Below are positions 1 through 64,000 of a stretch of DNA of 64,000 nucleotides, one piece after another. Every line of letters begins with the position of its first letter. Position 1 is the stretch's first letter. Under the pieces are notes generated by a model. It had not been told where the DNA came from. It did not search any database and worked only from the letters and a program-made list of their open reading frames with translations. The stretch is from Thermoplasmata archaeon (GTDB lineage: Archaea; Thermoplasmatota; Thermoplasmata; Methanomassiliicoccales; Methanomethylophilaceae). The stretch covers positions 19,222 to 83,221 of the forward strand of contig SUSY01000002.1 in NCBI GenBank assembly GCA_015063185.1, in the 5' to 3' direction. Both the position numbers and the translations under genes were made by a program.

Positions 1-231
1 AAGGATAGAAATCCCAATCATCAGGATACCGATAACGACTCCGCTCAGGGCCCCACCTATGAAACCGCGCCAAGTCTTACCGTCTCCGAGGATTCTCTTG
101 CCCCTCCAAGATTTTCCAAAATCTACAGGTGCATGCCCACCAATCAACGCAGCATTGGAATTGGGTAGCATTGCGGGAACGAACACCCAGATTCCAATAA
201 CGATCATCAATAGAACATCTACGACGTCCAT
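1..231 (-). CDS. carS: CDP-archaeol synthase (CarS), C-terminus truncated by window edge
   Basis: Reverse-strand reading from ATG at 231: MDVVDVLLMIVIGIWVFVPAMLPNSNAALIGGHAPVDFGKSWRGKRILGDGKTWRGFIGGALSG; the N-A-x-G-G-x-P-x-D-F-G-K...GDGKTWRGF signature is CarS-like. Missing from the ORF track because it runs off the edge. Confidence 0.85.
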   Translation of the reverse strand, partial: MDVVDVLLMIVIGIWVFVPAMLPNSNAALIGGHAPVDFGKSWRGKRILGDGKTWRGFIGGALSGVVIGILMIGISIL

Positions 232-328
232 GTTCTGCCTCTGACAATACTATGCGCGCGCGGATATATGATGGTTGAGGTCAAGACGATATAGAAACAA
301 TTTATACGAAGTAGACATCATCGATTCG

Positions 329-769
329 ATGAAGGAACAGATGGGAAAATTCCTCGAAAAGCACGATGAGGGGGTCCGCTACATAGCCTTCGGAATCCTC
401 ACTGTCATCGTAAGCTGGGTCAGCTATGCGATACTGGCACTTCTCGGAGTCAACTATTCTTTGGCCAACGGCATATCCTGGTTGTGTGCTGTTTTATTCG
501 CGTTCTTCGTCAACAAATACCTAGTATTCAGGAGCATTGAATCTAACTCAATCACATTGGGTGCAGAACTTGCGGAGTTCTTCGCCGCCAGAATTTTCAC
601 AGGCGCGGTTGCGATCATTCTGTTCCCTATCCTGCTCAGCATTGGTCTCGACTTCGTGTTCTTCGGTGTCCCAGGATTGTTCGCCAGGGGCGTTAATTCA
701 GCTGTAGAAATTGTATTAAACTACATACTTAGTAAATTTGTGGTCTTCCGTCGCAAAAATACCACATAA
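329..769 (+). CDS. GtrA-like family membrane protein
   Basis: ORF 275..769, likely start MKEQMGKF at 329; four hydrophobic segments and FVNKYLVFR...LNYILSKFVVFRR typical of GtrA. Confidence 0.8.
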   Translation: MKEQMGKFLEKHDEGVRYIAFGILTVIVSWVSYAILALLGVNYSLANGISWLCAVLFAFFVNKYLVFRSIESNSITLGAELAEFFAARIFTGAVAIILFPILLSIGLDFVFFGVPGLFARGVNSAVEIVLNYILSKFVVFRRKNTT

Positions 770-798
770 TCTAATAATGGAGAAGTCAATACCTGGTT

Positions 799-2115
799 GT
801 GAAGCTTTTCGCAGATGTGAATGAAGAGTTAAGAAAACAGATTAAAAAGTTCACAATCATCTTCTTAATAGTTGCAATAATTTTTTTTGCGATAGTGCAA
901 ACCTTCGACTTACCCAGCGAGGTTAGTGGATTATATTTTGAATATGCAGAAAAAATGGCCAGCCTTCAAATGCCATACAGTGATTTTCCTGCAGAATATC
1001 CGCCTCTAGCAATGTTGTTGATCTTCATACCCAGACTGTTCTCATTCTCACCATTCACATACGAAATCGCTTTTGGTGTAATGGTATATATCGCCTTACT
1101 TGCAGGATTGATTTGCACATACAAGCTTGCAGATATGTACTCCGACAAGCCACGCAGATACACAGACCTGTACATCATCCTCTGCATGTGTTTCTTTGAA
1201 TTCATAATGGATAGATACGACATCTTCCCCACAATGATATGCTTATTTGCACTATACTTCTTCAAAACAAATAGAATGAATCTTGCCTGGGTCATGATAG
1301 CAATAGGCACCATGACAAAACTATTCCCTGCATTATTAGCCCCAGTATTCCTAATATATTTATGTATGAACGGAAGGGGGAGAGATGCTTTAAAAGGAGT
1401 TGGCATATGTGTAGCAATAGGCATCGCATCGATGTTACCGTTCTTCATATCAGATCCAGAAACCATGTTCATGTTTCTGACATACCATATGGACAGAGGT
1501 ATGCAAACGGAATCTCTGGTATCATCATTCCTGATGTTGTTTGACAAAATAGGAATCATAGATATTGGCTACCAATTCAATTACGGATCAGACCACATCT
1601 ATGGGCCAGTACCAGATGCCATCGCAGGAGTTATGCTGTACATTATGATTGTATTGATTGTCGCAACCTATATCATGTACGGAACGATTGTTCATAAGAT
1701 TGAGGAAAAGGATGCGTTCCTGGGTATCATACTTGCATCCTTTGTAGTAGTAATGTTATTCATACTGGTCAACAAAGTTCTATCTTCCCAATACATAATT
1801 TGGATGATTCCTTTTGTCGTGATTGCATGTGCCATCATGGACCCTGTTTGGGAAAAAAGAACAGAGATTATGTTCGCTTGCGCTTTAGCGTTAACACAAC
1901 TAGCATTTGCAGTGAACATGGGGAGTTTTGCACCATCCATCGGTGGCAGAATAGATGCTACATCACCTTATCCTACACTTGGCATATTACTGCTTGTGAT
2001 TAGGAACATCACATTAGTAGCACTGCTTGGATATATGACCAAGGGCCTACTATCACTGGGCCATCCTGGCTCTGACGGCGAAATCGCTGGGCAACATGAC
2101 CCCATCAAAGAATAG
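799..2115 (+). CDS. Polytopic membrane glycosyltransferase (GT87/DUF2029-like)
   Basis: 438 aa, many TM segments, early acidic loop YSDFPAEYPPLAM typical of GT-C enzymes; GTG start. Confidence 0.65.
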   Translation: MKLFADVNEELRKQIKKFTIIFLIVAIIFFAIVQTFDLPSEVSGLYFEYAEKMASLQMPYSDFPAEYPPLAMLLIFIPRLFSFSPFTYEIAFGVMVYIALLAGLICTYKLADMYSDKPRRYTDLYIILCMCFFEFIMDRYDIFPTMICLFALYFFKTNRMNLAWVMIAIGTMTKLFPALLAPVFLIYLCMNGRGRDALKGVGICVAIGIASMLPFFISDPETMFMFLTYHMDRGMQTESLVSSFLMLFDKIGIIDIGYQFNYGSDHIYGPVPDAIAGVMLYIMIVLIVATYIMYGTIVHKIEEKDAFLGIILASFVVVMLFILVNKVLSSQYIIWMIPFVVIACAIMDPVWEKRTEIMFACALALTQLAFAVNMGSFAPSIGGRIDATSPYPTLGILLLVIRNITLVALLGYMTKGLLSLGHPGSDGEIAGQHDPIKE

Positions 2116-3972
2116 GTTACAATCACGGACGGGGTTATCCGATAATATTGCATCAAAACCCGGAATCTGGGTCACCCTGTTGTCCAATACCACGGCCACA
2201 CCCCTGTCCGATTCGGACCTTATCAGGCGTCCACGTGCCTGGCGCATCTTCCTGATCATCGGTGCCTTCACCACATGGTCCCATCCACTATCGAAACGGT
2301 ACTGACAGTATCTCATCAAGGCATCCTTTTTTGCACTGGGTCTTTGATATGGTAGACCTACGATGATGGCCAATTCCAAATCACGACTGGGAAAGTCTAG
2401 ACCCTCACTGATACGTCCACCGGTGACAGCGAACAGTATCCCACCGACGGATGACCTGAATGTGTCCACAGTATCCATCAATTCGATCTGCGTCATACCC
2501 TTCCGTTCGGAAAATACATCCCCCTCCAATCTTCCGGGAAGACCTTTGATGATAAAACGTTCCATCATATCGTACGATGGGAAGAATACGGCCGTATTCC
2601 TGCCAACACCGTTGACCAATGACACGATATGATCGGCGATACGATCTATATTGTCCGGATCCACCTGTAGGTCCGTATGTCTGGTGGTAACATCATCGGC
2701 ATAGAGCGTCAGAAGGTTCTCCGGATCGAACGGTGATGGGAAAGATGCATGCTTACAACGATTCAATCCCAATTCCAAGATATAATCGGGAATCGGTTCC
2801 AATGTACCTGACATATGGATGGATGCGAAACAATCTCTGAATGGCTCCGCCGCCTCGTATGGATCCATACAATATGCTTCCAAAGAATGATCCTCCCCTC
2901 CATTGATCAGTCTTACATATGATGCATCATCGCACATCGTCCAGAATGTGAGGAAATCTCCAAGGTTGCCTATGTACGACCGCGGAAGTTTATGTTCGGA
3001 CTTCTTACGTTCCCTGATGATCTCACCTAATTCGGACATGCTCTTACAGATGTTGGATATAATAGGCGAGGTCACATGAAGCTCCCCCATCAACACCTCT
3101 TGGAGGAATCCGAATGGGATCAACCCATCGACATCATGTAGGTACTCCATGTTCGCTTCTAGGAAACATATCCTCATGGCCTCCACCACATCGGTGACGG
3201 TGATACCGTTGGCCACCAATGGGTCGCCTTCAATCTCGGCCTCTTTCTGCACACTGTTCAACGAATGTACATGATATTCGGAAGTGAACGATTCACGAAG
3301 ATAGTCCGGAAGATTGTGGGCCTCATCCACGACGATTATCGTATCCTCTATCGTACAGTTCATCCACTCAAGAAAACGTTCCCGGATGTATGGGAGGACT
3401 ATGAACGTGTACGGTGCCGCCACCACATCCGCGAACGGTACTGCGGCCTTCATCATCTCATATGGGCACAGACCATCATCGAGACATTGTTCCATGAAGG
3501 ATTCGGGATCCAACCTCCTATCCAACAGATCGTCTACGTAGACATCAACATCCATATTACAGATCGAGTCGTAGTATCTGCAACCCCCTCCTCCCTTCTT
3601 GGACTTCAGATGCGAACAGAGACGGGACATCTCCTCTGGAGATCCGTTGCGTAGGTTCGGATCTTCCGACATACGCGGACATGTTGAAATGGAACGACCC
3701 TGTATCGCAACACCGAACACATCTATGACGGAGGACATCTCCCTGAGTTCGTTGAGGACCTGCTTCTGTTGCGATTTGGTTCTGGTAAGATAGACGATAC
3801 GTTTGCCGTTCCTCTTCGCGAACGGTACTGTGGCCGCCAAGGAACTGACAGTCTTTCCCGTACCTGTACCTGATTCGATGACCGAGTGTCTGCCGAGTTC
3901 CAAAGCATCAGCTATGAAACGGATCAACCTGTCCTGTCCAGGCCTAGGTTCGTACGGCAGACCTTCGATCAT
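2053..3972 (-). CDS. XPD/Rad3-like Fe-S superfamily 2 DNA helicase
   Basis: Walker A ESGTGTGKT, DEAH box VVDEAHN, four Cys suited to a 4Fe-4S cluster (STCPR, RLCSHL, GGCRYY, GLCPYE), C-terminal QARGRLIRSESDRG. Confidence 0.9.
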   Translation of the reverse strand: MIEGLPYEPRPGQDRLIRFIADALELGRHSVIESGTGTGKTVSSLAATVPFAKRNGKRIVYLTRTKSQQKQVLNELREMSSVIDVFGVAIQGRSISTCPRMSEDPNLRNGSPEEMSRLCSHLKSKKGGGGCRYYDSICNMDVDVYVDDLLDRRLDPESFMEQCLDDGLCPYEMMKAAVPFADVVAAPYTFIVLPYIRERFLEWMNCTIEDTIIVVDEAHNLPDYLRESFTSEYHVHSLNSVQKEAEIEGDPLVANGITVTDVVEAMRICFLEANMEYLHDVDGLIPFGFLQEVLMGELHVTSPIISNICKSMSELGEIIRERKKSEHKLPRSYIGNLGDFLTFWTMCDDASYVRLINGGEDHSLEAYCMDPYEAAEPFRDCFASIHMSGTLEPIPDYILELGLNRCKHASFPSPFDPENLLTLYADDVTTRHTDLQVDPDNIDRIADHIVSLVNGVGRNTAVFFPSYDMMERFIIKGLPGRLEGDVFSERKGMTQIELMDTVDTFRSSVGGILFAVTGGRISEGLDFPSRDLELAIIVGLPYQRPSAKKDALMRYCQYRFDSGWDHVVKAPMIRKMRQARGRLIRSESDRGVAVVLDNRVTQIPGFDAILSDNPVRDCNLFFDGVMLPSDFAVRARMAQ

Positions 3973-4001
3973 CCTGAAAAAAGATGGAGAGGAGGTAGCT
4001 A

Positions 4002-4391
4002 TCAGCTACCGGACCTCTGCCAGATATCCTCATCGTCCAAGGAGAATCCGAAGGATGCCTCCTCCTCATCCTCATCCTTGGCATTCTTGATGAGATCAAC
4101 GATCTTCTCACGCCTGAAGAGCCAATAGTGGATCCTCCACTCCCTTCCATCGTAAAGGGTGGTCTCCTCCCTCTCGGTGGTCAGGATGGAAGCGTCCTCC
4201 AACATGTAGAAGGCGTCACGATCCTCCGGTTCGAGGATGTTGTCGATGATCCTGTCGGAATATCCGAAGAAGTTGAGGATGTGGATGGCAAGGTCGTACG
4301 CCGCCATCTCCTGGATCCCCCTGTTGTTCGGACTGTTGCAGATCGCCTTCGTAAGCTCCTCTACAGTGACTATTCCGCTCATGTGAATCAC
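4002..4391 (-). CDS. Conserved hypothetical protein (small archaeal family, possibly DUF6015-like)
   Basis: 129 aa ORF overlapping the serA stop by 4 bp; MSGIVTVEELTKAICNSPNNRGIQEMAAYDLAIHILNFFGY. Confidence 0.55.
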   Translation of the reverse strand: MIHMSGIVTVEELTKAICNSPNNRGIQEMAAYDLAIHILNFFGYSDRIIDNILEPEDRDAFYMLEDASILTTEREETTLYDGREWRIHYWLFRREKIVDLIKNAKDEDEEEASFGFSLDDEDIWQRSGS

Positions 4392-5971
4392 TCGATGAAG
4401 ATGTACTTGGAATCCTCGAATCCGGATGCCTCATCTACCATCTTGAGAACGTCCTCGGAGATGGGGTCGTCGACACTGAGGGCCATGACCGCAGTTCCCA
4501 TGGGAGCATCCCTTCCGACGGACATCATCGCGATGTTCACGCCGTTGTCTCCAAGGACCTTACCGACCTTACCGATGGTTCCGGGAGTGTCCCTGTAACG
4601 TGCAAGAAGCATTCCGCCATGCATGGGGATCTCGAACCTGAATCCATTGATTCCGACGAGACGGGGCTCATGTGCGACTATAGTTCCGACAAGGTCGAAG
4701 ACGTCACCCTTGGTCTCGATTCTGACACCGATGGTGCTGTCGTAGATGACCGCATCCTTGTTCTTGGTCTCCTTGACACTGATTCCCTTGCTCTTCGCGA
4801 GGGATTCGACGTTGACGATGTTGGCGTTGCCCTGACCGACCATGCTCTTCATGATTCCGATGAGGATGGAGAGATTGAGCATTCTGGTGTTCTTATCGGA
4901 AAGCTCTCCGTTGAAGGATACCTCCAGATTATCGATGGGCCTCTGACCGTTCAACTGTGCTGCGGCCATTCCCAGCCTCTCTGCAAGCGGCAGGAACTGA
5001 GCGGTAACGGGATCCATCTTTCCACGAGGTGCGTTGATCGCGTTGACGATCTCCCCGTCCCTGAGATACTTGATGACGGATTCTGCGATCTCGACGGCGA
5101 CCCTCTCCTGTGCCTCTACGGTACTGGCTCCCAAGTGGGGTGTGGTAACGAGGTTCTCAAGCTCGAGGAGTTTCTGTTCGTGCTCGCAGAGGGGCTCCTC
5201 GCACCATACATCGAATGCTGCACCTGCGATGACCTTCTCTTTGAGTGCATCGTAGAGATCGTCCTCATTGACGATTCCGCCACGTGCAACGTTGACCAGG
5301 ATTGCACTGGGCTTCATCTTCTTGAACTGGGGCATGCTGATCATGTTCCTGGTCTCCGGAAGAAGAGGGGTATGGATGGTCATTATGTCCGCAACCTCGA
5401 TGACCTCATCAAGGGTGGTGAGACGAACGCCGATATCCGCTGCGACCTCTGGAGGAAGGAATGGATCGTATCCGACGAGTTTCATGTTGAAGTGCTTGAG
5501 GCGCCTTGCGACCTCTCCGCCGACACGTCCGACTCCGATGATACCGAGAGTCTTCCCATTGAGCTCGATTCCGCTGAACTTGCTCCTCTTCCACTCGCCC
5601 TTGTGCATGGACTCGTGTGCCTGCGGGATCTTCCTTGCCGATGCAAGGATCATTGCACAGGTGTGCTCCGCTGCGGACAGGATGTTCGCGGAAGGAGTGT
5701 TCATGACGAGCACACCCTTCTCGGTCGCTGCGGGGATGTCGACGTTGTCGACTCCGACACCTGCACGGCCTACAACACGGAGGCACTTACTGGCCTCGAT
5801 GACCTTCTTGGTCACCTTGGTTCCGGACCTGATGACGAGTCCGTCATATTCCCCGATGATCGCACACAGCTCATCCTCGGTGAGCCCGGGTTTGACATCC
5901 ACAGGGATACCTGAATCCCTGAGGATAGTGAGTCCCTCTTCAGAGAGGGGATCGGATACCAAAATCTTCAT
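4388..5971 (-). CDS. serA: D-3-phosphoglycerate dehydrogenase
   Basis: 527 aa; GLVIRSGTKVTKKVIE, GIIGVGRVGGEVARRL, NVARGGIVNEDDL, C-terminal ACT-like region. Confidence 0.95.
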   Translation of the reverse strand: MKILVSDPLSEEGLTILRDSGIPVDVKPGLTEDELCAIIGEYDGLVIRSGTKVTKKVIEASKCLRVVGRAGVGVDNVDIPAATEKGVLVMNTPSANILSAAEHTCAMILASARKIPQAHESMHKGEWKRSKFSGIELNGKTLGIIGVGRVGGEVARRLKHFNMKLVGYDPFLPPEVAADIGVRLTTLDEVIEVADIMTIHTPLLPETRNMISMPQFKKMKPSAILVNVARGGIVNEDDLYDALKEKVIAGAAFDVWCEEPLCEHEQKLLELENLVTTPHLGASTVEAQERVAVEIAESVIKYLRDGEIVNAINAPRGKMDPVTAQFLPLAERLGMAAAQLNGQRPIDNLEVSFNGELSDKNTRMLNLSILIGIMKSMVGQGNANIVNVESLAKSKGISVKETKNKDAVIYDSTIGVRIETKGDVFDLVGTIVAHEPRLVGINGFRFEIPMHGGMLLARYRDTPGTIGKVGKVLGDNGVNIAMMSVGRDAPMGTAVMALSVDDPISEDVLKMVDEASGFEDSKYIFIE

Positions 5972-7038
5972 TGCATCTCCTCCAATACTTCATCCATTGC
6001 GGAAAGGAGTTTTCTGATCATGTCAGGGGTAGTGTCACCCATGTGACCGATCCTGAATGTCGACGATTTGACCTCACCGTAGCCGTTGGAGATCTCATAT
6101 CCCTTGGCCTTGAGTGCATTGTGGAAGGTGTCGAAGTCCAAATCACCGCGGTTCACGACTCCAATGGTCCTGGAACGGTATCCATCTTCGGGGAAGAGGC
6201 CGTTGAACTTCTCCTCTGCCCAGTCCTGAACGAGCTTGGCCATCTCGTCGTGTCTTCTGTAACGTGTGGACATGCCTTCCTCGAGGATCCTGTCCAACTG
6301 GTAATCCAATGCGTATAGCAACGAAACGGGAGGGGTTGTGAGAGCGTAGTTATCATCCGCATTCTTCTTGAGTTTGACGAAATCGGTGTAGAATCCCTTG
6401 TTCGCAGCAGTCTTGGACTTCTCTATGATTCTGTCGCTTACGACCGCAATGGCGAGTCCGGGTGGAAGTGCGAGCGCCTTCTGTGTTCCGAACACCAATG
6501 CATCGGGTTGAAGCTTGGGAAGGTTAAGGTCCGCTGCCATGGCGGATGTGACCGCATCGACCATGATCAATGCGTCGGGATTCTGCTTCCTGACCTCTTC
6601 TGCGAGTGCTACGCTATCACTCAACACACCCGTAGAGGACTCGTTGCTCACCCAGTGAACCGCCTCGATGTCCTCGGTGACCTTGCCCTCGATATCTTCG
6701 GGTTTGATGGCCTTCCCCCAAGGTACATGGACCTGAGTGACGTTCTTACCGTTTGCGGTACCGCACTCGATGAATCTCTTTCCGAATGAACCGTTGGACA
6801 TTCCCAAGGAGTTACTATTGACACCGTTCCTGATCGCACCCTCCAACAGGATGGTTGCGGACCCTCCAACCAAGAAGATGTCATCATCGGTCTGCAGGCA
6901 TTTCCTGATCTTCTCGACGATGCCTCCGTGGAGATTCTTGTATTCCTTACATCTGTGTGTGATCATTGGATTGGTCTGTGCCTGAAGGGTTCCATCCTCC
7001 ACATAGACCGGACCGACCGTGAACAAGTGTCTTGCCAA
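5968..7038 (-). CDS. Class V aminotransferase (serine-pyruvate / alanine-glyoxylate type)
   Basis: 356 aa; PLP-lysine region DALVFGTQKALALPPGLA; TTG start at 7038 preceded by gaggga; 4-bp overlap with serA. Confidence 0.88.
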   Translation of the reverse strand: MARHLFTVGPVYVEDGTLQAQTNPMITHRCKEYKNLHGGIVEKIRKCLQTDDDIFLVGGSATILLEGAIRNGVNSNSLGMSNGSFGKRFIECGTANGKNVTQVHVPWGKAIKPEDIEGKVTEDIEAVHWVSNESSTGVLSDSVALAEEVRKQNPDALIMVDAVTSAMAADLNLPKLQPDALVFGTQKALALPPGLAIAVVSDRIIEKSKTAANKGFYTDFVKLKKNADDNYALTTPPVSLLYALDYQLDRILEEGMSTRYRRHDEMAKLVQDWAEEKFNGLFPEDGYRSRTIGVVNRGDLDFDTFHNALKAKGYEISNGYGEVKSSTFRIGHMGDTTPDMIRKLLSAMDEVLEEMQ

Positions 7039-7243
7039 ACTATCCCTCTTTCACGCGTTGCGTACGCACGCGTACATGTGACGGTATCTCGCACTGAGAT
7101 AAAAAATAGACGCATGCGCGTGCGCGAAAACAGTCACGCTAAGATGAGGACATTTTGAACAGAATTGTATATCTGGCACATCCTAAAAAGATATGGATTT
7201 GAGAAAGTGTTTATCGGAGAGTGCCGAAACACCCGATCCGACA

Positions 7244-8401
7244 TCAGAGTGTGGAAAGGACCCTCTTGATCCTTGCGAGTCCCTCGATGATATCCTCCTC
7301 GCTTGCGGCATAGGAGAATCTGAAGAATCCTTCTCCGCATGGACCGAACGCTCTTCCGGGTGTGACTCCGACCAATCCCTCGGTGAGCAGTTTCTCGGCA
7401 AGCTCGTTGGACGGAATCTTCGCGGAATACTTGGGGAAGAGATAGAACGCTCCCCCTGGAACATTGCATTCCAGACCTGGGATTTCCTCTATGAGATCCA
7501 GTGCCAGATCACGGCGCTTCTTGAACTTCTCCACCATGGCCCTCATGTCATCCTGTGGACCTTTGATTGCCTCAATGGCCGCAGGTTGGGTGAAGGAGGT
7601 ACAACAGGTGACGGAATGGGACTGGAGCTTGTTCACAGCCTTGATGTCCGCTTCGGGAGCGATCATCCATCCGAGTCTCCATCCAGTCATGGCATAGGTC
7701 TTGGAGAGACCGGAAACGGTGATGGTCCTCTCGAACATGTCCGGCATAGCGGCTATCGAATGGTGCTTGCCCTCATAGATGATATTCTCGTAGATCTCAT
7801 CTGAGAGAACGATGATGTCATTATCCTTACAGATATCCGCTATCCCCTTCAAGGTGGATTCTGGCTGAACGCAACCGGTCGGGTTGGAAGGAGAGTTGAT
7901 CACCATCATCTTGGTCTTGGACGTGACCTGCTTTGCGACACTATCAGGATTGATGACGAATCCATCATCGAAACTGGTGGAGACGTACTTGGGGATCGCA
8001 CCGCACATCCTGATGTGTGCCTCGTACGAGACCCAGGATGGATCGGGAAGGAGGACCTCGTCACCGGGATTAAGATATGCGAGGGAGATCATGAACAATG
8101 CCTGTTTGGTGGGAGTGACAAGGACGTTTCCTGCCTCACAGGGTATGCCGTTCTTCGCCTTTGTGGACTCTGCGATGGCCTTTCTGAGTTCGGGGATTCC
8201 CATAGAAGGCGTGTAATGGGTGAAACCACCCTTTAGGGAATCGACACATGCATCCACGATATTGTCGGGAGTTGCAAAATCAGGTTCACCGAGGGAGAAA
8301 GAAAGAACGTCTTTTCCTTCCGCTTTCATCTTACTTACAAGATTGGAGATTGCGATCGTACCCGATGGGGGGATCTCCTGAAGTCTCTGCGATGTCATCA
8401 T
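7244..8401 (-). CDS. Pyridoxal-phosphate aspartate/aromatic aminotransferase (class I)
   Basis: 385 aa; FSLGEPDFATPDNI, NSPSNPTG, SGLSKTYAMTGWRLGW. Confidence 0.92.
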   Translation of the reverse strand: MMTSQRLQEIPPSGTIAISNLVSKMKAEGKDVLSFSLGEPDFATPDNIVDACVDSLKGGFTHYTPSMGIPELRKAIAESTKAKNGIPCEAGNVLVTPTKQALFMISLAYLNPGDEVLLPDPSWVSYEAHIRMCGAIPKYVSTSFDDGFVINPDSVAKQVTSKTKMMVINSPSNPTGCVQPESTLKGIADICKDNDIIVLSDEIYENIIYEGKHHSIAAMPDMFERTITVSGLSKTYAMTGWRLGWMIAPEADIKAVNKLQSHSVTCCTSFTQPAAIEAIKGPQDDMRAMVEKFKKRRDLALDLIEEIPGLECNVPGGAFYLFPKYSAKIPSNELAEKLLTEGLVGVTPGRAFGPCGEGFFRFSYAASEEDIIEGLARIKRVLSTL

Positions 8402-8514
8402 TTACGATTCACCAGCTATGCTAGTACAGTGGATGGTGTATCGGGATATTGTAATAAATGTTGGGGGACTGAGCCACAATCGGCCCACCCCCACAATGGG
8501 TTTCGAATCGGTGA

Positions 8515-9588
8515 TTAGGTCATCAATTCATTGAACGTCTCGTCCTTAAGTGCGTTCTTGAGTTCCAATGCTATCCTTGCACCAGTACTTAATCCAGGAT
8601 AGATCAGGTCAGCATATGGTGAACCGGAAATGAACGGATTGGAACCTGCAACGATCCTCGTGGAGATCTCGAACACTTTGAACTCAAGCTTATCTGTGAC
8701 AACAGTCTCGAGACAGAACGGCCCCCACATTCCTCCAAAGAGCTCATAGGAACGGTTGACGACCTTCTCGGCCATCTCGAACGCTTTGGGAAGCAAGGAC
8801 TCCCTGATAACGACTGGAACATTACCAGTGACAACGAAAGAGGGATTGAATCCATATTTCCTCGCATCCTCAATCGATCCGAGTTTGTACATCTCATCGA
8901 TGTTGGTCTCATCCCTTCTGTCTATGGACAGGAGTTCGATTGAACCGCCATGCTTGATGCGATAGCCATCGGTCTTGTTAGGCGCATAGAAGAAGTGCAG
9001 GTAGTACCTGGTTCCGAGGCAGTACTCCTGGATGGTGTATGGCTGGGTATTGTCGATGGACATCTTGAAATCTGGATAATCCTTGGCGATGAAGAATCCC
9101 CTTCCACCCTTGGCTCCATGGTACTTGACCATTACTGGCTCATTGATCTCCCTAGGATCAGCGAAAAGACGGGGCATGGTAACTCCAGCAGAGGTAATCC
9201 ATTCCCTCTGCATCCCCCTATCGGACTCCCATCCAAGCACTGCACGGTTCCCGTAGGATGGGACCTCGTAGTTACCAAACCTCTCGGGACCCATGTATTC
9301 GACGAACGAGCCATGAGGGATCAGAACGACATTCTTCTCGTGAAGTTCGTCAACTCTGGACTCCATGTCCTCGAAATTCTTGTACCTGATGATCTCATCG
9401 GGCTTTGCAAGAGGGAAGGCGTCATAGTATCTCGTATCGTGAGATATCGTGAGACCCAATGTCTTGAAGCCGAGTTTCCTTGCGCCATGGAAAATCTGCA
9501 ACGAAGAGTGCGAACACATCGTTGCGAGCGTTATGTCCTCGGGATCATATCCGCTCAGAATAGCATCGATCTTGTTCTTGGGAACCAT
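8515..9588 (-). CDS. purP: 5-formaminoimidazole-4-carboxamide-1-beta-D-ribofuranosyl 5'-monophosphate synthetase
   Basis: 357 aa; ATMCSHSSLQIFHGARKLGF N-terminus and ATP-grasp region PVMVKYHGAKGGRGFF. Confidence 0.92.
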   Translation of the reverse strand: MVPKNKIDAILSGYDPEDITLATMCSHSSLQIFHGARKLGFKTLGLTISHDTRYYDAFPLAKPDEIIRYKNFEDMESRVDELHEKNVVLIPHGSFVEYMGPERFGNYEVPSYGNRAVLGWESDRGMQREWITSAGVTMPRLFADPREINEPVMVKYHGAKGGRGFFIAKDYPDFKMSIDNTQPYTIQEYCLGTRYYLHFFYAPNKTDGYRIKHGGSIELLSIDRRDETNIDEMYKLGSIEDARKYGFNPSFVVTGNVPVVIRESLLPKAFEMAEKVVNRSYELFGGMWGPFCLETVVTDKLEFKVFEISTRIVAGSNPFISGSPYADLIYPGLSTGARIALELKNALKDETFNELMT

Positions 9589-9929
9589 AACGTCTTATTG
9601 GTTTCCGTTATAAAGGTTCTTCGCTGGGTCACACGCACTGCGATTGTATCTTACACATAATTTTCCGCAATATTCATCGGAAACCCCAGTGGTTCCGATG
9701 AGTATCGGGATCACTTAATGCATAATTGTGACCGTGTCGCCCCTTACTCCGAGTTGCCTGAAAGTGCCAGTGTCAAAATTGGTCCGACATGGTAACACCA
9801 TATGGAAACTATTTACATCTGGCACATCGTCCATAACACACACCTATTGTGCATACGCCGAGGGTTCTAAATACGGACATCCCATTGCGAATGACGCTCC
9901 GGTAGATCACCTACCAAGGAGGCGAGCCA

Positions 9930-11291
9930 ATGGATACAGAAAAACTAACACCTCTTATCGAAGAACTAAAACAGGTGCTCCAAGACAAGGCTACGGAAGA
10001 AGACATCGTCAAGGAACTCAAGATGTTCCTTGAGGAATATGCCGTAGGTGTGGAACCGGCAAAGCGTGCAATCATCAAGAAATACGGAGGGTCCGTGCCA
10101 TCTGCACAGAACACCGGTTTCGTCACAGGCAACGCAGTCTCCAAGAAGATCGGTGAACTCACAGGAATGGAGCAGAACGTCGATATCCTTGCGAAGATCG
10201 TTTTCAGCGAACAGAAGGTCGTAAGGATCAAGGGTGTCGAACGCGAGATCGTATCCGGAATCATCGGAGACAGTACCGGAACCGCATCCTTCACCGTCTG
10301 GGATGGATCCAATCATGGCGACATCGCAAAAGGACAGATCTGGCTCTTCAGAAATGCATACACCAAACGCTGGAACGACCGTATCCAGGTCAATATGGGA
10401 AAGAACTGCATCTTCAACAAGAAGGACGAACTCGCGGACGACCCATCCATGCAACTTGCCGAGAGGCCCATCTCCTACTCATCCTCTGTCGCCAAGATTG
10501 CGGATCTCAGAGAAGGTATCGGAAACGTCTCCGTCACCGGAAAGATTGTCTCCGTCGAAGCCAGGAACATAACGGTCAAAGGAGAACCCAGAGTAGTGTT
10601 CTCCGGCATCATCGCCGATGAGACTGGAAAGGTACAGTTCTCTGCATGGAACGATTTCGGACTCTCGAGTGGGGACAGTGTCTCCATCAAGAACGCATAC
10701 GTCCGCTCGTGGAACGGCATCCCCCAACTCAATTTTGGTGATAAGGCCGAGGTCAACAAGGTCGACGATACGTTCGGTGACCTATCCGCTGCATTGGCCA
10801 ACAGGAAGACGATTGGTGAGATCCTGAAATCCGGCGGAGGAATGGACATCGAGACCTCCGGAACAGTCATAGAATTACAGAAGAACAGTGGCCTCATCAG
10901 GAGGTGCCCCCAATGCAACCGCTCCACCATCAATGGCGAGTGTCAGATGCATGGAACCGTCGAACCTACCGATGATCTGAGAATGAAGATCACAATCGAT
11001 GACGGGACCGGCGCAATCAGCGCTATCGTCGGTCGTGAACTTACCGAGAAGCTTACCGCCATCACACTGAACGTAGCACTGGATCTCTCCAAGGCTAGAG
11101 GCGAGAGCGAGATCATATCCAAATCTATCGCGGAAAGGGTCGTCATGAAACACATCTCCGTGCGTGGTAACGTCATGAAGAAGGAGGACTACGGACCAAT
11201 GATGATTGTCAAGGATGCTTCGTTCGATGAGGTAGATGTCAAGAGCGGTGCAGAGGAACTCCTCGCAAAGGTCGAGGAGGTGATCCAGTGA
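9930..11291 (+). CDS. Replication factor A large subunit with multiple OB folds
   Basis: 453 aa; repeated IxGIIxDxTGxxxFxxW OB-fold units and Zn-finger CPQCNRSTINGECQMHG; aaggaggcgagcc RBS. Confidence 0.9.
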   Translation: MDTEKLTPLIEELKQVLQDKATEEDIVKELKMFLEEYAVGVEPAKRAIIKKYGGSVPSAQNTGFVTGNAVSKKIGELTGMEQNVDILAKIVFSEQKVVRIKGVEREIVSGIIGDSTGTASFTVWDGSNHGDIAKGQIWLFRNAYTKRWNDRIQVNMGKNCIFNKKDELADDPSMQLAERPISYSSSVAKIADLREGIGNVSVTGKIVSVEARNITVKGEPRVVFSGIIADETGKVQFSAWNDFGLSSGDSVSIKNAYVRSWNGIPQLNFGDKAEVNKVDDTFGDLSAALANRKTIGEILKSGGGMDIETSGTVIELQKNSGLIRRCPQCNRSTINGECQMHGTVEPTDDLRMKITIDDGTGAISAIVGRELTEKLTAITLNVALDLSKARGESEIISKSIAERVVMKHISVRGNVMKKEDYGPMMIVKDASFDEVDVKSGAEELLAKVEEVIQ

Positions 11292-12241
11292 GCGGAAGGG
11301 AAACTGCATGGAGGATATTCGCAAAGGAGCTCAATGCATCCTCCCTAGAGAAGAGGGGAACGGAGGAGATGTCCCCATCCTATGTGATTACTCCCCTTGG
11401 AACCATGGTCAACAGGGTGCTCCTCGCAGGAGTGCTCGTAGAGAAAGAGAATACCGGTACCGAAGAGGAGCCCATGTGGAGAGCCAGAATACAGGACATC
11501 AACGGTAACTTCTTCCTCAATGTCGGAAGATTCCAACCCGAGGCCGCGGCTGCCATGGCCGATTTGGAAGCACCCTCGTACGTAGCAGTCATCGGTAAGA
11601 TCAGGACGTACTCCCCCGAAGAAGGAAAGGTGTATATCTCCATCAGGCCCGAACGCATCGTCCGCATCGAGGAGAAGGACAGGAACCTCTGGCTTTTGGA
11701 AGCCGCACAATGCATGTGGGACCGTCTCCTCAAGGTACGCGAAGCGGTCAAAGATCCAGAAGCAGGACCCAGTGACCTCATAGCGAAGGGATTCACCCAA
11801 CAGGAGGCCGAGGGAATCTGTATGGCATTGGACCACTATGGAAATCCCGAATCCACCGTATATCTGAAGACGCTTCAGTCCGCACTAAGGAAATTGCTTC
11901 CTGACAACGATGTCGACTTCGGACTTCCCGAGGACATCGGAGAATATCCCGACGAGATGGATGATGAAGTCATGGATACCCCCGTCACTCAATCGTCACC
12001 AACACCCCAATCCGAACCCACGACAATAAACGACAGTGGAATGGATAAGGAAGAGATCATTCTCGGATTCATCGACAGGTTGGATCCGGGGGGTTCCGCG
12101 AAGGGTGCACCAAGGGATGAGATCGAAAGACTTGCCGCGGAGGAAGGTATCTCAGCCAACGAGGTGGAGGAACTGTCCGATTCATTGATGGACAAGGGCC
12201 TCATCTATGAACCCAATCTGGGATACCTTAGAAAGATCTGA
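11288..12241 (+). CDS. RPA-associated protein, OB fold plus C-terminal winged helix
   Basis: 317 aa, ATGA-type overlap with the RPA gene; N-terminal OB-like VNRVLLAGVLVEKEN, C-terminal DEIERLAAEEGISANEVEELSDSLMDKGLIYEP. Confidence 0.85.
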   Translation: MSGRETAWRIFAKELNASSLEKRGTEEMSPSYVITPLGTMVNRVLLAGVLVEKENTGTEEEPMWRARIQDINGNFFLNVGRFQPEAAAAMADLEAPSYVAVIGKIRTYSPEEGKVYISIRPERIVRIEEKDRNLWLLEAAQCMWDRLLKVREAVKDPEAGPSDLIAKGFTQQEAEGICMALDHYGNPESTVYLKTLQSALRKLLPDNDVDFGLPEDIGEYPDEMDDEVMDTPVTQSSPTPQSEPTTINDSGMDKEEIILGFIDRLDPGGSAKGAPRDEIERLAAEEGISANEVEELSDSLMDKGLIYEPNLGYLRKI

Positions 12242-12253
12242 TTTGGGAAAACA

Positions 12254-12285
12254 GGGGCCGAAGGCCCCATCTTTCATTGTTTTTA
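12254..12285 (+). terminator. Hairpin plus T-rich tract after the RPA operon
   Basis: GGGGCC-GAA-GGCCCC then atctttcattgttttt. Confidence 0.65.
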
Positions 12286-12293
12286 AAATTTAA

Positions 12294-12896
12294 TCAATCG
12301 GTAAAGAATCTCTTCGACGAATAGATCAGGTACGCGACGAGGAGACCGATAAGCAAAGAGAAGATTCCCGACATGGCTCCACTGGTAACGGGCGCAAGAC
12401 AACATCCAATGAAGTACACCACTGCAGAAAGAACGCATAATGCGACCGCGTACTTGTGACCCTTGCGCTTGAAACAAAGGAATGCACTGATTCCCGCGAG
12501 GATTGCGGATACCACACCGGTAAGTCCGAGAACGAACATCTCGTTGAGGAACTGTTCCTTGGTCACAGTGACGCCCAGGGAATCGTAGAAGATCTCGGAA
12601 AGCGTCATACCGGAGGACTCCAACAGGATCTGGTCAAGGGTATCGTACATCTCGGAATTGAAAGTCAACAAAGATGCGGACGAAAAGAGTTCCAAAACTG
12701 CATAGAGCACCAACATTACGAAAGCAACGAGGAATGCACCGGACATCGGCGTCTTACCCCCATAGTTCGCATAGGAGTGGTACTGTTGCTGTGCGGCCTC
12801 CTGCTTGAGTACGGTACCACACGCAGGACAGTACACTGCATCCGATTTCAGATTCTCCCCGCAATGCGGACAGAATCCGTAATTCTCATCTACCAT
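12294..12896 (-). CDS. Zinc-ribbon membrane protein
   Basis: Likely start MVDENYGFCPHCGENLKSDAVYCPACGTVL at 12896, followed by hydrophobic segments; upstream ORF extension overlaps the divergent GPN gene. Confidence 0.7.
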   Translation of the reverse strand: MVDENYGFCPHCGENLKSDAVYCPACGTVLKQEAAQQQYHSYANYGGKTPMSGAFLVAFVMLVLYAVLELFSSASLLTFNSEMYDTLDQILLESSGMTLSEIFYDSLGVTVTKEQFLNEMFVLGLTGVVSAILAGISAFLCFKRKGHKYAVALCVLSAVVYFIGCCLAPVTSGAMSGIFSLLIGLLVAYLIYSSKRFFTD

Positions 12897-12977
12897 ACAG
12901 AGATAGACATACTGTTCCATATTAAGAGTTACGTACGATTCACAAGAACCATATCCCTGTACGGTATCGGTGAAGAC

Positions 12978-13745
12978 ATGAGGTTCATCTACTTCGTCGG
13001 AACGGCAGGAAGCGGCAAAAGTACATTGGTTCAAGCATACAAGGAATGGCTTGACTACAATGGAATAGACGCAATCACCGTCAATCTCGATCCGGGAAGT
13101 GATATGATCCCATACACTGCCGACATCGATATCAGAGAATGGATCAATCTGCAAGAGGTCATGGATGAATACAATCTCGGACCCAACGGTGCACAGATTG
13201 TCGCGGCGGACCTCATGGCCGTCAATGTCGACAAACTGGTAGATGCAGTCTCTGAATACAAGACAAAGTATGTTCTCATCGATACACCCGGGCAACTAGA
13301 ACTCTTCGCATTCAGAGAGTCGTCCGTAAGACTCGTGGAAGCGTTGGGTAAGAACAAATCCATGATCGTGTACACCTCCGACCCATTGTTGTACAGAAGC
13401 CCCAACGGATTCGTATCCGGAATGATGCTGGGCATGTTGGTACAATACAGACTTCAGCTTCCCATCATCAACCTTCTGACAAAATCTGATGTACTTACAG
13501 AGGAGGAGAGGGAAAGACTGGTACAGTGGTTCTCTGACCCCAACGCATTGTACGGGGATCTCCTAGATGATGATGCCGACCCCACCGGCGTAGTAGGGAT
13601 GGAACTGTTCAGGACTATGGAGAATGTCGGAGTGTTCGGAGATATGAGGGCCGTATCCGCAAAAGAGGGCGAGGGCATGGAAGAAATCTATGGTGCCTCA
13701 CAGCTTTCATTCTTCGGTGGAGAGGATCCAGACGACATAATGTGA
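12978..13745 (+). CDS. GPN-loop GTPase (ATP/GTP-binding protein)
   Basis: Start MRFIYFVGTAGSGKSTLVQAYKEW; GPN region DEYNLGPNGAQI; VLIDTPGQLELF; LTKSDVL. Confidence 0.9.
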   Translation: MRFIYFVGTAGSGKSTLVQAYKEWLDYNGIDAITVNLDPGSDMIPYTADIDIREWINLQEVMDEYNLGPNGAQIVAADLMAVNVDKLVDAVSEYKTKYVLIDTPGQLELFAFRESSVRLVEALGKNKSMIVYTSDPLLYRSPNGFVSGMMLGMLVQYRLQLPIINLLTKSDVLTEEERERLVQWFSDPNALYGDLLDDDADPTGVVGMELFRTMENVGVFGDMRAVSAKEGEGMEEIYGASQLSFFGGEDPDDIM

Positions 13746-13764
13746 ACGGTATCAGAACTGTACG

Positions 13765-13806
13765 AGAGGGTGGTGCCCATGGGGCACGATCCTCCCGATT
13801 TTTCAA
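13765..13806 (+). terminator. Hairpin plus T tract between convergent GPN and PAN genes
   Basis: GTGCCC-ATG-GGGCAC with flanking AGG/CCT pairing, then gattttt. Confidence 0.5.
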
Positions 13807-13820
13807 AACATTTTACTGGG

Positions 13821-15056
13821 TCATCCGAACATGTGTGTCGGGACCTGCTTTACCTTGTTCCTTCCAGATTCCAGAACCTTGGTCTTCGCCTTGAGGAAGT
13901 CATCCAGGTGAACGATGTCCCTTCCATCCCTGATTGCGAGCATACCTGCTTCAGTACAGATTGATTTGATCTCCGCACCGGACGCACCATCGGAGATCTC
14001 GGCAAGCTTCTTGGGTATGACATCCTCTTCGACATTCATACGTGAGAGGTGTATCTTGAAAATGTCGGAACGAGCATCCACATCCGGCAGTCCAACCTCG
14101 ACGATACGATCGAATCTTCCGGGCCTGAGGAGCGCATCATCCAGGATATCTGGCCTATTGGTGGCTCCGATGATCTTGACATTACTCATCGGTGTGAATC
14201 CGTCCAATTCGGACAGGAGCTGCATGAGGGTCCTCTGAACCTCACGGTCTCCGGATGTGGTGACATCCAGCCTCTTTGCACCGACGGAGTCCAACTCATC
14301 GATGAATATGATACTGGGGGCCTTCTCCTTGGCAAGTTCGAACAGCTCACGGACGAGTCTTGCTCCCTCTCCGATATACTTCTGTACCAATTCCGAACCG
14401 ACCAATCTGATGAAGGTCGCATCGGTGGCATTGGCGACGGCCTTTGCCATGAGAGTCTTACCTGTTCCGGGCGGACCTACGAGGAGAACCCCCTTAGGCG
14501 GTTCGATTCCGACCTTCTCGTAGAGTTCGGGCCTGAGGAGAGGATCCTCGACAGCTTCACGAAGTTCGAGCATCTGGGTCTTAAGGCCACCAATATCCTC
14601 GTAGGTGACCTTGGGCTTCTCCATAATCTCCGCACCACTAACTACTGGATCGAACGGTGAGGGTAGGACCTGCATGAGTGCCAGAGTCTGTTTGTTGAGC
14701 GCTACTCTCGCCCCAACGACGAGATCTTCCGTAGGGCAGTATTCGGATACTGTGACCACAAAGTCCGGTCCGGTCGAACTCTTGACGAGCACGCGGTTGT
14801 CCGGAAGGAGATCACGGAGCGTCGCGACGATGAGTGGAGGTGCCTTGATCCTTTCAAGTTCACTTCTGAGTCTGGCAAGGTCCTTCTGAACCCTGTAGAG
14901 TTCGCCTTCGGAATGACGCTTGTCGTTCTCTGCGGCCTGGAGGTCCTCCATGAGCCTGACATTCTTCTCTTCGAGACTCCTGATCTGTTCTCTGAGCTCG
15001 AATTCGGTCTCACCTACTCCGGTATTCTCGCTTTCTGTCACGATACACTCTATCAC
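13821..15056 (-). CDS. pan: Proteasome-activating nucleotidase (PAN)
   Basis: 411 aa; N-terminal coiled coil, AAA+ GPPGTGKTLMAKAVA, IIFIDELDSVGAKR, ATNRPDILDDALLRPGRFDR; C-terminus ...PTHMFG. Confidence 0.93.
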   Translation of the reverse strand: MIECIVTESENTGVGETEFELREQIRSLEEKNVRLMEDLQAAENDKRHSEGELYRVQKDLARLRSELERIKAPPLIVATLRDLLPDNRVLVKSSTGPDFVVTVSEYCPTEDLVVGARVALNKQTLALMQVLPSPFDPVVSGAEIMEKPKVTYEDIGGLKTQMLELREAVEDPLLRPELYEKVGIEPPKGVLLVGPPGTGKTLMAKAVANATDATFIRLVGSELVQKYIGEGARLVRELFELAKEKAPSIIFIDELDSVGAKRLDVTTSGDREVQRTLMQLLSELDGFTPMSNVKIIGATNRPDILDDALLRPGRFDRIVEVGLPDVDARSDIFKIHLSRMNVEEDVIPKKLAEISDGASGAEIKSICTEAGMLAIRDGRDIVHLDDFLKAKTKVLESGRNKVKQVPTHMFG

Positions 15057-15226
15057 GCACGTGGTTTTTAAGGCTTAGCCAAAATACATCCCTCCGACGG
15101 ATGATTCATGGACACCCTCTCAATGAGCCCAACATCGATTCGAACTCCGCGATAATCGGAAAACGATCGGTCTGGGTCTCGGAAATCTGTCAAGATTTAT
15201 ATCCCACATACATCTTAGGATGCCGT

Positions 15227-15727
15227 ATGATATGTGAAATGTGCGGTAAGGACGTGCCTTCCACCAGAACGGTGTACATCGAGGGCACCAGCTTGAGCGT
15301 CTGTCCTAACTGCGCCAAATTCGGCGATGAGAGCAGGAACGCCAGAGGCAGCGGCGCAGCTGCAGGACCATCCTCCGCGATCCTCCAGCAGAGGCTCGAG
15401 AGACGCGAGAGGCGTATGAACCCCAAGAACCTCTATGCCGACGGAAGGGACCGTATCCAACTGGTCATCGGATACGGAGATGTCATCAAGGAAGCGCGTG
15501 AGGCCAAGGGCATGGACATCGAGAAGTTCGCCGCATCCATCGGTGAGAAGAAAGGTATCATCGCCAAAGTGGAGGCGGAGGACCTGACACCGGACGACAA
15601 ACTCATCAAGAAGGTCGAGAAGGCCCTCGGAATCAAGCTCACCGAGGTCGTCCAGAGCGGTGGCTCGATCGGTGGAGGAGTCAACAACAAAACGATGACC
15701 CTCGCCAACTTCATCAAGAAAGAGTGA
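15227..15727 (+). CDS. Multiprotein bridging factor 1 (zinc ribbon + HTH)
   Basis: Start MICEMCGKDVPSTRTVYIEG...CPNCAKFG, then HTH IKEAREAKGMDIEKFAASIGEKKGIIAKVEAEDLTPD. Confidence 0.9.
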   Translation: MICEMCGKDVPSTRTVYIEGTSLSVCPNCAKFGDESRNARGSGAAAGPSSAILQQRLERRERRMNPKNLYADGRDRIQLVIGYGDVIKEAREAKGMDIEKFAASIGEKKGIIAKVEAEDLTPDDKLIKKVEKALGIKLTEVVQSGGSIGGGVNNKTMTLANFIKKE

Positions 15728-15733
15728 AGAAAC

Positions 15734-16276
15734 TCATTTCCTCCTCACGGACTCGTACACACGGCCCGTGAGGTCGGATACGTCCGCACCGTTGTCCCTG
15801 AGGACATAAAGTGCGGCGGCTTCTATGAATATACCCAACTTCCTGGAAAGACTGTTGCTCTGACCCATGAAGTCCTTGCGTTGCATACCAGCGTCCACCG
15901 CCCTCTGCATCAGGATGGGCATCAGGTCCTCTGACGAAGAATCGTCCGCTTTGGGTTCGATCTCCTGGGCCGATTTAGATACGGAAGCGGGTGCGAGAGG
16001 TACATTTCCTGACACACAGGATGCAACGAGGTCCTTACTCGGCCTGTATGCGACAGGCACATCCACCTCCGATACATCGAATGCGGCACGGATCATGTCA
16101 CCGGAACGCTCCAAAAGACCCTGGGACAACATCTCTCTGAGAACGGCCTTAGCATCAGAGTAACTCATCCAACGGAGGTCCATCGACATTCCCATCAGTA
16201 TGAGGTTCTCCGTGAAAACCGTCTTTCCCCTGTTACGTACGAACGCACAGAGGCAGAGCTTGAGGTTGTCTTCCAT
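15734..16276 (-). CDS. DUF2240-like conserved archaeal protein
   Basis: 180 aa; NRGKTVFTENLILMGMSMDLRWMSYSDAKAVLREMLSQGLLERSGDMI. Confidence 0.6.
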   Translation of the reverse strand: MEDNLKLCLCAFVRNRGKTVFTENLILMGMSMDLRWMSYSDAKAVLREMLSQGLLERSGDMIRAAFDVSEVDVPVAYRPSKDLVASCVSGNVPLAPASVSKSAQEIEPKADDSSSEDLMPILMQRAVDAGMQRKDFMGQSNSLSRKLGIFIEAAALYVLRDNGADVSDLTGRVYESVRRK

Positions 16277-16448
16277 GGATACCCGAATGAGAGGAACCTA
16301 TTTGGCTCTTATGTGACATCGACAGATGGGCATGTCGTTGGGGACAGTATGCGTTCATCCTTAGAATATAGGAGAGGAGAACCCAGAATGGACGAAAGCT
16401 TTATAACTAACACCCTAATACCCGAGATTACTCCAAACAGGTGATACG

Positions 16449-16625
16449 ATGAAGTACACTAGATTCGAAAAGGCAAGGATTGTCGGCGCCAGGGCACTGC
16501 AGATCGCACTCGGTGCACCCATTCTCGTGGATTATCCAGTCGAGATGATCGATCCTGTCGATATCGCTATGTTGGAATATGACGAGGAAATCGTTCCGAT
16601 TTCCGTCAACTATGAAACTAACTGA
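16449..16625 (+). CDS. rpoK: DNA-directed RNA polymerase subunit K
   Basis: 58-aa ORF, too short for the supplied track: [58 protein letters not shown]; RpoK signature [16 protein letters not shown]; directly upstream of rps2. Confidence 0.93.
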
Positions 16626-16640
16626 GATTGAGGTTTTGTT

Positions 16641-17252
16641 ATGAGTGAAATGGAGAACACTGATCTTTTGATTGCAGAAGACACCTACCTTACTTCCGGA
16701 GTCCACATCGGTACTCAGCAGAAGAGCGCCGACATGAAGGATTTCATCTACAAGGTCAGGCAGGACGGACTCTACGTCCTTGATGTTAAGAAGACCGACG
16801 AGAGGCTGAGGGCAGCTGCAAAGTTCATCGCACGCTTCGACCCCAAGAGAGTCCTCGTCGTTTCCGCAAGGCAGTACGGACAGAAGCCCGCCAGAGAGTT
16901 CTCCAAGGCAATCGGCGCACCCACCTACGATGGACGCTTCGTTCCCGGAACACTCACAAACCCCATGAACGCATCCTTCGTCGAGCCCGAGGTCATCATC
17001 TGTACCGACCCCGCAGCCGACAAGCAGGCACTCAAAGAGGCACTCGACATCCAGATCCCCATCATCGCAATGTGCGACGCGAACAACGAGACCAGGAACG
17101 TCGACCTCGTCATCCCCACCAACAACAAGGGAAGGCGCGCACTCGCCTGCATCTACTGGGTCCTCACCAGGCAGGTCCTCCTCGAGAGGGGCGACCTCAA
17201 AGATCCCGCAGACTTCAAGCTCGAGATCGAGGACTTCGAGTCCAAACTCTGA
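16641..17252 (+). CDS. rps2: 30S ribosomal protein S2
   Basis: 203 aa; YLTSGVHIGTQQKSADMKDFIYKVRQDGLYVLDVKKTDERL. Confidence 0.95.
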   Translation: MSEMENTDLLIAEDTYLTSGVHIGTQQKSADMKDFIYKVRQDGLYVLDVKKTDERLRAAAKFIARFDPKRVLVVSARQYGQKPAREFSKAIGAPTYDGRFVPGTLTNPMNASFVEPEVIICTDPAADKQALKEALDIQIPIIAMCDANNETRNVDLVIPTNNKGRRALACIYWVLTRQVLLERGDLKDPADFKLEIEDFESKL

Positions 17253-17282
17253 AAACGCTTACAACCCAATCTCATGTTCTCA

Positions 17283-17302
17283 CCCCCGGGGAGGCCCGGG
17301 GG
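17283..17302. other. Perfect 8-bp all-GC hairpin downstream of rps2
   Basis: CCCCCGGG-GAGG-CCCGGGGG. Confidence 0.7.
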
Positions 17303-17405
17303 TCGAGGGCTAAAGAATTCTGAAATTTCGGTATGGCGCCGCGGGAGGTTGGCGGTCGCATAACATGCCAATTCCTATATCAGATGAGACGCATCCCTAC
17401 TCATC

Positions 17406-18230
17406 ATGAAGGACAATGTCAGATACCCTGCTGTCGCAGGCAGATTCTATCCAATAGAGAAGGATATCCTGCAAAACACAGTCAGACGTTGTTTTGAACA
17501 TGAGCTTGGACCTGGAAAAATCCCATCAAACGGATGTGCCAGATCAATCAAGGCCGTAATGGCCCCACATGCAGGATTCATGGCATCAGGAATGTTCGCT
17601 GCCCATTCCTATGCAGCACTCAAGGAAGATGGATTACCGGATGCATACGTAATCATCGGACCGGACCACTACGGCATACCATATGATTTCGTACTCTGTT
17701 CGGACGCATTCCTTACACCGTTAGGGGAGTGTGCCACGCATGATGAGATATGTGCCCGGTTAAGGAACGACATGCCCGACGATCAACGTGCGCACCTGAG
17801 GGAACACTCCATAGAGGTACAGATACCATTTATCCAGGCCATCGACCAAGATGCGAGGATTGTACCAATCATCATGCACAGACAGGACATCCGTACCGCG
17901 GAGAAATTGTCCCAGATCCTAAAAGATGCATGCAAAGGATTCGATGTGGTGTTCATCGCATCGACCGATCTAATGCACTATGTACCAGCATCAGTGGAGA
18001 GAAGATTGGACTCTGCGTACTTGGAGAAGGTGTGCCAATGCGACATAGAAGGTATGTATCGCACGATGGATGACTTAGATATGAGCATATGCGGAAATGG
18101 ACCGACAGCGGTAGCGATCATGGCATCAGAATGTACCAGGGGCGAACTGCTGATACACGGAAACTCCTGGGACTCACTCGGGTTTGACGAGAATGCTGTA
18201 GTAGGTTACGGTTCTGCGAAATTCGTATGA
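17406..18230 (+). CDS. MEMO1 family protein (AmmeMemoRadiSam system B)
   Basis: 274 aa; YPAVAGRFYP...MAPHAGFMASG...IGPDHYG...EHSIEVQIPFIQ. Confidence 0.92.
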   Translation: MKDNVRYPAVAGRFYPIEKDILQNTVRRCFEHELGPGKIPSNGCARSIKAVMAPHAGFMASGMFAAHSYAALKEDGLPDAYVIIGPDHYGIPYDFVLCSDAFLTPLGECATHDEICARLRNDMPDDQRAHLREHSIEVQIPFIQAIDQDARIVPIIMHRQDIRTAEKLSQILKDACKGFDVVFIASTDLMHYVPASVERRLDSAYLEKVCQCDIEGMYRTMDDLDMSICGNGPTAVAIMASECTRGELLIHGNSWDSLGFDENAVVGYGSAKFV

Positions 18231-18349
18231 TTCAACAGATATTCGTTGTATTTTAGATATGAATTACGGAATTCGTATCTGGCACCATCCTCTTACTTTA
18301 TTAAAGGTAAGGACATACAGTATGCCAGTCACTATTAGGAGTGAATATC

Positions 18350-20446
18350 ATGGAACCACTGTTGTTGGCAACTTTCATTGCATACTTTGTTCTGGTACTC
18401 GGTATCGGAGCATACTTCTACAACAGATCGGCCAAAATGGACGAATATTTCATCGCAAACAGACAGCTCAATCCCTATGTCGCCGCACTTTCCGCGCAGG
18501 CGTCCGATATGAGCGGTTGGCTCCTCATGGGTCTTCCCGGATCCATCCTCGTAGCCGGTGTCGGTGAGATATGGGTCGGTATCGGTCTCGCGATCGGTAC
18601 ATATCTCGCATGGCTGATCATCGCAAAACGTCTAAGAATCTACTCCGAGAAGGCGAACAATTCGATCACCATCTCCGAGTACTTCTCCAACCGTTTCAAA
18701 GATGATTCCGGAGCCCTCAGAGTGCTCTGCGGAATCGTCCTTCTGATCTTCTTCACCTTCTACGTCGCATCTGCGTTCGTCTCCGGTGGAAAGATCCTTC
18801 AGGCGATCTTCCCTGACAGCGGATACCTCGTAATGATGCTCGCATGTGCAGCCATCATTGTGATCTACACCTTCCTCGGAGGATTCAAGGCAGTCTGTTG
18901 GACCGATTTCTTCCAGGGAATGTTGATGTTCGTCGCAGTCATCATCGTACCTCTCGCACTCATCGGTGAACTTGGAGGATTCGATGAGGCCATGAACGCG
19001 ATTCAGAGCATCGCAGGAACCGATTCCAAGTTCAACGTCGACTTCCTGACCTGCGGATGGATCGCCATCCTATCCGGACTCGCATGGGGACTCGGATACT
19101 TCGGTATGCCGCACATCCAGATCAGATATATGGCGATTAAAAACTCTGCAGACATCAGGATCTCCAGACGCGTAGCTACCCTTTGGGTCGTCATCGCATT
19201 AGCATGTGCATGTCTCATCGGACTCATCGGAAGGGCATGGCTCACTGCAGAGGGCCTTTATCCCCTCGATAATCCAGAGAACATATTGATCGTCATCGTC
19301 AATGAGATGTGGTCAACTGCAATACCTGTCTTTGCAGGTCTGATATTCGCAGGAATCATGGCGGCAGTCATGAGTACTGCAGACTCCCAGCTCCTCGTTG
19401 CTGCATCCTCTGTCAGCAACGACATCTACAAGCACTTCAAGGGAGACGGAATATCCGATGAGAGGCTCGTCTGGATCTCCAGAGGAATCATCATCGTCAT
19501 CGCGATCATCGCGGCACTCATCGCTCTGAACCCAGACAGTTCCATCATGAACCTCGTGTCCTTCGCATGGGCCGGATTCGGTGCAGCATTCGGACCCCTT
19601 ATGATCCTCTCACTGTTCTGGAAGAGGACCAACAAGGCAGGTGCTATGGCCGGTATCATCGCCGGATTCCTCACCACCGTCCTGTGGAACACCTTCCTCG
19701 GATCCTGTATCATCGCTAAGATCCTCGGTATCGACAGCTTCGTCATCGACACTCCTGTCACCGGAGTCTACGAACTTCTGCCCGGATTCATCATCGCATT
19801 CCTCGCAGTCGTCATCGTGAGCCTCATCACCTCCAAGCCTGGAGCAGAGATCACCAAGATTTTCGACGAGGTCGATGCGGAGTGCAAGGCTACCGCAAAG
19901 CACTACGGCAACATGTTCGCAGCAAAGGCAGGAATCGTCGCAGCGATCCTCTTCTTCGGAGGACTCCTCGTCAGCGTCTGTTCCAATGGATGCTGTGACT
20001 GCTGTACCACCATCGGCGACCTGCTCGTTGCAGGCGGATTCCCCATGGGAGCCGCATTCGTAGGAGTCTTCATCGGAGGATTCTGTGTCGTACTCTTCGG
20101 ATTCGGACTCAGCAGATCCAACCAGTACCTCATGCAGCTCGGTGGATACCTCACCCTCTTCGCAGGTATCTTCATGATGCTCGCTGGATTCATCGACCAG
20201 GGATATGACGTGCACTTCATCCTCAGGAACTGTGCACTGCTCATCGGTGCGGTCGCACTGCTCATCGTTATCGTTCAGCAATTCATGGACAGGAAGATGG
20301 TTACCGTTGGACTATGTGGTGTCGCAACACTCATCTTCGCTGCACTCTGGATCGTAGGAACCGTCGAACTCTCCGTTGGAGTCGCACTCGGTCTGATGAC
20401 CTGCCTCACAATCGTTGCCTTCAGGCAATTCGGTGAGAAGTACTGA
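18350..20446 (+). CDS. Sodium/solute symporter (PutP-like, SSS family)
   Basis: ATG 18350 preceded by aggagtga; YFIANRQLNPYVAALSAQASDMSGWLLMGLPG, GGFKAVCWTDFFQG, AGIMAAVMSTADSQLLVAASS. Confidence 0.92.
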   Translation: MEPLLLATFIAYFVLVLGIGAYFYNRSAKMDEYFIANRQLNPYVAALSAQASDMSGWLLMGLPGSILVAGVGEIWVGIGLAIGTYLAWLIIAKRLRIYSEKANNSITISEYFSNRFKDDSGALRVLCGIVLLIFFTFYVASAFVSGGKILQAIFPDSGYLVMMLACAAIIVIYTFLGGFKAVCWTDFFQGMLMFVAVIIVPLALIGELGGFDEAMNAIQSIAGTDSKFNVDFLTCGWIAILSGLAWGLGYFGMPHIQIRYMAIKNSADIRISRRVATLWVVIALACACLIGLIGRAWLTAEGLYPLDNPENILIVIVNEMWSTAIPVFAGLIFAGIMAAVMSTADSQLLVAASSVSNDIYKHFKGDGISDERLVWISRGIIIVIAIIAALIALNPDSSIMNLVSFAWAGFGAAFGPLMILSLFWKRTNKAGAMAGIIAGFLTTVLWNTFLGSCIIAKILGIDSFVIDTPVTGVYELLPGFIIAFLAVVIVSLITSKPGAEITKIFDEVDAECKATAKHYGNMFAAKAGIVAAILFFGGLLVSVCSNGCCDCCTTIGDLLVAGGFPMGAAFVGVFIGGFCVVLFGFGLSRSNQYLMQLGGYLTLFAGIFMMLAGFIDQGYDVHFILRNCALLIGAVALLIVIVQQFMDRKMVTVGLCGVATLIFAALWIVGTVELSVGVALGLMTCLTIVAFRQFGEKY

Positions 20447-20453
20447 TAGAAAC

Positions 20454-20478
20454 GGGGCGAAAGCCCCTTACCTTTTTA
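20454..20478 (+). terminator. Hairpin terminator after the symporter gene
   Basis: GGGGC-GAAA-GCCCC followed by ttaccttttta. Confidence 0.65.
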
Positions 20479-20713
20479 TTTGGCATCTTTGTAGATATCG
20501 CAGAAATGTTGTAACCAATCCTCTATCAGGGGATATCGCACTAGTCTGACATCATATTGTTAACATTACCGTACATCCAACACTGATGATCAGGTGCCAC
20601 ATAGGAAAATGACTATACACTCTGGATCTGACACACTCATCCCTGATGTGTACTAACCATAAGCATATTATCAATTGGGGCCCCAATATCCGAATGCTAT
20701 GGAACGATTCATA

Positions 20714-21847
20714 TTAATGTCTCATACCACGAGATATCAACTCGGACAAACCATCAACTGCCGCAAACAAGGACAGGTAAATCACCACACAACCAATAAT
20801 GTTGACAGATTGTGGGAGAAATTGGATGAATATAGCCAGAATTACAAAATGCAATACATAGATCTGTGTGATGTTTCTACTCCACCTATAGGTATGTGCC
20901 AGATATTTTTCAGGAACCTTCTTAGATATGAAATAGACCAGTGCGATCCAATCGAATGAGAGTAATGTACACCAAATGTTGATTAGAGCACCCTGGTGGT
21001 AAAATCCAAGTCCAGTGAATCCGTCCACGAACATGCCAGTAAACAATCCGATTATTGTAAAAGGTATAGATAATAGGAGGAACCAAAATCCGATTGTTTT
21101 GTAGAACTCACCCTTACGTCTTGAACGGATCAACCATTTACCTATCAAATATCCCGCAACAGGATACACAATCCATGAAAAGAATGGGAATCTAGACGTG
21201 GTCATGAATCCATCGAATACAGTGGTGCCCCAGAAGTAACCAAGAATGATGTTCAACACATCATTTCCAGTATCCATACCAGCGAGGAATGTATTAGCAA
21301 CCATGATGGCTGCAACCATCAGAATCACCAAAACATCGGACAAATCATAATGTATAACAAGACCCAGAAAAATCAAGGCCATACCCGCAAAGATCAAGAT
21401 GTCCTGCCAGAACAACGTTATAACGATCAGTTGCCAATCTTCTGCATATGAATATTCAGGATAAAAAGAGACCAAATTACCGGTGACCATCAGATTGATT
21501 ATGCCAGGCAATATCCTCATGAATTCCAATACAAAACCAGCAACGATCAGTATGGCCCCTCTTTTCATCAGAGTTTTACCATCCACTTTGGTGGAAAAAA
21601 GAATCAGTATGCCCATGACCATCATGAAACATTGCGCCCCACCTGGGAACGCACCCGTTAATCTAGCGATGCTAGAGAAAAAACCTTCTGAAGCTGCAGG
21701 TTCGACAGTGAGTGGAGTGAATTGATTGAACACATGTGCCCCGACCATCAACAACACAGATAGACCACGGACAACGTCCAACTCCTTCTGTCTGCCATAG
21801 AGCGTCCTTTCATCGGAGAACATGTCATCAACCCACTCGAATGCCAT
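20714..21847 (-). CDS. Polytopic membrane protein, heparan-alpha-glucosaminide acetyltransferase-like (DUF1624)
   Basis: 377 aa; GRQKELDVVRGLSVLLMVGAHVFNQF N-terminus and about 10 hydrophobic segments. Confidence 0.6.
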   Translation of the reverse strand: MAFEWVDDMFSDERTLYGRQKELDVVRGLSVLLMVGAHVFNQFTPLTVEPAASEGFFSSIARLTGAFPGGAQCFMMVMGILILFSTKVDGKTLMKRGAILIVAGFVLEFMRILPGIINLMVTGNLVSFYPEYSYAEDWQLIVITLFWQDILIFAGMALIFLGLVIHYDLSDVLVILMVAAIMVANTFLAGMDTGNDVLNIILGYFWGTTVFDGFMTTSRFPFFSWIVYPVAGYLIGKWLIRSRRKGEFYKTIGFWFLLLSIPFTIIGLFTGMFVDGFTGLGFYHQGALINIWCTLLSFDWIALVYFISKKVPEKYLAHTYRWSRNITQIYVLHFVILAIFIQFLPQSVNIIGCVVIYLSLFAAVDGLSELISRGMRH

Positions 21848-22008
21848 ACATGACGTACTGCTAACACAGTATTAAGTGTGCCGTCAAACTCTCCGTACCC
21901 ATATATGGATGCATAGATTGTGGGACTTTATCGAGTGAATTATACTGGCCCATACGGTAGGTTTAAAAGAGTCAAAGGGATACTCCCTTTATAATCTAGG
22001 TGAAACCT

Positions 22009-22380
22009 ATGGAGACTAAACCTACATCACTCAAAGTCGGAGCATTCTCCGCAGCGCTCGGTGGAGTCGCTATGATCATTGCGATGGCAATGACAATCGA
22101 CCTCTCGACCGATGACGCGATCGGAAAGGTATGCTACTTCCTCCTTACCGCAATCGTCTTCTTCGCCGTTGCGGGAGGATTCAAGAAGAATGGACAGTGG
22201 CCTGTCGAACTCATGATTATCATGATATTCGTTGCCATTGCACTCGTCATCGTCGGTGCCATCTTCAACGTGTACAGCGTCTGGAACATGATTGCACCCC
22301 TCGTCTTGGCAATCCTTGCCTTGGTGACTGTGCTCGGCTGTCTCAGTTCCTCGGTCTGGTTCGGATCTATCGACGCATAA
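22009..22380 (+). CDS. Small membrane protein, unknown function
   Basis: ATG 22009 with upstream ctaggtga RBS; four hydrophobic segments. Confidence 0.6.
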   Translation: METKPTSLKVGAFSAALGGVAMIIAMAMTIDLSTDDAIGKVCYFLLTAIVFFAVAGGFKKNGQWPVELMIIMIFVAIALVIVGAIFNVYSVWNMIAPLVLAILALVTVLGCLSSSVWFGSIDA

Positions 22381-22479
22381 ATCCGTATCTACCAACAAAC
22401 CCCTTTATATTACAATTTTAACAACAATCGTTGTAGCAAAATAGTTTGATTTATTAAGTAGAATCCAGATTGGAACAAT

Positions 22480-23136
22480 ATGGATGAGAAGTATACCTTC
22501 GCATTACGCAGAATAGCACTCCTGGGAGGAATGGATGATTACATCGCCGTATCCTCCAGAGAACTCGGTGCAGCACTTGAGATGAGTCAACAGTCTGCAT
22601 CGAAAAGGATCCTGGAACTCCTTGACGCGAAGTACATCGTCCGCGATCTCGGAGCACGTAAACAACGTATCAAACTGACAGAATCCGGTATCGACGTCCT
22701 CAAGAAGGAATACCATGAGTACAGAAGGATCTTCGAATACTCCGATCACATGGTCATCCACGGAAATGTCGTGGAAGGACTCGGAGAAGGAAGTTACTAC
22801 ATCTGTCAGCCCGGGTACGTGAAACAGTTCGAGGAACTCCTAGGGTTCAGACCATTTGAAGGCACGTTGAATCTGGATATCATACCAGAGGATGTCGGAA
22901 AACTGGAAGTCATCAGAAACTCCGTTGGAATCACCATCAAAGGATTCACAGACAACGACAGGACATTCGGTAACGTCATCGCATACAAGGCCAAGATCAA
23001 AAACCTTGACTGCGCAATCATAGTTCCCGAAAGATCCCACTACAGAGAGACCGTGGAAATCGTCTGTCACTTCCACCTAAGGAGGACATTGGGACTCGAA
23101 AACGGAGATAATGTAGAGGTTAGAGTCGACCTCTAA
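22480..23136 (+). CDS. ribK: CTP-dependent riboflavin kinase with N-terminal HTH
   Basis: 218 aa; winged-HTH N-terminus, then GLGEGSYYICQPGYVKQFEELLGFRPFEGTLNLDI and HRRTLGLENGDNVEVRVDL-type end. Confidence 0.88.
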   Translation: MDEKYTFALRRIALLGGMDDYIAVSSRELGAALEMSQQSASKRILELLDAKYIVRDLGARKQRIKLTESGIDVLKKEYHEYRRIFEYSDHMVIHGNVVEGLGEGSYYICQPGYVKQFEELLGFRPFEGTLNLDIIPEDVGKLEVIRNSVGITIKGFTDNDRTFGNVIAYKAKIKNLDCAIIVPERSHYRETVEIVCHFHLRRTLGLENGDNVEVRVDL

Positions 23137-24086
23137 CCCCTCAAACACATTCCCCTTTGAGACTCTGGCTTCCCTATCATGAGATAGAACGTCTCACCGG
23201 AGGTCAGCGTTCTTTCTATGGTCACATCCTCCGCACCATACCCTTTCTTGAACCAGACCTTCTCCAAAACATCGGCATCGTACCCTATGCCACATACAAT
23301 CATATCTGCCAATGCTGCGATTTCGCCTGTGGTCATATCAAGGACGTTGCCGCCGAAAACATGCAGGGAACCATTACCCATCATACGTACAACAGAATAT
23401 GATGAGTACTCGTCATATATTCCCAGGACTCTAGAATCGGGACAATCGGTCCTGAGTCCGGAATATGTATAACTGAATGTGAACGAGAAATCCAATGCGA
23501 TATCACTGTATACTCTACCCTCATCGATATATGGAATATCCTCAGTATTGTACATCTCGATTGGAATGATGCCTTCAGACTCCACCATACTATCACCAGA
23601 CTCGATGTACTCACCGATTGGTGATCCACCCCAATATACAGTACCGCCTGCTGCGAACCATGCCTCCATCATCGAATTGGAATCATCTGCCTTCACGGTA
23701 TTCGGAAGTACACCTGCCAAAGAGAATATTGCACGACCATCTGCGTTCGCAACATCTGACACAATATCAGCAAACATTTCCGCATCTATGTACTCCACAT
23801 CTGTAAATCCACGATTCTCAAGGAGCATTGTCAACGTCTTATAATACTCGCCCATGGAATAGAAGGATTCTTCGGACAAGTGACCCTCATCATAATAGAG
23901 ATACAAGGTCTCCACAGCGTCGGCGTTATCGAGTACCATATAGGAGCATTCTTCTGGCAGGAAACCATCTATCGTACCGGATATGGACCCATCAGGATTT
24001 AGGGTGAGTTCCACACTATTCTCTGTATCTACGATATAAATCAATCCACAACCCACTAGAATTACCATGCAGAACACTGAGAACAC
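23133..24086 (-). CDS. Membrane-anchored extracytoplasmic protein, unknown function
   Basis: 317 aa; N-terminal hydrophobic anchor FSVFCMVILVGCGLIYIV; AT-rich. Confidence 0.5.
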   Translation of the reverse strand: MFSVFCMVILVGCGLIYIVDTENSVELTLNPDGSISGTIDGFLPEECSYMVLDNADAVETLYLYYDEGHLSEESFYSMGEYYKTLTMLLENRGFTDVEYIDAEMFADIVSDVANADGRAIFSLAGVLPNTVKADDSNSMMEAWFAAGGTVYWGGSPIGEYIESGDSMVESEGIIPIEMYNTEDIPYIDEGRVYSDIALDFSFTFSYTYSGLRTDCPDSRVLGIYDEYSSYSVVRMMGNGSLHVFGGNVLDMTTGEIAALADMIVCGIGYDADVLEKVWFKKGYGAEDVTIERTLTSGETFYLMIGKPESQRGMCLRG

Positions 24087-24100
24087 AACATATGCAATCT

Positions 24101-25687
24101 TCAGAATAACACCTCCTTATCAGCCTTATACCAGTGCCATAACAGTGCTAACAGGGAAACGAACGCTACTGCTGCAAACACAGAGACGAAGAAACCGACC
24201 ACAGGTATGCCAAACACACTACCTGCCAGGAAGCCCACGATAGGCATGATGGCATCCAAAGGGATCACTCCCCAATATACGGAAATCGGGAACAACGCGG
24301 TCACGTTACCCAAGATACACTCGTACAAGGTTGTAAGTGACGCGAATGCTAAGAATGGTTTGGTCAACTTATCATTCACGATTACACAATATAGCACCAT
24401 GAATGGGACGGATACAACGACGTATTGTGGAAGAGGGGGCCAAAGGAAAATTACCACGGAAGACAGGAAGAGGATAGTATACGTTGTGCGAGAGTCTAAG
24501 GAATCCGCATAAAGCAAACGATATGCAAGATAGAACTCGATAAGCAAAGTGTATATCGAAAGTATCATAACAAACTTCATTCCGACTCCTGAGAATATCT
24601 CCAAAATATCCTCGAAATCAGATGTGATAACGGAATATACGGAGTATAAAATCACAAGGAGCGTCAGCACGATACCAATACGTACCAGGGCCTGTACAAC
24701 CTTACGGTCACGGACCTTCGGATCCATTGCAGCGATACGATCCAACCTACCTTTTTCACCCTTGCGATTCAAGTATACTATGATCGCTACCATGATTGCG
24801 AACACCACCAACAGGACGGCCAATGTCTTCAGATTGGAAATGCTGTTGAGAGTCCCTGTGGATATGCCGATCCTGTCCGTGAGATAGAACAATGATTCCC
24901 AGAATTGTCCCCTGAGGATCGCTGGACCCTGAATTATGAACAGAGCCGCGAATGCACCAGCGACTGATGCAAAAACCTTTTTTGTACCGCGGAGATTCAA
25001 CCCCTCCTTCTTCAGGACATATGCCACAAGGAAGAATATCAGAAACACCGGAAAGAACTTGGTCAATACGGCCACAGAGAATGCTGCACCTGCAAGGAAA
25101 TAATTGCCCTTACGCACTATCATTATGGTCGCAAGAGTCACCATTGCAGAGAAACAATCGAACATCCCATGGACGGATGATTCGATTATGACCAGAGGGC
25201 AAAGATACCACAATGCGAATGCACAGATCGCTTTCCTGTTATCGGAAGTCACATCCTTTACCAAAGAATAGATCATGAATGCTACAGCAGTGTCTGCCAG
25301 AATTATCGGTAATTTCATCATGAAAGCATAGGCTGGCGACACCACATATGGTAAAAGGGGATAATCTGATGACAAATATGGTGCGAACTCCGGCACCACA
25401 GTGGCAATATCTGTGATCCCCAATAATTCTCCCAACACACTGAAAACCGCCACCACATACCCCCACACGGGCGTGTAGTAGTACCCAGTGACATCATATA
25501 AACCGAATCCCGAGCCAATAATCTCAGTAATCTTTACCCAATATGCGACATCGATATTGAAAGTAAAGATGGGGGCAAGGATCAATCTTATAGCCAACCC
25601 TATGGCCAATATAATCGCCAATGGCCTCTTAGTGTAGGCCAGCACACTTGAAAGTACAGACTCTGTCATCTGATCGCTCCATGACAC
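24101..25687 (-). CDS. Polytopic GT-C type glycosyltransferase
   Basis: 528 aa, about 12 TM segments; FNIDVAYWVKITEIIGSGFGLYDVTGYYYTPVWGY. GTG 25687 or ATG 25669 start; the latter fits leaderless transcription from TTTATAAA at about 25693. Confidence 0.65.
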   Translation of the reverse strand: MSWSDQMTESVLSSVLAYTKRPLAIILAIGLAIRLILAPIFTFNIDVAYWVKITEIIGSGFGLYDVTGYYYTPVWGYVVAVFSVLGELLGITDIATVVPEFAPYLSSDYPLLPYVVSPAYAFMMKLPIILADTAVAFMIYSLVKDVTSDNRKAICAFALWYLCPLVIIESSVHGMFDCFSAMVTLATIMIVRKGNYFLAGAAFSVAVLTKFFPVFLIFFLVAYVLKKEGLNLRGTKKVFASVAGAFAALFIIQGPAILRGQFWESLFYLTDRIGISTGTLNSISNLKTLAVLLVVFAIMVAIIVYLNRKGEKGRLDRIAAMDPKVRDRKVVQALVRIGIVLTLLVILYSVYSVITSDFEDILEIFSGVGMKFVMILSIYTLLIEFYLAYRLLYADSLDSRTTYTILFLSSVVIFLWPPLPQYVVVSVPFMVLYCVIVNDKLTKPFLAFASLTTLYECILGNVTALFPISVYWGVIPLDAIMPIVGFLAGSVFGIPVVGFFVSVFAAVAFVSLLALLWHWYKADKEVLF

Positions 25688-25717
25688 TTTTATAAACAGG
25701 TTTTACAGACGTATGGT

Positions 25718-25897
25718 CGCATGAACCCGTGTCGGTGGATTCATGAAACATCACTTGATATGACAACCTCAGAGTTAAACGTTAACCTCTCTGACTAAGA
25801 CGCCACATTAAGGTGTGGTGCGAGGACCCACCTAATGGTCGGCTTGGCGCAGAAATGGGTATCAACGGCCTTCGACTAACATCGAAGGCCTTTTTGA
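25718..25897 (+). ncRNA. Candidate structured non-coding RNA of unknown family
   Basis: Intergenic; TATA-like TTTTATAAA at 25688-25696; several hairpins; 3' end GTATCAAcGGCCTTCGA-ctaaca-TCGAAGGCCtttTTGATAC. Confidence 0.4.
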
Positions 25898-25909
25898 TAC
25901 AGGAAAAAC

Positions 25910-26728
25910 TCATTTCAGAAGCCTCTCCATCACGGACCTGAAGATCAGGATACCATCCCCTTCCTCGGACTCGTATCCACGGGTCCAATCCGGGTGGGTG
26001 AACCTGGTCAGAACACGCTCAGGGTGAGGCATGAGTCCCATGACGTTTCCCGCAGGATTACAGATTCCTGCGATGTCGGAGGGTGAACCGTTGGGATTCC
26101 AGGGATACTTGGTCTCCTCCCCCTCAGGTGCCACATACCTGAAGACGACCTGGTCGTTGTCCTCCAGTTTCTGGACGAAGTCCTCGTCCATACTGAGGAG
26201 CTTTCCCTCTCCGTGTGCGGAAGGGAACATGACGACCTGCCCCTTGTCCATGGAAGAGGTGAAGACGCACTTGCCCTTGTTGTCGTTCCTGAGGAGGGTC
26301 GGTCTGCACTCAAACCTGGCGGAGTCGTTGTTGTACAACGCTGCCGTGGGTACGGGGTCCATGATGGAACCGTCCTTCGCGGGAAGGAGTCCCAGCTCCA
26401 CAAGGATCTGGAATCCGTTACATACTCCGAGAACGGGCTTCTCGGACTCGACGAATGTCTTGACATCGTTTCCGATGGCAGACCTGATCCTTGCTGCGAA
26501 GATCGCTCCTGCACGGACATAGTCCCCTGCGGAGAATCCACCAGGGAATGCGAGGATATCGTAATCCTCGAGACTGCGCCTCATCTCCATGGGGGCCTGT
26601 CCAGTGAGCTGTTTCAGGTGTACCTTCTCAGCTGTCGCACCGACTGACTCGAAGGCGTATGCCATCTCATCCTCACAATTGGTACCCTCGATACGGAGTA
26701 CGCATACCTTCACGTCTTCTGCCTTCAT
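25910..26728 (-). CDS. purQ: Phosphoribosylformylglycinamidine synthase subunit PurQ
   Basis: Start MKAEDVKVCVLRIEGTNCEDEM; PGGFSAGDYVRAGAI, GVCNGFQILVELGLLP, GLMPHPERV. Confidence 0.95.
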   Translation of the reverse strand: MKAEDVKVCVLRIEGTNCEDEMAYAFESVGATAEKVHLKQLTGQAPMEMRRSLEDYDILAFPGGFSAGDYVRAGAIFAARIRSAIGNDVKTFVESEKPVLGVCNGFQILVELGLLPAKDGSIMDPVPTAALYNNDSARFECRPTLLRNDNKGKCVFTSSMDKGQVVMFPSAHGEGKLLSMDEDFVQKLEDNDQVVFRYVAPEGEETKYPWNPNGSPSDIAGICNPAGNVMGLMPHPERVLTRFTHPDWTRGYESEEGDGILIFRSVMERLLK

Positions 26729-29061
26729 TCTGCAGCACCTCCCATGATCTTCCAGACAGGATCGTTCCATGCCTTCCTCAACTCCTTGACGGAGAGATCG
26801 ACTCCTGCCTCCTTGATGGTGAGCCTGTCTCCTCCTACCTTTCCAATGAATTTGGCATCGTCACCGAGGATCTCACGGAATGCCGCCTCGTTCTCGGGCC
26901 TGACCTCCGCGATCCACCTGGTGTTGCTCTCGGAGTACAGTTTCCTCTCGGTCTCGAGGAGCCCCATGTCCCTGAGGTCCAGGTCCGCACCGATATCTCC
27001 GGAGATACACATCTCGGAGACTGCGACAGCGAGTCCACCGTCGGAACAATCATGACATGCCCTTACCAGGGACTTGTCCATAGCTGCGAGCATCTTGTCC
27101 ATCAGTGAAATCAGATTGTCGATGTCCACACCGGGAACGTCTCCCTCGACACCTCCGAACTTACGGAACAGAAGGGATCCCGCCATCTCGTCCAGGGTCT
27201 TTCCTACGACGAAGACGAGGTTTCCTTCCTCCTTGAAGTCCGCGGACACGGCCTTCCTGACATCATCGATGAGTCCAGTTCCGAGGATCATCGGCGTAGG
27301 AAGAATGTGGATTCCTCCGGGAGCCTCGTTGTAGAGACTGACGTTTCCGGAGGGGATCGGCATCTTGAGTTTCTTACATATCTCTCCAAGACCTCTGACC
27401 GCCTCTCTGAACTCTCCGAGCCTCTCGGGTTTCTCGGGGTTTCCGAAGTTAAGACAATCGGTGAATGCGTGGGGTCTTGCTCCCACTGCGATGATGTTAC
27501 GGCATGCCTCATCGATACATCCCATTCCACCCTTGTAGGGATCCTCCTCGCAGAACCATGGGTTGCAACCGACGGCTGCAGCGAGTCCTTTCCACCTGCC
27601 CATGACGGGCATGAGTACGGTCGCATCTCCGGGACCGGTCATGTTCATCTTACCTACCATCGGCTTGAGGACAGTTCCTGCACGGACCTCGTGATCGTAC
27701 TGACGGATCGCCCACTCCTTGGATGCGACGTTGAGGTCGGAGAGGAGTTTGACGATGACATCGTTGTTGGCGGGAAGTTCGGGGAACTTCTCGTTGGCCT
27801 TCGTGGAGACCTTGGGCAATGTGTAAGGCCTGTTGTACACAGGACCTCCGGTGAGGAACTCCAGGTCCATGTCGAAGATGGGCTGTCCCTCCCAGAAGAT
27901 ACGGGTGCGGGGCTTGTCGGTGGTCCTCGCGACAACGGTGGCCGGAACGTCCCACATATCGAAGATCTGGAGGATCTTCTCTACGTTCTCCTCCTTACAG
28001 GTGACCATCATGCGCTCCTGCGATTCGGACACCCAGATCTCCCAGGGTGCGAGTCCCGCCTCTTTGAGAGGGACCTTGTCTAGATCGACATCGGCTCCGC
28101 AACCTGCATCCAGTGCCATCTCTCCGATGACACAGCTGAGTCCTCCGCCTCCAAGGTCCTTCATACCGGTGATGAGACCTGCCTTGTTGACCTCGAGACA
28201 TGCATGGAGAGTAGGTTCCTTGGTGATCGGGTCTCCCAACTGGACCGCTCCTCTGGAATCCTCATCCGATGTGGAGGTCAGATCCGCGGATGCGAATGTG
28301 ACTCCGTGGATTCCGTCACGTCCGGTGTTTCCACCCAAGAGGATCATGACCTCTCCAGGACCGCCGGCATAGTTGACCGCAAGTTCGTCCCTCTTGACGA
28401 TTCCGAGACAACCTACGTTGACCAGACAGTTTCCGGTGTACTTCTCGTCGAAGAAGAAACCTCCGGAAACGGTGGGGATACCCATCCTGTTTCCGTAGTC
28501 CCTGATTCCGGAGACGACACCGTTGGCAAGGTACCTCGGGTGCTTGATCCCTGCAGGGAGTTCCTTCTCGGTATCGATGGGACCGAAACAGAGGGGGTCG
28601 ACGAGTCCGATGGGCTGTGCACCCATACAGATGACATCCCTGAGGATACCTCCGATACCGGTGGCCGCTCCTCCGTAGGGTTCGATGGCGGAGGGATGGT
28701 TGTGACTCTCGATCCTCAATGCATATCCATAGTCATCGTCGAAGACCATGACTCCCGCATCACCTCTGGAGAGGACGTCGGGATGATCGATGGCGAAGAC
28801 GAATTCCTTGAGGATGTTCTTGGAGCTCTTGTAACAACAGTGCTCGCTCCATGCCTGACCGAGCGCCTGGAGCTCGATGTCGGTGGGGCTCCTGCCCTCC
28901 TTCTTGAAGTAATCGACGATGACCTTCATCTCGTCGAGGGCAAGGCTGAGTCCCATGTCGGCGGAGAGTTCCTTGAGCTCCTCGTCGGTAGCGGAAAGGA
29001 CGTCAACGTCATAGATGGCGTATGGGACGTCACGTTTGATCATAAGCCTGTCAACGGACAT
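26725..29061 (-). CDS. purL: Phosphoribosylformylglycinamidine synthase subunit PurL
   Basis: 778 aa; LGQAWSEHCCYKSSKN, IESHNHPSAIEPYGGAATGIGGILRD. Confidence 0.96.
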   Translation of the reverse strand: MSVDRLMIKRDVPYAIYDVDVLSATDEELKELSADMGLSLALDEMKVIVDYFKKEGRSPTDIELQALGQAWSEHCCYKSSKNILKEFVFAIDHPDVLSRGDAGVMVFDDDYGYALRIESHNHPSAIEPYGGAATGIGGILRDVICMGAQPIGLVDPLCFGPIDTEKELPAGIKHPRYLANGVVSGIRDYGNRMGIPTVSGGFFFDEKYTGNCLVNVGCLGIVKRDELAVNYAGGPGEVMILLGGNTGRDGIHGVTFASADLTSTSDEDSRGAVQLGDPITKEPTLHACLEVNKAGLITGMKDLGGGGLSCVIGEMALDAGCGADVDLDKVPLKEAGLAPWEIWVSESQERMMVTCKEENVEKILQIFDMWDVPATVVARTTDKPRTRIFWEGQPIFDMDLEFLTGGPVYNRPYTLPKVSTKANEKFPELPANNDVIVKLLSDLNVASKEWAIRQYDHEVRAGTVLKPMVGKMNMTGPGDATVLMPVMGRWKGLAAAVGCNPWFCEEDPYKGGMGCIDEACRNIIAVGARPHAFTDCLNFGNPEKPERLGEFREAVRGLGEICKKLKMPIPSGNVSLYNEAPGGIHILPTPMILGTGLIDDVRKAVSADFKEEGNLVFVVGKTLDEMAGSLLFRKFGGVEGDVPGVDIDNLISLMDKMLAAMDKSLVRACHDCSDGGLAVAVSEMCISGDIGADLDLRDMGLLETERKLYSESNTRWIAEVRPENEAAFREILGDDAKFIGKVGGDRLTIKEAGVDLSVKELRKAWNDPVWKIMGGAAE

Positions 29062-29064
29062 CTC

Positions 29065-29304
29065 TCATCTCACCGTGACCGTGAAGTTCTGGATGACGGG
29101 GTTGGCGAGGAACTTCCTGCACATCTCCTCTCCCATTTCCTTGGCCTTGTCGGCGGGTGCGTCGATGTCCATCTCGAAGACCTTGATGGACCTGACGGAA
29201 TTGACTCCTGTGAAACCGAGGGATTCCACGGTCTTCTTGGTGTTCTTTCCTTCCGGGTCCGCAACGCCTTTCTTCAATTCGACTCTGATTTCGATTACTG
29301 TCAT
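29065..29304 (-). CDS. purS: Phosphoribosylformylglycinamidine synthase subunit PurS
   Basis: Start MTVIEIRVELKKGVADPEGKNTKKTVESLGF; directly upstream of purL. Confidence 0.93.
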   Translation of the reverse strand: MTVIEIRVELKKGVADPEGKNTKKTVESLGFTGVNSVRSIKVFEMDIDAPADKAKEMGEEMCRKFLANPVIQNFTVTVR

Positions 29305-29306
29305 AT

Positions 29307-29324
29307 ACACGCGCATGCGCGTGT
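29307..29324. promoter_or_regulatory. 18-bp perfect palindrome at the purS promoter
   Basis: ACACGCGCATGCGCGTGT, 2 bp upstream of the purS ATG. Confidence 0.5.
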
Positions 29325-29456
29325 GAGTATTTAGTAAGTGTGAGGAACAAGATGGGAAATACGGATGTGCGCGCATCGGAATGTCTATGACGCTACCGAT
29401 GTTGCCTATTTACCGTCGGATATTCGTGGATGATAAGAACTTTGAAGGATGGGGGA

Positions 29457-30221
29457 TTATTCGCCCCTCTTCCTTCCGAACACCAGGTATGCGGTATGAC
29501 CCAGCATATCAAAGCTAGGCCTTACTCCACCACGATGTACCTCCATTCCACGCTGGAGGTTCTCCAAGGCGAATACGTCCGAGAAGTTCCTCTCACGGAG
29601 TGCCAGTACGATCTTCTCCAACTGATTCATATTGGGGATGTACGCACAGATACGACCTCCGGACCTCAGACACGGAAGGAGGTTGTCCAATGCGTTCTCT
29701 GGGTCTGGCATATCCATGATCAACGCATCCGCGACATAGTCCACCTTGGCATCCCTGGCATCTCCGATCTGGAATGTCCAATGGGAGTCCAAACCGGTGC
29801 GCCTCACGTTCCTGAGTGCACGCTGAGCGTTCTCCTCCTTGAATTCCAGAGTATGGACATGTCCGTTGTCGGATACCGCCCTCAGGAGAGTGGTCGTTAA
29901 GGCACCGGAACCTGCACCGACCTCCAGGATCCTGTCACCTGCCTTCACATCGGAGTACAACAGGATGGTCGCAGCATCCTTGGGAGTGATGATCTGAGCA
30001 CCTCTCTCCAGGGATTCGATGAGTTCCATGGTACCGGGACGGAACGCAGTGAACTCCTTCCCTGCAACTGTCATGACGGAACCGTCGTCCATATCCTTCA
30101 ATCTGGCACCATCGATGGTACCCAATGATGCTATCTTCAACATACCGAAGGAGACTTTCAACCAATGCTTCTTGTCATGTTCGTCCACGAGGTAGATGTA
30201 CTCGTTCTCCGCGAAGGCCAT
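29457..30221 (-). CDS. tRNA (adenine-N1)-methyltransferase (TrmI-like)
   Basis: 254 aa; GAQIITPKDAATILLYSDVKAGDRILEVGAGSGALTTTLLRAV. Confidence 0.88.
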   Translation of the reverse strand: MAFAENEYIYLVDEHDKKHWLKVSFGMLKIASLGTIDGARLKDMDDGSVMTVAGKEFTAFRPGTMELIESLERGAQIITPKDAATILLYSDVKAGDRILEVGAGSGALTTTLLRAVSDNGHVHTLEFKEENAQRALRNVRRTGLDSHWTFQIGDARDAKVDYVADALIMDMPDPENALDNLLPCLRSGGRICAYIPNMNQLEKIVLALRERNFSDVFALENLQRGMEVHRGGVRPSFDMLGHTAYLVFGRKRGE

Positions 30222-30257
30222 GGACCTGTATCAATATCGGGATTTTAAATAATGGGG

Positions 30258-30298
30258 TTAAAAAAGAAGGAAGTGTCCTTGGAGGAGGCCCCCAAGGA
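30258..30298 (-). terminator. Hairpin plus T-rich tract downstream of proS
   Basis: Minus strand: TCCTTGGGGGCCTCCTCCAAGGA then cacttccttcttttttaa. Confidence 0.6.
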
Positions 30299-30318
30299 TT
30301 GTTGTTGTCGACTGGCAC

Positions 30319-31746
30319 TCACATCGTGCGTGCTGCGAATGCCTGGAGCTCGGTGTCCTTTCCGCAGACGATGCACTTGCCCGCGAACTTACCTTCGGGC
30401 CTGTAAGGAGTACCGAGGATCTTGATATCGTGCTCATCCTCGAACTTGTGTCCGCACTCCTCGCAACCACACCAACCGAAGGAATAGATGCGCAGATCCG
30501 CGGTATCCTCCTTGGGAATGTCCTCCATGGATGTGATCGCCTTGGTAGCATCGTCCTGGAACGCCTTCGCCTTCGCCTTGAGGGTGGACATGATGTTTTC
30601 GAGGATCAGCTTGGTACCGGGAATGAGGGAATCCATGGCGATGGTTCCCTTCTCTCCGGTGTCACGCCTTGCGAACGTGACGACACCGTTCTCGATGTCA
30701 CGTCCACCGAGTTCGAACCTGAGGGGAACTCCTTTGATTTCCCAGTCGTAGTACTTGCTTCCGGGACGGTCATCCCTGTCGTCGAGTTTAACGCGGAATC
30801 CTGCTTCGACGAGCCTATCTCTGAGTGCCTCCGCAGCTCCGGCAACATCGACGGTGCTCTTCTTGGAGAGGATCGGGATGATGACGATCTGGAAGGGTGC
30901 GATCGCAGGGGGAAGGATGAGTCCGTTGTCATCGCCGTGGACACTGACGACGGCTCCAAGGAGCCTCTCGCTCATTCCATATGTGGTCTGGTGGACGTAC
31001 TTGTGACTTCCGTCCTCTGCCTCGTAGGTGATGTCGTAGGGGACGGAGAAGTTCGTCCTATAGTGATGGACGGAACCCAACTGGAGAGTTCTGTGGTTGG
31101 GCATCACGGTGTCGATTCCCACGGTGTAGTATGCACCGGGGAACTTGTCCCACTCGGTACGCCTGAGGAGGGTGTAGGGAAGACAGAGTTTGTCCATGAT
31201 GTTATCGAGCATGTCAAGATCCTCTTCAATCTGGCACTGTGCATCCTCCTCGGTATCGTGACAGGTGTGCGACTCGAAGAAGTGGATCTCCCTGACCCTG
31301 ATGAAGGGACGAGTCTGCTTGGTCTCGTAACGGAATGTGTTGACGATCTGATAGACCTTGAGAGGGAGGTCCTGATGGGATCTGACCCAGAGTGAGAACA
31401 TGGGATACATCGCGGTCTCGGATGTGGGTCTGGTGACCAGACGGACATCGAGCTCGTTCTTTCCGGCATGGGTGACCCAGTAGACCTCCTCGTCGAATCC
31501 CTTGATGTGGTCCTTCTCCTTCTTGAACTCGGTCTCTGGGATGAACAATGGGAAGTTGACCTCCCCGTGATCGGTTGCCTCCAGCTCCTTTCTGGTGAAG
31601 GAATCGATGAGGGTCATGATCTTCCATCCGTAAGGGGTCCACACGTTCATTCCCTTTATGGGATACCTCTTGTCACAGAGGTTGGCCTTCTCGACCATGT
31701 CGAGGTACCATTCAGCATAGTTCTCAGATTTTCCAACCATTTTCAT
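30319..31746 (-). CDS. proS: Prolyl-tRNA synthetase
   Basis: Start MKMVGKSENYAEWYLDMVEKANLCDKRYPIKGMNVWTPYGW; RPTSETAMYPMFSLW, QIVNTFRYETKQTRPFIRVREIHFFE; ATGA overlap with prs. Confidence 0.95.
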   Translation of the reverse strand: MKMVGKSENYAEWYLDMVEKANLCDKRYPIKGMNVWTPYGWKIMTLIDSFTRKELEATDHGEVNFPLFIPETEFKKEKDHIKGFDEEVYWVTHAGKNELDVRLVTRPTSETAMYPMFSLWVRSHQDLPLKVYQIVNTFRYETKQTRPFIRVREIHFFESHTCHDTEEDAQCQIEEDLDMLDNIMDKLCLPYTLLRRTEWDKFPGAYYTVGIDTVMPNHRTLQLGSVHHYRTNFSVPYDITYEAEDGSHKYVHQTTYGMSERLLGAVVSVHGDDNGLILPPAIAPFQIVIIPILSKKSTVDVAGAAEALRDRLVEAGFRVKLDDRDDRPGSKYYDWEIKGVPLRFELGGRDIENGVVTFARRDTGEKGTIAMDSLIPGTKLILENIMSTLKAKAKAFQDDATKAITSMEDIPKEDTADLRIYSFGWCGCEECGHKFEDEHDIKILGTPYRPEGKFAGKCIVCGKDTELQAFAARTM

Positions 31747-32615
31747 CCCTTCAATGCCTTGGCGATGATATCTGCCACAGAGATGTGGGAGACGGGGTTC
31801 TCGAGGGTGTTGCATGACAGGACACCATCAAGGTAACTTCCCGTGAGCTTCTCGATAGCATTGTTGACGAAGACCCCGTGTGTACATGCGACATAGACGG
31901 ACTTGGCTCCTGCAGCCTTGAGTTGTGCGGTTGCGGCCATGATGGTTCCGCCGGTGGAGATCATGTCATCGACGATGAGCACGGACTTGCCATCCACATT
32001 GGACTTTGCGGGTTTGATACTGACCTCGGTTCCTGAAAGACGGGTCTTCTCCAAGTGATCGTAGTCGACACCGAGTCTGGTTCCGACATCCTTTGCGCGC
32101 CCTGCAGCCCCGATGTCCGGGGACATGACGACGTCGATACCTTTGTCGGAGAAGTATGCCGCAATGGACTCGGCGGCCTTGAGGTCGGTGGTCGGACAAG
32201 TGAAGTAGCGAAGGACATCCTCCTTGTGGATGTCGATGGTGATGACACGGTCGCAGTTCATGTTGATGGTCTTACAAACGACCTTCGCAGACTCAGGTTC
32301 ACCGTTCTTGAATATGCGGTCCTGTCTTGCGTATCCGAAATATGGGATGACACATGTGACGGATTTGGCACCCAGATTCCTGACGACATCCTGAAGGAGA
32401 AGCAACTCGACGAGGTTCCCGTCAGGATACGTGTTCTGGACAATGACGACGTCATCATCGATCTTCTCTGCGTCGATACGGGTGTAACACTCCCCATCGG
32501 GGAATCTTGTGGATGCGGCCGCGATGAACTGACAGTCCAAAGCCTTCGCGAGTTCCTTTGCCAAATCTCTGGATGAAGAACCGCCAACTACTATCATGAG
32601 ACTGGCTATGTCCAC
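31743..32615 (-). CDS. prs: Ribose-phosphate pyrophosphokinase
   Basis: 290 aa; FPDGECYTRID, PYFGYARQDRIF, VLIVDDMISTGGTI. Confidence 0.95.
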   Translation of the reverse strand: MDIASLMIVVGGSSSRDLAKELAKALDCQFIAAASTRFPDGECYTRIDAEKIDDDVVIVQNTYPDGNLVELLLLQDVVRNLGAKSVTCVIPYFGYARQDRIFKNGEPESAKVVCKTINMNCDRVITIDIHKEDVLRYFTCPTTDLKAAESIAAYFSDKGIDVVMSPDIGAAGRAKDVGTRLGVDYDHLEKTRLSGTEVSIKPAKSNVDGKSVLIVDDMISTGGTIMAATAQLKAAGAKSVYVACTHGVFVNNAIEKLTGSYLDGVLSCNTLENPVSHISVADIIAKALKG

Positions 32616-32695
32616 CTCCCCTTTAAGTGTTGCGCGCGTGTGGCTGCACGCGTGACCGTCTTGTTTATAGGTTCGTGCGAAGATGGTCCTACGGG

Positions 32696-34231
32696 ATGCA
32701 CATGAACAACGGACAGGGAGAACCTATCCCGGGATCCACAGTACAGATCGATATCACAACCGTGGGTTCCGAAACCATTTCACAGGAACCGAACGTGGTC
32801 GGTATGATATTCGGTGATGTGGGAACCAACTCGTTCAAATTCGCGGTCACTGGATCCATAGAACGTTCCGACTACGTCATAGCCGAACACCCGGATTGCG
32901 GCAAGGTGTTGTGCCAGATAGGTAGCATAATCAGAAAGACGACGATGACCTTGGAAAAGGCGTTGGAGGCCAATCCCAACGATCCCGCCAAGGACAAGGT
33001 CATCGCCACTACGGATGTCATCGGATACAAGGACGAGAAAGGACTCCTACAGGTACCCAGAACCACATTCCTCGCCGGAACTCCTGTCAAACGTGCGGAC
33101 CCGGAATTCATCAGAAGGATACTGGGTCTTAAGGACGATCGCAAATCGTGCGCATACATAGGCCAATTGAAGGGGTACGATATGCCCATGATGTTGGACA
33201 TAAACAGTCTGGTACAACGTCATGTGAGCATTCTTGCCAAGACAGGCGGAGGAAAGAGCTACATCTCCGGGGACATCCTGGAGGAGTTGATGAAGCACGG
33301 TGTCACCTGTATCATCGTGGATCCGCATGGGGAATACGGTGCCATGCGCGATGCAGCGGAGTGCGGTGACGAGAAATTCGGTGTGGAACCGCACGGATAC
33401 TCGGAGAACATAATCGAATTCGGTATGACCCAGAATGATGATGTCATACCACTGAGGTTCACATTCAAATCACTGGATTCCAGAGACCTTCTGGACCTGC
33501 TCCCCTCATCGGATTCCAAGGGTAGCCTGTCCCTGCTGACCAAGGCGATGGATTCCGTGAAGGAGAGGAAACCTCTGTACTCCGTCAGGGACGTCATCGA
33601 CGAACTGTCCTCGTCCGAGACAGGTAAAGCGTACTCACTGATTGCGGACCTGGAATCCATCGATGCGCTGGGTCTTTTCGCAGAAAGAGGGAACCACATC
33701 TCCGAACTCATACAGAAAGGAAAGACCACCATATTCAATCTCAAAGGCGTCGCACCGGACATACAACAGATCGTCGTCAGACGTCTGGGTACAATGATGT
33801 TCGAACTGAGGAAGGCTGACAAGGTGCCGCCGATGATGATGGTGTTGGAAGAAGCACACAACTATTGTCCCCAGAACGAGGGAACATTGTGCAAGAAGAT
33901 CCTCACCACAATAGCATCCGAAGGAAGGAAGTTCGGGCTGGGCCTTATGGTGATCAGTCAAAGGCCCGCGAAGATAGATAAGAATGTATTGTCGCAGTGC
34001 GGTACACAGATAATATTGAAGGTTACGAATCCCAACGACCTCAAGGCGATCGCAGCATCCATCGAGGGCCTTACAGGAGGAATGGAACAGGACATCCCCG
34101 GACTCCCGATAGGTACTGCCATGGTGGTCGGAGCCGGCATCCAAACACCCATGCTGGTGGACGTGCGCCCAAGGGAGAGCAGACACGGTGGTGCCAGCGT
34201 ACAGATCCTGGAGAACGATGACGATGAATGA
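32696..34231 (+). CDS. herA: HerA-type bipolar DNA helicase / ATPase
   Basis: Start MHMNNGQGEP; SILAKTGGGKSYISGDILEELMKHG (Walker A), VLEEAHNYCPQ (Walker B), LMVISQRPAKIDKNVLSQCGTQII. Confidence 0.88.
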   Translation: MHMNNGQGEPIPGSTVQIDITTVGSETISQEPNVVGMIFGDVGTNSFKFAVTGSIERSDYVIAEHPDCGKVLCQIGSIIRKTTMTLEKALEANPNDPAKDKVIATTDVIGYKDEKGLLQVPRTTFLAGTPVKRADPEFIRRILGLKDDRKSCAYIGQLKGYDMPMMLDINSLVQRHVSILAKTGGGKSYISGDILEELMKHGVTCIIVDPHGEYGAMRDAAECGDEKFGVEPHGYSENIIEFGMTQNDDVIPLRFTFKSLDSRDLLDLLPSSDSKGSLSLLTKAMDSVKERKPLYSVRDVIDELSSSETGKAYSLIADLESIDALGLFAERGNHISELIQKGKTTIFNLKGVAPDIQQIVVRRLGTMMFELRKADKVPPMMMVLEEAHNYCPQNEGTLCKKILTTIASEGRKFGLGLMVISQRPAKIDKNVLSQCGTQIILKVTNPNDLKAIAASIEGLTGGMEQDIPGLPIGTAMVVGAGIQTPMLVDVRPRESRHGGASVQILENDDDE

Positions 34232-34517
34232 TACAATCACCGAAGCGAAGATAGACAGATACCTGGACATAACCAGGAGAGCATTGGAGAAGTTGAAGGT
34301 GGTCACACCCGACCGCTCCTTCGGTAAGAGGATGGCGGACGACTTCATGACCATGGCCACCTCCTACTACGAGGATGCGAAACACTTCAGATCACAGGGG
34401 GATTTCGTCACCGCGTTCGCAGCGGTCAACTATGCACACGGGTGGATCGATTGCGGAGCGCGGATCGGTCTGTGGGACGTGGACGGTGACGACGTGCTGT
34501 TCACCCTGTTCGAATGA
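34224..34517 (+). CDS. DUF357 family protein
   Basis: MNDTITEAKIDRYLDITRRALEKLKVV...YEDAKHFRSQGDFVTAFAAVNYAHGWIDCGARIGL. Confidence 0.8.
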   Translation: MNDTITEAKIDRYLDITRRALEKLKVVTPDRSFGKRMADDFMTMATSYYEDAKHFRSQGDFVTAFAAVNYAHGWIDCGARIGLWDVDGDDVLFTLFE

Positions 34518-35357
34518 TCAGACGAGATGCGGCATCTCGTCCGTGGATGAACATCCGTAGGTGGGGACATCACCGAACAGGTCGAACACCTCATCCTGTG
34601 ACAGGTCCGTAAATATGCTGTGCCCCAGCATGCACATGGCAGCATTACCGTACGGACTCAACACATCCAACGCTGCCCCTACCACCAAGGATTCCAGCCC
34701 TACGGTACGGGAGAACTCTCTCGATCTGGAGAACAATCCATCGACGGTGGGTTCAGCGATGTGCTCATCCACCAACCTTCTGCCTACGGAATCCATAAGA
34801 TCACACACATCGGGATCGTTGATGACAGAACCGGTGTTCAGCTTGTCACCGAACACCGCCAAAGTAAGATCCTTGAACCTCAACCCCGTGTCCTCGATCG
34901 ACCCATACGGTGGCAATCCCGGTCTGACCCTCACCGGTTGATGTCCCCTGCATGACAATGCGGTGACATCTCCCAAACCTCCGCCTTCGGTGACCTCGGC
35001 GATATGGGCATATCTGTAACAATCTTCCGTATATTCACCCAATGCAGCGATGGCGACCGCTATGGCACCTGCCGCGGACATGCCGAACCCTTGACTGACA
35101 GGCAATCCGTTCTCGATAGTGACGTCAAAACCTTCCCCGGGACGTATGAGTTCCAACACCTTTCTGGTGACCTTCGCCTCCGAAGATACACCATCCATAA
35201 CGATCTCCACACGTGCATCGGAACGTTCCTCTAACGTTACAGTGGCACCCCTTGAGATACGGATGCCTACACCTCTGGAACCCGTAGTCAGGACGTCATT
35301 GGTCCTGACAGGGTGGAAGAAGCAGGTGATGTGACCGGGACAGAACGCCTTGGTCAT
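34518..35357 (-). CDS. Pantoate kinase (GHMP superfamily)
   Basis: 279 aa; AFCPGHITCFFHPV, LPVSQGFGMSAAGAIAVAIAL-type GHMP loop; next to coaBC. Confidence 0.87.
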   Translation of the reverse strand: MTKAFCPGHITCFFHPVRTNDVLTTGSRGVGIRISRGATVTLEERSDARVEIVMDGVSSEAKVTRKVLELIRPGEGFDVTIENGLPVSQGFGMSAAGAIAVAIAALGEYTEDCYRYAHIAEVTEGGGLGDVTALSCRGHQPVRVRPGLPPYGSIEDTGLRFKDLTLAVFGDKLNTGSVINDPDVCDLMDSVGRRLVDEHIAEPTVDGLFSRSREFSRTVGLESLVVGAALDVLSPYGNAAMCMLGHSIFTDLSQDEVFDLFGDVPTYGCSSTDEMPHLV

Positions 35358-36541
35358 CAGAGTCTCGAACAGTAGTCCATGATCGCGTCGGACACCTTGC
35401 TCTTGGGACCGGAGATCTCCGTCTCACCGTTTGCAGTGATGAGAATCACGGAGGTTGCAGACCTTCCTGCAGCATCGATGTCATTGGCTACGATGGCATT
35501 GAGATCGTACATGTCCATCCTTGCACGCGCCTTGGCGATGAGGTCATGCTTGGACATTCCGGACTCGGCTTTGAAACCGATGACCTTCTCGCATCTCTCG
35601 CGGATGTACGGAAGAACCTTTGGAACGGGCTGGAGCCTGACGTCGAAGGTCTGATCGCTGGGGACCTTGCCCTTCTCCACGTGATCGGGGGCGAAGTCCG
35701 CCAATGCGGCAGGTACGATCACGATGTCGTGATTGATGTCCCTGATCATCTCCATCAACTGCGATACGGACTCGAAACGCTTGGTCGGGATGTACTCGGG
35801 GAGCATGACGCTCGCACCGCCCATCCAGAGCTCCACATCGGATCCACGCTCGAATGCACGCTCCGCGAGCTTGACCGCCATGAGGCCAGTGGAACGGTTG
35901 GTGACTATCCTCATATCATCGATGGGTTCCTCGGAACGTCCTCCGATGATGAGGATCTTCTTCTTCTTGAGATCGTCCTTGGAAGTGAGTCTGAACGCCC
36001 ATGCGACGATCTCGTCCTTGGATGCGACCTTGGCCCTGTTGTCGGATATGTGAGGTCCGATGAACGAGACGCCCCATGCCTTGAGCTTCTCGATGTTCTC
36101 CTTGACGGCAGGATGGTTGATCATGGAGTTGTGCATAGCGGGTGCGATGGCGATTGGGATACCCGCACCGAGTGCTACGGTGGCCATGGATGCCACCGGG
36201 GTATCGTCGATTCCGGATGCGATCTTGGAGATGGTGTTGGCCGTAGCAGGATAGATCAGAAGTGCATCGGCTACCCCCCTGTCGAAGAGTTCCACATGCT
36301 CCGCCCTGCCGGTGAGTTCGGTGACCGGTTTATGTCCGGATGCGAACTCCATGGACATGGGCGTGACGATATCCTGCGCACCCTTCGTCATGACTGGGAT
36401 GACATTTGCTCCGTGGCGGATGAGTTCCCTGATGGTAGAGAAGCACTCGGTGGCGGCAATGCTGCCGGTGATTCCTACGACGATGGTCTTTCCTCTCAGT
36501 TTATTGCTCTTCTCACAGTAGATCTCCTCTGACGGATGCAT
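35357..36541 (-). CDS. coaBC: Bifunctional phosphopantothenoylcysteine decarboxylase/phosphopantothenate-cysteine ligase
   Basis: Start MHPSEEIYCEKSNKLRGKTIVVGITGSIAA; IAPAMHNSM; IIGGRSEEPIDDMRIVTNRSTG. Confidence 0.93.
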   Translation of the reverse strand: MHPSEEIYCEKSNKLRGKTIVVGITGSIAATECFSTIRELIRHGANVIPVMTKGAQDIVTPMSMEFASGHKPVTELTGRAEHVELFDRGVADALLIYPATANTISKIASGIDDTPVASMATVALGAGIPIAIAPAMHNSMINHPAVKENIEKLKAWGVSFIGPHISDNRAKVASKDEIVAWAFRLTSKDDLKKKKILIIGGRSEEPIDDMRIVTNRSTGLMAVKLAERAFERGSDVELWMGGASVMLPEYIPTKRFESVSQLMEMIRDINHDIVIVPAALADFAPDHVEKGKVPSDQTFDVRLQPVPKVLPYIRERCEKVIGFKAESGMSKHDLIAKARARMDMYDLNAIVANDIDAAGRSATSVILITANGETEISGPKSKVSDAIMDYCSRL

Positions 36542-36545
36542 ATAT

Positions 36546-37139
36546 TCACCTCTGTTTCTCCATGATGTGTTCCATTGATTGTGAAAGTAATTTCTCCCTG
36601 GGGTTTGTGGCATCGAGTATGATGAATCCTTTCTCCTCGGCTATGGAGAGGTAGTTCTCCCTGACGCGCCTCTGGAACTCCAATCTCTCGAACTTGCTCT
36701 TCTCCTCGCCCCTATCCTCCACGCGGGCCATGCTCATCGCAGGATCGATATCGAGGAGGAACGTGATGTCGGGTTCGACGGTGGCCAACTCGTTCAAGGT
36801 GACCAAAAGTCCGTAGTCGGGACCTCCGGAACCGGCAGACTGGTATGCCAAGGTGGAGGCGTAATAACGATCGCAAATCACATTGATGCCCTGGTCGAGA
36901 TATCCTTCGATCTCGTCCGTATGACAGGCACGGTCAGCGACGAAAAGCAACGCCTCCGCGAACTGGTTGTCCGTACCGCCTTCCCTCAGGATCCTCCCGA
37001 GTTTCCCATCCGTGGGCTCGGCGGTGACGATCGTCCTCGAACCTTCGTTCTCCAATGTGTCGCGTATCGCGTCGCGTAGAGTAGTCTTACCGGAACCGTC
37101 GATACCCTCGAGAACGATGAACAGACCTCTTACAGACAT
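36546..37139 (-). CDS. tmk: Thymidylate kinase
   Basis: 197 aa; FIVLEGIDGSGKTTLRDAI, DRYYASTLAYQSA. Confidence 0.93.
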   Translation of the reverse strand: MSVRGLFIVLEGIDGSGKTTLRDAIRDTLENEGSRTIVTAEPTDGKLGRILREGGTDNQFAEALLFVADRACHTDEIEGYLDQGINVICDRYYASTLAYQSAGSGGPDYGLLVTLNELATVEPDITFLLDIDPAMSMARVEDRGEEKSKFERLEFQRRVRENYLSIAEEKGFIILDATNPREKLLSQSMEHIMEKQR

Positions 37140-37202
37140 CCGTGAAGGTATATGTCCGTTATTCTCTTAAAGATAGGGTACGTCAATCGTAGTAACGTAC
37201 GA

Positions 37203-37610
37203 TCAAAAGTCACCATCGGTACACTTTTCCATGAGGCGCTTGTACATAGTGTTCAGGCTCTCGATGTCCTTTATGTCCTTACGACAGAGGTCCGCAAGAC
37301 GCTTGCGTATGCACGTATCGTATTGTACACACATGGCCTTCAACTGTGCCTCCAACTCGTATGCCAAATATTCGCCCTTGTTGTCCCAATCGGTCAGGAC
37401 GATAGCTTTCTTGCCTTTCTCCGCCACGTATTCCGCTGCACGTACGGGTCCGCCCTCCCTCTGCACCATGAAGCATTCGAACTCTCCGATTAAGGGTTCC
37501 AACGAACGCTTATCCTTGAGCCCCTCGATGAGAATGATGGAACTCCGTATCTGAGAATCGAGGTCATCCAGTACTGCATCTATCAGTTCCAACCTCTCCA
37601 GGTTATTCAT
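37203..37610 (-). CDS. Toprim-domain protein (RNase M5/primase-like)
   Basis: IILIEGLKDKRSLEPLIGEFECF...KAIVLTDWDNKGEYLAYELE: Toprim E...DxD pattern. Confidence 0.75.
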   Translation of the reverse strand: MNNLERLELIDAVLDDLDSQIRSSIILIEGLKDKRSLEPLIGEFECFMVQREGGPVRAAEYVAEKGKKAIVLTDWDNKGEYLAYELEAQLKAMCVQYDTCIRKRLADLCRKDIKDIESLNTMYKRLMEKCTDGDF

Positions 37611-37903
37611 CCCTTGCCCTCCAACTTCTCCGCTACAATGGATGCATCGCCACGAACGAACACCGTCTTCTGCCTACTGGTCATCCCGCGGATCACCTCG
37701 CATTTGAATCCGGTCAGATCATTCATCAGGGAAACCACTTCCTTGTTGGCCCTTCCTTCCAATGGAGGGGCCTTTACCCTGAACACGAGCATTCTCCTCC
37801 ATTCGTCCACTCCCTCAGGACCAGTACGATTGGACCGGGGAGACACCAACAGATCTATCTCGCAACCACCTGACACGACACGTATGATGTCGGATACCCT
37901 CAT
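37607..37903 (-). CDS. DUF167 (YggU-like) protein
   Basis: 98 aa; LLVSPRSNRTGPEGVDEWRRMLVFRVKAPPLEGRANKEVVSLM. Confidence 0.82.
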   Translation of the reverse strand: MRVSDIIRVVSGGCEIDLLVSPRSNRTGPEGVDEWRRMLVFRVKAPPLEGRANKEVVSLMNDLTGFKCEVIRGMTSRQKTVFVRGDASIVAEKLEGKG

Positions 37904-38811
37904 TCGATGGAACCTCCTTTTCCAGACATAAACTCCTTCAACTGGTCGGGATAGGGCATACCGGCCTGAGCGGTGCGGAACTGTGTCTTGTAGGATGCTG
38001 CATGCATGGAGTCGTTGACGGCCTGTCTGAGAGGGACACCTTTGACAATACGATATGCCAGATTACCTGCGAACGTATCTCCTGCGCCGGTAGTGTCCAC
38101 CACTCTCTCGACATGTGGCACATTCAAGGTGACGATATCCTCGTCGAAGAACATGACTCCGTCACCGCCCAAGGTAGCGATAAGTTTCCTATTGGCGAGA
38201 AGTATGGCTTCGAAGTGATCCTCGGAGTTCGTGATGATCAAGGATTCCTCCCTATTGGCCGTTATGTACGAGATCTTTGACAATCTGGCTCTTCCCTCCG
38301 TGGACATTATATCCAATCTCTCAGGTGGGCAAGGCGTGACCATCACCGGGATACTGGAACTGTGACATATGTCCAATACCCTGTCGACGGTCACTTCGGG
38401 GACCTTGGTATGCACCATCACTATACTGGCACTTCTAAGGATATCAGAAACGGAATCGATATATTCGGGAGTGATCGAATCCGTGGCACCGGTCTCGCGT
38501 ATGATGTGGTTGTCCCCATCCGTATCGATACGTACGATGTTGCAATCGGTACGTATACCAGATAGGATGGAGACGTTGGATGTGTCGATGCCCTCGGACC
38601 TCAGATTCTCGATTGCCATATGACCGTTGTCATCATCGCCCACACATGAGAGGATACAGACGGAAGCACCCGCTCTGGATGCGGCAACTGCCTGGTTCGA
38701 ACCCTTTCCTGCAGGAACGATCGAATCTGGAACATCTGGGAAGGAACCATCGGAACGCGATATGAACACACGATCGATACCGCAACCTCCGACGACACAG
38801 ACATCGAACAT
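37900..38811 (-). CDS. PfkB/ribokinase-family carbohydrate kinase
   Basis: 303 aa; PAGKGSNQAVAASRAGASV; VVDTTGAGDTFAGNLAYRI. Confidence 0.88.
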   Translation of the reverse strand: MFDVCVVGGCGIDRVFISRSDGSFPDVPDSIVPAGKGSNQAVAASRAGASVCILSCVGDDDNGHMAIENLRSEGIDTSNVSILSGIRTDCNIVRIDTDGDNHIIRETGATDSITPEYIDSVSDILRSASIVMVHTKVPEVTVDRVLDICHSSSIPVMVTPCPPERLDIMSTEGRARLSKISYITANREESLIITNSEDHFEAILLANRKLIATLGGDGVMFFDEDIVTLNVPHVERVVDTTGAGDTFAGNLAYRIVKGVPLRQAVNDSMHAASYKTQFRTAQAGMPYPDQLKEFMSGKGGSIE

Positions 38812-38863
38812 AATCTAACAATAATATAGGAAAATTAAAAGGGTTGGGAAGGCCGAGCGGAAC

Positions 38864-39166
38864 TCAGCTCTTCATGACTGCAACGAGGAAGACCGCTACA
38901 GCAACGATCGCACCGATCATGATTGCGAGGAAGTCAAGGATCGCCTGAAGGACCACATCCGTGAATCCACAGACCTTGAGTGCCTCGATATCACTGAGTC
39001 CTGCGAGGTAAACCCAAAGCACACCGACGATGAGACCGACCGCGAGAAGGACGAATCCGATGGTCCTGCTCTTTCCGGTTCCGAAGTATGCAGTGAAGAT
39101 TCCTGCAAGGAGCATGACGAGTGCGAATGCGAGGATAGCGACCGTAAGGAATGCCATGAACTCCAT
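38864..39166 (-). CDS. Small membrane protein, unknown function
   Basis: 100 aa, three hydrophobic segments. Confidence 0.6.
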   Translation of the reverse strand: MEFMAFLTVAILAFALVMLLAGIFTAYFGTGKSRTIGFVLLAVGLIVGVLWVYLAGLSDIEALKVCGFTDVVLQAILDFLAIMIGAIVAVAVFLVAVMKS

Positions 39167-39404
39167 TCTTTTTCAACTCCTGTGCCGATATTCCATATAT
39201 CGGCCACTGCACGTCCTATCCCTCTACAATGATAAATAGGTTGGCGAATTCTACAAAATCTATGGTCGGCCCCATACCGATGGATCAATGAATGTCTGGA
39301 TACCGATTCCCATATGATGGATGACATTACTTCCGAAGTGTAGAATCCATCGATATGTGATAGGCGCAGACAAATATACTCAGAACTGGGTTTAGGCCAT
39401 TGAT

Positions 39405-40430
39405 ATGTACAGAAACGTTCGTCAAGCTGTAATCATGGTGGGTGGGATGGGAACACGCCTCAGACCGCTGACGAGTACGAGACCGAAACCGATCCTACCT
39501 GTTGCAGACAAACCATGCTTGGGATATCTGATAGACTCCTTCGTCAGAGGAGGCATAGAGGAGATCTATCTCGCATGCGGATACCGGTCACAACAACTGA
39601 TGGATGCCATCGGCGACGGTTCCGACAGAGGAATCACGATTAGATACTCCTTCGAAGACGAACCTCGCGGTACCGGAGGAGCGATCAAGCTCCTCGAGGA
39701 TAAATTGGATGATGTATTCGTTGCTGCGAACGGAGATGTGTTCGCAGACATAGACCTGAGAAAGGAGATCGATGTCCATTTGGATAATGATGCAGACATC
39801 ACCTTGGCACTCACACCGGTGGACAACCCCTGGGAATTCGGTACCGCGATACAGGACGAGACAGGAAGGATCGTCAGGTTCATGGAGAAACCGAAAAAGG
39901 AGGATGTCATCTCCAACCTGATCAATGCCGGGATCTACATAGTGAAGAAGGAGATGATCTCATATATCCCCAGGGACCAGGAGTATGATTTCTCGAAGGA
40001 CCTGGTCCCAATGAAAACGGATGAGGGTGCACGGATCTGGGGCCACCGTCTCGACGGCATATGGATGGATGTGGGAAGGCGCACGGACCTCATCAAAGCC
40101 AACCTTACCGTAGCCAGTATGGTCGAGAACAACATGTCATTCGTGACCGAATCCAAGATACATGGCACACTGTTCCTTGGCAACAACGCGAGTCTCACAT
40201 TCTCAGAAATCACGGATGCATCCATCATGAGGCGTTCCGCTATCGTCAATTCATCGGTGATCAGATCGGTTATCATGCCAGGATGCATAGTGGATGATTC
40301 GATTATCATCGATTCCGTGATCGGAGAAAATGCAGTGATCAGAAGGGGATCGGTCATCAGGAACTGTATCATCGGCGATGGGGAGATCGTGCCTGCCAAC
40401 TCCAATCTGGATAGTATTGGGGGCTCCTGA
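39405..40430 (+). CDS. Sugar-1-phosphate nucleotidyltransferase with left-handed beta-helix C-terminus
   Basis: 341 aa; AVIMVGGMGTRLRPLTSTRPKPILPVADKP; C-terminal hexapeptide-like repeats. Confidence 0.9.
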   Translation: MYRNVRQAVIMVGGMGTRLRPLTSTRPKPILPVADKPCLGYLIDSFVRGGIEEIYLACGYRSQQLMDAIGDGSDRGITIRYSFEDEPRGTGGAIKLLEDKLDDVFVAANGDVFADIDLRKEIDVHLDNDADITLALTPVDNPWEFGTAIQDETGRIVRFMEKPKKEDVISNLINAGIYIVKKEMISYIPRDQEYDFSKDLVPMKTDEGARIWGHRLDGIWMDVGRRTDLIKANLTVASMVENNMSFVTESKIHGTLFLGNNASLTFSEITDASIMRRSAIVNSSVIRSVIMPGCIVDDSIIIDSVIGENAVIRRGSVIRNCIIGDGEIVPANSNLDSIGGS

Positions 40431-40431
40431 G

Positions 40432-41526
40432 ATGGAAACGATGAGGATCGTCGAGGCAAACCCATTCTTCTACCCATTCCAGGGAGGAATAGAACACAGG
40501 ATGCACATGACGTCGAAGCTCTTCGCCAAAAGAGGCCATGACGTCACCATCCTGACCTCCAGACTCCCCGGTACCAAGGAGGTCGAGGAGACGGAATATG
40601 GATACAGGATAGTTCGTGTTCCCTCGAGATTCATCAACATCTACAACCCGCCGTATGTCATAAGCAAGAACGTTCTGGAGACGTTGAACGGTCTGGATGC
40701 GGACATAGTGAACTACAACTACAGGTGGGCACCGTCATTCGACAAGGACATCTCCCACTACGAAGGGAAGAAGGTGTTCACCTATCACAACATGTGGGGA
40801 GAAGGGGTCGGACTTACAGGCATGGTGTCGGAGATCAACGACAACCACTATCGCAAGAGATTGATGCGGTACGACCACATCGTCGCCATCACCGACTGTG
40901 TCCGCGACGACCTTGTCAGAAGAGGTGTGCCAGAGGATATGATCACTGTCATCTCCAACTGCCTCGAGACGTTCCCCGAACTGTCCGACGAGGAAGGGGA
41001 GTTCATCCTCAATCTGGGACGTATGGTCAGTACGAAGGGACTGAACTATCTGGTCGAAGCGATGAGGGACGTGGACTACAAGCTCATCATGTGCGGAAAG
41101 GGTCCGGAATCCAAGAAGATATCCAAACTGATCAGGAAGTACGGGCTCGAAGACCGTATTGAGATGAAGGGCTGGGTCAGTGAAGAGGAGAAGCTTAGGC
41201 TGATGAGTACGTGCAAGTTCTTCGTCATGCCGTCGATCTATGAGTCATACGGCCTCGCCGCATTGGAGGCACTCTCCTACGGAAAACCGATCGTCTGTAC
41301 GGACGTGGATGGGCTTCCGGGGAACGTGAAGAATGCCGGATCATATGTGAAGCCAAAGGATTCCAAGGGACTTGCCAAGGCCATCAACGACCTTCTGGAA
41401 AACGATGATGAAAGGAGGCGCCTATCCGACAACGCACTCAGGGTCGTACACGAATTCACATGGGACGACCAGATAGCCAAGACGGAAAAGCTATACAGGT
41501 CCATCGTGGATGGCGATGACAATTAA
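40432..41526 (+). CDS. GT4-type glycosyltransferase
   Basis: Start METMRIVEANPFFYPFQGGIEHRMHMTSKLFAKRGHDVTILTS; MPSIYESYGLAALEALSYGKPIVCTDVDGLP. Confidence 0.9.
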   Translation: METMRIVEANPFFYPFQGGIEHRMHMTSKLFAKRGHDVTILTSRLPGTKEVEETEYGYRIVRVPSRFINIYNPPYVISKNVLETLNGLDADIVNYNYRWAPSFDKDISHYEGKKVFTYHNMWGEGVGLTGMVSEINDNHYRKRLMRYDHIVAITDCVRDDLVRRGVPEDMITVISNCLETFPELSDEEGEFILNLGRMVSTKGLNYLVEAMRDVDYKLIMCGKGPESKKISKLIRKYGLEDRIEMKGWVSEEEKLRLMSTCKFFVMPSIYESYGLAALEALSYGKPIVCTDVDGLPGNVKNAGSYVKPKDSKGLAKAINDLLENDDERRRLSDNALRVVHEFTWDDQIAKTEKLYRSIVDGDDN

Positions 41527-41548
41527 TAGTTGCGCTGGCATATGATAC

Positions 41549-42037
41549 GTGATGATAGGTTTCGAGACCATCTTCTCCGCACTCGTAGCGGTCACACTGT
41601 TTCTGATACTACTGTCAGTGCCGTCCATATTGGTCACCCTGACACACGCATCCAGACAGTTCAAGAAATACAGGACGCTCAGAGCGATGAGGGAGAAGGG
41701 CATCACCGATATCCCCCCGAAGATGATCCATGAATGGAATGCGGTGAAGACCGACGTGGGATACATCACAGTCCTTACAGAGGAACTCGAGAAGATGGGT
41801 GCACTCAGACCGGCACTCTTCAATTCGGAGATCTCTGCCATCCTTATTGTCATTCTTATGATAGTACCAGGATTCGAGTGGGGAGTGTTCATCCTCATGT
41901 TCGCATTACTGATACTTTGCATCCTATCCCTCGTGTACGGATACAGGGTCATGAAACGCTACGGTGAGGAGTATGTCAACACCGCACGTACCATGTCCGA
42001 GAAGACCGAGGACTCCACGGATAGCATGTACGTCTAA
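41549..42037 (+). CDS. Membrane protein of unknown function
   Basis: 162 aa; N-terminal TM and two central TM segments. Confidence 0.55.
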   Translation: MMIGFETIFSALVAVTLFLILLSVPSILVTLTHASRQFKKYRTLRAMREKGITDIPPKMIHEWNAVKTDVGYITVLTEELEKMGALRPALFNSEISAILIVILMIVPGFEWGVFILMFALLILCILSLVYGYRVMKRYGEEYVNTARTMSEKTEDSTDSMYV

Positions 42038-42080
42038 CCCGTAGCAAAACCCTATATCACCCCAGAGTGATGGAGGTACC

Positions 42081-42557
42081 ATGGCTACAGTCACACTGAA
42101 GACCAACATGGGAGACATCGACATCAAGATGTACGATGACATGCCCATCACCGCAGGCAACTTCGTCAAGCTCGTCAAAGAGGGATTCTATGACGGACTC
42201 ACATTCCACAGGGTCATTGCAGATTTCATGATCCAGGGAGGATGCCCCAACGGAACCGGAACCGGCGGACCCGGATACACCATCAAGGACGAGTTCGTCA
42301 AGGGACACTCCAACAAGAGGGGAACCATCTCCATGGCCAACGCAGGACCCAACACAGGCGGAAGCCAGTTCTTCATCAACCTCGTTGACAACGGCTACCT
42401 TGACTGGGACAACAGGTCCACCCCTTACGCGCACCCCGTCTTCGGAAAGGTCACCAAGGGAATGGAGGTCGTCGACGCGATCGCAGCTGTCGAGACCAAC
42501 AGGAACGACAAACCCCTCCAGGACGTCGTCATCGTTCAGGCGATCGTTGACGAGTGA
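42081..42557 (+). CDS. Cyclophilin-type peptidyl-prolyl cis-trans isomerase
   Basis: 158 aa; [50 protein letters not shown]. Confidence 0.94.
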
Positions 42558-42569
42558 ACAACATCTTAA

Positions 42570-42583
42570 GGGCCTTCGGGCCC
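42570..42583 (+). terminator. UUCG-capped GC hairpin after the cyclophilin gene
   Basis: GGGCC-TTCG-GGCCC. Confidence 0.5.
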
Positions 42584-42705
42584 CATCATTTCTAAGATAC
42601 GCTGATGCCCATCCTCTACACGAAGACGAGGAACCCATATAGGAGAGTTTGTAGTTCTGGCTATATCTCCAAGGTACAATCCTCGAAACCCACGAAGGAC
42701 GACAC

Positions 42706-43461
42706 ATGAAATGGATATCCCGTGACCCTTTGAAAAGAGAGGTCGATTCCAAGGACCATGATCTATTAGACGAAGTAGTGGAGAGGATCCTAAGCAAAGT
42801 CACCGCCACTTCGGACTTCGGAATCGAGTTACAGATCCACGACCTCCTTCTGAAGAACGTGAAATATGTCAACAAAGAGAGGAACACGGAACACACCATT
42901 GAGGGCCCCCTCCTCAACAAGAAGGCGGTCTGTGAAGGCATCGCCAAAGCGATGAAGTACCTAATGAACAGGAAAGGTGTAGAGTGCGAGATGGTCCTCG
43001 GAAAATTAGACGACGAAGAGGATGATGACATCTATCACGCGTGGAACGTGGTCCGTATCGATGGGGAATGGTATCACGTAGATGTCACCGCGGACATAGG
43101 GATATCCAATGGGAAATCCTTCCGTTACGATTACTTCAACCTCTCGGATGAGGAGATCTCCATGGACCACCTGATCATCAGATCGCCTGTAACCTGTAAT
43201 GTATCCAGGAACGGATACTATCATCGTATGGGCCTGGTGATCAACACACAGAAGGAATTCAAACGTATATTGGAAGAGAAACTGGAGAATGGAGAATCCG
43301 AATTCACATTCAAACTCCCTTCCGCCAAGGACCCCGAGAAGGTCACCACCACACTTATGAGACACATCGAGGAGATCACGGAGATCGTAGAACATCCTTT
43401 CAAAAGATACGAGATCAGTCCGAATCCGGATCAACTGGTGTACACCATAAGGTTCCTATGA
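42706..43461 (+). CDS. Transglutaminase-like cysteine protease superfamily protein
   Basis: 251 aa; Cys KKAVCEGIAKAMKYLMNRKGVECEMVLG, His DIYHAWNVVRIDGEWYHVDVTAD Asp; no signal peptide seen. Confidence 0.75.
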   Translation: MKWISRDPLKREVDSKDHDLLDEVVERILSKVTATSDFGIELQIHDLLLKNVKYVNKERNTEHTIEGPLLNKKAVCEGIAKAMKYLMNRKGVECEMVLGKLDDEEDDDIYHAWNVVRIDGEWYHVDVTADIGISNGKSFRYDYFNLSDEEISMDHLIIRSPVTCNVSRNGYYHRMGLVINTQKEFKRILEEKLENGESEFTFKLPSAKDPEKVTTTLMRHIEEITEIVEHPFKRYEISPNPDQLVYTIRFL

Positions 43462-45402
43462 CCTGTTACGATTCCAGAAGTTCCTGATCCTGTCGATGAA
43501 CATGGACATTCCACCCCTTATGCGTGACCTCCTATCCACGACCAATTCCTCTGGCACACATACATTGCTATCCAAGGAACGCGCCCTCTCGTACCATGCC
43601 CTGGCACCGTCAAGGTCGTTTGACGACATGCACCTTTCACCAATCCTCAACATAGCTGGCACATACCCTCTCTGTGCGGACGACGATAGATAGAGATCTG
43701 AGTGATAGTGATCGTGTAATTTATCCATAATCTCGGAATACAGGAACGCATATTCGGGAGCATCATCCGCAGCATCCTTGAAAGGTTGATGTATGGAAGG
43801 GGTTGCTGCCCAATCGACCTTGTCCTCCATGATGAACCTGTACAGCCTCACCATGGAATCCCCGCGCTTACCTTCGGAGACATCATCGATGCATTTCTGC
43901 TGGGAGGACCTCCGGGCCCTTTTCACGACCACCTGTGTGTCTGGAACGGCCTCGTCCTCCATTGACTGCACCACATCCTCCATCGGTTCGGAAATAGCCA
44001 TCGGTGAAAGAAGTGCCAGATCCTTGGCATACTCCAACAATTGCTTCGCAGGTGAGAATCCCTGGTCCGCGGAACGGGTCAGCCATTTAATCGCGTCGGA
44101 TTTTGATACGGGAACGCCGATACCATCCAAGAAACAGAGGCCCAACCTGTACTGCGCCTCTGCACTGGGTCTTTTGGAGGATGCTGACCTAAGGAAGTAT
44201 TCCGCTGCCTTACGGTCATTCTGTTGTTCCAAAATACCATCGGAACACAACCTCCCCATCACCAACAACGATACGGATGATCCGGATGCGGCCCTCTTCT
44301 TCAGCAACGGTAATTTCTCAGGATGATCCAGAATGAAATCGTAGTCCATGTCGAACACGTATTCCGCCTTGGATACTGGCACAGTACCTGGACTGATACC
44401 TCTGAGTGCCTGGGAATGCCTCCTATCCGCATCACAGAATGGACATGTACCGAGAACTCCATCGAACCTATGGACGTTGTTCACCTTGCACTGCACCGAG
44501 GCCTTCTCATACAGATCGATCTCCGTGAGGAACTCCTTTATGCTGGGTCTTACGGTGGGATCGGAGTATCCGTCTCTGAACATACGAACGAACAGCATCC
44601 GCAAATCCATTGGAACAGCTTCGAGAGGTATGCCGTGCGGAGGAGGTGCGATACCCAACCTGTTCTCCAGATATGGGAACGTGGGCGGATCCAACTCATA
44701 TGCGTACATGGGCTGATGGGACAGTTGACGGGTAGGCTTGTAGTTGAACGGGTGCTCCCCATTCATCAACAATCTGAACAGATGGACCGCTAATGTGTAT
44801 ACGTCGGATTCCTTGGTGAAAGGGAGATCCTTCTTCCTCTCATCGGGAAGGGATTCGTTGGCCTTCATAGCGGAACGGATCTCCATCGGTACCATCTCCG
44901 GCCTAGCCACCTTCCCTCCAAACCTGTCGAATATGAAGGAATCGGTATCCATCAGAGTGACGGTACGTCTCTTCACATCCACCTTTATGTTGGCAGGATT
45001 GAAATCTCCGAAGACGAACCCTGCCTCATGGACGTTGGACAATGCGATGCAGAGGTTCTTCGCTATGGTGAACTTGACATCCTGAGGTATTGCACGGTTC
45101 TTGGTGGATGTTGCATACACACTACTGAAGGAGTCGCCCTTCACACGTTTCATGACGAAACCTCTGAAAAGATTGCCTTCGAAGATTAACTCCTCCGGAA
45201 AGGACACATCCGTCGAGTGTTTCAGATTCGATTCCACCATCTTGGTAATCTTCGAAATCAGTTCCGGCTTCGGATCATGATAGATCTTCATCACACGTGT
45301 CGGATCACCTGCTATACTGTAGACTGCTCCTTCTCCACCACTTCCGAGCTTCTCGAGAGCGCGATAAATCTTGTTGTTGGATCTTCCACGGAGTTCTGCC
45401 AT
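43456..45402 (-). CDS. YegI-like divergent protein kinase with Zn-like motif and Sel1 repeats (kinase B)
   Basis: Likely start MAELRGRSNNKIYRALEKLGSGGEGAVYSI; RVMKIY; GFVFGDFNPANIKVD; LMDTDSF; C-x5-H-x8-C-x2-C (QCKVNNVHRFDGVLGTCPFC); Sel1-like AEYFLRSAS...AQYRLGLCFLDGIGVPVSKSDAIKWLTRSADQGFSPA. Confidence 0.85.
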   Translation of the reverse strand: MAELRGRSNNKIYRALEKLGSGGEGAVYSIAGDPTRVMKIYHDPKPELISKITKMVESNLKHSTDVSFPEELIFEGNLFRGFVMKRVKGDSFSSVYATSTKNRAIPQDVKFTIAKNLCIALSNVHEAGFVFGDFNPANIKVDVKRRTVTLMDTDSFIFDRFGGKVARPEMVPMEIRSAMKANESLPDERKKDLPFTKESDVYTLAVHLFRLLMNGEHPFNYKPTRQLSHQPMYAYELDPPTFPYLENRLGIAPPPHGIPLEAVPMDLRMLFVRMFRDGYSDPTVRPSIKEFLTEIDLYEKASVQCKVNNVHRFDGVLGTCPFCDADRRHSQALRGISPGTVPVSKAEYVFDMDYDFILDHPEKLPLLKKRAASGSSVSLLVMGRLCSDGILEQQNDRKAAEYFLRSASSKRPSAEAQYRLGLCFLDGIGVPVSKSDAIKWLTRSADQGFSPAKQLLEYAKDLALLSPMAISEPMEDVVQSMEDEAVPDTQVVVKRARRSSQQKCIDDVSEGKRGDSMVRLYRFIMEDKVDWAATPSIHQPFKDAADDAPEYAFLYSEIMDKLHDHYHSDLYLSSSAQRGYVPAMLRIGERCMSSNDLDGARAWYERARSLDSNVCVPEELVVDRRSRIRGGMSMFIDRIRNFWNRNRS

Positions 45403-45409
45403 GCCGACC

Positions 45410-46978
45410 TCATGCGAGCCTGTAGTAATCGTTCGATTCCACAATCTGCTTGGCGGTAATCAAAGTTGCTATCGCCTTACCCAAGCGATGAGAGGATCTG
45501 GGACTTCCATAACGATATCCCAAACGACGCTCGGTTTCCAGGATCAGATCGGAGAGGTGTACCGCACCCCTGTCCTTTATCACCGACAATAGGGCATTCC
45601 TCATATCCAGATATGACACTTGAGATATGGATTTGGCCCTTTTACCATCGGGCATACGCCTGTATTGACGGAAACGATCATAATCCGAAGGCGTGAGTGC
45701 ATATGTGACGAACGGACCGTCCTCCACGTGGAAGAAATCCTCCCTCAAGATCTTCCTCACGACGGCCTTCCCCGGTTTCGGATCCGATAGATATCTTCTG
45801 CAAAGGTCGATCAGGTAGGATTCGTCGATGGGCGATTGATCCTGTATCAACGATTCTGCAACGGATTGGATCGAACCGTTCGGTATGTCATCTGGGATAT
45901 CGGTGTAGAACGCACTACAATAACTGGTCATGCGGGGATTGTGCCTCGATGACGACATCATCCTACCCAATGCCTTGGAGTAATTGGATTCCGCCAGACA
46001 CAACGGACAACTGTGTACGCCCTCATGATAGTAGTGTACTGGATTCCTACGACACTGCTTCAACGAATTACGGTAATCGATCAGGGCGGAATGCCACTCC
46101 TTGGATGACGGACGATTGTCCTTGGTCAGGAATGCTCTGCTGAACAACAGTTTCATACCATCAGGTAAGGAGGAGAAACGCGGTGCGTAACTTGGAGCGA
46201 CTATGTGCTTGCCATCCGGATCCATGGATGGGACGGTTCCGCTCAGGATGTTGTCCCTGATCGTAGGGAGGTTGACATCGGAACCGGGACGTAACGCACC
46301 CTGAAAAGGATGTGCACCGTTCATCAATAATTGATAGATATGGATCGCCAATGAGAAATCATCCGATGATTCGGTGAATGTTGGTACCTTCAGGGACTCC
46401 AACGTCCTCCCTTTGGTGAGCCTCTTGGCGATCTCCGGGGCAAGATAGTTGGGCATACTGACCATACAACCGTACACCTTACCGTTGGAATTGATGTGAT
46501 ACGAATCGGTATCGACCAACTTCACATGACCGGACCTCATGTTGACGAACATGTTCTTAGGATTGAAGTCACCGATGACCTGCCCTGCATCATGGACCGC
46601 GTTCAGTGCACAACACAGGTTGATCGCGATGACCACCCTATGCGTCCACGGAGTGTTGGAATACTTGGCCTTGGATCCGATCTCGTAGATTGCACTGATG
46701 GATTCGCCACCGTAGATACGGTCCATGACGAAACCACGGAAATTTCCTCCTGAATCATATAGGGCATCCTTCGGCCATGCCAGGAGTTTGGAATCACGTA
46801 AGGGGGACAGGACCATGGCTCTGACCTTCTCCTCACGGAACTTCGTGGGAGACTTGTAGACCTTCGCCACGTGGTACTTGTCACCCATGATGGCATAGAG
46901 GTCCCCCTCACCGCCTCCGGCGATATGATCGGACAATCCGTACCTGTGACCACTCGTGCCTATGAGATACATCTTCAC
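45410..46978 (-). CDS. YegI-like divergent protein kinase with Zn-like motif (kinase A)
   Basis: YGLSDHIAGGGEGDLYAIMGDKYHVAKVYKSP; GQVIGDFNPKNMFVN; KLVDTDSYHI; QCRRNPVHYYHEGVHSCPLC; C-terminal winged-helix-like region. Confidence 0.85.
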   Translation of the reverse strand: MKMYLIGTSGHRYGLSDHIAGGGEGDLYAIMGDKYHVAKVYKSPTKFREEKVRAMVLSPLRDSKLLAWPKDALYDSGGNFRGFVMDRIYGGESISAIYEIGSKAKYSNTPWTHRVVIAINLCCALNAVHDAGQVIGDFNPKNMFVNMRSGHVKLVDTDSYHINSNGKVYGCMVSMPNYLAPEIAKRLTKGRTLESLKVPTFTESSDDFSLAIHIYQLLMNGAHPFQGALRPGSDVNLPTIRDNILSGTVPSMDPDGKHIVAPSYAPRFSSLPDGMKLLFSRAFLTKDNRPSSKEWHSALIDYRNSLKQCRRNPVHYYHEGVHSCPLCLAESNYSKALGRMMSSSRHNPRMTSYCSAFYTDIPDDIPNGSIQSVAESLIQDQSPIDESYLIDLCRRYLSDPKPGKAVVRKILREDFFHVEDGPFVTYALTPSDYDRFRQYRRMPDGKRAKSISQVSYLDMRNALLSVIKDRGAVHLSDLILETERRLGYRYGSPRSSHRLGKAIATLITAKQIVESNDYYRLA

Positions 46979-48312
46979 CTGGGCCTATCGGCTATGGACA
47001 TGGAGTCCAACCTGTTGGAATAGGTCTTCAACCCTTCGATCGTCGGATCGAGGAGCCTAGCCTTCCTCAGGAACACGTCCGCCTTATCGGATTCGCCCTT
47101 CGATGACCAATACTCTGCCATCAACAAGCATGCGGCCACATCGTTCAAGGCGATGGCGATGAGACAACGGTCCATCTGTTCCCGATCGTCCAACGATCCG
47201 AGAGTGGAAGTGTCCAGATATTCCTTCGCCTCCTGATCGCCTTCCTCGGCAGCGGCCCTGAATTGCAACGCAGCAAGACTGCGCATACCCATACGCAACA
47301 TCGCCTTCGCCCTTTCCAATGCCTCGGATCCCTTAGATATGGCCTCCTTCACGATCTCGGTGACAGGATTCTCATCGGGCTGTTCGATCGGTCCCTCCTC
47401 AATCTCTTCGATGGGCTCTTCGACTGGATCTTCCTTCGAAGCACCACCATCCTTGTACAATGACGGGTAAGCTTTCCTCTTCCATTCCTCATTGAGTGCA
47501 GCCCAATCCGGTTCCTTGTAGTATTCGTCACCGCGGTATTCGGACGTGACATGGATGTTCATCGCTGCGATGAACGTGAGGTCATCGTTTGTGATTCCCT
47601 TGTGGATGTCGCTGTAGAGATAGCTTAACCTTTTAGCAAAACAATCCTCGATCGGCGTACCCTTCCTCTCGAAGAACTTGAAATCCGCCAACCAACTGAC
47701 GAGACGGATGTATATTGGCTCGTCCGTGAGTTTCAGACGTCCGGGCATCAAAAGGTCAAGGACACCGTCGGTCATGGCCATGACCGAGACGAATGGACCA
47801 TCCCTCTGACCGAACTCCCATGCGGACAGGTCCCTCAATGGCTTGACCGAATTGGCCTCCGCACCCTTCTGCGGAGTGGTGATGGATTCAACGACTCCAT
47901 TCAACCCTATTGCAAGGATGGCCCCATCCCCGGAATGGCCGTATACCAGATTGCCGGATTCGGCATCGAACACTGCAGTGGATAAGGTGGTGTCATAGTC
48001 ACAGGGCCAACCGGTCCCTTCCGCTGTATGTTGGTCGATGGCCGACCATGCCTTCTCGTAGGCCTCGCGGATCACATCGGGCGTGAACGGAGGTTCTACA
48101 CCCTCAAGATACCTTTTGACCGTATCGACGGCTATGCGGGACCCCTCATCGGAACGCTCCGCACTGCCGACACCATCCGCAACGATCAATATCGCTATGT
48201 TCGGATGGTTCGGGTGCAGACCGAAATGATTGCTGTCCTGACACGGTTTTCCGGTGGACTCATGGGAACGTCCGCGCTTCGATCCACCGTAGGCACGGAT
48301 GTCGTATTCCAT
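46975..48312 (-). CDS. PP2C-type protein phosphatase with C-terminal helical repeats
   Basis: Likely start MEYDIRAYGGSKRGRSHESTGKPCQDSNHF; VADGVGSAERSDEGSRIAV; YGHSGDGAI; MAMTDGVLDLL; TNDDLTFIA. Confidence 0.88.
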   Translation of the reverse strand: MEYDIRAYGGSKRGRSHESTGKPCQDSNHFGLHPNHPNIAILIVADGVGSAERSDEGSRIAVDTVKRYLEGVEPPFTPDVIREAYEKAWSAIDQHTAEGTGWPCDYDTTLSTAVFDAESGNLVYGHSGDGAILAIGLNGVVESITTPQKGAEANSVKPLRDLSAWEFGQRDGPFVSVMAMTDGVLDLLMPGRLKLTDEPIYIRLVSWLADFKFFERKGTPIEDCFAKRLSYLYSDIHKGITNDDLTFIAAMNIHVTSEYRGDEYYKEPDWAALNEEWKRKAYPSLYKDGGASKEDPVEEPIEEIEEGPIEQPDENPVTEIVKEAISKGSEALERAKAMLRMGMRSLAALQFRAAAEEGDQEAKEYLDTSTLGSLDDREQMDRCLIAIALNDVAACLLMAEYWSSKGESDKADVFLRKARLLDPTIEGLKTYSNRLDSMSIADRPR

Positions 48313-48316
48313 CTGA

Positions 48317-49024
48317 TCACCAGTCGGACACATCACGATCTGGGTCGTACTTACGTGCATCCTGTGGCAACGGATTCAACTTGTTCTCGTTATCGGGAGA
48401 ACTGACGGAGATCACGGTCATACTGTCGGAAAGCCAATTGAATATGCCGTCGAAGTTGGCGGTACGGAGCTCGATGACCCTGCTGGTGAGCGATGAGAGG
48501 ACATCCCTGTTGGCATTGTCGACGGCAACAGCGAAGAACTTGAGCTTTCCGTGCTGACCCTTGGCTTCCTCCTCCTTTATCCTGATCCTTGCGGTCTCGA
48601 TCTCGGATGGCGCCTCACCCTCGGGCATTCCATCCGTGATCATGAAGATCCATGGTTTGAAACAAGGTGTTCCGAGGTTGTTGTAGAACCTGTTGCGTTC
48701 TTTGACAAGATCGATGGCGGTGTTGATTCCCTTTCCCATCGCGGTGTACCCGCCTGCCATGAGATTGATGGGCTGGAGCTCGGAGATGGGCACGAAATCC
48801 TGGACGACATTCACTTCCGAATTGAACTCAACAACGGCGACGTCGACCCTGTTCTTCGACTCCTCGTTCTTACAGACCTGCATCTTGAAATCGCTGACGG
48901 CCTTGTTGAGATTGTCGATACAACCCGTCATAGACCCCGATGTGTCCAGAAGGAGAACGCATGCAAGGTGCGGTTCGTTGGTTGCTTCGATACGTGCTTC
49001 CTCACCAAAAGATATCTGTTCCAT
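48317..49024 (-). CDS. vWA-domain protein (TerY/YegL-like)
   Basis: 235 aa; MIDAS VLLLDTSGSM, GGYTAMGKGI, FMITDGMPEG. Confidence 0.88.
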   Translation of the reverse strand: MEQISFGEEARIEATNEPHLACVLLLDTSGSMTGCIDNLNKAVSDFKMQVCKNEESKNRVDVAVVEFNSEVNVVQDFVPISELQPINLMAGGYTAMGKGINTAIDLVKERNRFYNNLGTPCFKPWIFMITDGMPEGEAPSEIETARIRIKEEEAKGQHGKLKFFAVAVDNANRDVLSSLTSRVIELRTANFDGIFNWLSDSMTVISVSSPDNENKLNPLPQDARKYDPDRDVSDW

Positions 49025-49114
49025 TTCAATCCCACAGGTGCACGCACGTAGTAGGATAAAAACTATAGCAATTTACGATAAGAAAAATACGATTTTTACA
49101 GCATGTGCCAGACA

Positions 49115-51745
49115 TCAAAGGAAATCGGACTTGAACTCCACGGTGAGACGATCGTTTCCTCTGATGCACGAATCGATCGTCCTGAGCAACCTTTCGGAAT
49201 CCATCGATTTCAATTCCTGGAACAACCTCTTGGTGAGACCGTCGTCCTTTCTCGTACCGCGTCCGGAATTGGACAGGAGCATCAACCTGTACTTTGCATC
49301 GAAGTTGCCGTTCTCCGAGGACAGGGTGTACCACCTGAACGCCTCCGCATAGAACTGAGGCATACCCAGACCCTTCTCGAACATCCTTCCGAGAAGGAAC
49401 TGGGCCTCCGGATCGTTATCATGTGCGGCCAGCCTCAACCTCCTTATCGCTTCAGGATGCCCCTTGACGTCACTGCCTGGTAATGAGAGGATACGACCGA
49501 TCTTGCGGTTCGATACCATGTTGCCGGAATCCGCGGACCTCCTGTAATGGTCCAATGCGACAGAGATGTCACGCTTCACGGCACCCGAAGATATCATGTC
49601 CGCACAGATGATGGATGACTCCAAATGACCCAGATTGGAGGCCGATTCGAACCAGTCGTAAGCAAGTGATTCGGACCTCTCGACTCCGTCGCCCTCCAGG
49701 TACATCTCGCCTATCGCATGATACACATCCATATCTGGCTCATCTGACAGCATCATCAATCCGCGATATCTTTCCTCTCCGGATGAGGACATTATCCTGG
49801 ACCTATCCAATCTTTCCTTGGCATCATCCGAACCTAGCTCTATGGCCCTCTGATAATGTTTTCTCGCCAAACTGTACGATGTACTGACCCCGTCACCCGA
49901 CTCGTAACAATGACCCAGACGATATTGGATCATTGGGTCGTCATGATACATGAACAACCTGTACTTCGAGAACCATTGTCCCTCCGGAACATCGTCGCTG
50001 GATAGATCAATACGTTCTGTTGCATCCGAATTCCCGTTGGCGGATGCACGCTCGTACCATTGTAACGCCTCATCCATATCCGCCCTGTCACGGGCCTTCG
50101 ATTCGAGGTATGCTGCCAACCAGAGCTGTGAATCGGAATCGCCACCTATGGCCAATGACCTACGATACCTCACCGCCGTATGGATGCCCTTCTTGGTACC
50201 GATACCGTTCTCGTAACGAACGGCCAACTCCCGGATCACCGAAGGATCTCCCTCCTCCGAACGCAGGAGCAGCCTTCTCATGCATTCTGTATCCGATAAG
50301 GAACCTAGATCGGACACGTCCACCAATTGTGCGGCCCTTTCGTTCCCTGCATTCGCAGACTTGATGAACCACTGAAGTGCCAGATGATAATCCTTCAGAT
50401 TGGACAATTCATACAGCTCTCCAATGCGGAACATCAGATCGTGTATCCGGATCTCCGGAGGCGACCTCACACGACATATGAGATCCGAGAACACTGGCAC
50501 ATCCGATTCTGTGGAATCGATAATTGCATTGTACCATTGTATGGCCTGATCATAGGATACGGTACCGGCCACACCGGACTCGTAGCATTGTGCCAGCAAA
50601 TATCTCGCATAGTTATCCCCAGCATATGCTGGCAATCTAGCCTCCGTGAACACCATCGGATCCGTGCCGGATGCGTCCAATTCCAGACGGTTGCCAGCGT
50701 ACCTATTACCAAGATCCGCTGACTCCCGATACAGTTGGCATATGCCCTTCGCATCGATACCGTCGATCCCTTTTCCGGATGAAAAATCGAATGTACTCTC
50801 ATAACAGGATGCCAACTTGAAGAGTGCATCCGGATCCTTTCCGCACTTCTTGTATGCCCTGATGGCCTTCGAGATGTTAGGGGCCATCCTCCCAAGACCG
50901 TTCTGATGTATCAGACCCAAACGATAGGATGCTCTGATACAGCCCTTGGACTGTGCCTTCTTATAGAGTTCCACCACCTTGGTAGCGGACGCGCCCTTGA
51001 ATGAAGGATTGACCCTCAGGTTATGCTCGAAATGGTTCGCGAGATGATACGATACCAATGGATCCTCGCCATCGGTGACCTTGTTGATGATATAGCAACG
51101 ACGATACGAATCCTCGTCCAATATCCCATCCGGCCTGCCATCGAGAAAATCCGAGGAAAGATACCCTGTAGCGGAATCGTTCCCCCTGGCCAAAGAACGT
51201 GAATAGAACTCCGCTGCAGAATCCAGCTTACATGCGCCGTTCAACTTCTCTGCGAATTCGAACTCCGATGAACCGTCCGGATTCCAGAACAGGTCAGTAT
51301 CGTTGAGCGTATCCTTCACACCCAACTTGGACAGGAAACCGGATGCGAGGAGATTAACCACATCCTGTTGTATCACGGCACTGAGATCCCTGAAGTCATG
51401 GATGTCCTCGAAATACATGGCGAATGCCGACTCTATCTCCGAATGCTGTACAGGGAACACTGAGAAGTTCGAGCACCTGTAGTTCTGGATTATGTGCATC
51501 TCCAGATCCATCAACATCCTGCGGATCACATATGGAAGTTCGCGCCCGCTCCTCTCATTCTGGATCGATAGAGAATAAGGCAATCCCGAATCGTGATCCA
51601 ACCTGTCTCCCGGAGACTTCCTGAAATTGGACTCCCTCAGGGTATAGAATCTGAAATTGGAATCATCGATACAGTATAGTCTATACTTACCCTTGGAAGA
51701 GGGTTCGTTCTCACAATCCAGGACGTATAGTGATGTGCGCCTCAT
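49115..51745 (-). CDS. Large Sel1-like-repeat protein with unassigned N-terminal domain
   Basis: 876 aa; about 200-aa non-repeat N-terminus, then many SLR units such as AIRAYKKCGKDPDALFKLASCYE and AFRWYTLSSENGNFDAKYRLMLL. Confidence 0.85.
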   Translation of the reverse strand: MRRTSLYVLDCENEPSSKGKYRLYCIDDSNFRFYTLRESNFRKSPGDRLDHDSGLPYSLSIQNERSGRELPYVIRRMLMDLEMHIIQNYRCSNFSVFPVQHSEIESAFAMYFEDIHDFRDLSAVIQQDVVNLLASGFLSKLGVKDTLNDTDLFWNPDGSSEFEFAEKLNGACKLDSAAEFYSRSLARGNDSATGYLSSDFLDGRPDGILDEDSYRRCYIINKVTDGEDPLVSYHLANHFEHNLRVNPSFKGASATKVVELYKKAQSKGCIRASYRLGLIHQNGLGRMAPNISKAIRAYKKCGKDPDALFKLASCYESTFDFSSGKGIDGIDAKGICQLYRESADLGNRYAGNRLELDASGTDPMVFTEARLPAYAGDNYARYLLAQCYESGVAGTVSYDQAIQWYNAIIDSTESDVPVFSDLICRVRSPPEIRIHDLMFRIGELYELSNLKDYHLALQWFIKSANAGNERAAQLVDVSDLGSLSDTECMRRLLLRSEEGDPSVIRELAVRYENGIGTKKGIHTAVRYRRSLAIGGDSDSQLWLAAYLESKARDRADMDEALQWYERASANGNSDATERIDLSSDDVPEGQWFSKYRLFMYHDDPMIQYRLGHCYESGDGVSTSYSLARKHYQRAIELGSDDAKERLDRSRIMSSSGEERYRGLMMLSDEPDMDVYHAIGEMYLEGDGVERSESLAYDWFESASNLGHLESSIICADMISSGAVKRDISVALDHYRRSADSGNMVSNRKIGRILSLPGSDVKGHPEAIRRLRLAAHDNDPEAQFLLGRMFEKGLGMPQFYAEAFRWYTLSSENGNFDAKYRLMLLSNSGRGTRKDDGLTKRLFQELKSMDSERLLRTIDSCIRGNDRLTVEFKSDFL

Positions 51746-51761
51746 GATTGGTTGTTCGGAA

Positions 51762-53282
51762 TCAACTTGTCAGATCTGCATATGCGGCCTTCGCATCCTC
51801 GTCACCGAGGTCCGCCGCCCTCTTGTACAATTCGATCGCCTTGTCGATGGACATGTCCACACCATAACCGGACTCGTACAGGACGGCAAGGTTGTACAAA
51901 GAGGACACATGATTCTGCTCTGCCGCCTTTGTGAACCATTTGGCGGCATCCGCATAGGATTCGTCGACACCGATTCCATTGAGGTACATCATACCAAGAT
52001 TGAACTGTGCGATGGCGTATCCATTGGATGCGGATTCGTTGTACCAGGTGAGTGCGGATGCCTCGGACTGTTCCACACCGAGACCGTTCTGATAGAGATA
52101 AGCGAGATTGTTCTGCGCCATGGGGTGACCCTGGTTCGCAGCACGCGTGTAGTACTCGGATGCGGTGATGTACGACTGCTCGATACCGTCACCGCTCTCA
52201 CACAACAGTCCCAGATGATACTGTGCCCTTGCATAGTTCTGCTCTGCGGCCTTCTTATACCACTTGACCGCCTCGTCGTAGGACTGTTCGACACCCTGGC
52301 CGTTCTGGTACATGACACCGATGATGTTCTGGGCCCTCGCATATCCTTGAAGTGCGGACTTCTTGTACCACACCACTGCATCTATGTAGGACTGCTTCCT
52401 TCCCTTCCCATACTGGTACATCCAACCGGTATCGCACTGTGCGATGGCGTTACCTTCCTCCGCCTTCGAGATGAATCTCTCGGCGTTCTCGGTCATCCAT
52501 TCCGCAAGTTCCTCGTCGGATACGTCCTTCTCGGATGGTACGAGACTGTGAAGCACACTGCGTGCCATCAGGTGTCCGTTGTCGGATGCAAGCTTGTACC
52601 ACTTGACCGCTTCGCCATAGGACTCGTTGACATTGTAACCGGAACCGTACATCCTTGCCACCGTGTACTGGGCCCAGATATCGCCTTTCTTAGCCTCTGC
52701 GACCTGTGCATCGATACCGTTCGGATCGACCTTCACGCTGCTGGACTGGATGGACGGACCCATCGCCTTCTCGGTGGAACGCTTGAGGGACCTCTTAGAT
52801 CCCGTGGATACTGCCCTGGGAGATACGTACTCGGAGATGCTCTTGGTGATTATCGGCATGGATGCCATGAGATTCTCGTATTCCCAAAGATCCAACCACT
52901 GGTATCTGCTGAGAAGGAGTTCCAATGCAGGAGGGAACATGAGCTTCTCTTCGAATATCAAAGGAATGATGATCTTATCGCGCCTCTTGGCGGCATTGAT
53001 CTCGTCGGGAACGAAGGTGGAGCCGTTGATGGCACTTGTACATACCAATACGAATACGGGGCATTCGCAGATTCCGTTCATGATCCCCTCTTCGTACATA
53101 CTTCCGGCAGGGATGTCACGCGGAGCGATCCAACACTTGAAACCTGCGGCTTCGAGATTGTTGCAAAGGTCCCTCGCGATACCTTTGTCGTCGGACGAAT
53201 GACTGATGAACACCTGATATGTGGAATCTGCAGATTGGGCCATGATATCCAAGGATGGTAGGGACGTATTCATTAAAAACAA
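51762..53282 (-). CDS. TIR-domain protein with C-terminal Sel1-like repeats
   Basis: 506 aa; TYQVFISHSSDDKGIARDLCNNLEAAGFKCWIAPRDIPAGSMYEEGIMNGI...STFVPDEINAAKRRDKIIIPL (TIR), then about 8 regular SLR units with YQNGQGVEQSYDEAVKWYKKAAEQ consensus. Confidence 0.92.
   Translation of the reverse strand: MFLMNTSLPSLDIMAQSADSTYQVFISHSSDDKGIARDLCNNLEAAGFKCWIAPRDIPAGSMYEEGIMNGICECPVFVLVCTSAINGSTFVPDEINAAKRRDKIIIPLIFEEKLMFPPALELLLSRYQWLDLWEYENLMASMPIITKSISEYVSPRAVSTGSKRSLKRSTEKAMGPSIQSSSVKVDPNGIDAQVAEAKKGDIWAQYTVARMYGSGYNVNESYGEAVKWYKLASDNGHLMARSVLHSLVPSEKDVSDEELAEWMTENAERFISKAEEGNAIAQCDTGWMYQYGKGRKQSYIDAVVWYKKSALQGYARAQNIIGVMYQNGQGVEQSYDEAVKWYKKAAEQNYARAQYHLGLLCESGDGIEQSYITASEYYTRAANQGHPMAQNNLAYLYQNGLGVEQSEASALTWYNESASNGYAIAQFNLGMMYLNGIGVDESYADAAKWFTKAAEQNHVSSLYNLAVLYESGYGVDMSIDKAIELYKRAADLGDEDAKAAYADLTS
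51780..52680 (-). repeat. In-frame tandem ~108-bp repeats encoding 36-aa Sel1-like units
   Basis: Recurrent AxxWYxxAAxxxxAxAQxxLGxxYxxGxGVxxSYxx units in the TIR protein. Confidence 0.8.
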
Positions 53283-53291
53283 TATCCTATT

Positions 53292-54935
53292 CTATTGTCT
53301 GTGTACAGTTATACCCATACTCCTGAGGATGGGTATCATGTTCCTCACCGCTTCGCGATCGTATTCCCTGATGCTCTCCGGTATGACGCCCCAAGGTGCG
53401 ATGTATGGGGAGATCCTGTTATCTGAATCCTTCTTCTCACCGTACACCCAACCGCTGGACTTGCGCTCGGTGACCCAACGGTCGTGCTCCAATATGGAAA
53501 GGAACTCCACCTCGCCTTCGGAGAGCTCGTCCATCGCGGTATCTGGATCACCATCCTGGGACATGACGCATCCGATCGCAACGATCTTGTCGAAGTATCC
53601 GTAGGCCTGTTTGATGTTGGATAGCTTCAGATCGTCACGGAGGTTATCCCAACTACCGTATTCGGTCTGACCTTCCTCCTTACGTCTCCTCACATAATCA
53701 TCATGGATGGCCATCGCGACCTCCTCGATCCTGTCTATGAAGAATGCGGGAATCTCCGGATCCATCATGTCGGAACCTTTCAGGAACAATTCTGCCGAAC
53801 GTTCACAGGTACATACGATATCCAATCCGTTCGGGAAGAGCTCCTCCACCTTCAACAACCTGTTCAATGTCTTACCCTTCGATTCGGGGAAGGATTCCGA
53901 CATTGCTATGGACGAGGTCCTGTACTCTATGGACATCCCATCATCAGAGATCACATATCTGGATTTGGATGGATAGACACTCTTGACAGTGGCACCGTAT
54001 GCGACACGGTTCCATTCCTGCAGCTCATCACAGAGGATCAACAGATAGGAGATTGGATCTGAATCCAGGGACAAAGGGCCCAGATTGAACGGTTCCCTTG
54101 TGAACGTGTGGTTGTGGAAGTTGTGCATCAGGATTGCGGATGCTCCCTCCACTACGGGTACGATGGCATCCTTACCGTATTGACCATGGATGTTGCTCAT
54201 CCATTTCATCAACATGAGTGCACTGAAATACCCATGATCGACGAAACATGTCCTATACATGTTATCCTCATACCCTTTCAGAGCAGAGATTGCATCCTGC
54301 AACGGAATGCCCAGGATGGAAGAGATCCTGTCAGCCATCATCTCAAGGGAATCCTGACCATCGTGATGGACCATCAGGTCCTCCATCCCCCTGATCATAG
54401 GTACCGGTGTGATCTTCGAATCCTCACGATAACATGCGGACCTGAGGAACCTTCTGATCTTGTTGTAGGATATCTCTATGGGATACCCCATATCATGGAA
54501 CATGGATGCCAGACCCCAAACGTACAGGAACTCCTCGTCCGTGTTTTCAAGAGAGATGTCCGTCCTATGATCCGTGAATGCATCCCTGAACCTCTTGGAC
54601 GATGCGTATATGGAAAGACCGAGAATGAACACGTTGATGGAGTGTACGTAATGGTCCCTCTGACTGTCCACCATCTTGTCGGCACGTTTCTCGTACGCAT
54701 GCATCAACTCGATCAGACCGAGGAGATCGGCCTCCCCCGACAACCTATACGAGTTCCTGAACGTGCGATAGATGACGGATGCATTCTCCTCCGTTTCCGA
54801 TGAAGAGAATTCCTTCAGGGCCTCCCTCAATATGGTCAACGTTCCCTTGTTACCTTTGGTATCCTTGGAGAACAATGAATCGAAGAAGGAGTCCACGTAT
54901 TTCCTTGTGAAGAGTCCGGGCATCTCTGAGGCCAT
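53292..54935 (-). CDS. HD-domain phosphohydrolase fused to C-terminal RyR domain
   Basis: 547 aa; HD-like RDHYVHSINVFILGL...LASMFHDMGYPIE...VDHGYFSALMLMKW...AILMHNFHN...LLILCDELQEWNR; RyR-like LSILEHDRWVTERKSSGWVYGEKKDSDNRISPYIAPWGVIPESIREYDREAVRNMIPIL. Confidence 0.78.
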   Translation of the reverse strand: MASEMPGLFTRKYVDSFFDSLFSKDTKGNKGTLTILREALKEFSSSETEENASVIYRTFRNSYRLSGEADLLGLIELMHAYEKRADKMVDSQRDHYVHSINVFILGLSIYASSKRFRDAFTDHRTDISLENTDEEFLYVWGLASMFHDMGYPIEISYNKIRRFLRSACYREDSKITPVPMIRGMEDLMVHHDGQDSLEMMADRISSILGIPLQDAISALKGYEDNMYRTCFVDHGYFSALMLMKWMSNIHGQYGKDAIVPVVEGASAILMHNFHNHTFTREPFNLGPLSLDSDPISYLLILCDELQEWNRVAYGATVKSVYPSKSRYVISDDGMSIEYRTSSIAMSESFPESKGKTLNRLLKVEELFPNGLDIVCTCERSAELFLKGSDMMDPEIPAFFIDRIEEVAMAIHDDYVRRRKEEGQTEYGSWDNLRDDLKLSNIKQAYGYFDKIVAIGCVMSQDGDPDTAMDELSEGEVEFLSILEHDRWVTERKSSGWVYGEKKDSDNRISPYIAPWGVIPESIREYDREAVRNMIPILRSMGITVHRQ

Positions 54936-54981
54936 GAACGTTGATGGTCGAGGACATTCAATAGGATTGTGCCTACCAGGA

Positions 54982-56661
54982 TCATTTCTTCAGATGCTTA
55001 CCAAGATAGTAATATGCATCCGTCAGGGTCTTTGTGAGATGATACCATGTATCCCTAGGATGATAGACCATGCTGACATACTTCTCATGCTTCGCATCCA
55101 CTGGCCACTTCATAGCAGCGAGGGCTGCCCTGGTCTTGGGTGACAACGGGGATGCGAGGACTCTCAACCAGGCCTTTATGTTCTTGTATCCGAGATCGAT
55201 CATCCTGTCCGGGAACAGGTCTTTCACGATATCAGAATAGGCCAGTTCGCCGTTGGTCACATGCTCGTAGATATCCAACCTCTGTCTCTCTTCCTCGCAG
55301 ACATCCTTGAATATGGGCTCACCTTCGGAAGATATGCCGACTATAGGAGGTTCAGGACTGGAGAGGAAGAACTCCGTGAGGTTCACATTGTCCCAGAGTT
55401 TGATGGTCTTATCACGTGTGTGATACCCTTTGTGCTCGATGTTGGGATCATCATTCAGTATGAAATAGTACAGACCTTCGACCTTAGCATCGGGAAAGAT
55501 GTCGGAGATCAGTTTCTGTGAGGAATATTTCATCGTTGTCACATCCACGATGGATATGTTATCGTATTCTCCCAGTGTCTTCGCATACTTGTTGAATAAA
55601 TCCTTACGTTTTTTCTTTATCTCCACTTTGTTCTCTTCGAAGAAAGTGTATGGATCGCCTTCAAAATCCGGGTAGAAGTAATTGACAAGGACCTCCTGAT
55701 ACCCTTTGTAACTCTTGTAATTGGAACCTATGAGTATGTTGAGGAAACGGGGAGCATAGATGTACAGACTCTCATCGAAACTGTTCCTATCATGATACTG
55801 TTTCATGTTGTACCCATCACGGGCGACGAAGAACAACGTACTGTCCTTATCACGATTCTTCTCGATGAACCTCATGTAGTCGAAGAGTAACGGCCCACCG
55901 AACCTATATGCGACATCATACCAGAAATCGTTACCTTTCTCATAGGAGTGGATCATATCCAGAGATACGATCATCGATCTCTCAACAGATCTATTGGCCA
56001 GATAGAACTTATGGATCAAAGGGTGTTTTCTTAGATAGTTGTCTATTGGACGTCTGACATTGGCACAGTATATTCCGAGACTCCTTGGTACACGATAATC
56101 GGAATGCTTGTTGTCACCGAAATGGATGATCTCGTCAGGATGTATCCTCTTCTCGGCCAACATCCTCTTGAATAGGTTTCCGGAATGCTTGTTGCAATTG
56201 TGTTCGCATGAGACGTACAGGTCCGTGTACCCTTCCAATCCACACAGTTTGAGAAGATGTTCAAGATACCTCTTCGGAAGGTACATGTCGGAGATGAGAT
56301 AGACCTCACGTTTCTTGCATAATGCATTGAATGCGTCCCTGACCTCGGGAAGACAGAATGCACACATCTCGAACTCCAACTCCGTCCTCTTCAGATGTGC
56401 ATACTTCGGGTCGATCGTCTCATAGATGTTGGCAAAGGTCGTCTCTCCTGACCATTTGTCCCTTGCCAGATGTTCCGCACGAATTCTCTCCTTCGCGAAC
56501 CCTGGAGCGTTGGAGAATTTCTCGATGTGTTTGAAGAGGTCCCTCGGTTTCACATAGGGTCTCAACAGAAGCGTGTCATAGATGTCGAAGGAGATGTACT
56601 TGTATTTCCTGGCCTCGGTGAATAACCACCTGATGTCCGTGATGTCCCCATGCTTCGTCAT
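54982..56661 (-). CDS. Large HAD-superfamily protein (cell-surface polysaccharide-type)
   Basis: 559 aa; ISFDIYDTLLLRPYVKPRDLFKHIE, VYLISDMYLPKRYLEHLL, IHFGDNKHSDYRVPRSLGI. Confidence 0.75.
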   Translation of the reverse strand: MTKHGDITDIRWLFTEARKYKYISFDIYDTLLLRPYVKPRDLFKHIEKFSNAPGFAKERIRAEHLARDKWSGETTFANIYETIDPKYAHLKRTELEFEMCAFCLPEVRDAFNALCKKREVYLISDMYLPKRYLEHLLKLCGLEGYTDLYVSCEHNCNKHSGNLFKRMLAEKRIHPDEIIHFGDNKHSDYRVPRSLGIYCANVRRPIDNYLRKHPLIHKFYLANRSVERSMIVSLDMIHSYEKGNDFWYDVAYRFGGPLLFDYMRFIEKNRDKDSTLFFVARDGYNMKQYHDRNSFDESLYIYAPRFLNILIGSNYKSYKGYQEVLVNYFYPDFEGDPYTFFEENKVEIKKKRKDLFNKYAKTLGEYDNISIVDVTTMKYSSQKLISDIFPDAKVEGLYYFILNDDPNIEHKGYHTRDKTIKLWDNVNLTEFFLSSPEPPIVGISSEGEPIFKDVCEEERQRLDIYEHVTNGELAYSDIVKDLFPDRMIDLGYKNIKAWLRVLASPLSPKTRAALAAMKWPVDAKHEKYVSMVYHPRDTWYHLTKTLTDAYYYLGKHLKK

Positions 56662-56697
56662 CTTCGGGATAAATGAATCTGCTGGGATATAAGACTC

Positions 56698-57063
56698 TCA
56701 TACGAGAGGCCTGCTCTCCAGAACTAGATGGGTTCCGGAACGAAGATAGATGAGGGGAACACCGTGCTTTCTGAGCTTACTCCTGAGCAACTTGTCGTTG
56801 GTCAGGACGTATGCGTTCTCACGAAGGGCCAATTCTATGACGGAAGCGTCACCTGTGGCATCGGTCTTGATTATGGTGTATCTCCTCGCAAGGTCCAACG
56901 CTGCGTTGGCATACTTGTGCTTGAGGTGCTTCAGTTCACCGATCAGTGGTCCGGGGACGACAAAACGTACATCCCCAAGAAGGTCACGAACTGCGTAATC
57001 AAGATTGATACGCAGTTCGAAAGGCATTAGTAAAGCGTTTGTGTCGAGAACGACGGTCTGCAT
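56698..57063 (-). CDS. PIN-domain protein (Fcf1/VapC-like nuclease fold)
   Basis: 121 aa; MQTVVLDTNALLMPFEL...IGELKHLK...ATGDASVIELALRENAYVLTNDKLLRSKL. Confidence 0.85.
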   Translation of the reverse strand: MQTVVLDTNALLMPFELRINLDYAVRDLLGDVRFVVPGPLIGELKHLKHKYANAALDLARRYTIIKTDATGDASVIELALRENAYVLTNDKLLRSKLRKHGVPLIYLRSGTHLVLESRPLV

Positions 57064-57069
57064 ACCGAA

Positions 57070-58305
57070 TCACTCGATGATACCGTATCCGATGAGTCTC
57101 CACTTGTTGGAGATCCTTCTGGAAATGGCCACTCTCTGTCCCTTGACGATACATACCGGAATCTTCAGGACGACCTGGATCTTTCCGGCCTTACCGTTCT
57201 TGACGACACCCACAGTGGTAGCGGTACCGATGGACAACATCAGCATCTCGTTGGACTTGATCTCATCGACCTCGAGATCGGATGATGAACCTACGACCCT
57301 GTCAAGGAGCACGGTCTTCATTGTGAAGTCGTGCGCCACCTCAGGCACCTGTCCGGGAATTCCAACCATACGTCCGGTGAGTCCATCGGACTTGGTGATG
57401 GAGGGATCGAGTGACGTACCGATGGAGATGAGTCCTCCGGGGCCAATGGATTTGACGGACTTGCTTCCGGCGAAGAGCGATGTCACCTTCGTGGTGAGTC
57501 TCTGCCAGACAGTCTTTCCGCCGACCTCCGTCCTGATACCGGGAACGATCTCGATCTCATCACCGATCTTCAGGGTACCCTGGATCAGGGAACCTCCGAG
57601 GACTCCGCCCTTGAGATCCTTGGGGGACGTACCGGGGGAGTTGATATCGAAGGACCTTGCGACATGCATGAGTGCAGGTGCATCTACATCCCTCTTGACA
57701 GAGGAAATGATGTGATCCTCAATAGTCTTGATCAGCATATCGATGTTCACCCCACTGTTCGCGGAGATGGGGACGATAGGCGCATTCTCGGCGATGGTAC
57801 CTTTGACGAACTCCTTGATCTGCTTGAAGTTCTCGACCGCCTGTTCCCTGGTGACGATATCGATCTTGTTCTGAACGATGATGATCTTCTCGATTCCTAT
57901 GATCGAGAGTGCCATCAGATGTTCCTTGGTCTGAGGCTGGGGACACTTCTCGTTGGCTGCAACAAGAAGGATCGCTCCATCCATGAGGGCAGCCCCGGAG
58001 AGCATTGTGGCCATGAGTGTCTCGTGACCGGGAGCGTCCACGAAGGACACTGCTCTGAGGAACTCGGTATCCGCACCACAGTTGGGACATTTCTTGTCAG
58101 TGCTGTATGCGGCTGCCCCCTCACAGTTGGGACACTTGTAGAACGCGACGTCTGCATATCCGAGTCTGATTGAGATTCCTCTCTTGACCTCCTCGGAGTG
58201 ACGGTCAGCCCACTCGCCAGAGAGTGCTCTGGTGAGCGTGGTCTTACCGTGATCGACGTGTCCTATCATCCCGATGTTGACTTCGGGCTGCTTGGGTACT
58301 TTCAT
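57070..58305 (-). CDS. eif2g: Translation initiation factor aIF2 subunit gamma
   Basis: 411 aa; [47 protein letters not shown]; Zn-ribbon CPNCEG...CPNCGA. Confidence 0.96.
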
Positions 58306-58309
58306 CGGA

Positions 58310-58699
58310 TTACTCCGAGGGCTCTGCGATGGTCTCTTCGATGGACTTGGGTCCGTACTCGGTGACGGCCATGTTGATCTGGACGATCTTCTCGGAGATT
58401 GCGCATCCGTGGATTGCGACCCTTCTCCTCTGTCCAGGGTACTTCTCGTGGAATCCGAGTCCCTCGGACATGAGGAGCATTCTCCTCTTGTTTCCGGGAA
58501 GGTCCTTCCTCATAGGAGTTCCGTTTCCATCTGATCCGCCGGTGATCTGGAGTTTGTATCCGGGAAGTCCGACGAAGATTCCGTCAATAATCTCTCCGAC
58601 GCACTTGCCAGTCAGAGAGTTCGCGTGGTGGCCGGTAACGGTCATGTTGTAGGACTTACCGGTCTTCTTGTCATTAACAACAGCTTTGTATTCTGCCAT
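58310..58699 (-). CDS. rps6e: 30S ribosomal protein S6e
   Basis: 129 aa; [30 protein letters not shown]. Confidence 0.95.
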
Positions 58700-58841
58700 T
58701 TGAACACCTGTAAGTCCTGGCTAACCGCACATAGTTTATATATGTTGGCAAAGACAGAGCGAGCTATACTGTCGACCGGTGGACGGAACCACATCATAGA
58801 GAAGGCGCATGATATGACCGTATTCGGTATGGATCGTCGAC

Positions 58842-59579
58842 TCAGTCCAAAATTGCCTTAGCGATACGTGCGCAGAAACGTCCCCATCCGTCACACTGCA
58901 TGAGTAATGCGACAATGATCCCGCCGGAAAGTTTCGATTCTCCTCCCGCACGCTCTCCGAACTCGAACTGGTACTCCTCGATCCTGAGGTCCTTGGGAAC
59001 GTATTTCATCAGATCGAACAACGCCTTGAATCCCTTCATCTGGAATTCTGAGCCATGTTCCTCAATGACACCTTTGATGAGTTCGGTGTCTCCGCCGAAC
59101 AACCCGCTCATGATGTCGGACGATATCTGTTTGTCATGCATCCTTAGGGTGAACGCGGCGAGGTAATGTGCACCCCATGATCCCACCCACCTTCCGAACG
59201 ATGACAGGTTGGACCTGTCCTTCCTTACACCGATGGTCAACTGGGCTCCACCAAGGAGTTGTTGGTACATACCATTCAACGCGGACGGAGGGTGCTGGAA
59301 ATCCGAATCCATGTTGATGAAATACCTCGTCTTGGTCTCCTGGATGCCCTGGAAGATACTTGCGGACAAGCCCTTATCGTTAGGATCGCGAACGAACAAT
59401 CTGACCTTATCATCCAATGAGGCTTTCTCCGAGACGATCCTCTGAGTCCCGTCCTTCGAATTGTCATCCATCACAAGAACATGGAAATCAGGGTAAAGGT
59501 CCCTGAGAACATCTATCATCTCGCCAATATTGGCTTCCTCATTGTACGTGGGGAGAATGACTGTGCAACCATCCTGCAT
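58842..59579 (-). CDS. GT2 glycosyltransferase (dolichol-phosphate mannosyltransferase-like)
   Basis: Start MQDGCTVILPTYNEEANIGEMIDVL; FHVLVMDDNSKDGT; FINMDSDFQHPP. Confidence 0.88.
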   Translation of the reverse strand: MQDGCTVILPTYNEEANIGEMIDVLRDLYPDFHVLVMDDNSKDGTQRIVSEKASLDDKVRLFVRDPNDKGLSASIFQGIQETKTRYFINMDSDFQHPPSALNGMYQQLLGGAQLTIGVRKDRSNLSSFGRWVGSWGAHYLAAFTLRMHDKQISSDIMSGLFGGDTELIKGVIEEHGSEFQMKGFKALFDLMKYVPKDLRIEEYQFEFGERAGGESKLSGGIIVALLMQCDGWGRFCARIAKAILD

Positions 59580-59630
59580 AAGATCCCTTCTGTGTTCACT
59601 ATGGTGGTATCCCATATAACGATGATGGGA

Positions 59631-60674
59631 TTAGCCATTGGACTTACTAACCTTCTTCTTCCTTCCGAGCTTCTTGGAAAGGATCTTCTTCAGTGACGAT
59701 ATGGACGAGATATCCGAAGGGTCGATGTCCTTGAAGAATGCGAGATGCAATGAGATGAAATCACCCAACATCATCGCCCTCATCTCCCTTTCGAAGACGG
59801 TCTTGCCGGAGACGCGGACCACATATGGTTTCAATCCACGTTCCCTGATTGTCGCAATCGTGGATGTCACGATCTTCTTCATCGATTTGGATTGTTCCTC
59901 TTCGACTAGGATGATGGGTTTGATGTCGACACCTTCCACCATACCCTCGAAATCACCATGATTGGTATCCGGAAGATGACCGTCGAATGCTATGATCTTG
60001 GAGTTCTCGTTGAACTGTGCCCTCCATCTTCCGGCAATAGCGGAAAGCGAATACGAGGAATAGATCACAGGCAGAGATCCGGATATCTCCCCCGCGATTG
60101 CCCTAGGGACACCGTCCATAGGTGCCAGAGATGCAACATATTTCTTCAGAGAAGGGATGACTCTCCTGACATCGTCACAGATGTCGGGGCCACCGATGGA
60201 TGAAATGGCATTGAGCATGAATCCGATACTGTTACCGACCGCATTACGAGGTTGAAGCCCGGACTTGACCTTGACCAATGGAACACAGTCCGCGATGGCC
60301 TTTGTCTCCAATTTCCCCCCGGAGGTTATGACGATGACTTTGCATCCACGCGCTATGGCCTGATCATAGACGGAAAGGGTCTCCTCAGTGTTTCCGGAAT
60401 AGCTGCTCACAAGGACCAGAACGTCCTTGTTGGCCCATACGGGCAGTTCCGGGAAACGTATGACCGATATCGGCACATCAGAATGCTCGTACAAGCAATC
60501 GGCCACGATGTCGCCACCGATAGCGGAACCACCCATACCACATATCAGGATGTGATTGAAATCCATGGGTGTGAGGCCCAGATCCACATTGATGGATTCC
60601 TCCAGGTCATTGATGACATTGGAGGTCTCCCTCATCATATTGTGCGGATCCGAGATCTCTACGACCATAATCAC
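59631..60674 (-). CDS. Bifunctional phosphoglucose/phosphomannose isomerase
   Basis: 347 aa; ILICGMGGSAIGGDIVADCL; LVLVSSYSGNTEETLSVYDQAIARGCKVIVITSGGKL. Confidence 0.92.
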   Translation of the reverse strand: MIMVVEISDPHNMMRETSNVINDLEESINVDLGLTPMDFNHILICGMGGSAIGGDIVADCLYEHSDVPISVIRFPELPVWANKDVLVLVSSYSGNTEETLSVYDQAIARGCKVIVITSGGKLETKAIADCVPLVKVKSGLQPRNAVGNSIGFMLNAISSIGGPDICDDVRRVIPSLKKYVASLAPMDGVPRAIAGEISGSLPVIYSSYSLSAIAGRWRAQFNENSKIIAFDGHLPDTNHGDFEGMVEGVDIKPIILVEEEQSKSMKKIVTSTIATIRERGLKPYVVRVSGKTVFEREMRAMMLGDFISLHLAFFKDIDPSDISSISSLKKILSKKLGRKKKVSKSNG

Positions 60675-62422
60675 ATGCCCCAGAACTTGTCGTCCCTACG
60701 TTTGATCTCGATGACCTCTTCGAGGGTCATCTTCTCATCCTCGTTCAGATCCAACTTCTGGAACTCCTTGATGGATGATTCCAGGATATCGACATAGATG
60801 ATGTCCTCCTCCTTGGCCTGACGACCGATGGTGATATCGTCGATGGCACAGGCGACCTCGTCACCCTGTGTCGCTTCCTTGACCACATCCTCCCCGTCAC
60901 GGAGACTGCGGATCCTTCCGAGTGAACGACCGTCATCACCGATGAGGCGCAGTCCGGGTCTGAGACGTCCGGACAACACCCTGATTCCCACGATCGCAGG
61001 CTTGGTGGCATGGAAAACGCAGTTGGGCATGATGGTGAACTTTGCAGGGAACGGGAACTCCGACCTCTTATCGGAATCGTTCTGCTTCTTGGAATCGTCC
61101 AACCATTCCTGGTACTCCTCGATGAGACGATAGACGACATCGTTGGAGAATATCCTGAGTCCGCTCTCCTCGAACGCCGCCTCGGCCTCCTTGGAGGTCT
61201 TGACGTTGAACGCGAGGATGATCTTGTTGAGAGGATCGCCGCGAAGAGCGTCCGTCTCGAGGATGTCCCTACGGGTGATCTCACCCATACCGTACCTGCG
61301 GATGGGGATTCCCGCTGCCTTGGCCTCGAACGCCAATGCCTCGAGCGAACCGATCGCATCGGCCTTGATGTACACCCCGTCGTCCTGGAGATCGATCTTG
61401 ATGGATGCCTCCTCGGTCATCTCCTTGATGGAGGGGTCCTTCTCGTTCTTGACGACACGGAGCGGTGCACCTGCTATGACTCCCTCCATATTCTGACATG
61501 AAATCTTGACACCTGCTGCCGCATGGAGTTCCTTGACCCTCTCGAACTTGTCACGGGGATCCATGATCTCGTCCAACGGTCTGGGTTTGAGGATCGCCTT
61601 GATCTTGGTGACGACGGGTGCACCTCTGGTACCGAGTGCTACGGTATCACCCTGCTTCATCACTCCGGAATAGAGGATCATATCGAGGGTCTTTCCCAGT
61701 CCCTTCTCCTCCTTGATCTCGAGGATTGTTCCTCTTCCGGGGCCCTCCTCCTGGGCCAACTGCTGCTCGAGGAACTTCTGTGCCAATCCGATGAGCATCA
61801 GAAGGAGGTCAGGAATTCCCTCCCCTTCCTTGGCGGAGATGGGGACGAGTGCTACGGTCTTGGTGAAATCGTCGATCCTGTCGTACCTATCGGCGTATAT
61901 GCCCTCGTTGGAGAGATCCCCGATTACCGCATACAACTTCTCGTTGAACGCTTCCTGTGTGTGGGCCTGCTGCATCTTCTCGGAGAGGACGAACGGCCTG
62001 CCCTCCTCACAGACCCAACCTTGGATCGTATCGACCTTGTTGAGTGCGATGATGAAAGGGGTCTTGTACTGCCTCAGGATCTTGATGGATTCGATGGTCT
62101 GGGGCATGAGACCTTCCCTAATATCGATGACCAGTACGGCGATGTCCGCGAGTGAACCGCCCCTGGCCCTGAGCGTGATGAACGAATGGTGTCCGGGGGT
62201 GTCGATGAACAGGAGTCCGGGAACGTCGAACTTCTTGTTACCAATCAGTTTTCCGCACACCTTGTAGATGTGATCGATCGGTACCTCCGTGGCACCGATG
62301 TGTTGCGTGATGGCTCCCGCCTCACGCGCCTGGACCGAGGTGCCTCTGATCCTATCCAAAAGCTTTGTCTTTCCGTGGTCCACATGTCCGAGGACCGAAA
62401 CAACAGGTTGCCTGATCGCCAT
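60671..62422 (-). CDS. infB: Translation initiation factor aIF5B (IF-2 family)
   Basis: Start [48 protein letters not shown]. Confidence 0.95.
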   Translation of the reverse strand: MAIRQPVVSVLGHVDHGKTKLLDRIRGTSVQAREAGAITQHIGATEVPIDHIYKVCGKLIGNKKFDVPGLLFIDTPGHHSFITLRARGGSLADIAVLVIDIREGLMPQTIESIKILRQYKTPFIIALNKVDTIQGWVCEEGRPFVLSEKMQQAHTQEAFNEKLYAVIGDLSNEGIYADRYDRIDDFTKTVALVPISAKEGEGIPDLLLMLIGLAQKFLEQQLAQEEGPGRGTILEIKEEKGLGKTLDMILYSGVMKQGDTVALGTRGAPVVTKIKAILKPRPLDEIMDPRDKFERVKELHAAAGVKISCQNMEGVIAGAPLRVVKNEKDPSIKEMTEEASIKIDLQDDGVYIKADAIGSLEALAFEAKAAGIPIRRYGMGEITRRDILETDALRGDPLNKIILAFNVKTSKEAEAAFEESGLRIFSNDVVYRLIEEYQEWLDDSKKQNDSDKRSEFPFPAKFTIMPNCVFHATKPAIVGIRVLSGRLRPGLRLIGDDGRSLGRIRSLRDGEDVVKEATQGDEVACAIDDITIGRQAKEEDIIYVDILESSIKEFQKLDLNEDEKMTLEEVIEIKRRDDKFWGM

Positions 62423-62484
62423 GAGAAACACCTCTAGTGGGTTATATGAAATAAGGTAAGGGGTTTGGAGTGTTTAATAATTAA

Positions 62485-62934
62485 TCACTCGTAGATCCAG
62501 GACTGGATGGTCTTCTCGTAGGAAACGAGTTCCTCAGGCCTGAAGAAGATGGAGATCTCCCTCTCTGCAGACTCGACGGAATCGGATCCGTGGATGATGT
62601 TCATACCGGTCTGCATTCCGAAGTCGCCGCGGATGGTTCCGGGTGCGGACTCCTTGGGGTTGGTCTTACCCATCATGTTCCTGCAAACGGAAACGGCGCT
62701 CTCTCCTTCCCACACCATTGCCAGAACAGGTCCGGAAGTGATGTAGCTGATGAGGGAGGGGAAGAAAGGCTTGTCCTTGTGCTCTCCGTAGTGGTTCTCT
62801 GCGACCTCCTTGGGGATGACCATGAGCTTCATGGCCACGAGCTTCAGACCCTTCTTCTCGAAGCGGGAGACGATCTCACCGCAGATGCCGCGCTGGACAC
62901 CGTCGGGCTTGACCATCAGGTAAGTTCTCTCCAT
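62485..62934 (-). CDS. ndk: Nucleoside-diphosphate kinase
   Basis: Start [54 protein letters not shown]. Confidence 0.96.
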
Positions 62935-62939
62935 GGAAT

Positions 62940-63158
62940 TCACTCCTTCTTCTCTGCGGCCTTCAAGCGTGCTGCCTTCTCGATTGCGAACTTCTCGGTC
63001 CATGCGGTGGTCCTGGGGACGCGCTTGAGCTCGATCATGTTCTTGTAGCACTTGTTGGTGCAGAAGTTGAGGACGGTTCCGTCCTTCTTGATGTACATCT
63101 TTCCGGTTCCGGGCTCGATGTCGGCTCCGCAGAAAGAACAGGTTCTCTTCTCTGCCAT
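62940..63158 (-). CDS. rpl24e: 50S ribosomal protein L24e
   Basis: [49 protein letters not shown]. Confidence 0.95.
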
Positions 63159-63163
63159 CTGAA

Positions 63164-63376
63164 TCACCTCATTCCGAGCTTGCGGGCCTCTCTGCTGGTT
63201 TCGCGGAGCATGAGGATGTCTCCCATCCTGACGGGGCCCATGATGTTCCTGGTGATGATCCTTCCCTTGTCGCGTCCCTCGAGGACCCTGACCTTGACCT
63301 GAGTTGCCTCACCGGTCATTCCGGTCCTTCCGATGATCTCGACGACCTCGGACGGGATGCTGTCAACGTCTACCAT
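63164..63376 (-). CDS. rps28e: 30S ribosomal protein S28e
   Basis: 70 aa; [56 protein letters not shown]. Confidence 0.96.
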
Positions 63377-63392
63377 TCAGATCCCTCCGGAA

Positions 63393-63758
63393 TCAGTTCT
63401 TGAGTGCCTTGACAGCGGCGACGATCTCTTCGCAAACAGCCTTTCCCTTTCCGACATCGGTGATTGCGACGGATGCAGTGGGCTTCTCGAGTCCGATAGC
63501 GTTACCGAGCTCTGCCTTGCTGGGGACGTAGACGTATGCGACGTTCCTCTCCTCACAGAGTGCGGGGATGTGTGCGAGGATCTCTGGGGGCTCGACATCT
63601 GCTGCCATGATGACGATTGCTGCGTCTCCTCTCTCGACAGCTTTGGTGACCTCGTTGGTTCCCTTCTTGATCTTACCGCCGTCGCGGGCGATCTCTGCGA
63701 GGGAGTATGCTTTGTCGGAAAGCTCCTTGGGTGTTTCGAACTTGACGTATACAGACAT
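63393..63758 (-). CDS. rpl7ae: 50S ribosomal protein L7Ae
   Basis: 121 aa; [50 protein letters not shown]. Confidence 0.96.
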
Positions 63759-63790
63759 TTCAATTACCTCTTTCAGACCTCTTCATTCGT

Positions 63791-63835
63791 GCCTCTTGAT
63801 GAGGAATTCCGAAAAGGTCCTCATTATTCATCGGC
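63791..63835 (-). promoter_or_regulatory. K-turn-like element in the rpl7ae leader
   Basis: RNA: GCC-GAU-GA-AUA-AUGAGGA-(ccuuuucggaau)-UCCUCAU-CAA-GA-GGC. Confidence 0.45.
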
Positions 63836-63865
63836 TCTTGTAGAGCAAGGGGTCTATCTGTTTAC

Positions 63866-63877
63866 TCTATTTATGGC
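63866..63877 (-). promoter_or_regulatory. TATA-like promoter element of the rpl7ae operon
   Basis: Minus strand gCCATAAATAGAG, about 110 bp upstream of the rpl7ae ATG. Confidence 0.5.
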
Positions 63878-63878
63878 T

Positions 63879-64000
63879 TTTCGACGTTTCGTGTGGGTAA
63901 CGTCGAAAGTGCTCGCAGTCCTTGTCGGATTGTTCGCTCATTCGGTCTGTTTCATGTCGGACCGGGCCTTGCTGCCCCAAGGCCACGACTTAGGATGTTC
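63879..64000. ncRNA. Candidate structured RNA, truncated at window edge, strand undetermined
   Basis: Four consecutive hairpins: TTTCGACGTT/AACGTCGAAA, CAGTCC/GGATTG, CGGTCTG/CGGACCG, GGCCTTG/CAAGGCC; no coding ORF covers it. Confidence 0.4.

Follow-up and report, generated by a model that had tools for sequence, protein, structure and literature searches.

Two adjoining gene modules, one of them a TIR/HD-RyR pair, in a chromosomal island of a Thermoplasmata archaeon

Seven consecutive genes of a Thermoplasmata archaeon (Methanomassiliicoccales, Methanomethylophilaceae; assembly GCA_015063185.1, contig SUSY01000002.1) encode, side by side, proteins with TIR, RyR, HD, Sel1-repeat (SLR), vWA, PP2C and kinase domains. 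Do they constitute one signalling system, as a sequence-only reading had proposed, or have separate systems come to lie next to each other? The question was addressed within a window of 64,000 nucleotides, the whole stretch of DNA analysed here, and by comparison with related loci in other genomes.

Results and Discussion

Gene content and boundaries of the island

All seven open reading frames are present on the minus strand at the places first proposed (Table 1), and the gaps of 9, 16, 90, 4, -4 and 7 bp given for them were reproduced with Met17 taken as the start of PP2C and Met15 as that of kinase B, as in the sister-genome homologues; the 9-bp gap needs a TTG start for TIR-SLR, the ATG giving 18 bp. 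With Pfam matches in the window proteins counted above the curated cut-off, HMM searches recovered the RyR, TIR, Sel1, VWA, PP2C and kinase domains of the sequence-only reading; the HD domain was not recovered in this way and is supported by its ligand pattern and fold. An eighth gene, encoding a transglutaminase-like protein, is convergent with the seven and had been missed, lying outside the coordinates then considered.

The neighbours of the island on the host chromosome are housekeeping genes. In three congeners (G002, G004 and G005) the two genes that bound it are ∼12 bp apart, representing an empty site, and no target-site or terminal repeats were found at the island ends. The HAD-type protein (Pfam Hydrolase, 2e-4, below the cut-off) was considered as a member of the system and rejected, as it showed no association; its homologues lie elsewhere in G002, G005 and G035, and none was found in the closest sister genome, G001.

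Table 1. Features of the island, with positions in the window.
Feature	Position	Strand	Remarks
HD-RyR protein	53292..54935	-	HD, residues ∼90-310; two-repeat RyR, residues ∼395-547
TIR-SLR protein	51762..53273	-	ATG at 53273; ORF open to 53282
SLR-876	49115..51745	-	Sel1-repeat protein; 7 Pfam repeats
Promoter-like element	49051..49066	-	ATAGTTTTTATCCTAC; ∼27 bp before the vWA ATG
vWA protein	48317..49024	-	TerY-like; MIDAS motif D27xSxS
PP2C-type phosphatase	46975..48312	-	C-terminal extension; ORF open to 48360
Kinase A	45410..46978	-	Ser/Thr kinase, zinc-ribbon-like motif, ProA-related C-terminal domain
Kinase B	43456..45402	-	Ser/Thr kinase, zinc-ribbon-like motif, Sel1; ATG at 45402, ORF open to 45444
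Transglutaminase-like protein	42706..43461	+	251 aa; eighth gene
HAD-type protein	54982..56661	-	Within the island
Island	42558..56697		14,140 bp; bounded by the stop codons of the PPIase gene (42081-42557) and the PIN/VapC-like gene (56698-57063)

A TerY-P-like cassette with a transglutaminase-like partner

Judged by its sequence, module 1 (42706-51745) represents a TerY-P-like cassette for reversible phosphorylation, consisting of the vWA protein, PP2C and two kinases, joined by a Sel1-repeat protein and the transglutaminase-like protein; its role as a switch is predicted. The vWA protein (Pfam VWA, 7.7e-10) carries the MIDAS residues D27TSGS, T94 and D131 and is 89% identical to its homologue in G001, and PP2C (PP2C_2, 1.9e-30) displays DG motifs at D62 and D198. 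Both kinases match the Pkinase model, kinase A at 5.6e-8 (motifs GDFNPKN/DTD and C309..CxxC) and kinase B at 1.2e-8 (GDFNPAN/DTD and C..H..CxxC), the latter also matching Sel1 (1e-14). SLR-876 matches Sel1 at 2.5e-48, and its 56% identical homologue adjoins the vWA gene in G001.

The TerY-P triad comprises a TerY-like vWA protein, a PP2C and a kinase with a C-terminal zinc ribbon (Anantharaman 2012, as described in PMC11090510). The three components recognised in the sequence-only reading match this definition, with one correction: the kinase had been taken for an HhH type, and an HhH domain was found in neither kinase, both possessing instead a zinc-ribbon-like C..H..CxxC motif, for which zinc binding is predicted, C-terminal to the kinase domain. 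Module 1 thus shares with the triad a MIDAS vWA protein, a PP2C and a Ser/Thr kinase with a C-terminal zinc-ribbon-like motif, but differs in having two kinases, one with a ProA-like C-terminal domain and the other with Sel1, as well as an additional Sel1 protein and a transglutaminase-like partner. The C-terminal domain of kinase A resembles the C-terminus of anti-phage ProA (hhalign probability 97.2, E 3.9e-11). In PADLOC searches the kinases matched mainly PD-T4-6-type kinases, and the vWA and PP2C proteins had no match. Antiphage kinase-OB relatives of TerY-P were reportedly described by Gao in 2020.

The transglutaminase-like gene (Pfam Transglut_core, 9e-12) belongs with the kinase part. 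Its homologue adjoins the kinases in G001, the best homologues adjoin TerY-type kinase/vWA genes, in either orientation, in five further genomes (G035, G115, G103, G107 and G116), and one in G113 lies at most 5 kb from such genes. The promoter-like element in the 90-bp gap upstream of the vWA gene is kept in the sister species, as judged from an intergenic comparison of the window with L015, and suggests at least two transcription units. The same gap yielded no sign of RNA structure (z -0.18).

The two modules are separable

In G001 the site of the island holds SLR-876, the vWA protein, PP2C, both kinases and the transglutaminase-like gene; the TIR-SLR homologue stands alone elsewhere in that genome, and HD-RyR is absent. 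At least four of the seven genes had been expected to stay together in another genome, and G001 does keep five, all from the TerY-P half. Because the sister keeps the cassette, has TIR-SLR apart and lacks HD-RyR, the row is to be read as a TerY-P-like cassette beside a separable TIR-SLR/HD-RyR pair: two modules in one chromosomal island, a local combination and not one conserved seven-gene unit.

It could be argued that seven or eight genes nevertheless form an integrated system, in which the cassette would phosphorylate and dephosphorylate TIR-SLR or HD-RyR and so gate the signal, with Sel1 repeats as a scaffold. The tight spacing on one strand and the fact that three of the proteins contain Sel1 repeats are in line with such a system. 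However, in addition to the arrangement in G001, the TerY-P triad was found at no other HD-RyR locus examined, five other genomes have TerY-P and transglutaminase genes together but with neither TIR nor RyR, and the conserved promoter-like element precedes the vWA gene. An integrated system is thus very improbable, and control of module 2 by the cassette has no support beyond adjacency. The original proposal, in which all seven genes form a single system gated by phosphorylation and scaffolded by common Sel1 repeats, is not supported, given the split in G001 and the nature of the TIR partners of HD-RyR elsewhere, which bear LRR or TPR repeats, not Sel1. For the latter reason Sel1 is better read as the repeat sensor of TIR-SLR itself.

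The TIR-SLR and HD-RyR proteins

The novel part of the locus is the TIR-SLR/HD-RyR pair (module 2; 51762-54935). TIR-SLR matches TIR_2 (3.2e-21) and Sel1 (5.3e-59, seven repeats); its N-terminal TIR domain spans ∼52869-53219, and the putative catalytic Glu94 aligns with the conserved Glu of the TIR structure 7uxr. Matches to several TIR systems in PADLOC and NCBIfam were weak and confined to the TIR level. The nearest relative is the G001 protein (75% identical).

HD-RyR had no match in PADLOC or NCBIfam, and the Pfam HD model did not match it up to E 0.1. Nevertheless, the HD ligand pattern (H95, H98, H147-D148, H234, H271 and D303) is kept in 71–72 of 72 aligned sequences, and when the modelled HD domain alone was compared, the best 50 aligned structures all belonged to the HD superfamily (cyclic-nucleotide phosphodiesterases or PPX/GppA; Z 10–10.8). 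These structural matches are remote (Z ∼11, 8–15% identity), those of Foldseek alone being without significance. Helical models can reach a Z of ∼11 by chance. As modelled, the HD half resembles a phosphodiesterase-like phosphohydrolase of the HD superfamily, and metal binding is predicted.

The RyR domain was detected by Pfam at 7.6e-12, and in the AF2 model of the protein (pLDDT 84) the RyR half aligned with 6uhi over 154 residues (Z 15.2), matching human RyR3 Repeat12 and the Bt-hRyR chimera. The RyR family also includes a protein of Bacteroides thetaiotaomicron (3nrt), which, unlike HD-RyR, is small and stands alone, without HD or TIR. Phage RyR-domain proteins destroy or sequester cADPR signals made by TIR proteins (PMC13232231, 2026). 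One of them, RyDEP, is a glycosidase acting on cADPR signals; H75, W78, H100 and D117 are its ligand residues, and H75, W78 and D117 bind and cleave 2'/3'cADPR in the phage protein (PMC13232231, 2026 preprint). HD-RyR shares the RyR fold (PF02026) with RyDEP and the phage RyR sponges, and its H484, W487 and D526, conserved in 69/69, 69/69 and 68/69 family sequences, occur at exactly the spacing of H75, W78 and D117, the residues being matched by spacing and not by structure superposition. In contrast to the phage proteins, HD-RyR is a host protein fused to HD and encoded next to TIR genes, and the phosphate-binding H100 is replaced by Ser509 (S, T or H across the family). Since the phage homologues tested other than RyDEP, seven of the eight, did not degrade the signals, six of eight having bound them (PMC13232231), neither catalysis nor the ligand can be predicted with certainty from the conserved residues.

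Distribution of HD-RyR and its association with TIR genes

HD-RyR proteins are encoded at 76 loci in Bacillota, Chloroflexota, Actinomycetota and Methanobrevibacter. TIR genes make up 19 of the 143 close co-oriented genes around HD-RyR but 1 of the 276 far genes (Fisher p = 8e-9), being ∼35 times commoner beside HD-RyR than in the far flanks, and additional RyR genes are likewise concentrated there (20/143 versus 0/276; p = 2e-10). Two fusions, TIR-TIR-HD-RyR (L082:12288-15500) and TIR-TIR-RyR (L182:1154-2698), are found in Methanobrevibacter. The pairing of TIR with HD-RyR therefore recurs across bacteria and archaea, and the partnership foreseen in the sequence-only reading is borne out by the enrichment across phyla and by the fusions. 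An adjacent co-oriented TIR, DUF4062-STAND or LRR (C10) gene is present at 28 of 42 loci outside Methanobrevibacter; 12 of these 42 and 14 of 29 Methanobrevibacter loci, some on incomplete contigs, have no TIR, STAND, LRR or extra RyR neighbour by the criterion applied. Several loci hold further RyR proteins, which bear TrkA or membrane parts.

In the HD-RyR tree the window protein groups with that of G022, its nearest relative (55%), and with proteins of gut Bacillota and Actinomycetota; we make no firm claim of transfer because the branches are long and may attract each other. In the supported five-member clade that includes the window protein, a TIR gene is at most two genes away in 5/5. 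In G022 the TIR/HD-RyR pair is accompanied by a RyR protein that weakly matches the SLOG family. No relatives of HD-RyR were found in viral contigs or plasmids, and a search of phages returned two weak, unannotated gut-phage records. The pairing looks undescribed so far: no account of HD-RyR with TIR was found in the searchable literature, subscription papers on nucleotide-centred conflict systems aside.

A possible Thoeris-like signalling pair

Thoeris consists of the TIR cyclase ThsB and an effector, ThsA, with SIR2-SLOG or Macro domains. Like module 2, it combines a TIR protein with a partner in which a nucleotide-binding domain is fused to a hydrolase; however, its effector joins a SLOG or Macro sensor to SIR2 or a membrane part, none of which occurs in the seven window proteins, the responder here being HD-RyR. 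Module 2 is most likely a Thoeris-like signal system with a RyR-gated hydrolase. The repeat part of TIR-SLR would sense an infection cue, upon which the TIR domain would convert NAD+ into an ADP-ribose signal resembling 2'/3'cADPR; the RyR domain of HD-RyR would bind this signal and the metal-dependent, phosphodiesterase-like HD domain would respond. Two modules in one island, the second being a TIR-SLR/HD-RyR signal pair with a RyR-gated HD, is a reading to which we give somewhat better than even chances, its ligand, chemistry and immune role being what we infer.

HD as an effector, acting on the nucleotide pool or on a second messenger, is modestly favoured over HD-RyR as an off-switch. In the latter case, which we consider doubtful, RyR would open or hold the cADPR signal and HD would hydrolyse the product, ending the TIR response, with another protein as the effector. 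The conserved equivalents of the catalytic dyad (H484 and D526), the glycosidase activity of RyDEP and the TrkA or membrane RyR proteins of several loci, which could be effectors, speak for an off-switch; yet the window holds no further responder of the RyR or SLOG kind, most RyR homologues in PMC13232231 bind without cleaving, and the stand-alone TIR protein of the sister has no such switch. That RyR senses another adenine nucleotide (ATP, ADP or AMP), the pair serving metabolic or stress signalling and not immunity, would agree with the RyR Repeat12 structures that bind AMP-PCP, ADP and ATP and with the housekeeping genes flanking the island, but is improbable in view of the recurrent TIR, STAND and NACHT neighbours and TIR fusions, which fit conflict systems, and of the patchy distribution. 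We attach similarly little probability to accumulation at a hotspot as the sole reason for the proximity of the two modules, whereby TIR-SLR and HD-RyR would themselves be unrelated arrivals: the empty site in congeners does show a hotspot and the two proteins have their nearest relatives in different genomes, but in other genomes TIR genes beside HD-RyR greatly exceed the background, and there are fusions.

HD-RyR accompanied by a TIR-repeat or STAND protein may constitute an undescribed Thoeris-like immune system, common in gut Clostridia and methanogens. Its receptor for a TIR-made cADPR signal would be the RyR domain of the host, triggering a phosphodiesterase-like effector; we advance this tentatively, at somewhat less than even chances. 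An immune receptor domain would then count among its relatives the phage RyR degraders and sponges as well as the nucleotide-binding Repeat12 of ryanodine receptors in animals. No host RyR protein with an assigned role in cADPR signalling was found in the searchable literature, and the HD-RyR family, with its TIR neighbours and fusions, offers a testable candidate for a host cADPR receptor of the RyR type. The pair could represent a new Thoeris-like class, and the family would be a lead to how animal ryanodine receptors came to sense nucleotides. In module 1, the transglutaminase-like partner is a new component of methanogen TerY-P cassettes.

Two parts within the island

The seven minus-strand open reading frames described in the sequence-only reading were all found in the window, and the intergenic gaps were reproduced when the starts of the sister-genome homologues were used, except that HD-RyR and the ATG of TIR-SLR are 18 bp apart rather than 9. 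The domain calls RyR, TIR_2, Sel1, VWA, PP2C_2 and Pkinase exceed the Pfam curated cut-offs, but HD has no Pfam match.

The genome of the closest sister, G001, speaks against the view that the seven genes constitute one signalling unit. In three congeners (G002, G004 and G005) the two genes bordering the island, PPIase and PIN/VapC-like, lie tail to tail, ~12 bp apart; in the window they are separated by 14,140 bp. G001 carries the island at the same PPIase gene (98% identical), with the transglutaminase-like gene, kinase B, kinase A, PP2C, vWA and the Sel1-repeat gene SLR-876. There it is split over two contigs by a break inside kinase A, and the island contig stops inside SLR-876. The TIR-SLR of G001 (75% identical) is found on a different contig, flanked by genes that were named MORN-repeat-like and protease-like by eye from their ORFs, and HD-RyR is absent from this genome, which is 93% complete. 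Among the 60 relatives searched, full-length HD-RyR was present only in G022, accompanied by a TIR gene and a RyR protein with a weak SLOG-family match. The island of the window also contains a HAD-type gene, homologues of which occupy other places in G002, G005 and another relative, G035; none was found in G001.

Coordinates of the features discussed (window coordinates unless a contig or record is named; L handles are loci of other genomes)
Feature	Location	Strand	Remark
Transglutaminase-like gene	42706-43461	+	convergent to kinase B; outside the sequence-only reading
Seven-gene row	43456-54935	-	HD-RyR to kinase B
Kinase A, C-terminal domain	45410-45946	-	ProA-like
Kinase A	45410-46978	-	matches phrog_37888
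vWA	48317-49024	-	matches phrog_28389
HAD-type gene	54982-56661	-	inside island
ProA of G035	L017:6782-12763		
Tandem vWA genes, PP2C, kinase	L150:4356-8113		
TIR-TIR-RyR protein	L182:1154-2698		Methanobrevibacter
TrkA_N + RyR protein	L042:6937-8778		Chloroflexota
TrkA_N + RyR protein	L045:6839-8458		Chloroflexota
Kinase-HSP70 fusion	L056:4692-8186		1164 aa
Match to HD-RyR in gut phage	MT836912.1:4120-5880		unannotated

The TerY-P cassette and its transglutaminase-like partner

The identification of a TerY-P triad was borne out: the published description (PMC11090510) is matched by a vWA protein with a MIDAS motif, a PP2C phosphatase and the two kinases, whose catalytic motifs are intact and which carry a C..H..CxxC motif. 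The 90-bp gap that precedes vWA holds a promoter-like element, which is conserved in G001. The C-terminal domain of kinase A and the C-terminus of anti-phage ProA are homologous (hhalign probability 97.2, E 3.9e-11); the ProA of G035 scores above its NCBIfam cut-off. Two phage protein families, one of vWA proteins and one of kinases, match vWA (1.7e-32) and kinase A (3.3e-35) of the window, respectively. In a distantly related member of the class, at L150, four TerY-like vWA genes stand in tandem, followed by PP2C and kinase genes.

The transglutaminase-like gene belongs to the TerY-P part, since its best-scoring homologues in the order adjoin TerY-type kinase genes. Such a kinase, usually together with vWA and PP2C, lies beside the homologues in G001, G035, G115, G103, G107 and G116, and in G113 it lies within 5 kb. 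Including the window itself, this placement holds for eight of the nine best matches in the order, G041 being the exception. Both relative orientations occur, and the association recurs across several genera of the family.

Neighbours of HD-RyR

Relatives of HD-RyR were found at 76 loci when 84,980 species genomes were scanned; most of these loci belong to Bacillota, Chloroflexota, Actinomycetota and Methanobrevibacter. Their neighbourhoods, read from draft contigs on which genes were called by a simple method, include TIR-LRR, TIR-TPR, TIR-NB-ARC-TPR, DUF4062-NACHT-TPR/WD40, RyR-TrkA and further RyR proteins. Using HMMs built for this analysis, we counted TIR domains in 19 of the 143 co-oriented genes close to HD-RyR versus 1 of 276 genes farther away (Fisher p = 8e-9), and RyR domains in 20 of 143 versus none of 276; p-values for such enrichment are optimistic, because the loci share ancestry. 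The window belongs to a supported clade of five, and in every member TIR is encoded no more than two genes away from HD-RyR. A TIR-TIR-HD-RyR fusion is encoded as a single protein at the Methanobrevibacter locus L082, the one instance in 21 genomes of this genus, and L182 encodes a TIR-TIR-RyR protein.

About 5 kb after the latter, L182 has two proteins with several tandem TIR-like domains. A protein kinase-HSP70 fusion, 2-3 genes upstream of HD-RyR, is conserved across Methanobrevibacter loci. In two Chloroflexota loci, HD-RyR is adjoined by a probable membrane protein combining TrkA_N and RyR, which looks like a RyR-gated channel.

Predicted structure and function of the TIR-SLR/HD-RyR pair

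In the AlphaFold2 model of HD-RyR (pLDDT 84) the C-terminus is a two-repeat RyR domain, with Z-scores of 15.2 to 6uhi and 14.8 to human RyR3 Repeat12 with AMP-PCP. When the N-terminal helical domain was folded alone, the top 50 aligned structures all belonged to the HD superfamily, comprising cyclic-nucleotide phosphodiesterases and PPX/GppA (Z 10 to 10.8, 8-15% identity); Foldseek by itself gave no significant match. The putative HD ligands H95, H98, H147-D148, H234, H271 and D303 are invariant or nearly so in the family.

Phage RyR-domain proteins bind or cleave 2'/3'cADPR produced by Thoeris TIR proteins (PMC13232231). Residues H484, W487 and D526 of HD-RyR, conserved throughout, have the same spacing as H75, W78 and D117 of one such protein, RyDEP, whereas the position of RyDEP H100 is occupied by S509. 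In the simplest model, TIR-SLR would produce a 2'/3'cADPR-like signal to which HD-RyR would respond, its HD part acting as the effector, which we favour, or as a component of an off-switch. For the proposal that TerY-P gates this pair by phosphorylation, the support does not go further than adjacency. The Sel1 repeats of TIR-SLR stand where other TIR partners have LRR or TPR repeats, and this points to a sensor more than to a common scaffold of the pair and the kinases.

Finally, the gut-phage record contains a 26% identical match to residues 36-503 of HD-RyR, and judging from this similarity phages may carry HD-RyR proteins.

Follow-up and report, generated by a model that had tools for sequence, protein, structure and literature searches.

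The gene at positions 49115-51745 on the minus strand of the window (the whole stretch of 64,000 nucleotides analysed here) codes for a protein of 876 aa that joins an orphan N-terminal domain to a long array of Sel1-like repeats (SLRs), and this protein might, as a tentative though quite possible reading, be the input component, i.e. the sensor or adaptor, of an archaeal TerY-P-like phosphorylation module. TerY-P triads are predicted stress or defence switches for which, to our knowledge, an input component has not been established. If the reading holds, a fast-evolving partner tied to the triad would be a concrete sensor candidate in gut methanogens, and the locus would offer a tractable system for how kinase/phosphatase switches get triggered in archaea.

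The gene and its repeat region

The ORF starts with ATG and is a genuine gene, as seen from its codon usage, its Pfam Sel1 matches and an ortholog (L032:2-2413) in a second species, in which residues 74-876 are kept. In-frame codon log-odds amount to 0.15 for residues 1-73 and 0.35 for residues 74-150, as compared to -0.14 and 0.04, respectively, in the best other frame, and codon usage thus indicates coding from end to end. The contig carrying the ortholog ends inside the gene, at residue 74; the first 73 residues lie outside the comparison with the ortholog, and their coding status is read from the codon signal. A gene for a TIR-SLR protein (51762-53282, minus strand) lies 16 nt upstream and a vWA gene 90 nt downstream, all on the same strand, so that both the ORF and its place between the TIR and vWA genes, as given in the original prediction, are confirmed, with the strand now added. 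Rfam models gave no match in positions 41000-58500 of the window, and promoter and terminator scans around the locus returned no more than in shuffled sequence.

The protein is a Sel1-like repeat protein (PF08238/COG0790), its repeat region matching Pfam Sel1 in seven stretches (2.5e-48, 161 bits), and its Pfam matches are confined to Sel1 and related TPR models. It differs from other members of this class in its diverged repeats, its extra D-x-S spacers and its orphan N-terminal domain. Pfam, a dedicated SLR model and cross-genome matches together place the repeat region, with D-x-S-x-L-x-S type spacers between repeats, at residues ~160-840 (49226-51268, minus strand). The SLR model, built on the repeats of the neighbouring TIR-SLR protein, then refined on the operon and run with filters off, found ten stretches at i-E<1e-3, all within residues 270-811. 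SLRs are frequent in this lineage, with 52 matches in this genome and 28 COG0790 proteins reported for 'Ca. M. alvus' (PMC4153887).

An orphan N-terminal domain

The N-terminal domain (residues ~1-150; 51296-51745, minus strand) is without assignment and, at ~150-160 aa, shorter than the ~200 aa originally proposed, because the SLR model is empty before residue 175 and SLR proteins of other genomes match a two-sequence profile of residues 1-300 weakly and from residues 164-176 onward only. That the domain consists of degenerate SLRs, one of the findings that would have undone the original prediction, was looked for and is not the case, since none was detected in residues 1-174 with filters off.

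The domain belongs to no family that could be recognised, as had been supposed at the outset: Pfam returned nothing up to E 10, NCBIfam and PADLOC models and plasmid and phage sequences gave no match, viral contigs held no relative, and in 389 genomes of the phylum nothing rose above chance apart from the ortholog mentioned above, the weak matches at E 0.008-0.04 being short and mostly in stop-broken or very short frames. Against the remaining proteins of the operon the best match was at E 1.8. Matches to Csm6 among PDB sequences (E 0.22) and to RPS17E (E 1.3) were taken as chance, as was one to phrog_18463 among the PHROGs (E 0.013), a model for which 8 of 14 control genomes, as well as stop-broken frames, likewise gave matches. 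As the scan of genome contigs used short degenerate patterns that would miss distant relatives, "orphan" describes the reach of the searches used.

Residues 7-17 contain a short PIN7-like motif, YVLDCENEPSS. The domain was therefore compared to eight real annotated PIN proteins from plasmids, retrieved with a putative PIN7 sequence as bait. Profile comparison by hhalign gave probabilities of 0.5-2.6% with alignments off-register, pairwise scores stayed inside the shuffled range (Z at most 1.1), and PF18475 had no match in the protein's own genome. Significant profile similarity including the catalytic acidic residues, as expected of a PIN7/PIN-like nuclease, was not found, and a PIN7/NYN-like assignment is rejected on present evidence.

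A TerY-P-like module downstream

Downstream of the gene follow, on the minus strand, a TerY-like vWA protein (48317-49024; PF00092, 7.7e-10) with a DTSGS MIDAS motif at residue 27, a PP2C phosphatase (46975-48360; PF13672, 1.9e-30) and two Ser/Thr kinases, kinase 1 (45410-46978) and kinase 2 (43456-45444), with PF00069 matches at 5.6e-8 and 1.2e-8 and a C-H-CxxC motif in both, located after the kinase domain in kinase 1. Convergent with kinase 2 lies a transglutaminase-like gene on the plus strand (42706-43461; PF01841, 9e-12) with its C-H-D residues present. Outside the motif searches, catalytic residues were assessed by visual inspection of the translations for the vWA protein, the kinases, PP2C, TIR and the transglutaminase-like protein. 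SLRs recur in this set: kinase 2 carries Sel1 repeats and its tail matches the 876-aa protein at 5e-7, and the PP2C tail, blank in Pfam, holds an SLR-like segment of 40 aa related to the 876-aa protein (residues 455-494; 42.5% identity, E 2.6e-5).

In the account of the TerY-P triad contained in PMC4978471, which traces it to Anantharaman, Iyer & Aravind 2012, TerY, an STY kinase and a PP2C form a unit associated with stress and the response to phages, and DNA-processing genes (helicase, nuclease) accompany the bacterial clusters as companions outside the three-gene definition. The locus next to the 876-aa gene has the same core, namely a vWA protein with a MIDAS DxSxS motif, an adjacent PP2C_2 and adjacent STY-type kinases whose kinase domain is followed by a Cys-rich motif. 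It differs, however, in being archaeal, in having two kinases, in the SLRs on the PP2C tail and kinase 2, in the extra SLR protein with its orphan N-terminal domain and in the transglutaminase-like gene, and among the island genes scanned with Pfam there were no helicase, nuclease or WXG/FtsK partners.

Of six independent loci of this family that bear a TerY-P-like kinase and were compared here, five have a PF01841-type gene beside the kinase; this gene is possibly the protease effector of the module (window 42706-43461; L037:5113-5958; L110:2004-3029; L113:12030-13031; L114:570-1604; absent at L039; a further copy at L098:3269-4033). At L037 (genome G012) the TerY-like vWA gene has as its upstream neighbour a gene for another repeat protein (L037:10586-12775; 729 aa, secreted- or membrane-looking, no Pfam match above cut-off), so that the upstream partner of the triad varies among lineages.

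Conservation and divergence of the locus

The single relative of the N-terminal domain outside its own genome lies on contig JAFVZR010000189.1 (G092:C133) of a Methanomethylophilaceae MAG (RGIG5541, hereafter G092) of the same genus from sheep colon. A first contig of G092 carries the ortholog of the 876-aa gene, vWA, PP2C and kinase in the order of the window; a second resumes at the same kinase and continues with kinase 2, the transglutaminase-like gene and PPIase, again in the order of the window. The TIR-SLR ortholog, ~75% identical, resides on a third contig, adjoining a tRNA-Thr and a MORN-repeat gene. With gene order retained on the vWA side and the TIR-SLR ortholog placed on a separate contig, the 876-aa gene travels with the TerY-P-like vWA/PP2C/kinase module and the TIR link is not conserved, as judged from two genomes of one genus. 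Accordingly, the original suggestion to look for the domain in other TIR or TerY-P loci led to the vWA/PP2C/kinase set and not to TIR. The G092 assembly lacks the stretch immediately upstream of the 876-aa ortholog, and its contig with PIN_9/aIF2gamma starts at this break, too. The TIR-SLR ortholog (L097:2174-3797), located next to tRNA-Thr and near the MORN-repeat gene, may be a mobile unit.

Protein identity between the window and G092 is unevenly distributed. It is highest for a flanking NTase (90%), the vWA protein (89%), the catalytic part of PP2C (84%) and a flanking GT (83%), intermediate for TIR-SLR (74%), the catalytic part of kinase 2 (70%), the transglutaminase-like protein (69%) and the C-terminal part of kinase 1 (68%), and lower for the tails of kinase 2 (56%) and PP2C (48%). 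In the 876-aa protein it is 56-61% in the SLR region and 30% in residues 74-150 of the N-terminal domain, which is the fastest-diverging of the parts compared. At the border to the SLR rod, by contrast, a hinge at residues 153-170 (FWNPDGSSEFEFAEKLNG; 51236-51289, minus strand) is near-invariant (FWNPDGSS-E/D-FEFAEKLNG) and, with 17 of 18 residues identical, the best-conserved stretch noted, so that the low identity of the domain is no general alignment failure; divergence by frameshift is argued against by motifs conserved in register within it (D/Y-RDLS, Q-DVV). As dS exceeds 1 for most genes and is saturated for several, no claim of selection is made.

The genes lie in an accessory island of ~14.1 kb (42558-56697), between a PPIase gene and, on its right-hand side, the PIN_9/aIF2gamma genes. 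PPIase directly adjoins PIN_9/aIF2gamma in G090, G093 and G094 of the same genus and in G014 of another genus; this empty site in four relatives shows that the island is accessory DNA inserted into a core locus that is itself conserved. In base composition the island resembles its surroundings. The PPIase-PIN_9/aIF2gamma junction is an insertion site that is unoccupied in these four relatives and holds ~14 kb here.

Possible role of the 876-aa protein

For the sensor or adaptor role count the order 876-aa gene-vWA-PP2C-kinase-kinase-transglutaminase, kept in both carrier genomes (n = 2, one genus), the SLR kinship of the protein with the PP2C and kinase 2 tails, and the island insertion with its four empty sites; the unequal divergence, with identity falling from 89% in vWA to 30% in the N-terminal domain, is what a signalling core held constant and an input end free to change quickly would produce. 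Under this model the orphan domain would bind a cue that signals stress or an invader, the SLR rod would, through SLR-mediated assembly, keep close by the vWA protein as well as PP2C and kinase 2 with their SLR tails, and cue binding would tip the kinase/phosphatase balance and release a downstream effector. Candidates for this effector would be the transglutaminase-like protein and, in the genome of the window, TIR-SLR as well. However, fast divergence also fits weak constraint, and as SLRs are common in the lineage, shared SLRs alone would be no proof of interaction. A further-reaching version, in which the domain founds a rapidly varying recognition-domain family that feeds a TerY-P-like immune island in gut methanogens and the SLRs of rod, phosphatase and kinase assemble the complex, is considered rather unlikely. 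A defence role is suggested by the accessory setting and the TIR, RyR and TerY-P company only.

The sensor half of the original proposal of a scaffold or sensor is compatible with the speed of change of the N-terminal domain. A serious rival, though on balance an unlikely one, is a generic scaffold in which the rod is the part that matters and the domain, under weak constraint, serves as a cap or for oligomerisation and takes no part in recognition; the extent of the SLRs over residues ~160-840 and the contrast between hinge and domain would agree with it, whereas the motifs kept in register, together with a coding bias as strong as that of the rest of the protein, argue for a folded and maintained domain. 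Alternatively, the domain might be an effector enzyme, e.g. a nuclease that has diverged strongly, which the rod would deliver and phosphorylation would control. The PIN7-like motif and the presence of other effector-type genes in the island (TIR, transglutaminase-like) would speak for such an enzyme, but the failure of the PIN comparison and the lack of any other family match for the domain render it improbable. Still more doubtful is the other half of the original proposal, a scaffold that would physically connect the TIR and vWA halves: despite the 16-nt gap on the same strand and the SLRs in both proteins, the TIR-SLR/876-aa similarity is generic (mostly 22-31%), and in G092, with the caveat of the missing upstream neighbour, the 876-aa ortholog stays with vWA and the TIR-SLR ortholog does not.

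TIR and RyR genes in the neighbourhood

Upstream of TIR-SLR lies a gene for an HD-like (H...HD by eye) and RyR-domain protein (53292-54935, minus strand; PF02026, 7.6e-12), of which no relative was found in G092. With its TIR-SLR and HD-RyR neighbours the 876-aa gene resembles TIR/RyR NAD-signal defence genes in a Thoeris-like context (for RyR-domain work see PMC13232231), and RyR relatives stand beside TIR or DUF4062 genes elsewhere; the 876-aa protein itself differs in containing no TIR, RyR, SLOG or SIR2 domain and in that its TIR neighbour is not conserved. In Methanomethylophilaceae, RyR-domain proteins recur next to TIR or DUF4062 (TIR-like NADase) genes and SLOG/2TM proteins (L033:7761-13107; L034:10043-16049; L035:12757-18404; L036:7909-11694), and these recurring neighbourhoods suggest an archaeal NAD/cADPR signalling system; the locus L034 additionally contains a transglutaminase-like and an SLR gene.

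Follow-up and report, generated by a model that had tools for sequence, protein, structure and literature searches.

The window, a 64,000-nt stretch of contig SUSY01000002.1 from a gut-type Thermoplasmata archaeon, carries on its minus strand a gene (53292 to 54935, ATG start) whose 547-aa product, called HD-RyR here, joins a probable HD phosphohydrolase region to a C-terminal RyR domain. This gene lies in a defense-like 13.7-kb block (43032 to 56697) placed between two genes that are adjacent in same-genus relatives. All eight genes of the block are on the minus strand. A HAD-type hydrolase of 559 aa (54982 to 56661) lies 46 nt upstream of HD-RyR; its membership in the system is uncertain, and no relative of it was found at the other HD-RyR loci compared. 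Downstream, a 9-nt gap separates HD-RyR from a gene encoding a TIR domain with Sel1 repeats (TIR-Sel1, 51762 to 53282; 506 aa counted from a TTG codon, the true start possibly being an ATG 9 nt further in), and 16 nt separate the latter from a gene for a Sel1-repeat protein of 876 aa (49115 to 51745). After a gap of 90 nt come four genes that overlap one another, identified by domain searches: a VWA domain protein (48317 to 49024), a PP2C phosphatase (46975 to 48360; PF13672, 1.9e-30), a protein kinase with a zinc-ribbon-like Cys/His cluster after the kinase part (45410 to 46978), and another kinase, which combines such a zinc-ribbon-like cluster with Sel1 repeats (43456 to 45444).

In three same-genus genomes (G002, G004, and G005), the homologue of the PIN gene at 56698 to 57063 directly adjoins the homologue of 42057 to 43031, and none of the block genes was matched at the corresponding site. 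For this reason, the segment from 43032 to 56697 is most simply read as an insertion in the source genome. A search for tRNA genes and flanking repeats at the block gave no attachment site.

The preliminary description had placed the HD-RyR fusion next to a TIR gene, and the domain search agreed, with a PF13676 match in TIR-Sel1 at an E value of 3.2e-21. This was the only TIR_2 match in the source genome assembly, which is about 87% complete. The conserved Glu of the TIR alignment, at the catalytic position, is present (DEINAA). Matches of the TIR domain to the Thoeris models of PADLOC and NCBIfam were local and weak.

Together, the VWA, PP2C, and first kinase genes resemble the TerY-P triad, defined as a VWA protein, a PP2C phosphatase, and a kinase fused to a zinc ribbon, which form a signaling switch tied to defense systems (PMC11090510). 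In the block, the VWA protein is the TerY-like member, the three proteins are encoded together, and the zinc ribbon is recognized from Cys/His spacing alone. The triad of the block differs from the known one in that it is joined to TIR and HD-RyR genes. The presence of such a switch raises another reading of the locus, in which TIR-Sel1 itself would be an NADase effector controlled by the triad and the Sel1 proteins, and HD-RyR would be a separate or immunity module sensing ADP-ribose or adenine nucleotides. The binding of ATP, ADP, and AMP-PCP by RyR Repeat12 is in keeping with this idea. However, a TIR gene is found at all of the other HD-RyR loci compared (G022, G060, and L012) and none of them has the triad, and we regard this reading as improbable.

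At its C terminus, HD-RyR has a certain RyR domain. The resemblance to RyR repeats noticed in the preliminary description was borne out by an HMM search, in which residues 476 to 545 (53301 to 53510) matched PF02026 with 45.8 bits, above the curated cutoff of 27.4 (E = 7.6e-12). A comparison with solved RyR chains led to the same assignment, phmmer giving 4e-21 for a chimera of Bacteroides thetaiotaomicron and human RyR sequences. Ahead of this domain, the alignment and the structural model placed a first, degenerate RyR repeat at residues ~401 to 465 (53541 to 53735), which is conserved across the aligned RyR proteins. Over about 195 aligned columns, the full-length model (pLDDT 72.7, pTM 0.64) matched structures of the human RyR3 tandem Repeat12, among them complexes with ADP, ATP, and AMP-PCP. 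The match to residues 848 to 1055 of human RyR3 had an E value of 8.5e-05 and a TM score by target of about 0.5 to 0.67. As modeled, the RyR domain and the degenerate repeat form a tandem fold of the Repeat12 type. HD-RyR thus shares a fold of two RyR repeats and ligand residues with Repeat12 of animal ryanodine receptors and with the B. thetaiotaomicron RyR protein 3nrt, but it is not a calcium channel and its first repeat is degenerate.

Judged from its sequence, the N-terminal part of the protein is a probable HD phosphohydrolase. The region concerned covers residues ~91 to 310 (54006 to 54665). The H...HD...D ligand-type residues (H98, H147, D148, H234, H271, and D303) are conserved among homologues; the motifs RDH..H98, H147-D148, D233-H234, H271-N272, and D303-E304 are invariant in an alignment of nine homologues with 22 to 67% identity to its first row. 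The metal ligands proposed in the preliminary description are therefore conserved, while its assignment to the HD family found less support from HMMs. Pfam HD gave no match in the 547-aa protein of the window; PF01966 matched three of the nine homologues weakly, below the cutoff, with a best E value of 0.0095 and the match in register. A profile alignment with SAMHD1-like HD proteins of related genomes had its best match at the HD motif (E = 0.0026), compared with E values of 0.28 to 0.29 for TIR and RyR controls. A model of the HD part alone reached a pTM of 0.85, and a Foldseek search with it matched no HD structure. Because the Pfam HD signal was weak and the HD-only model matched no HD structure, the assignment is likely and not proven. 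Foldseek matches to zinc transporters were insignificant, and zinc transporters were dismissed as relatives of the HD part. The HD-GYP and PDEase families were also dropped, as inspection by eye did not show the motifs typical of them; the HMM basis for this was Pfam alone.

We compared the RyR domain with phage proteins. In May 2026, phage RyR proteins were shown to bind or cleave cyclic ADP-ribose (cADPR) signals made by TIR proteins (PMC13232231). The residues by which phage RyDEP and its relatives bind 2'/3'cADPR are H75, W78, H100, and D117; six of the eight homologue RyR domains tested bound this molecule, with nanomolar constants for the two that were measured (PMC13232231). In the alignment, H484, W487, S509, and D526 of HD-RyR occupy the positions of H75, W78, H100, and D117 with identical spacing, and three of the four residues are kept, including the catalytic pair H75/D117 (H484/D526). 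The exception is the His that coordinates phosphate in RyDEP, which is Ser509 in HD-RyR; therefore, the ligand may differ from 2'/3'cADPR. The three archaeal HD-RyR proteins and the SLOG-RyR and TrkA-N-RyR proteins aligned have Ser at this position, whereas it is His in the RyR protein of the phage-flanked gene in G646. Loss of this phosphate-binding residue, set against its retention in G646, points to an altered ligand or to a domain that binds without cleaving. At L056:4872-5297, an RyR gene with a His at the H100 position occurs on one contig stretch with phage capsid and lysozyme genes and is a RyDEP-like candidate.

These residues bear on the second of two roles that the preliminary description had offered, a sensor/effector or an off-switch. 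As an off-switch, HD-RyR would bind and remove the signal made by the TIR protein, by glycosidase chemistry of the RyDEP type in the RyR domain or by hydrolysis in the HD part, and so reset or limit the TIR response. RyDEP shows that an RyR domain is able to cleave 2'/3'cADPR (PMC13232231), and the H75/D117 pair is kept. However, among the proteins tested only the founding RyDEP cleaved, with no cleavage by eight further homologues (PMC13232231), and the change of H100 to Ser in the archaeal proteins, compared with the His of G646, also speaks against it. As to the HD part, HD enzymes are generally able to hydrolyze nucleotide signals. Genes of the HD family without RyR adjoin two ThsB_TIR genes in two Omnitrophota genomes (loci L011 and L043), and these could encode signal hydrolases; they also imply that RyR is dispensable for some HD-TIR pairs. 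Other HD homologues that lack RyR (L027 and L028) have different neighbors: in G253 these are genes for a kinase and an Mrr-type nuclease together with an Abi-like gene, and in G305 the neighbor is an FRG gene. Why RyR beside TIR genes is fused to various effector-type parts (see below) is not explained by an off-switch, and we consider this role unlikely.

Next, the recurrence of RyR with TIR genes was examined. HD-RyR was found in three genomes among 148 of the order and on one human gut contig, MT836912 (L012). A scan of genome contigs gave three loci, and a plasmid search gave no full-length relative. For all four HD-RyR genes, a TIR gene was present within five genes. It was the next gene in the source genome (G000) and in MT836912, where the two open reading frames overlap by 8 nt, the second gene on in G022, and the fourth in G060. 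HD-RyR was the sole full-length gene common to the block of the window and the other HD-RyR loci, and the architectures of the TIR proteins differed. In G022 and G060, a gene of the SLOG(-SLATT) type directly follows HD-RyR. MT836912 is filed as phage and has a Phage_Mu_F gene in addition to HD-RyR and TIR; it possibly represents a phage-borne defense.

RyR genes were rare and patchy, being present in 8 of 392 Thermoplasmatota genomes and 4 of 286 Omnitrophota genomes. A census of RyR neighborhoods covered 13 cellular genomes, with the phage-flanked gene of G646 set aside. A TIR or DUF4062 gene was near RyR in 11 of them. DUF4062 proteins are TIR-like NADases (PMC13174449). Nine genomes had TIR_2 within ~6.5 kb of RyR (G000, G022, G047, G060, G130, G154, G108, G615, and G642), G130 having DUF4062 beside RyR as well; G453 and G457 had a DUF4062 neighbor in place of TIR_2; in G177 and G092, neither a TIR nor a DUF4062 neighbor of RyR was seen. 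When TIR_2 genes were counted in 11 RyR genomes (1 to 3 in each), 8 of the 11 had one within 6.5 kb of RyR compared with 0.11 expected (P ~1e-14), a value that assumes random placement and ignores the clustering of defense genes. Because defense genes cluster, some co-location of RyR and TIR is expected without a direct link. On these grounds HD-RyR could be a nucleotide-sensing housekeeping hydrolase with the TIR gene as a chance neighbor in a defense gene cluster, given that the block holds other genes too. This would require a housekeeping gene as rare and patchy as RyR, with only three HD-RyR genes among the 148 genomes of the order, and a co-location with TIR_2 far above chance that recurs among nonhomologous neighbors, and we think it very improbable.

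Five kinds of partners were fused to RyR: HD, RelA/SpoT-LSDAT, SLOG-SLATT, a TrkA-N channel, and AAA. RelA/SpoT synthetase-LSDAT (SLOG)-RyR proteins were seen at L044, L045, and L051, adjoining TIR (L044 and L051) or DUF4062 (L045 and L051); they are possible effectors that make alarmones when gated by a signal from TIR. TrkA-N channel-RyR proteins adjoin TIR genes at L091:3151-6507 and L049 and are possible ion channel effectors gated in the same way; in G108, TrkA-N-RyR is followed by TIR. At L046:4917-8790, a TIR-NB-ARC-WD40 gene is preceded by two consecutive RyR genes, one for an AAA-RyR protein and one for an RyR protein of 94 aa; L092 has an AAA-RyR gene similar to that of L046 and no TIR neighbor.

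Exchangeable effector-type parts on one receptor beside TIR genes are the pattern of signal-gated immune effectors. Because RyR is fused to several unrelated parts of this kind beside TIR genes, we favor the effector reading over the off-switch, and it is somewhat probable, in our estimate, that a Thoeris-like TIR immune system uses HD-RyR as its signal-gated effector. Of the two roles in the preliminary description, sensor/effector is thus the better fit, as RyR also occurs beside TIR on RelA/SpoT, SLOG-SLATT 2TM, and TrkA-N proteins, and off-switch fits less. From the domains, the conserved residues, the order of the genes, the insertion of the block, and the recurrence with TIR genes described above, we infer an NADase or cyclase activity, a ligand, an activation step, an HD substrate, and an antiviral role for the TIR/HD-RyR pair. 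Upon infection, the neighboring TIR-Sel1 would convert NAD+ into a signal of the ADP-ribose type. This signal would bind the C-terminal tandem RyR module at a putative pocket formed by H484, W487, and D526, with Ser509 at the position of the phosphate-binding His. Once bound, the signal would activate the HD phosphohydrolase at the N terminus, and hydrolysis of nucleotides or nucleic acid by this enzyme would stop virus replication or kill the cell. The TerY-P-type triad of the block (VWA, PP2C, and kinases) may set the threshold.

Such a system would resemble Thoeris in that a TIR gene adjoins a gene with a predicted receptor for an ADP-ribose-type signal and an effector domain, in a patchy, inserted block. 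It differs in its receptor, a tandem RyR module in place of SLOG, Macro, or caspase-like parts, and in its effector, a probable HD hydrolase; there is no ThsA, and the TIR protein bears Sel1 repeats. Consistently, HD-RyR had no match in PADLOC or NCBIfam and is not an effector of the ThsA type (SIR2-SLOG or Macro-TM). The SLOG(-SLATT)-type gene after HD-RyR in G022 and G060 recalls the SLOG/SLATT nucleotide signal systems described by the Aravind group, but the likely signal source here is TIR rather than a SMODS nucleotidyltransferase. With RyDEP and other phage RyR proteins, HD-RyR shares PF02026 and the equally spaced H75, W78, and D117 positions. Unlike them, it comes from an inserted block of a cellular genome that also holds a TIR gene, is fused to a probable enzyme, and has Ser509 for H100; RyDEP evades the signal, whereas HD-RyR would respond to it. 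In the literature on phage RyR proteins and TIR systems, the preprint of Yirmiya et al. 2025 excepted, we found no description of an RyR receptor paired with TIR, and no cellular receptor using an RyR module of the RyDEP type was named there.

More broadly, and only tentatively, these loci may represent an archaeal and bacterial class of TIR immunity in which a tandem RyR receptor is fused to one of several interchangeable effectors (HD hydrolase, RelA/SpoT synthetase, SLOG-SLATT, TrkA-N channel, or AAA), with phage RyR "sponges" copying the host receptor and animal RyR Repeat12 descending from an immune signal receptor. Because the RyR module is present in cellular genomes beside TIR genes and is fused there to effector-type parts, the idea of a host RyR receptor can be tested directly. 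The HD-RyR/TIR block also supplies a candidate TIR system from methanogenic archaea, and it touches on a long-standing question, namely whether Repeat12 mediates an action of cADPR on animal ryanodine receptors.
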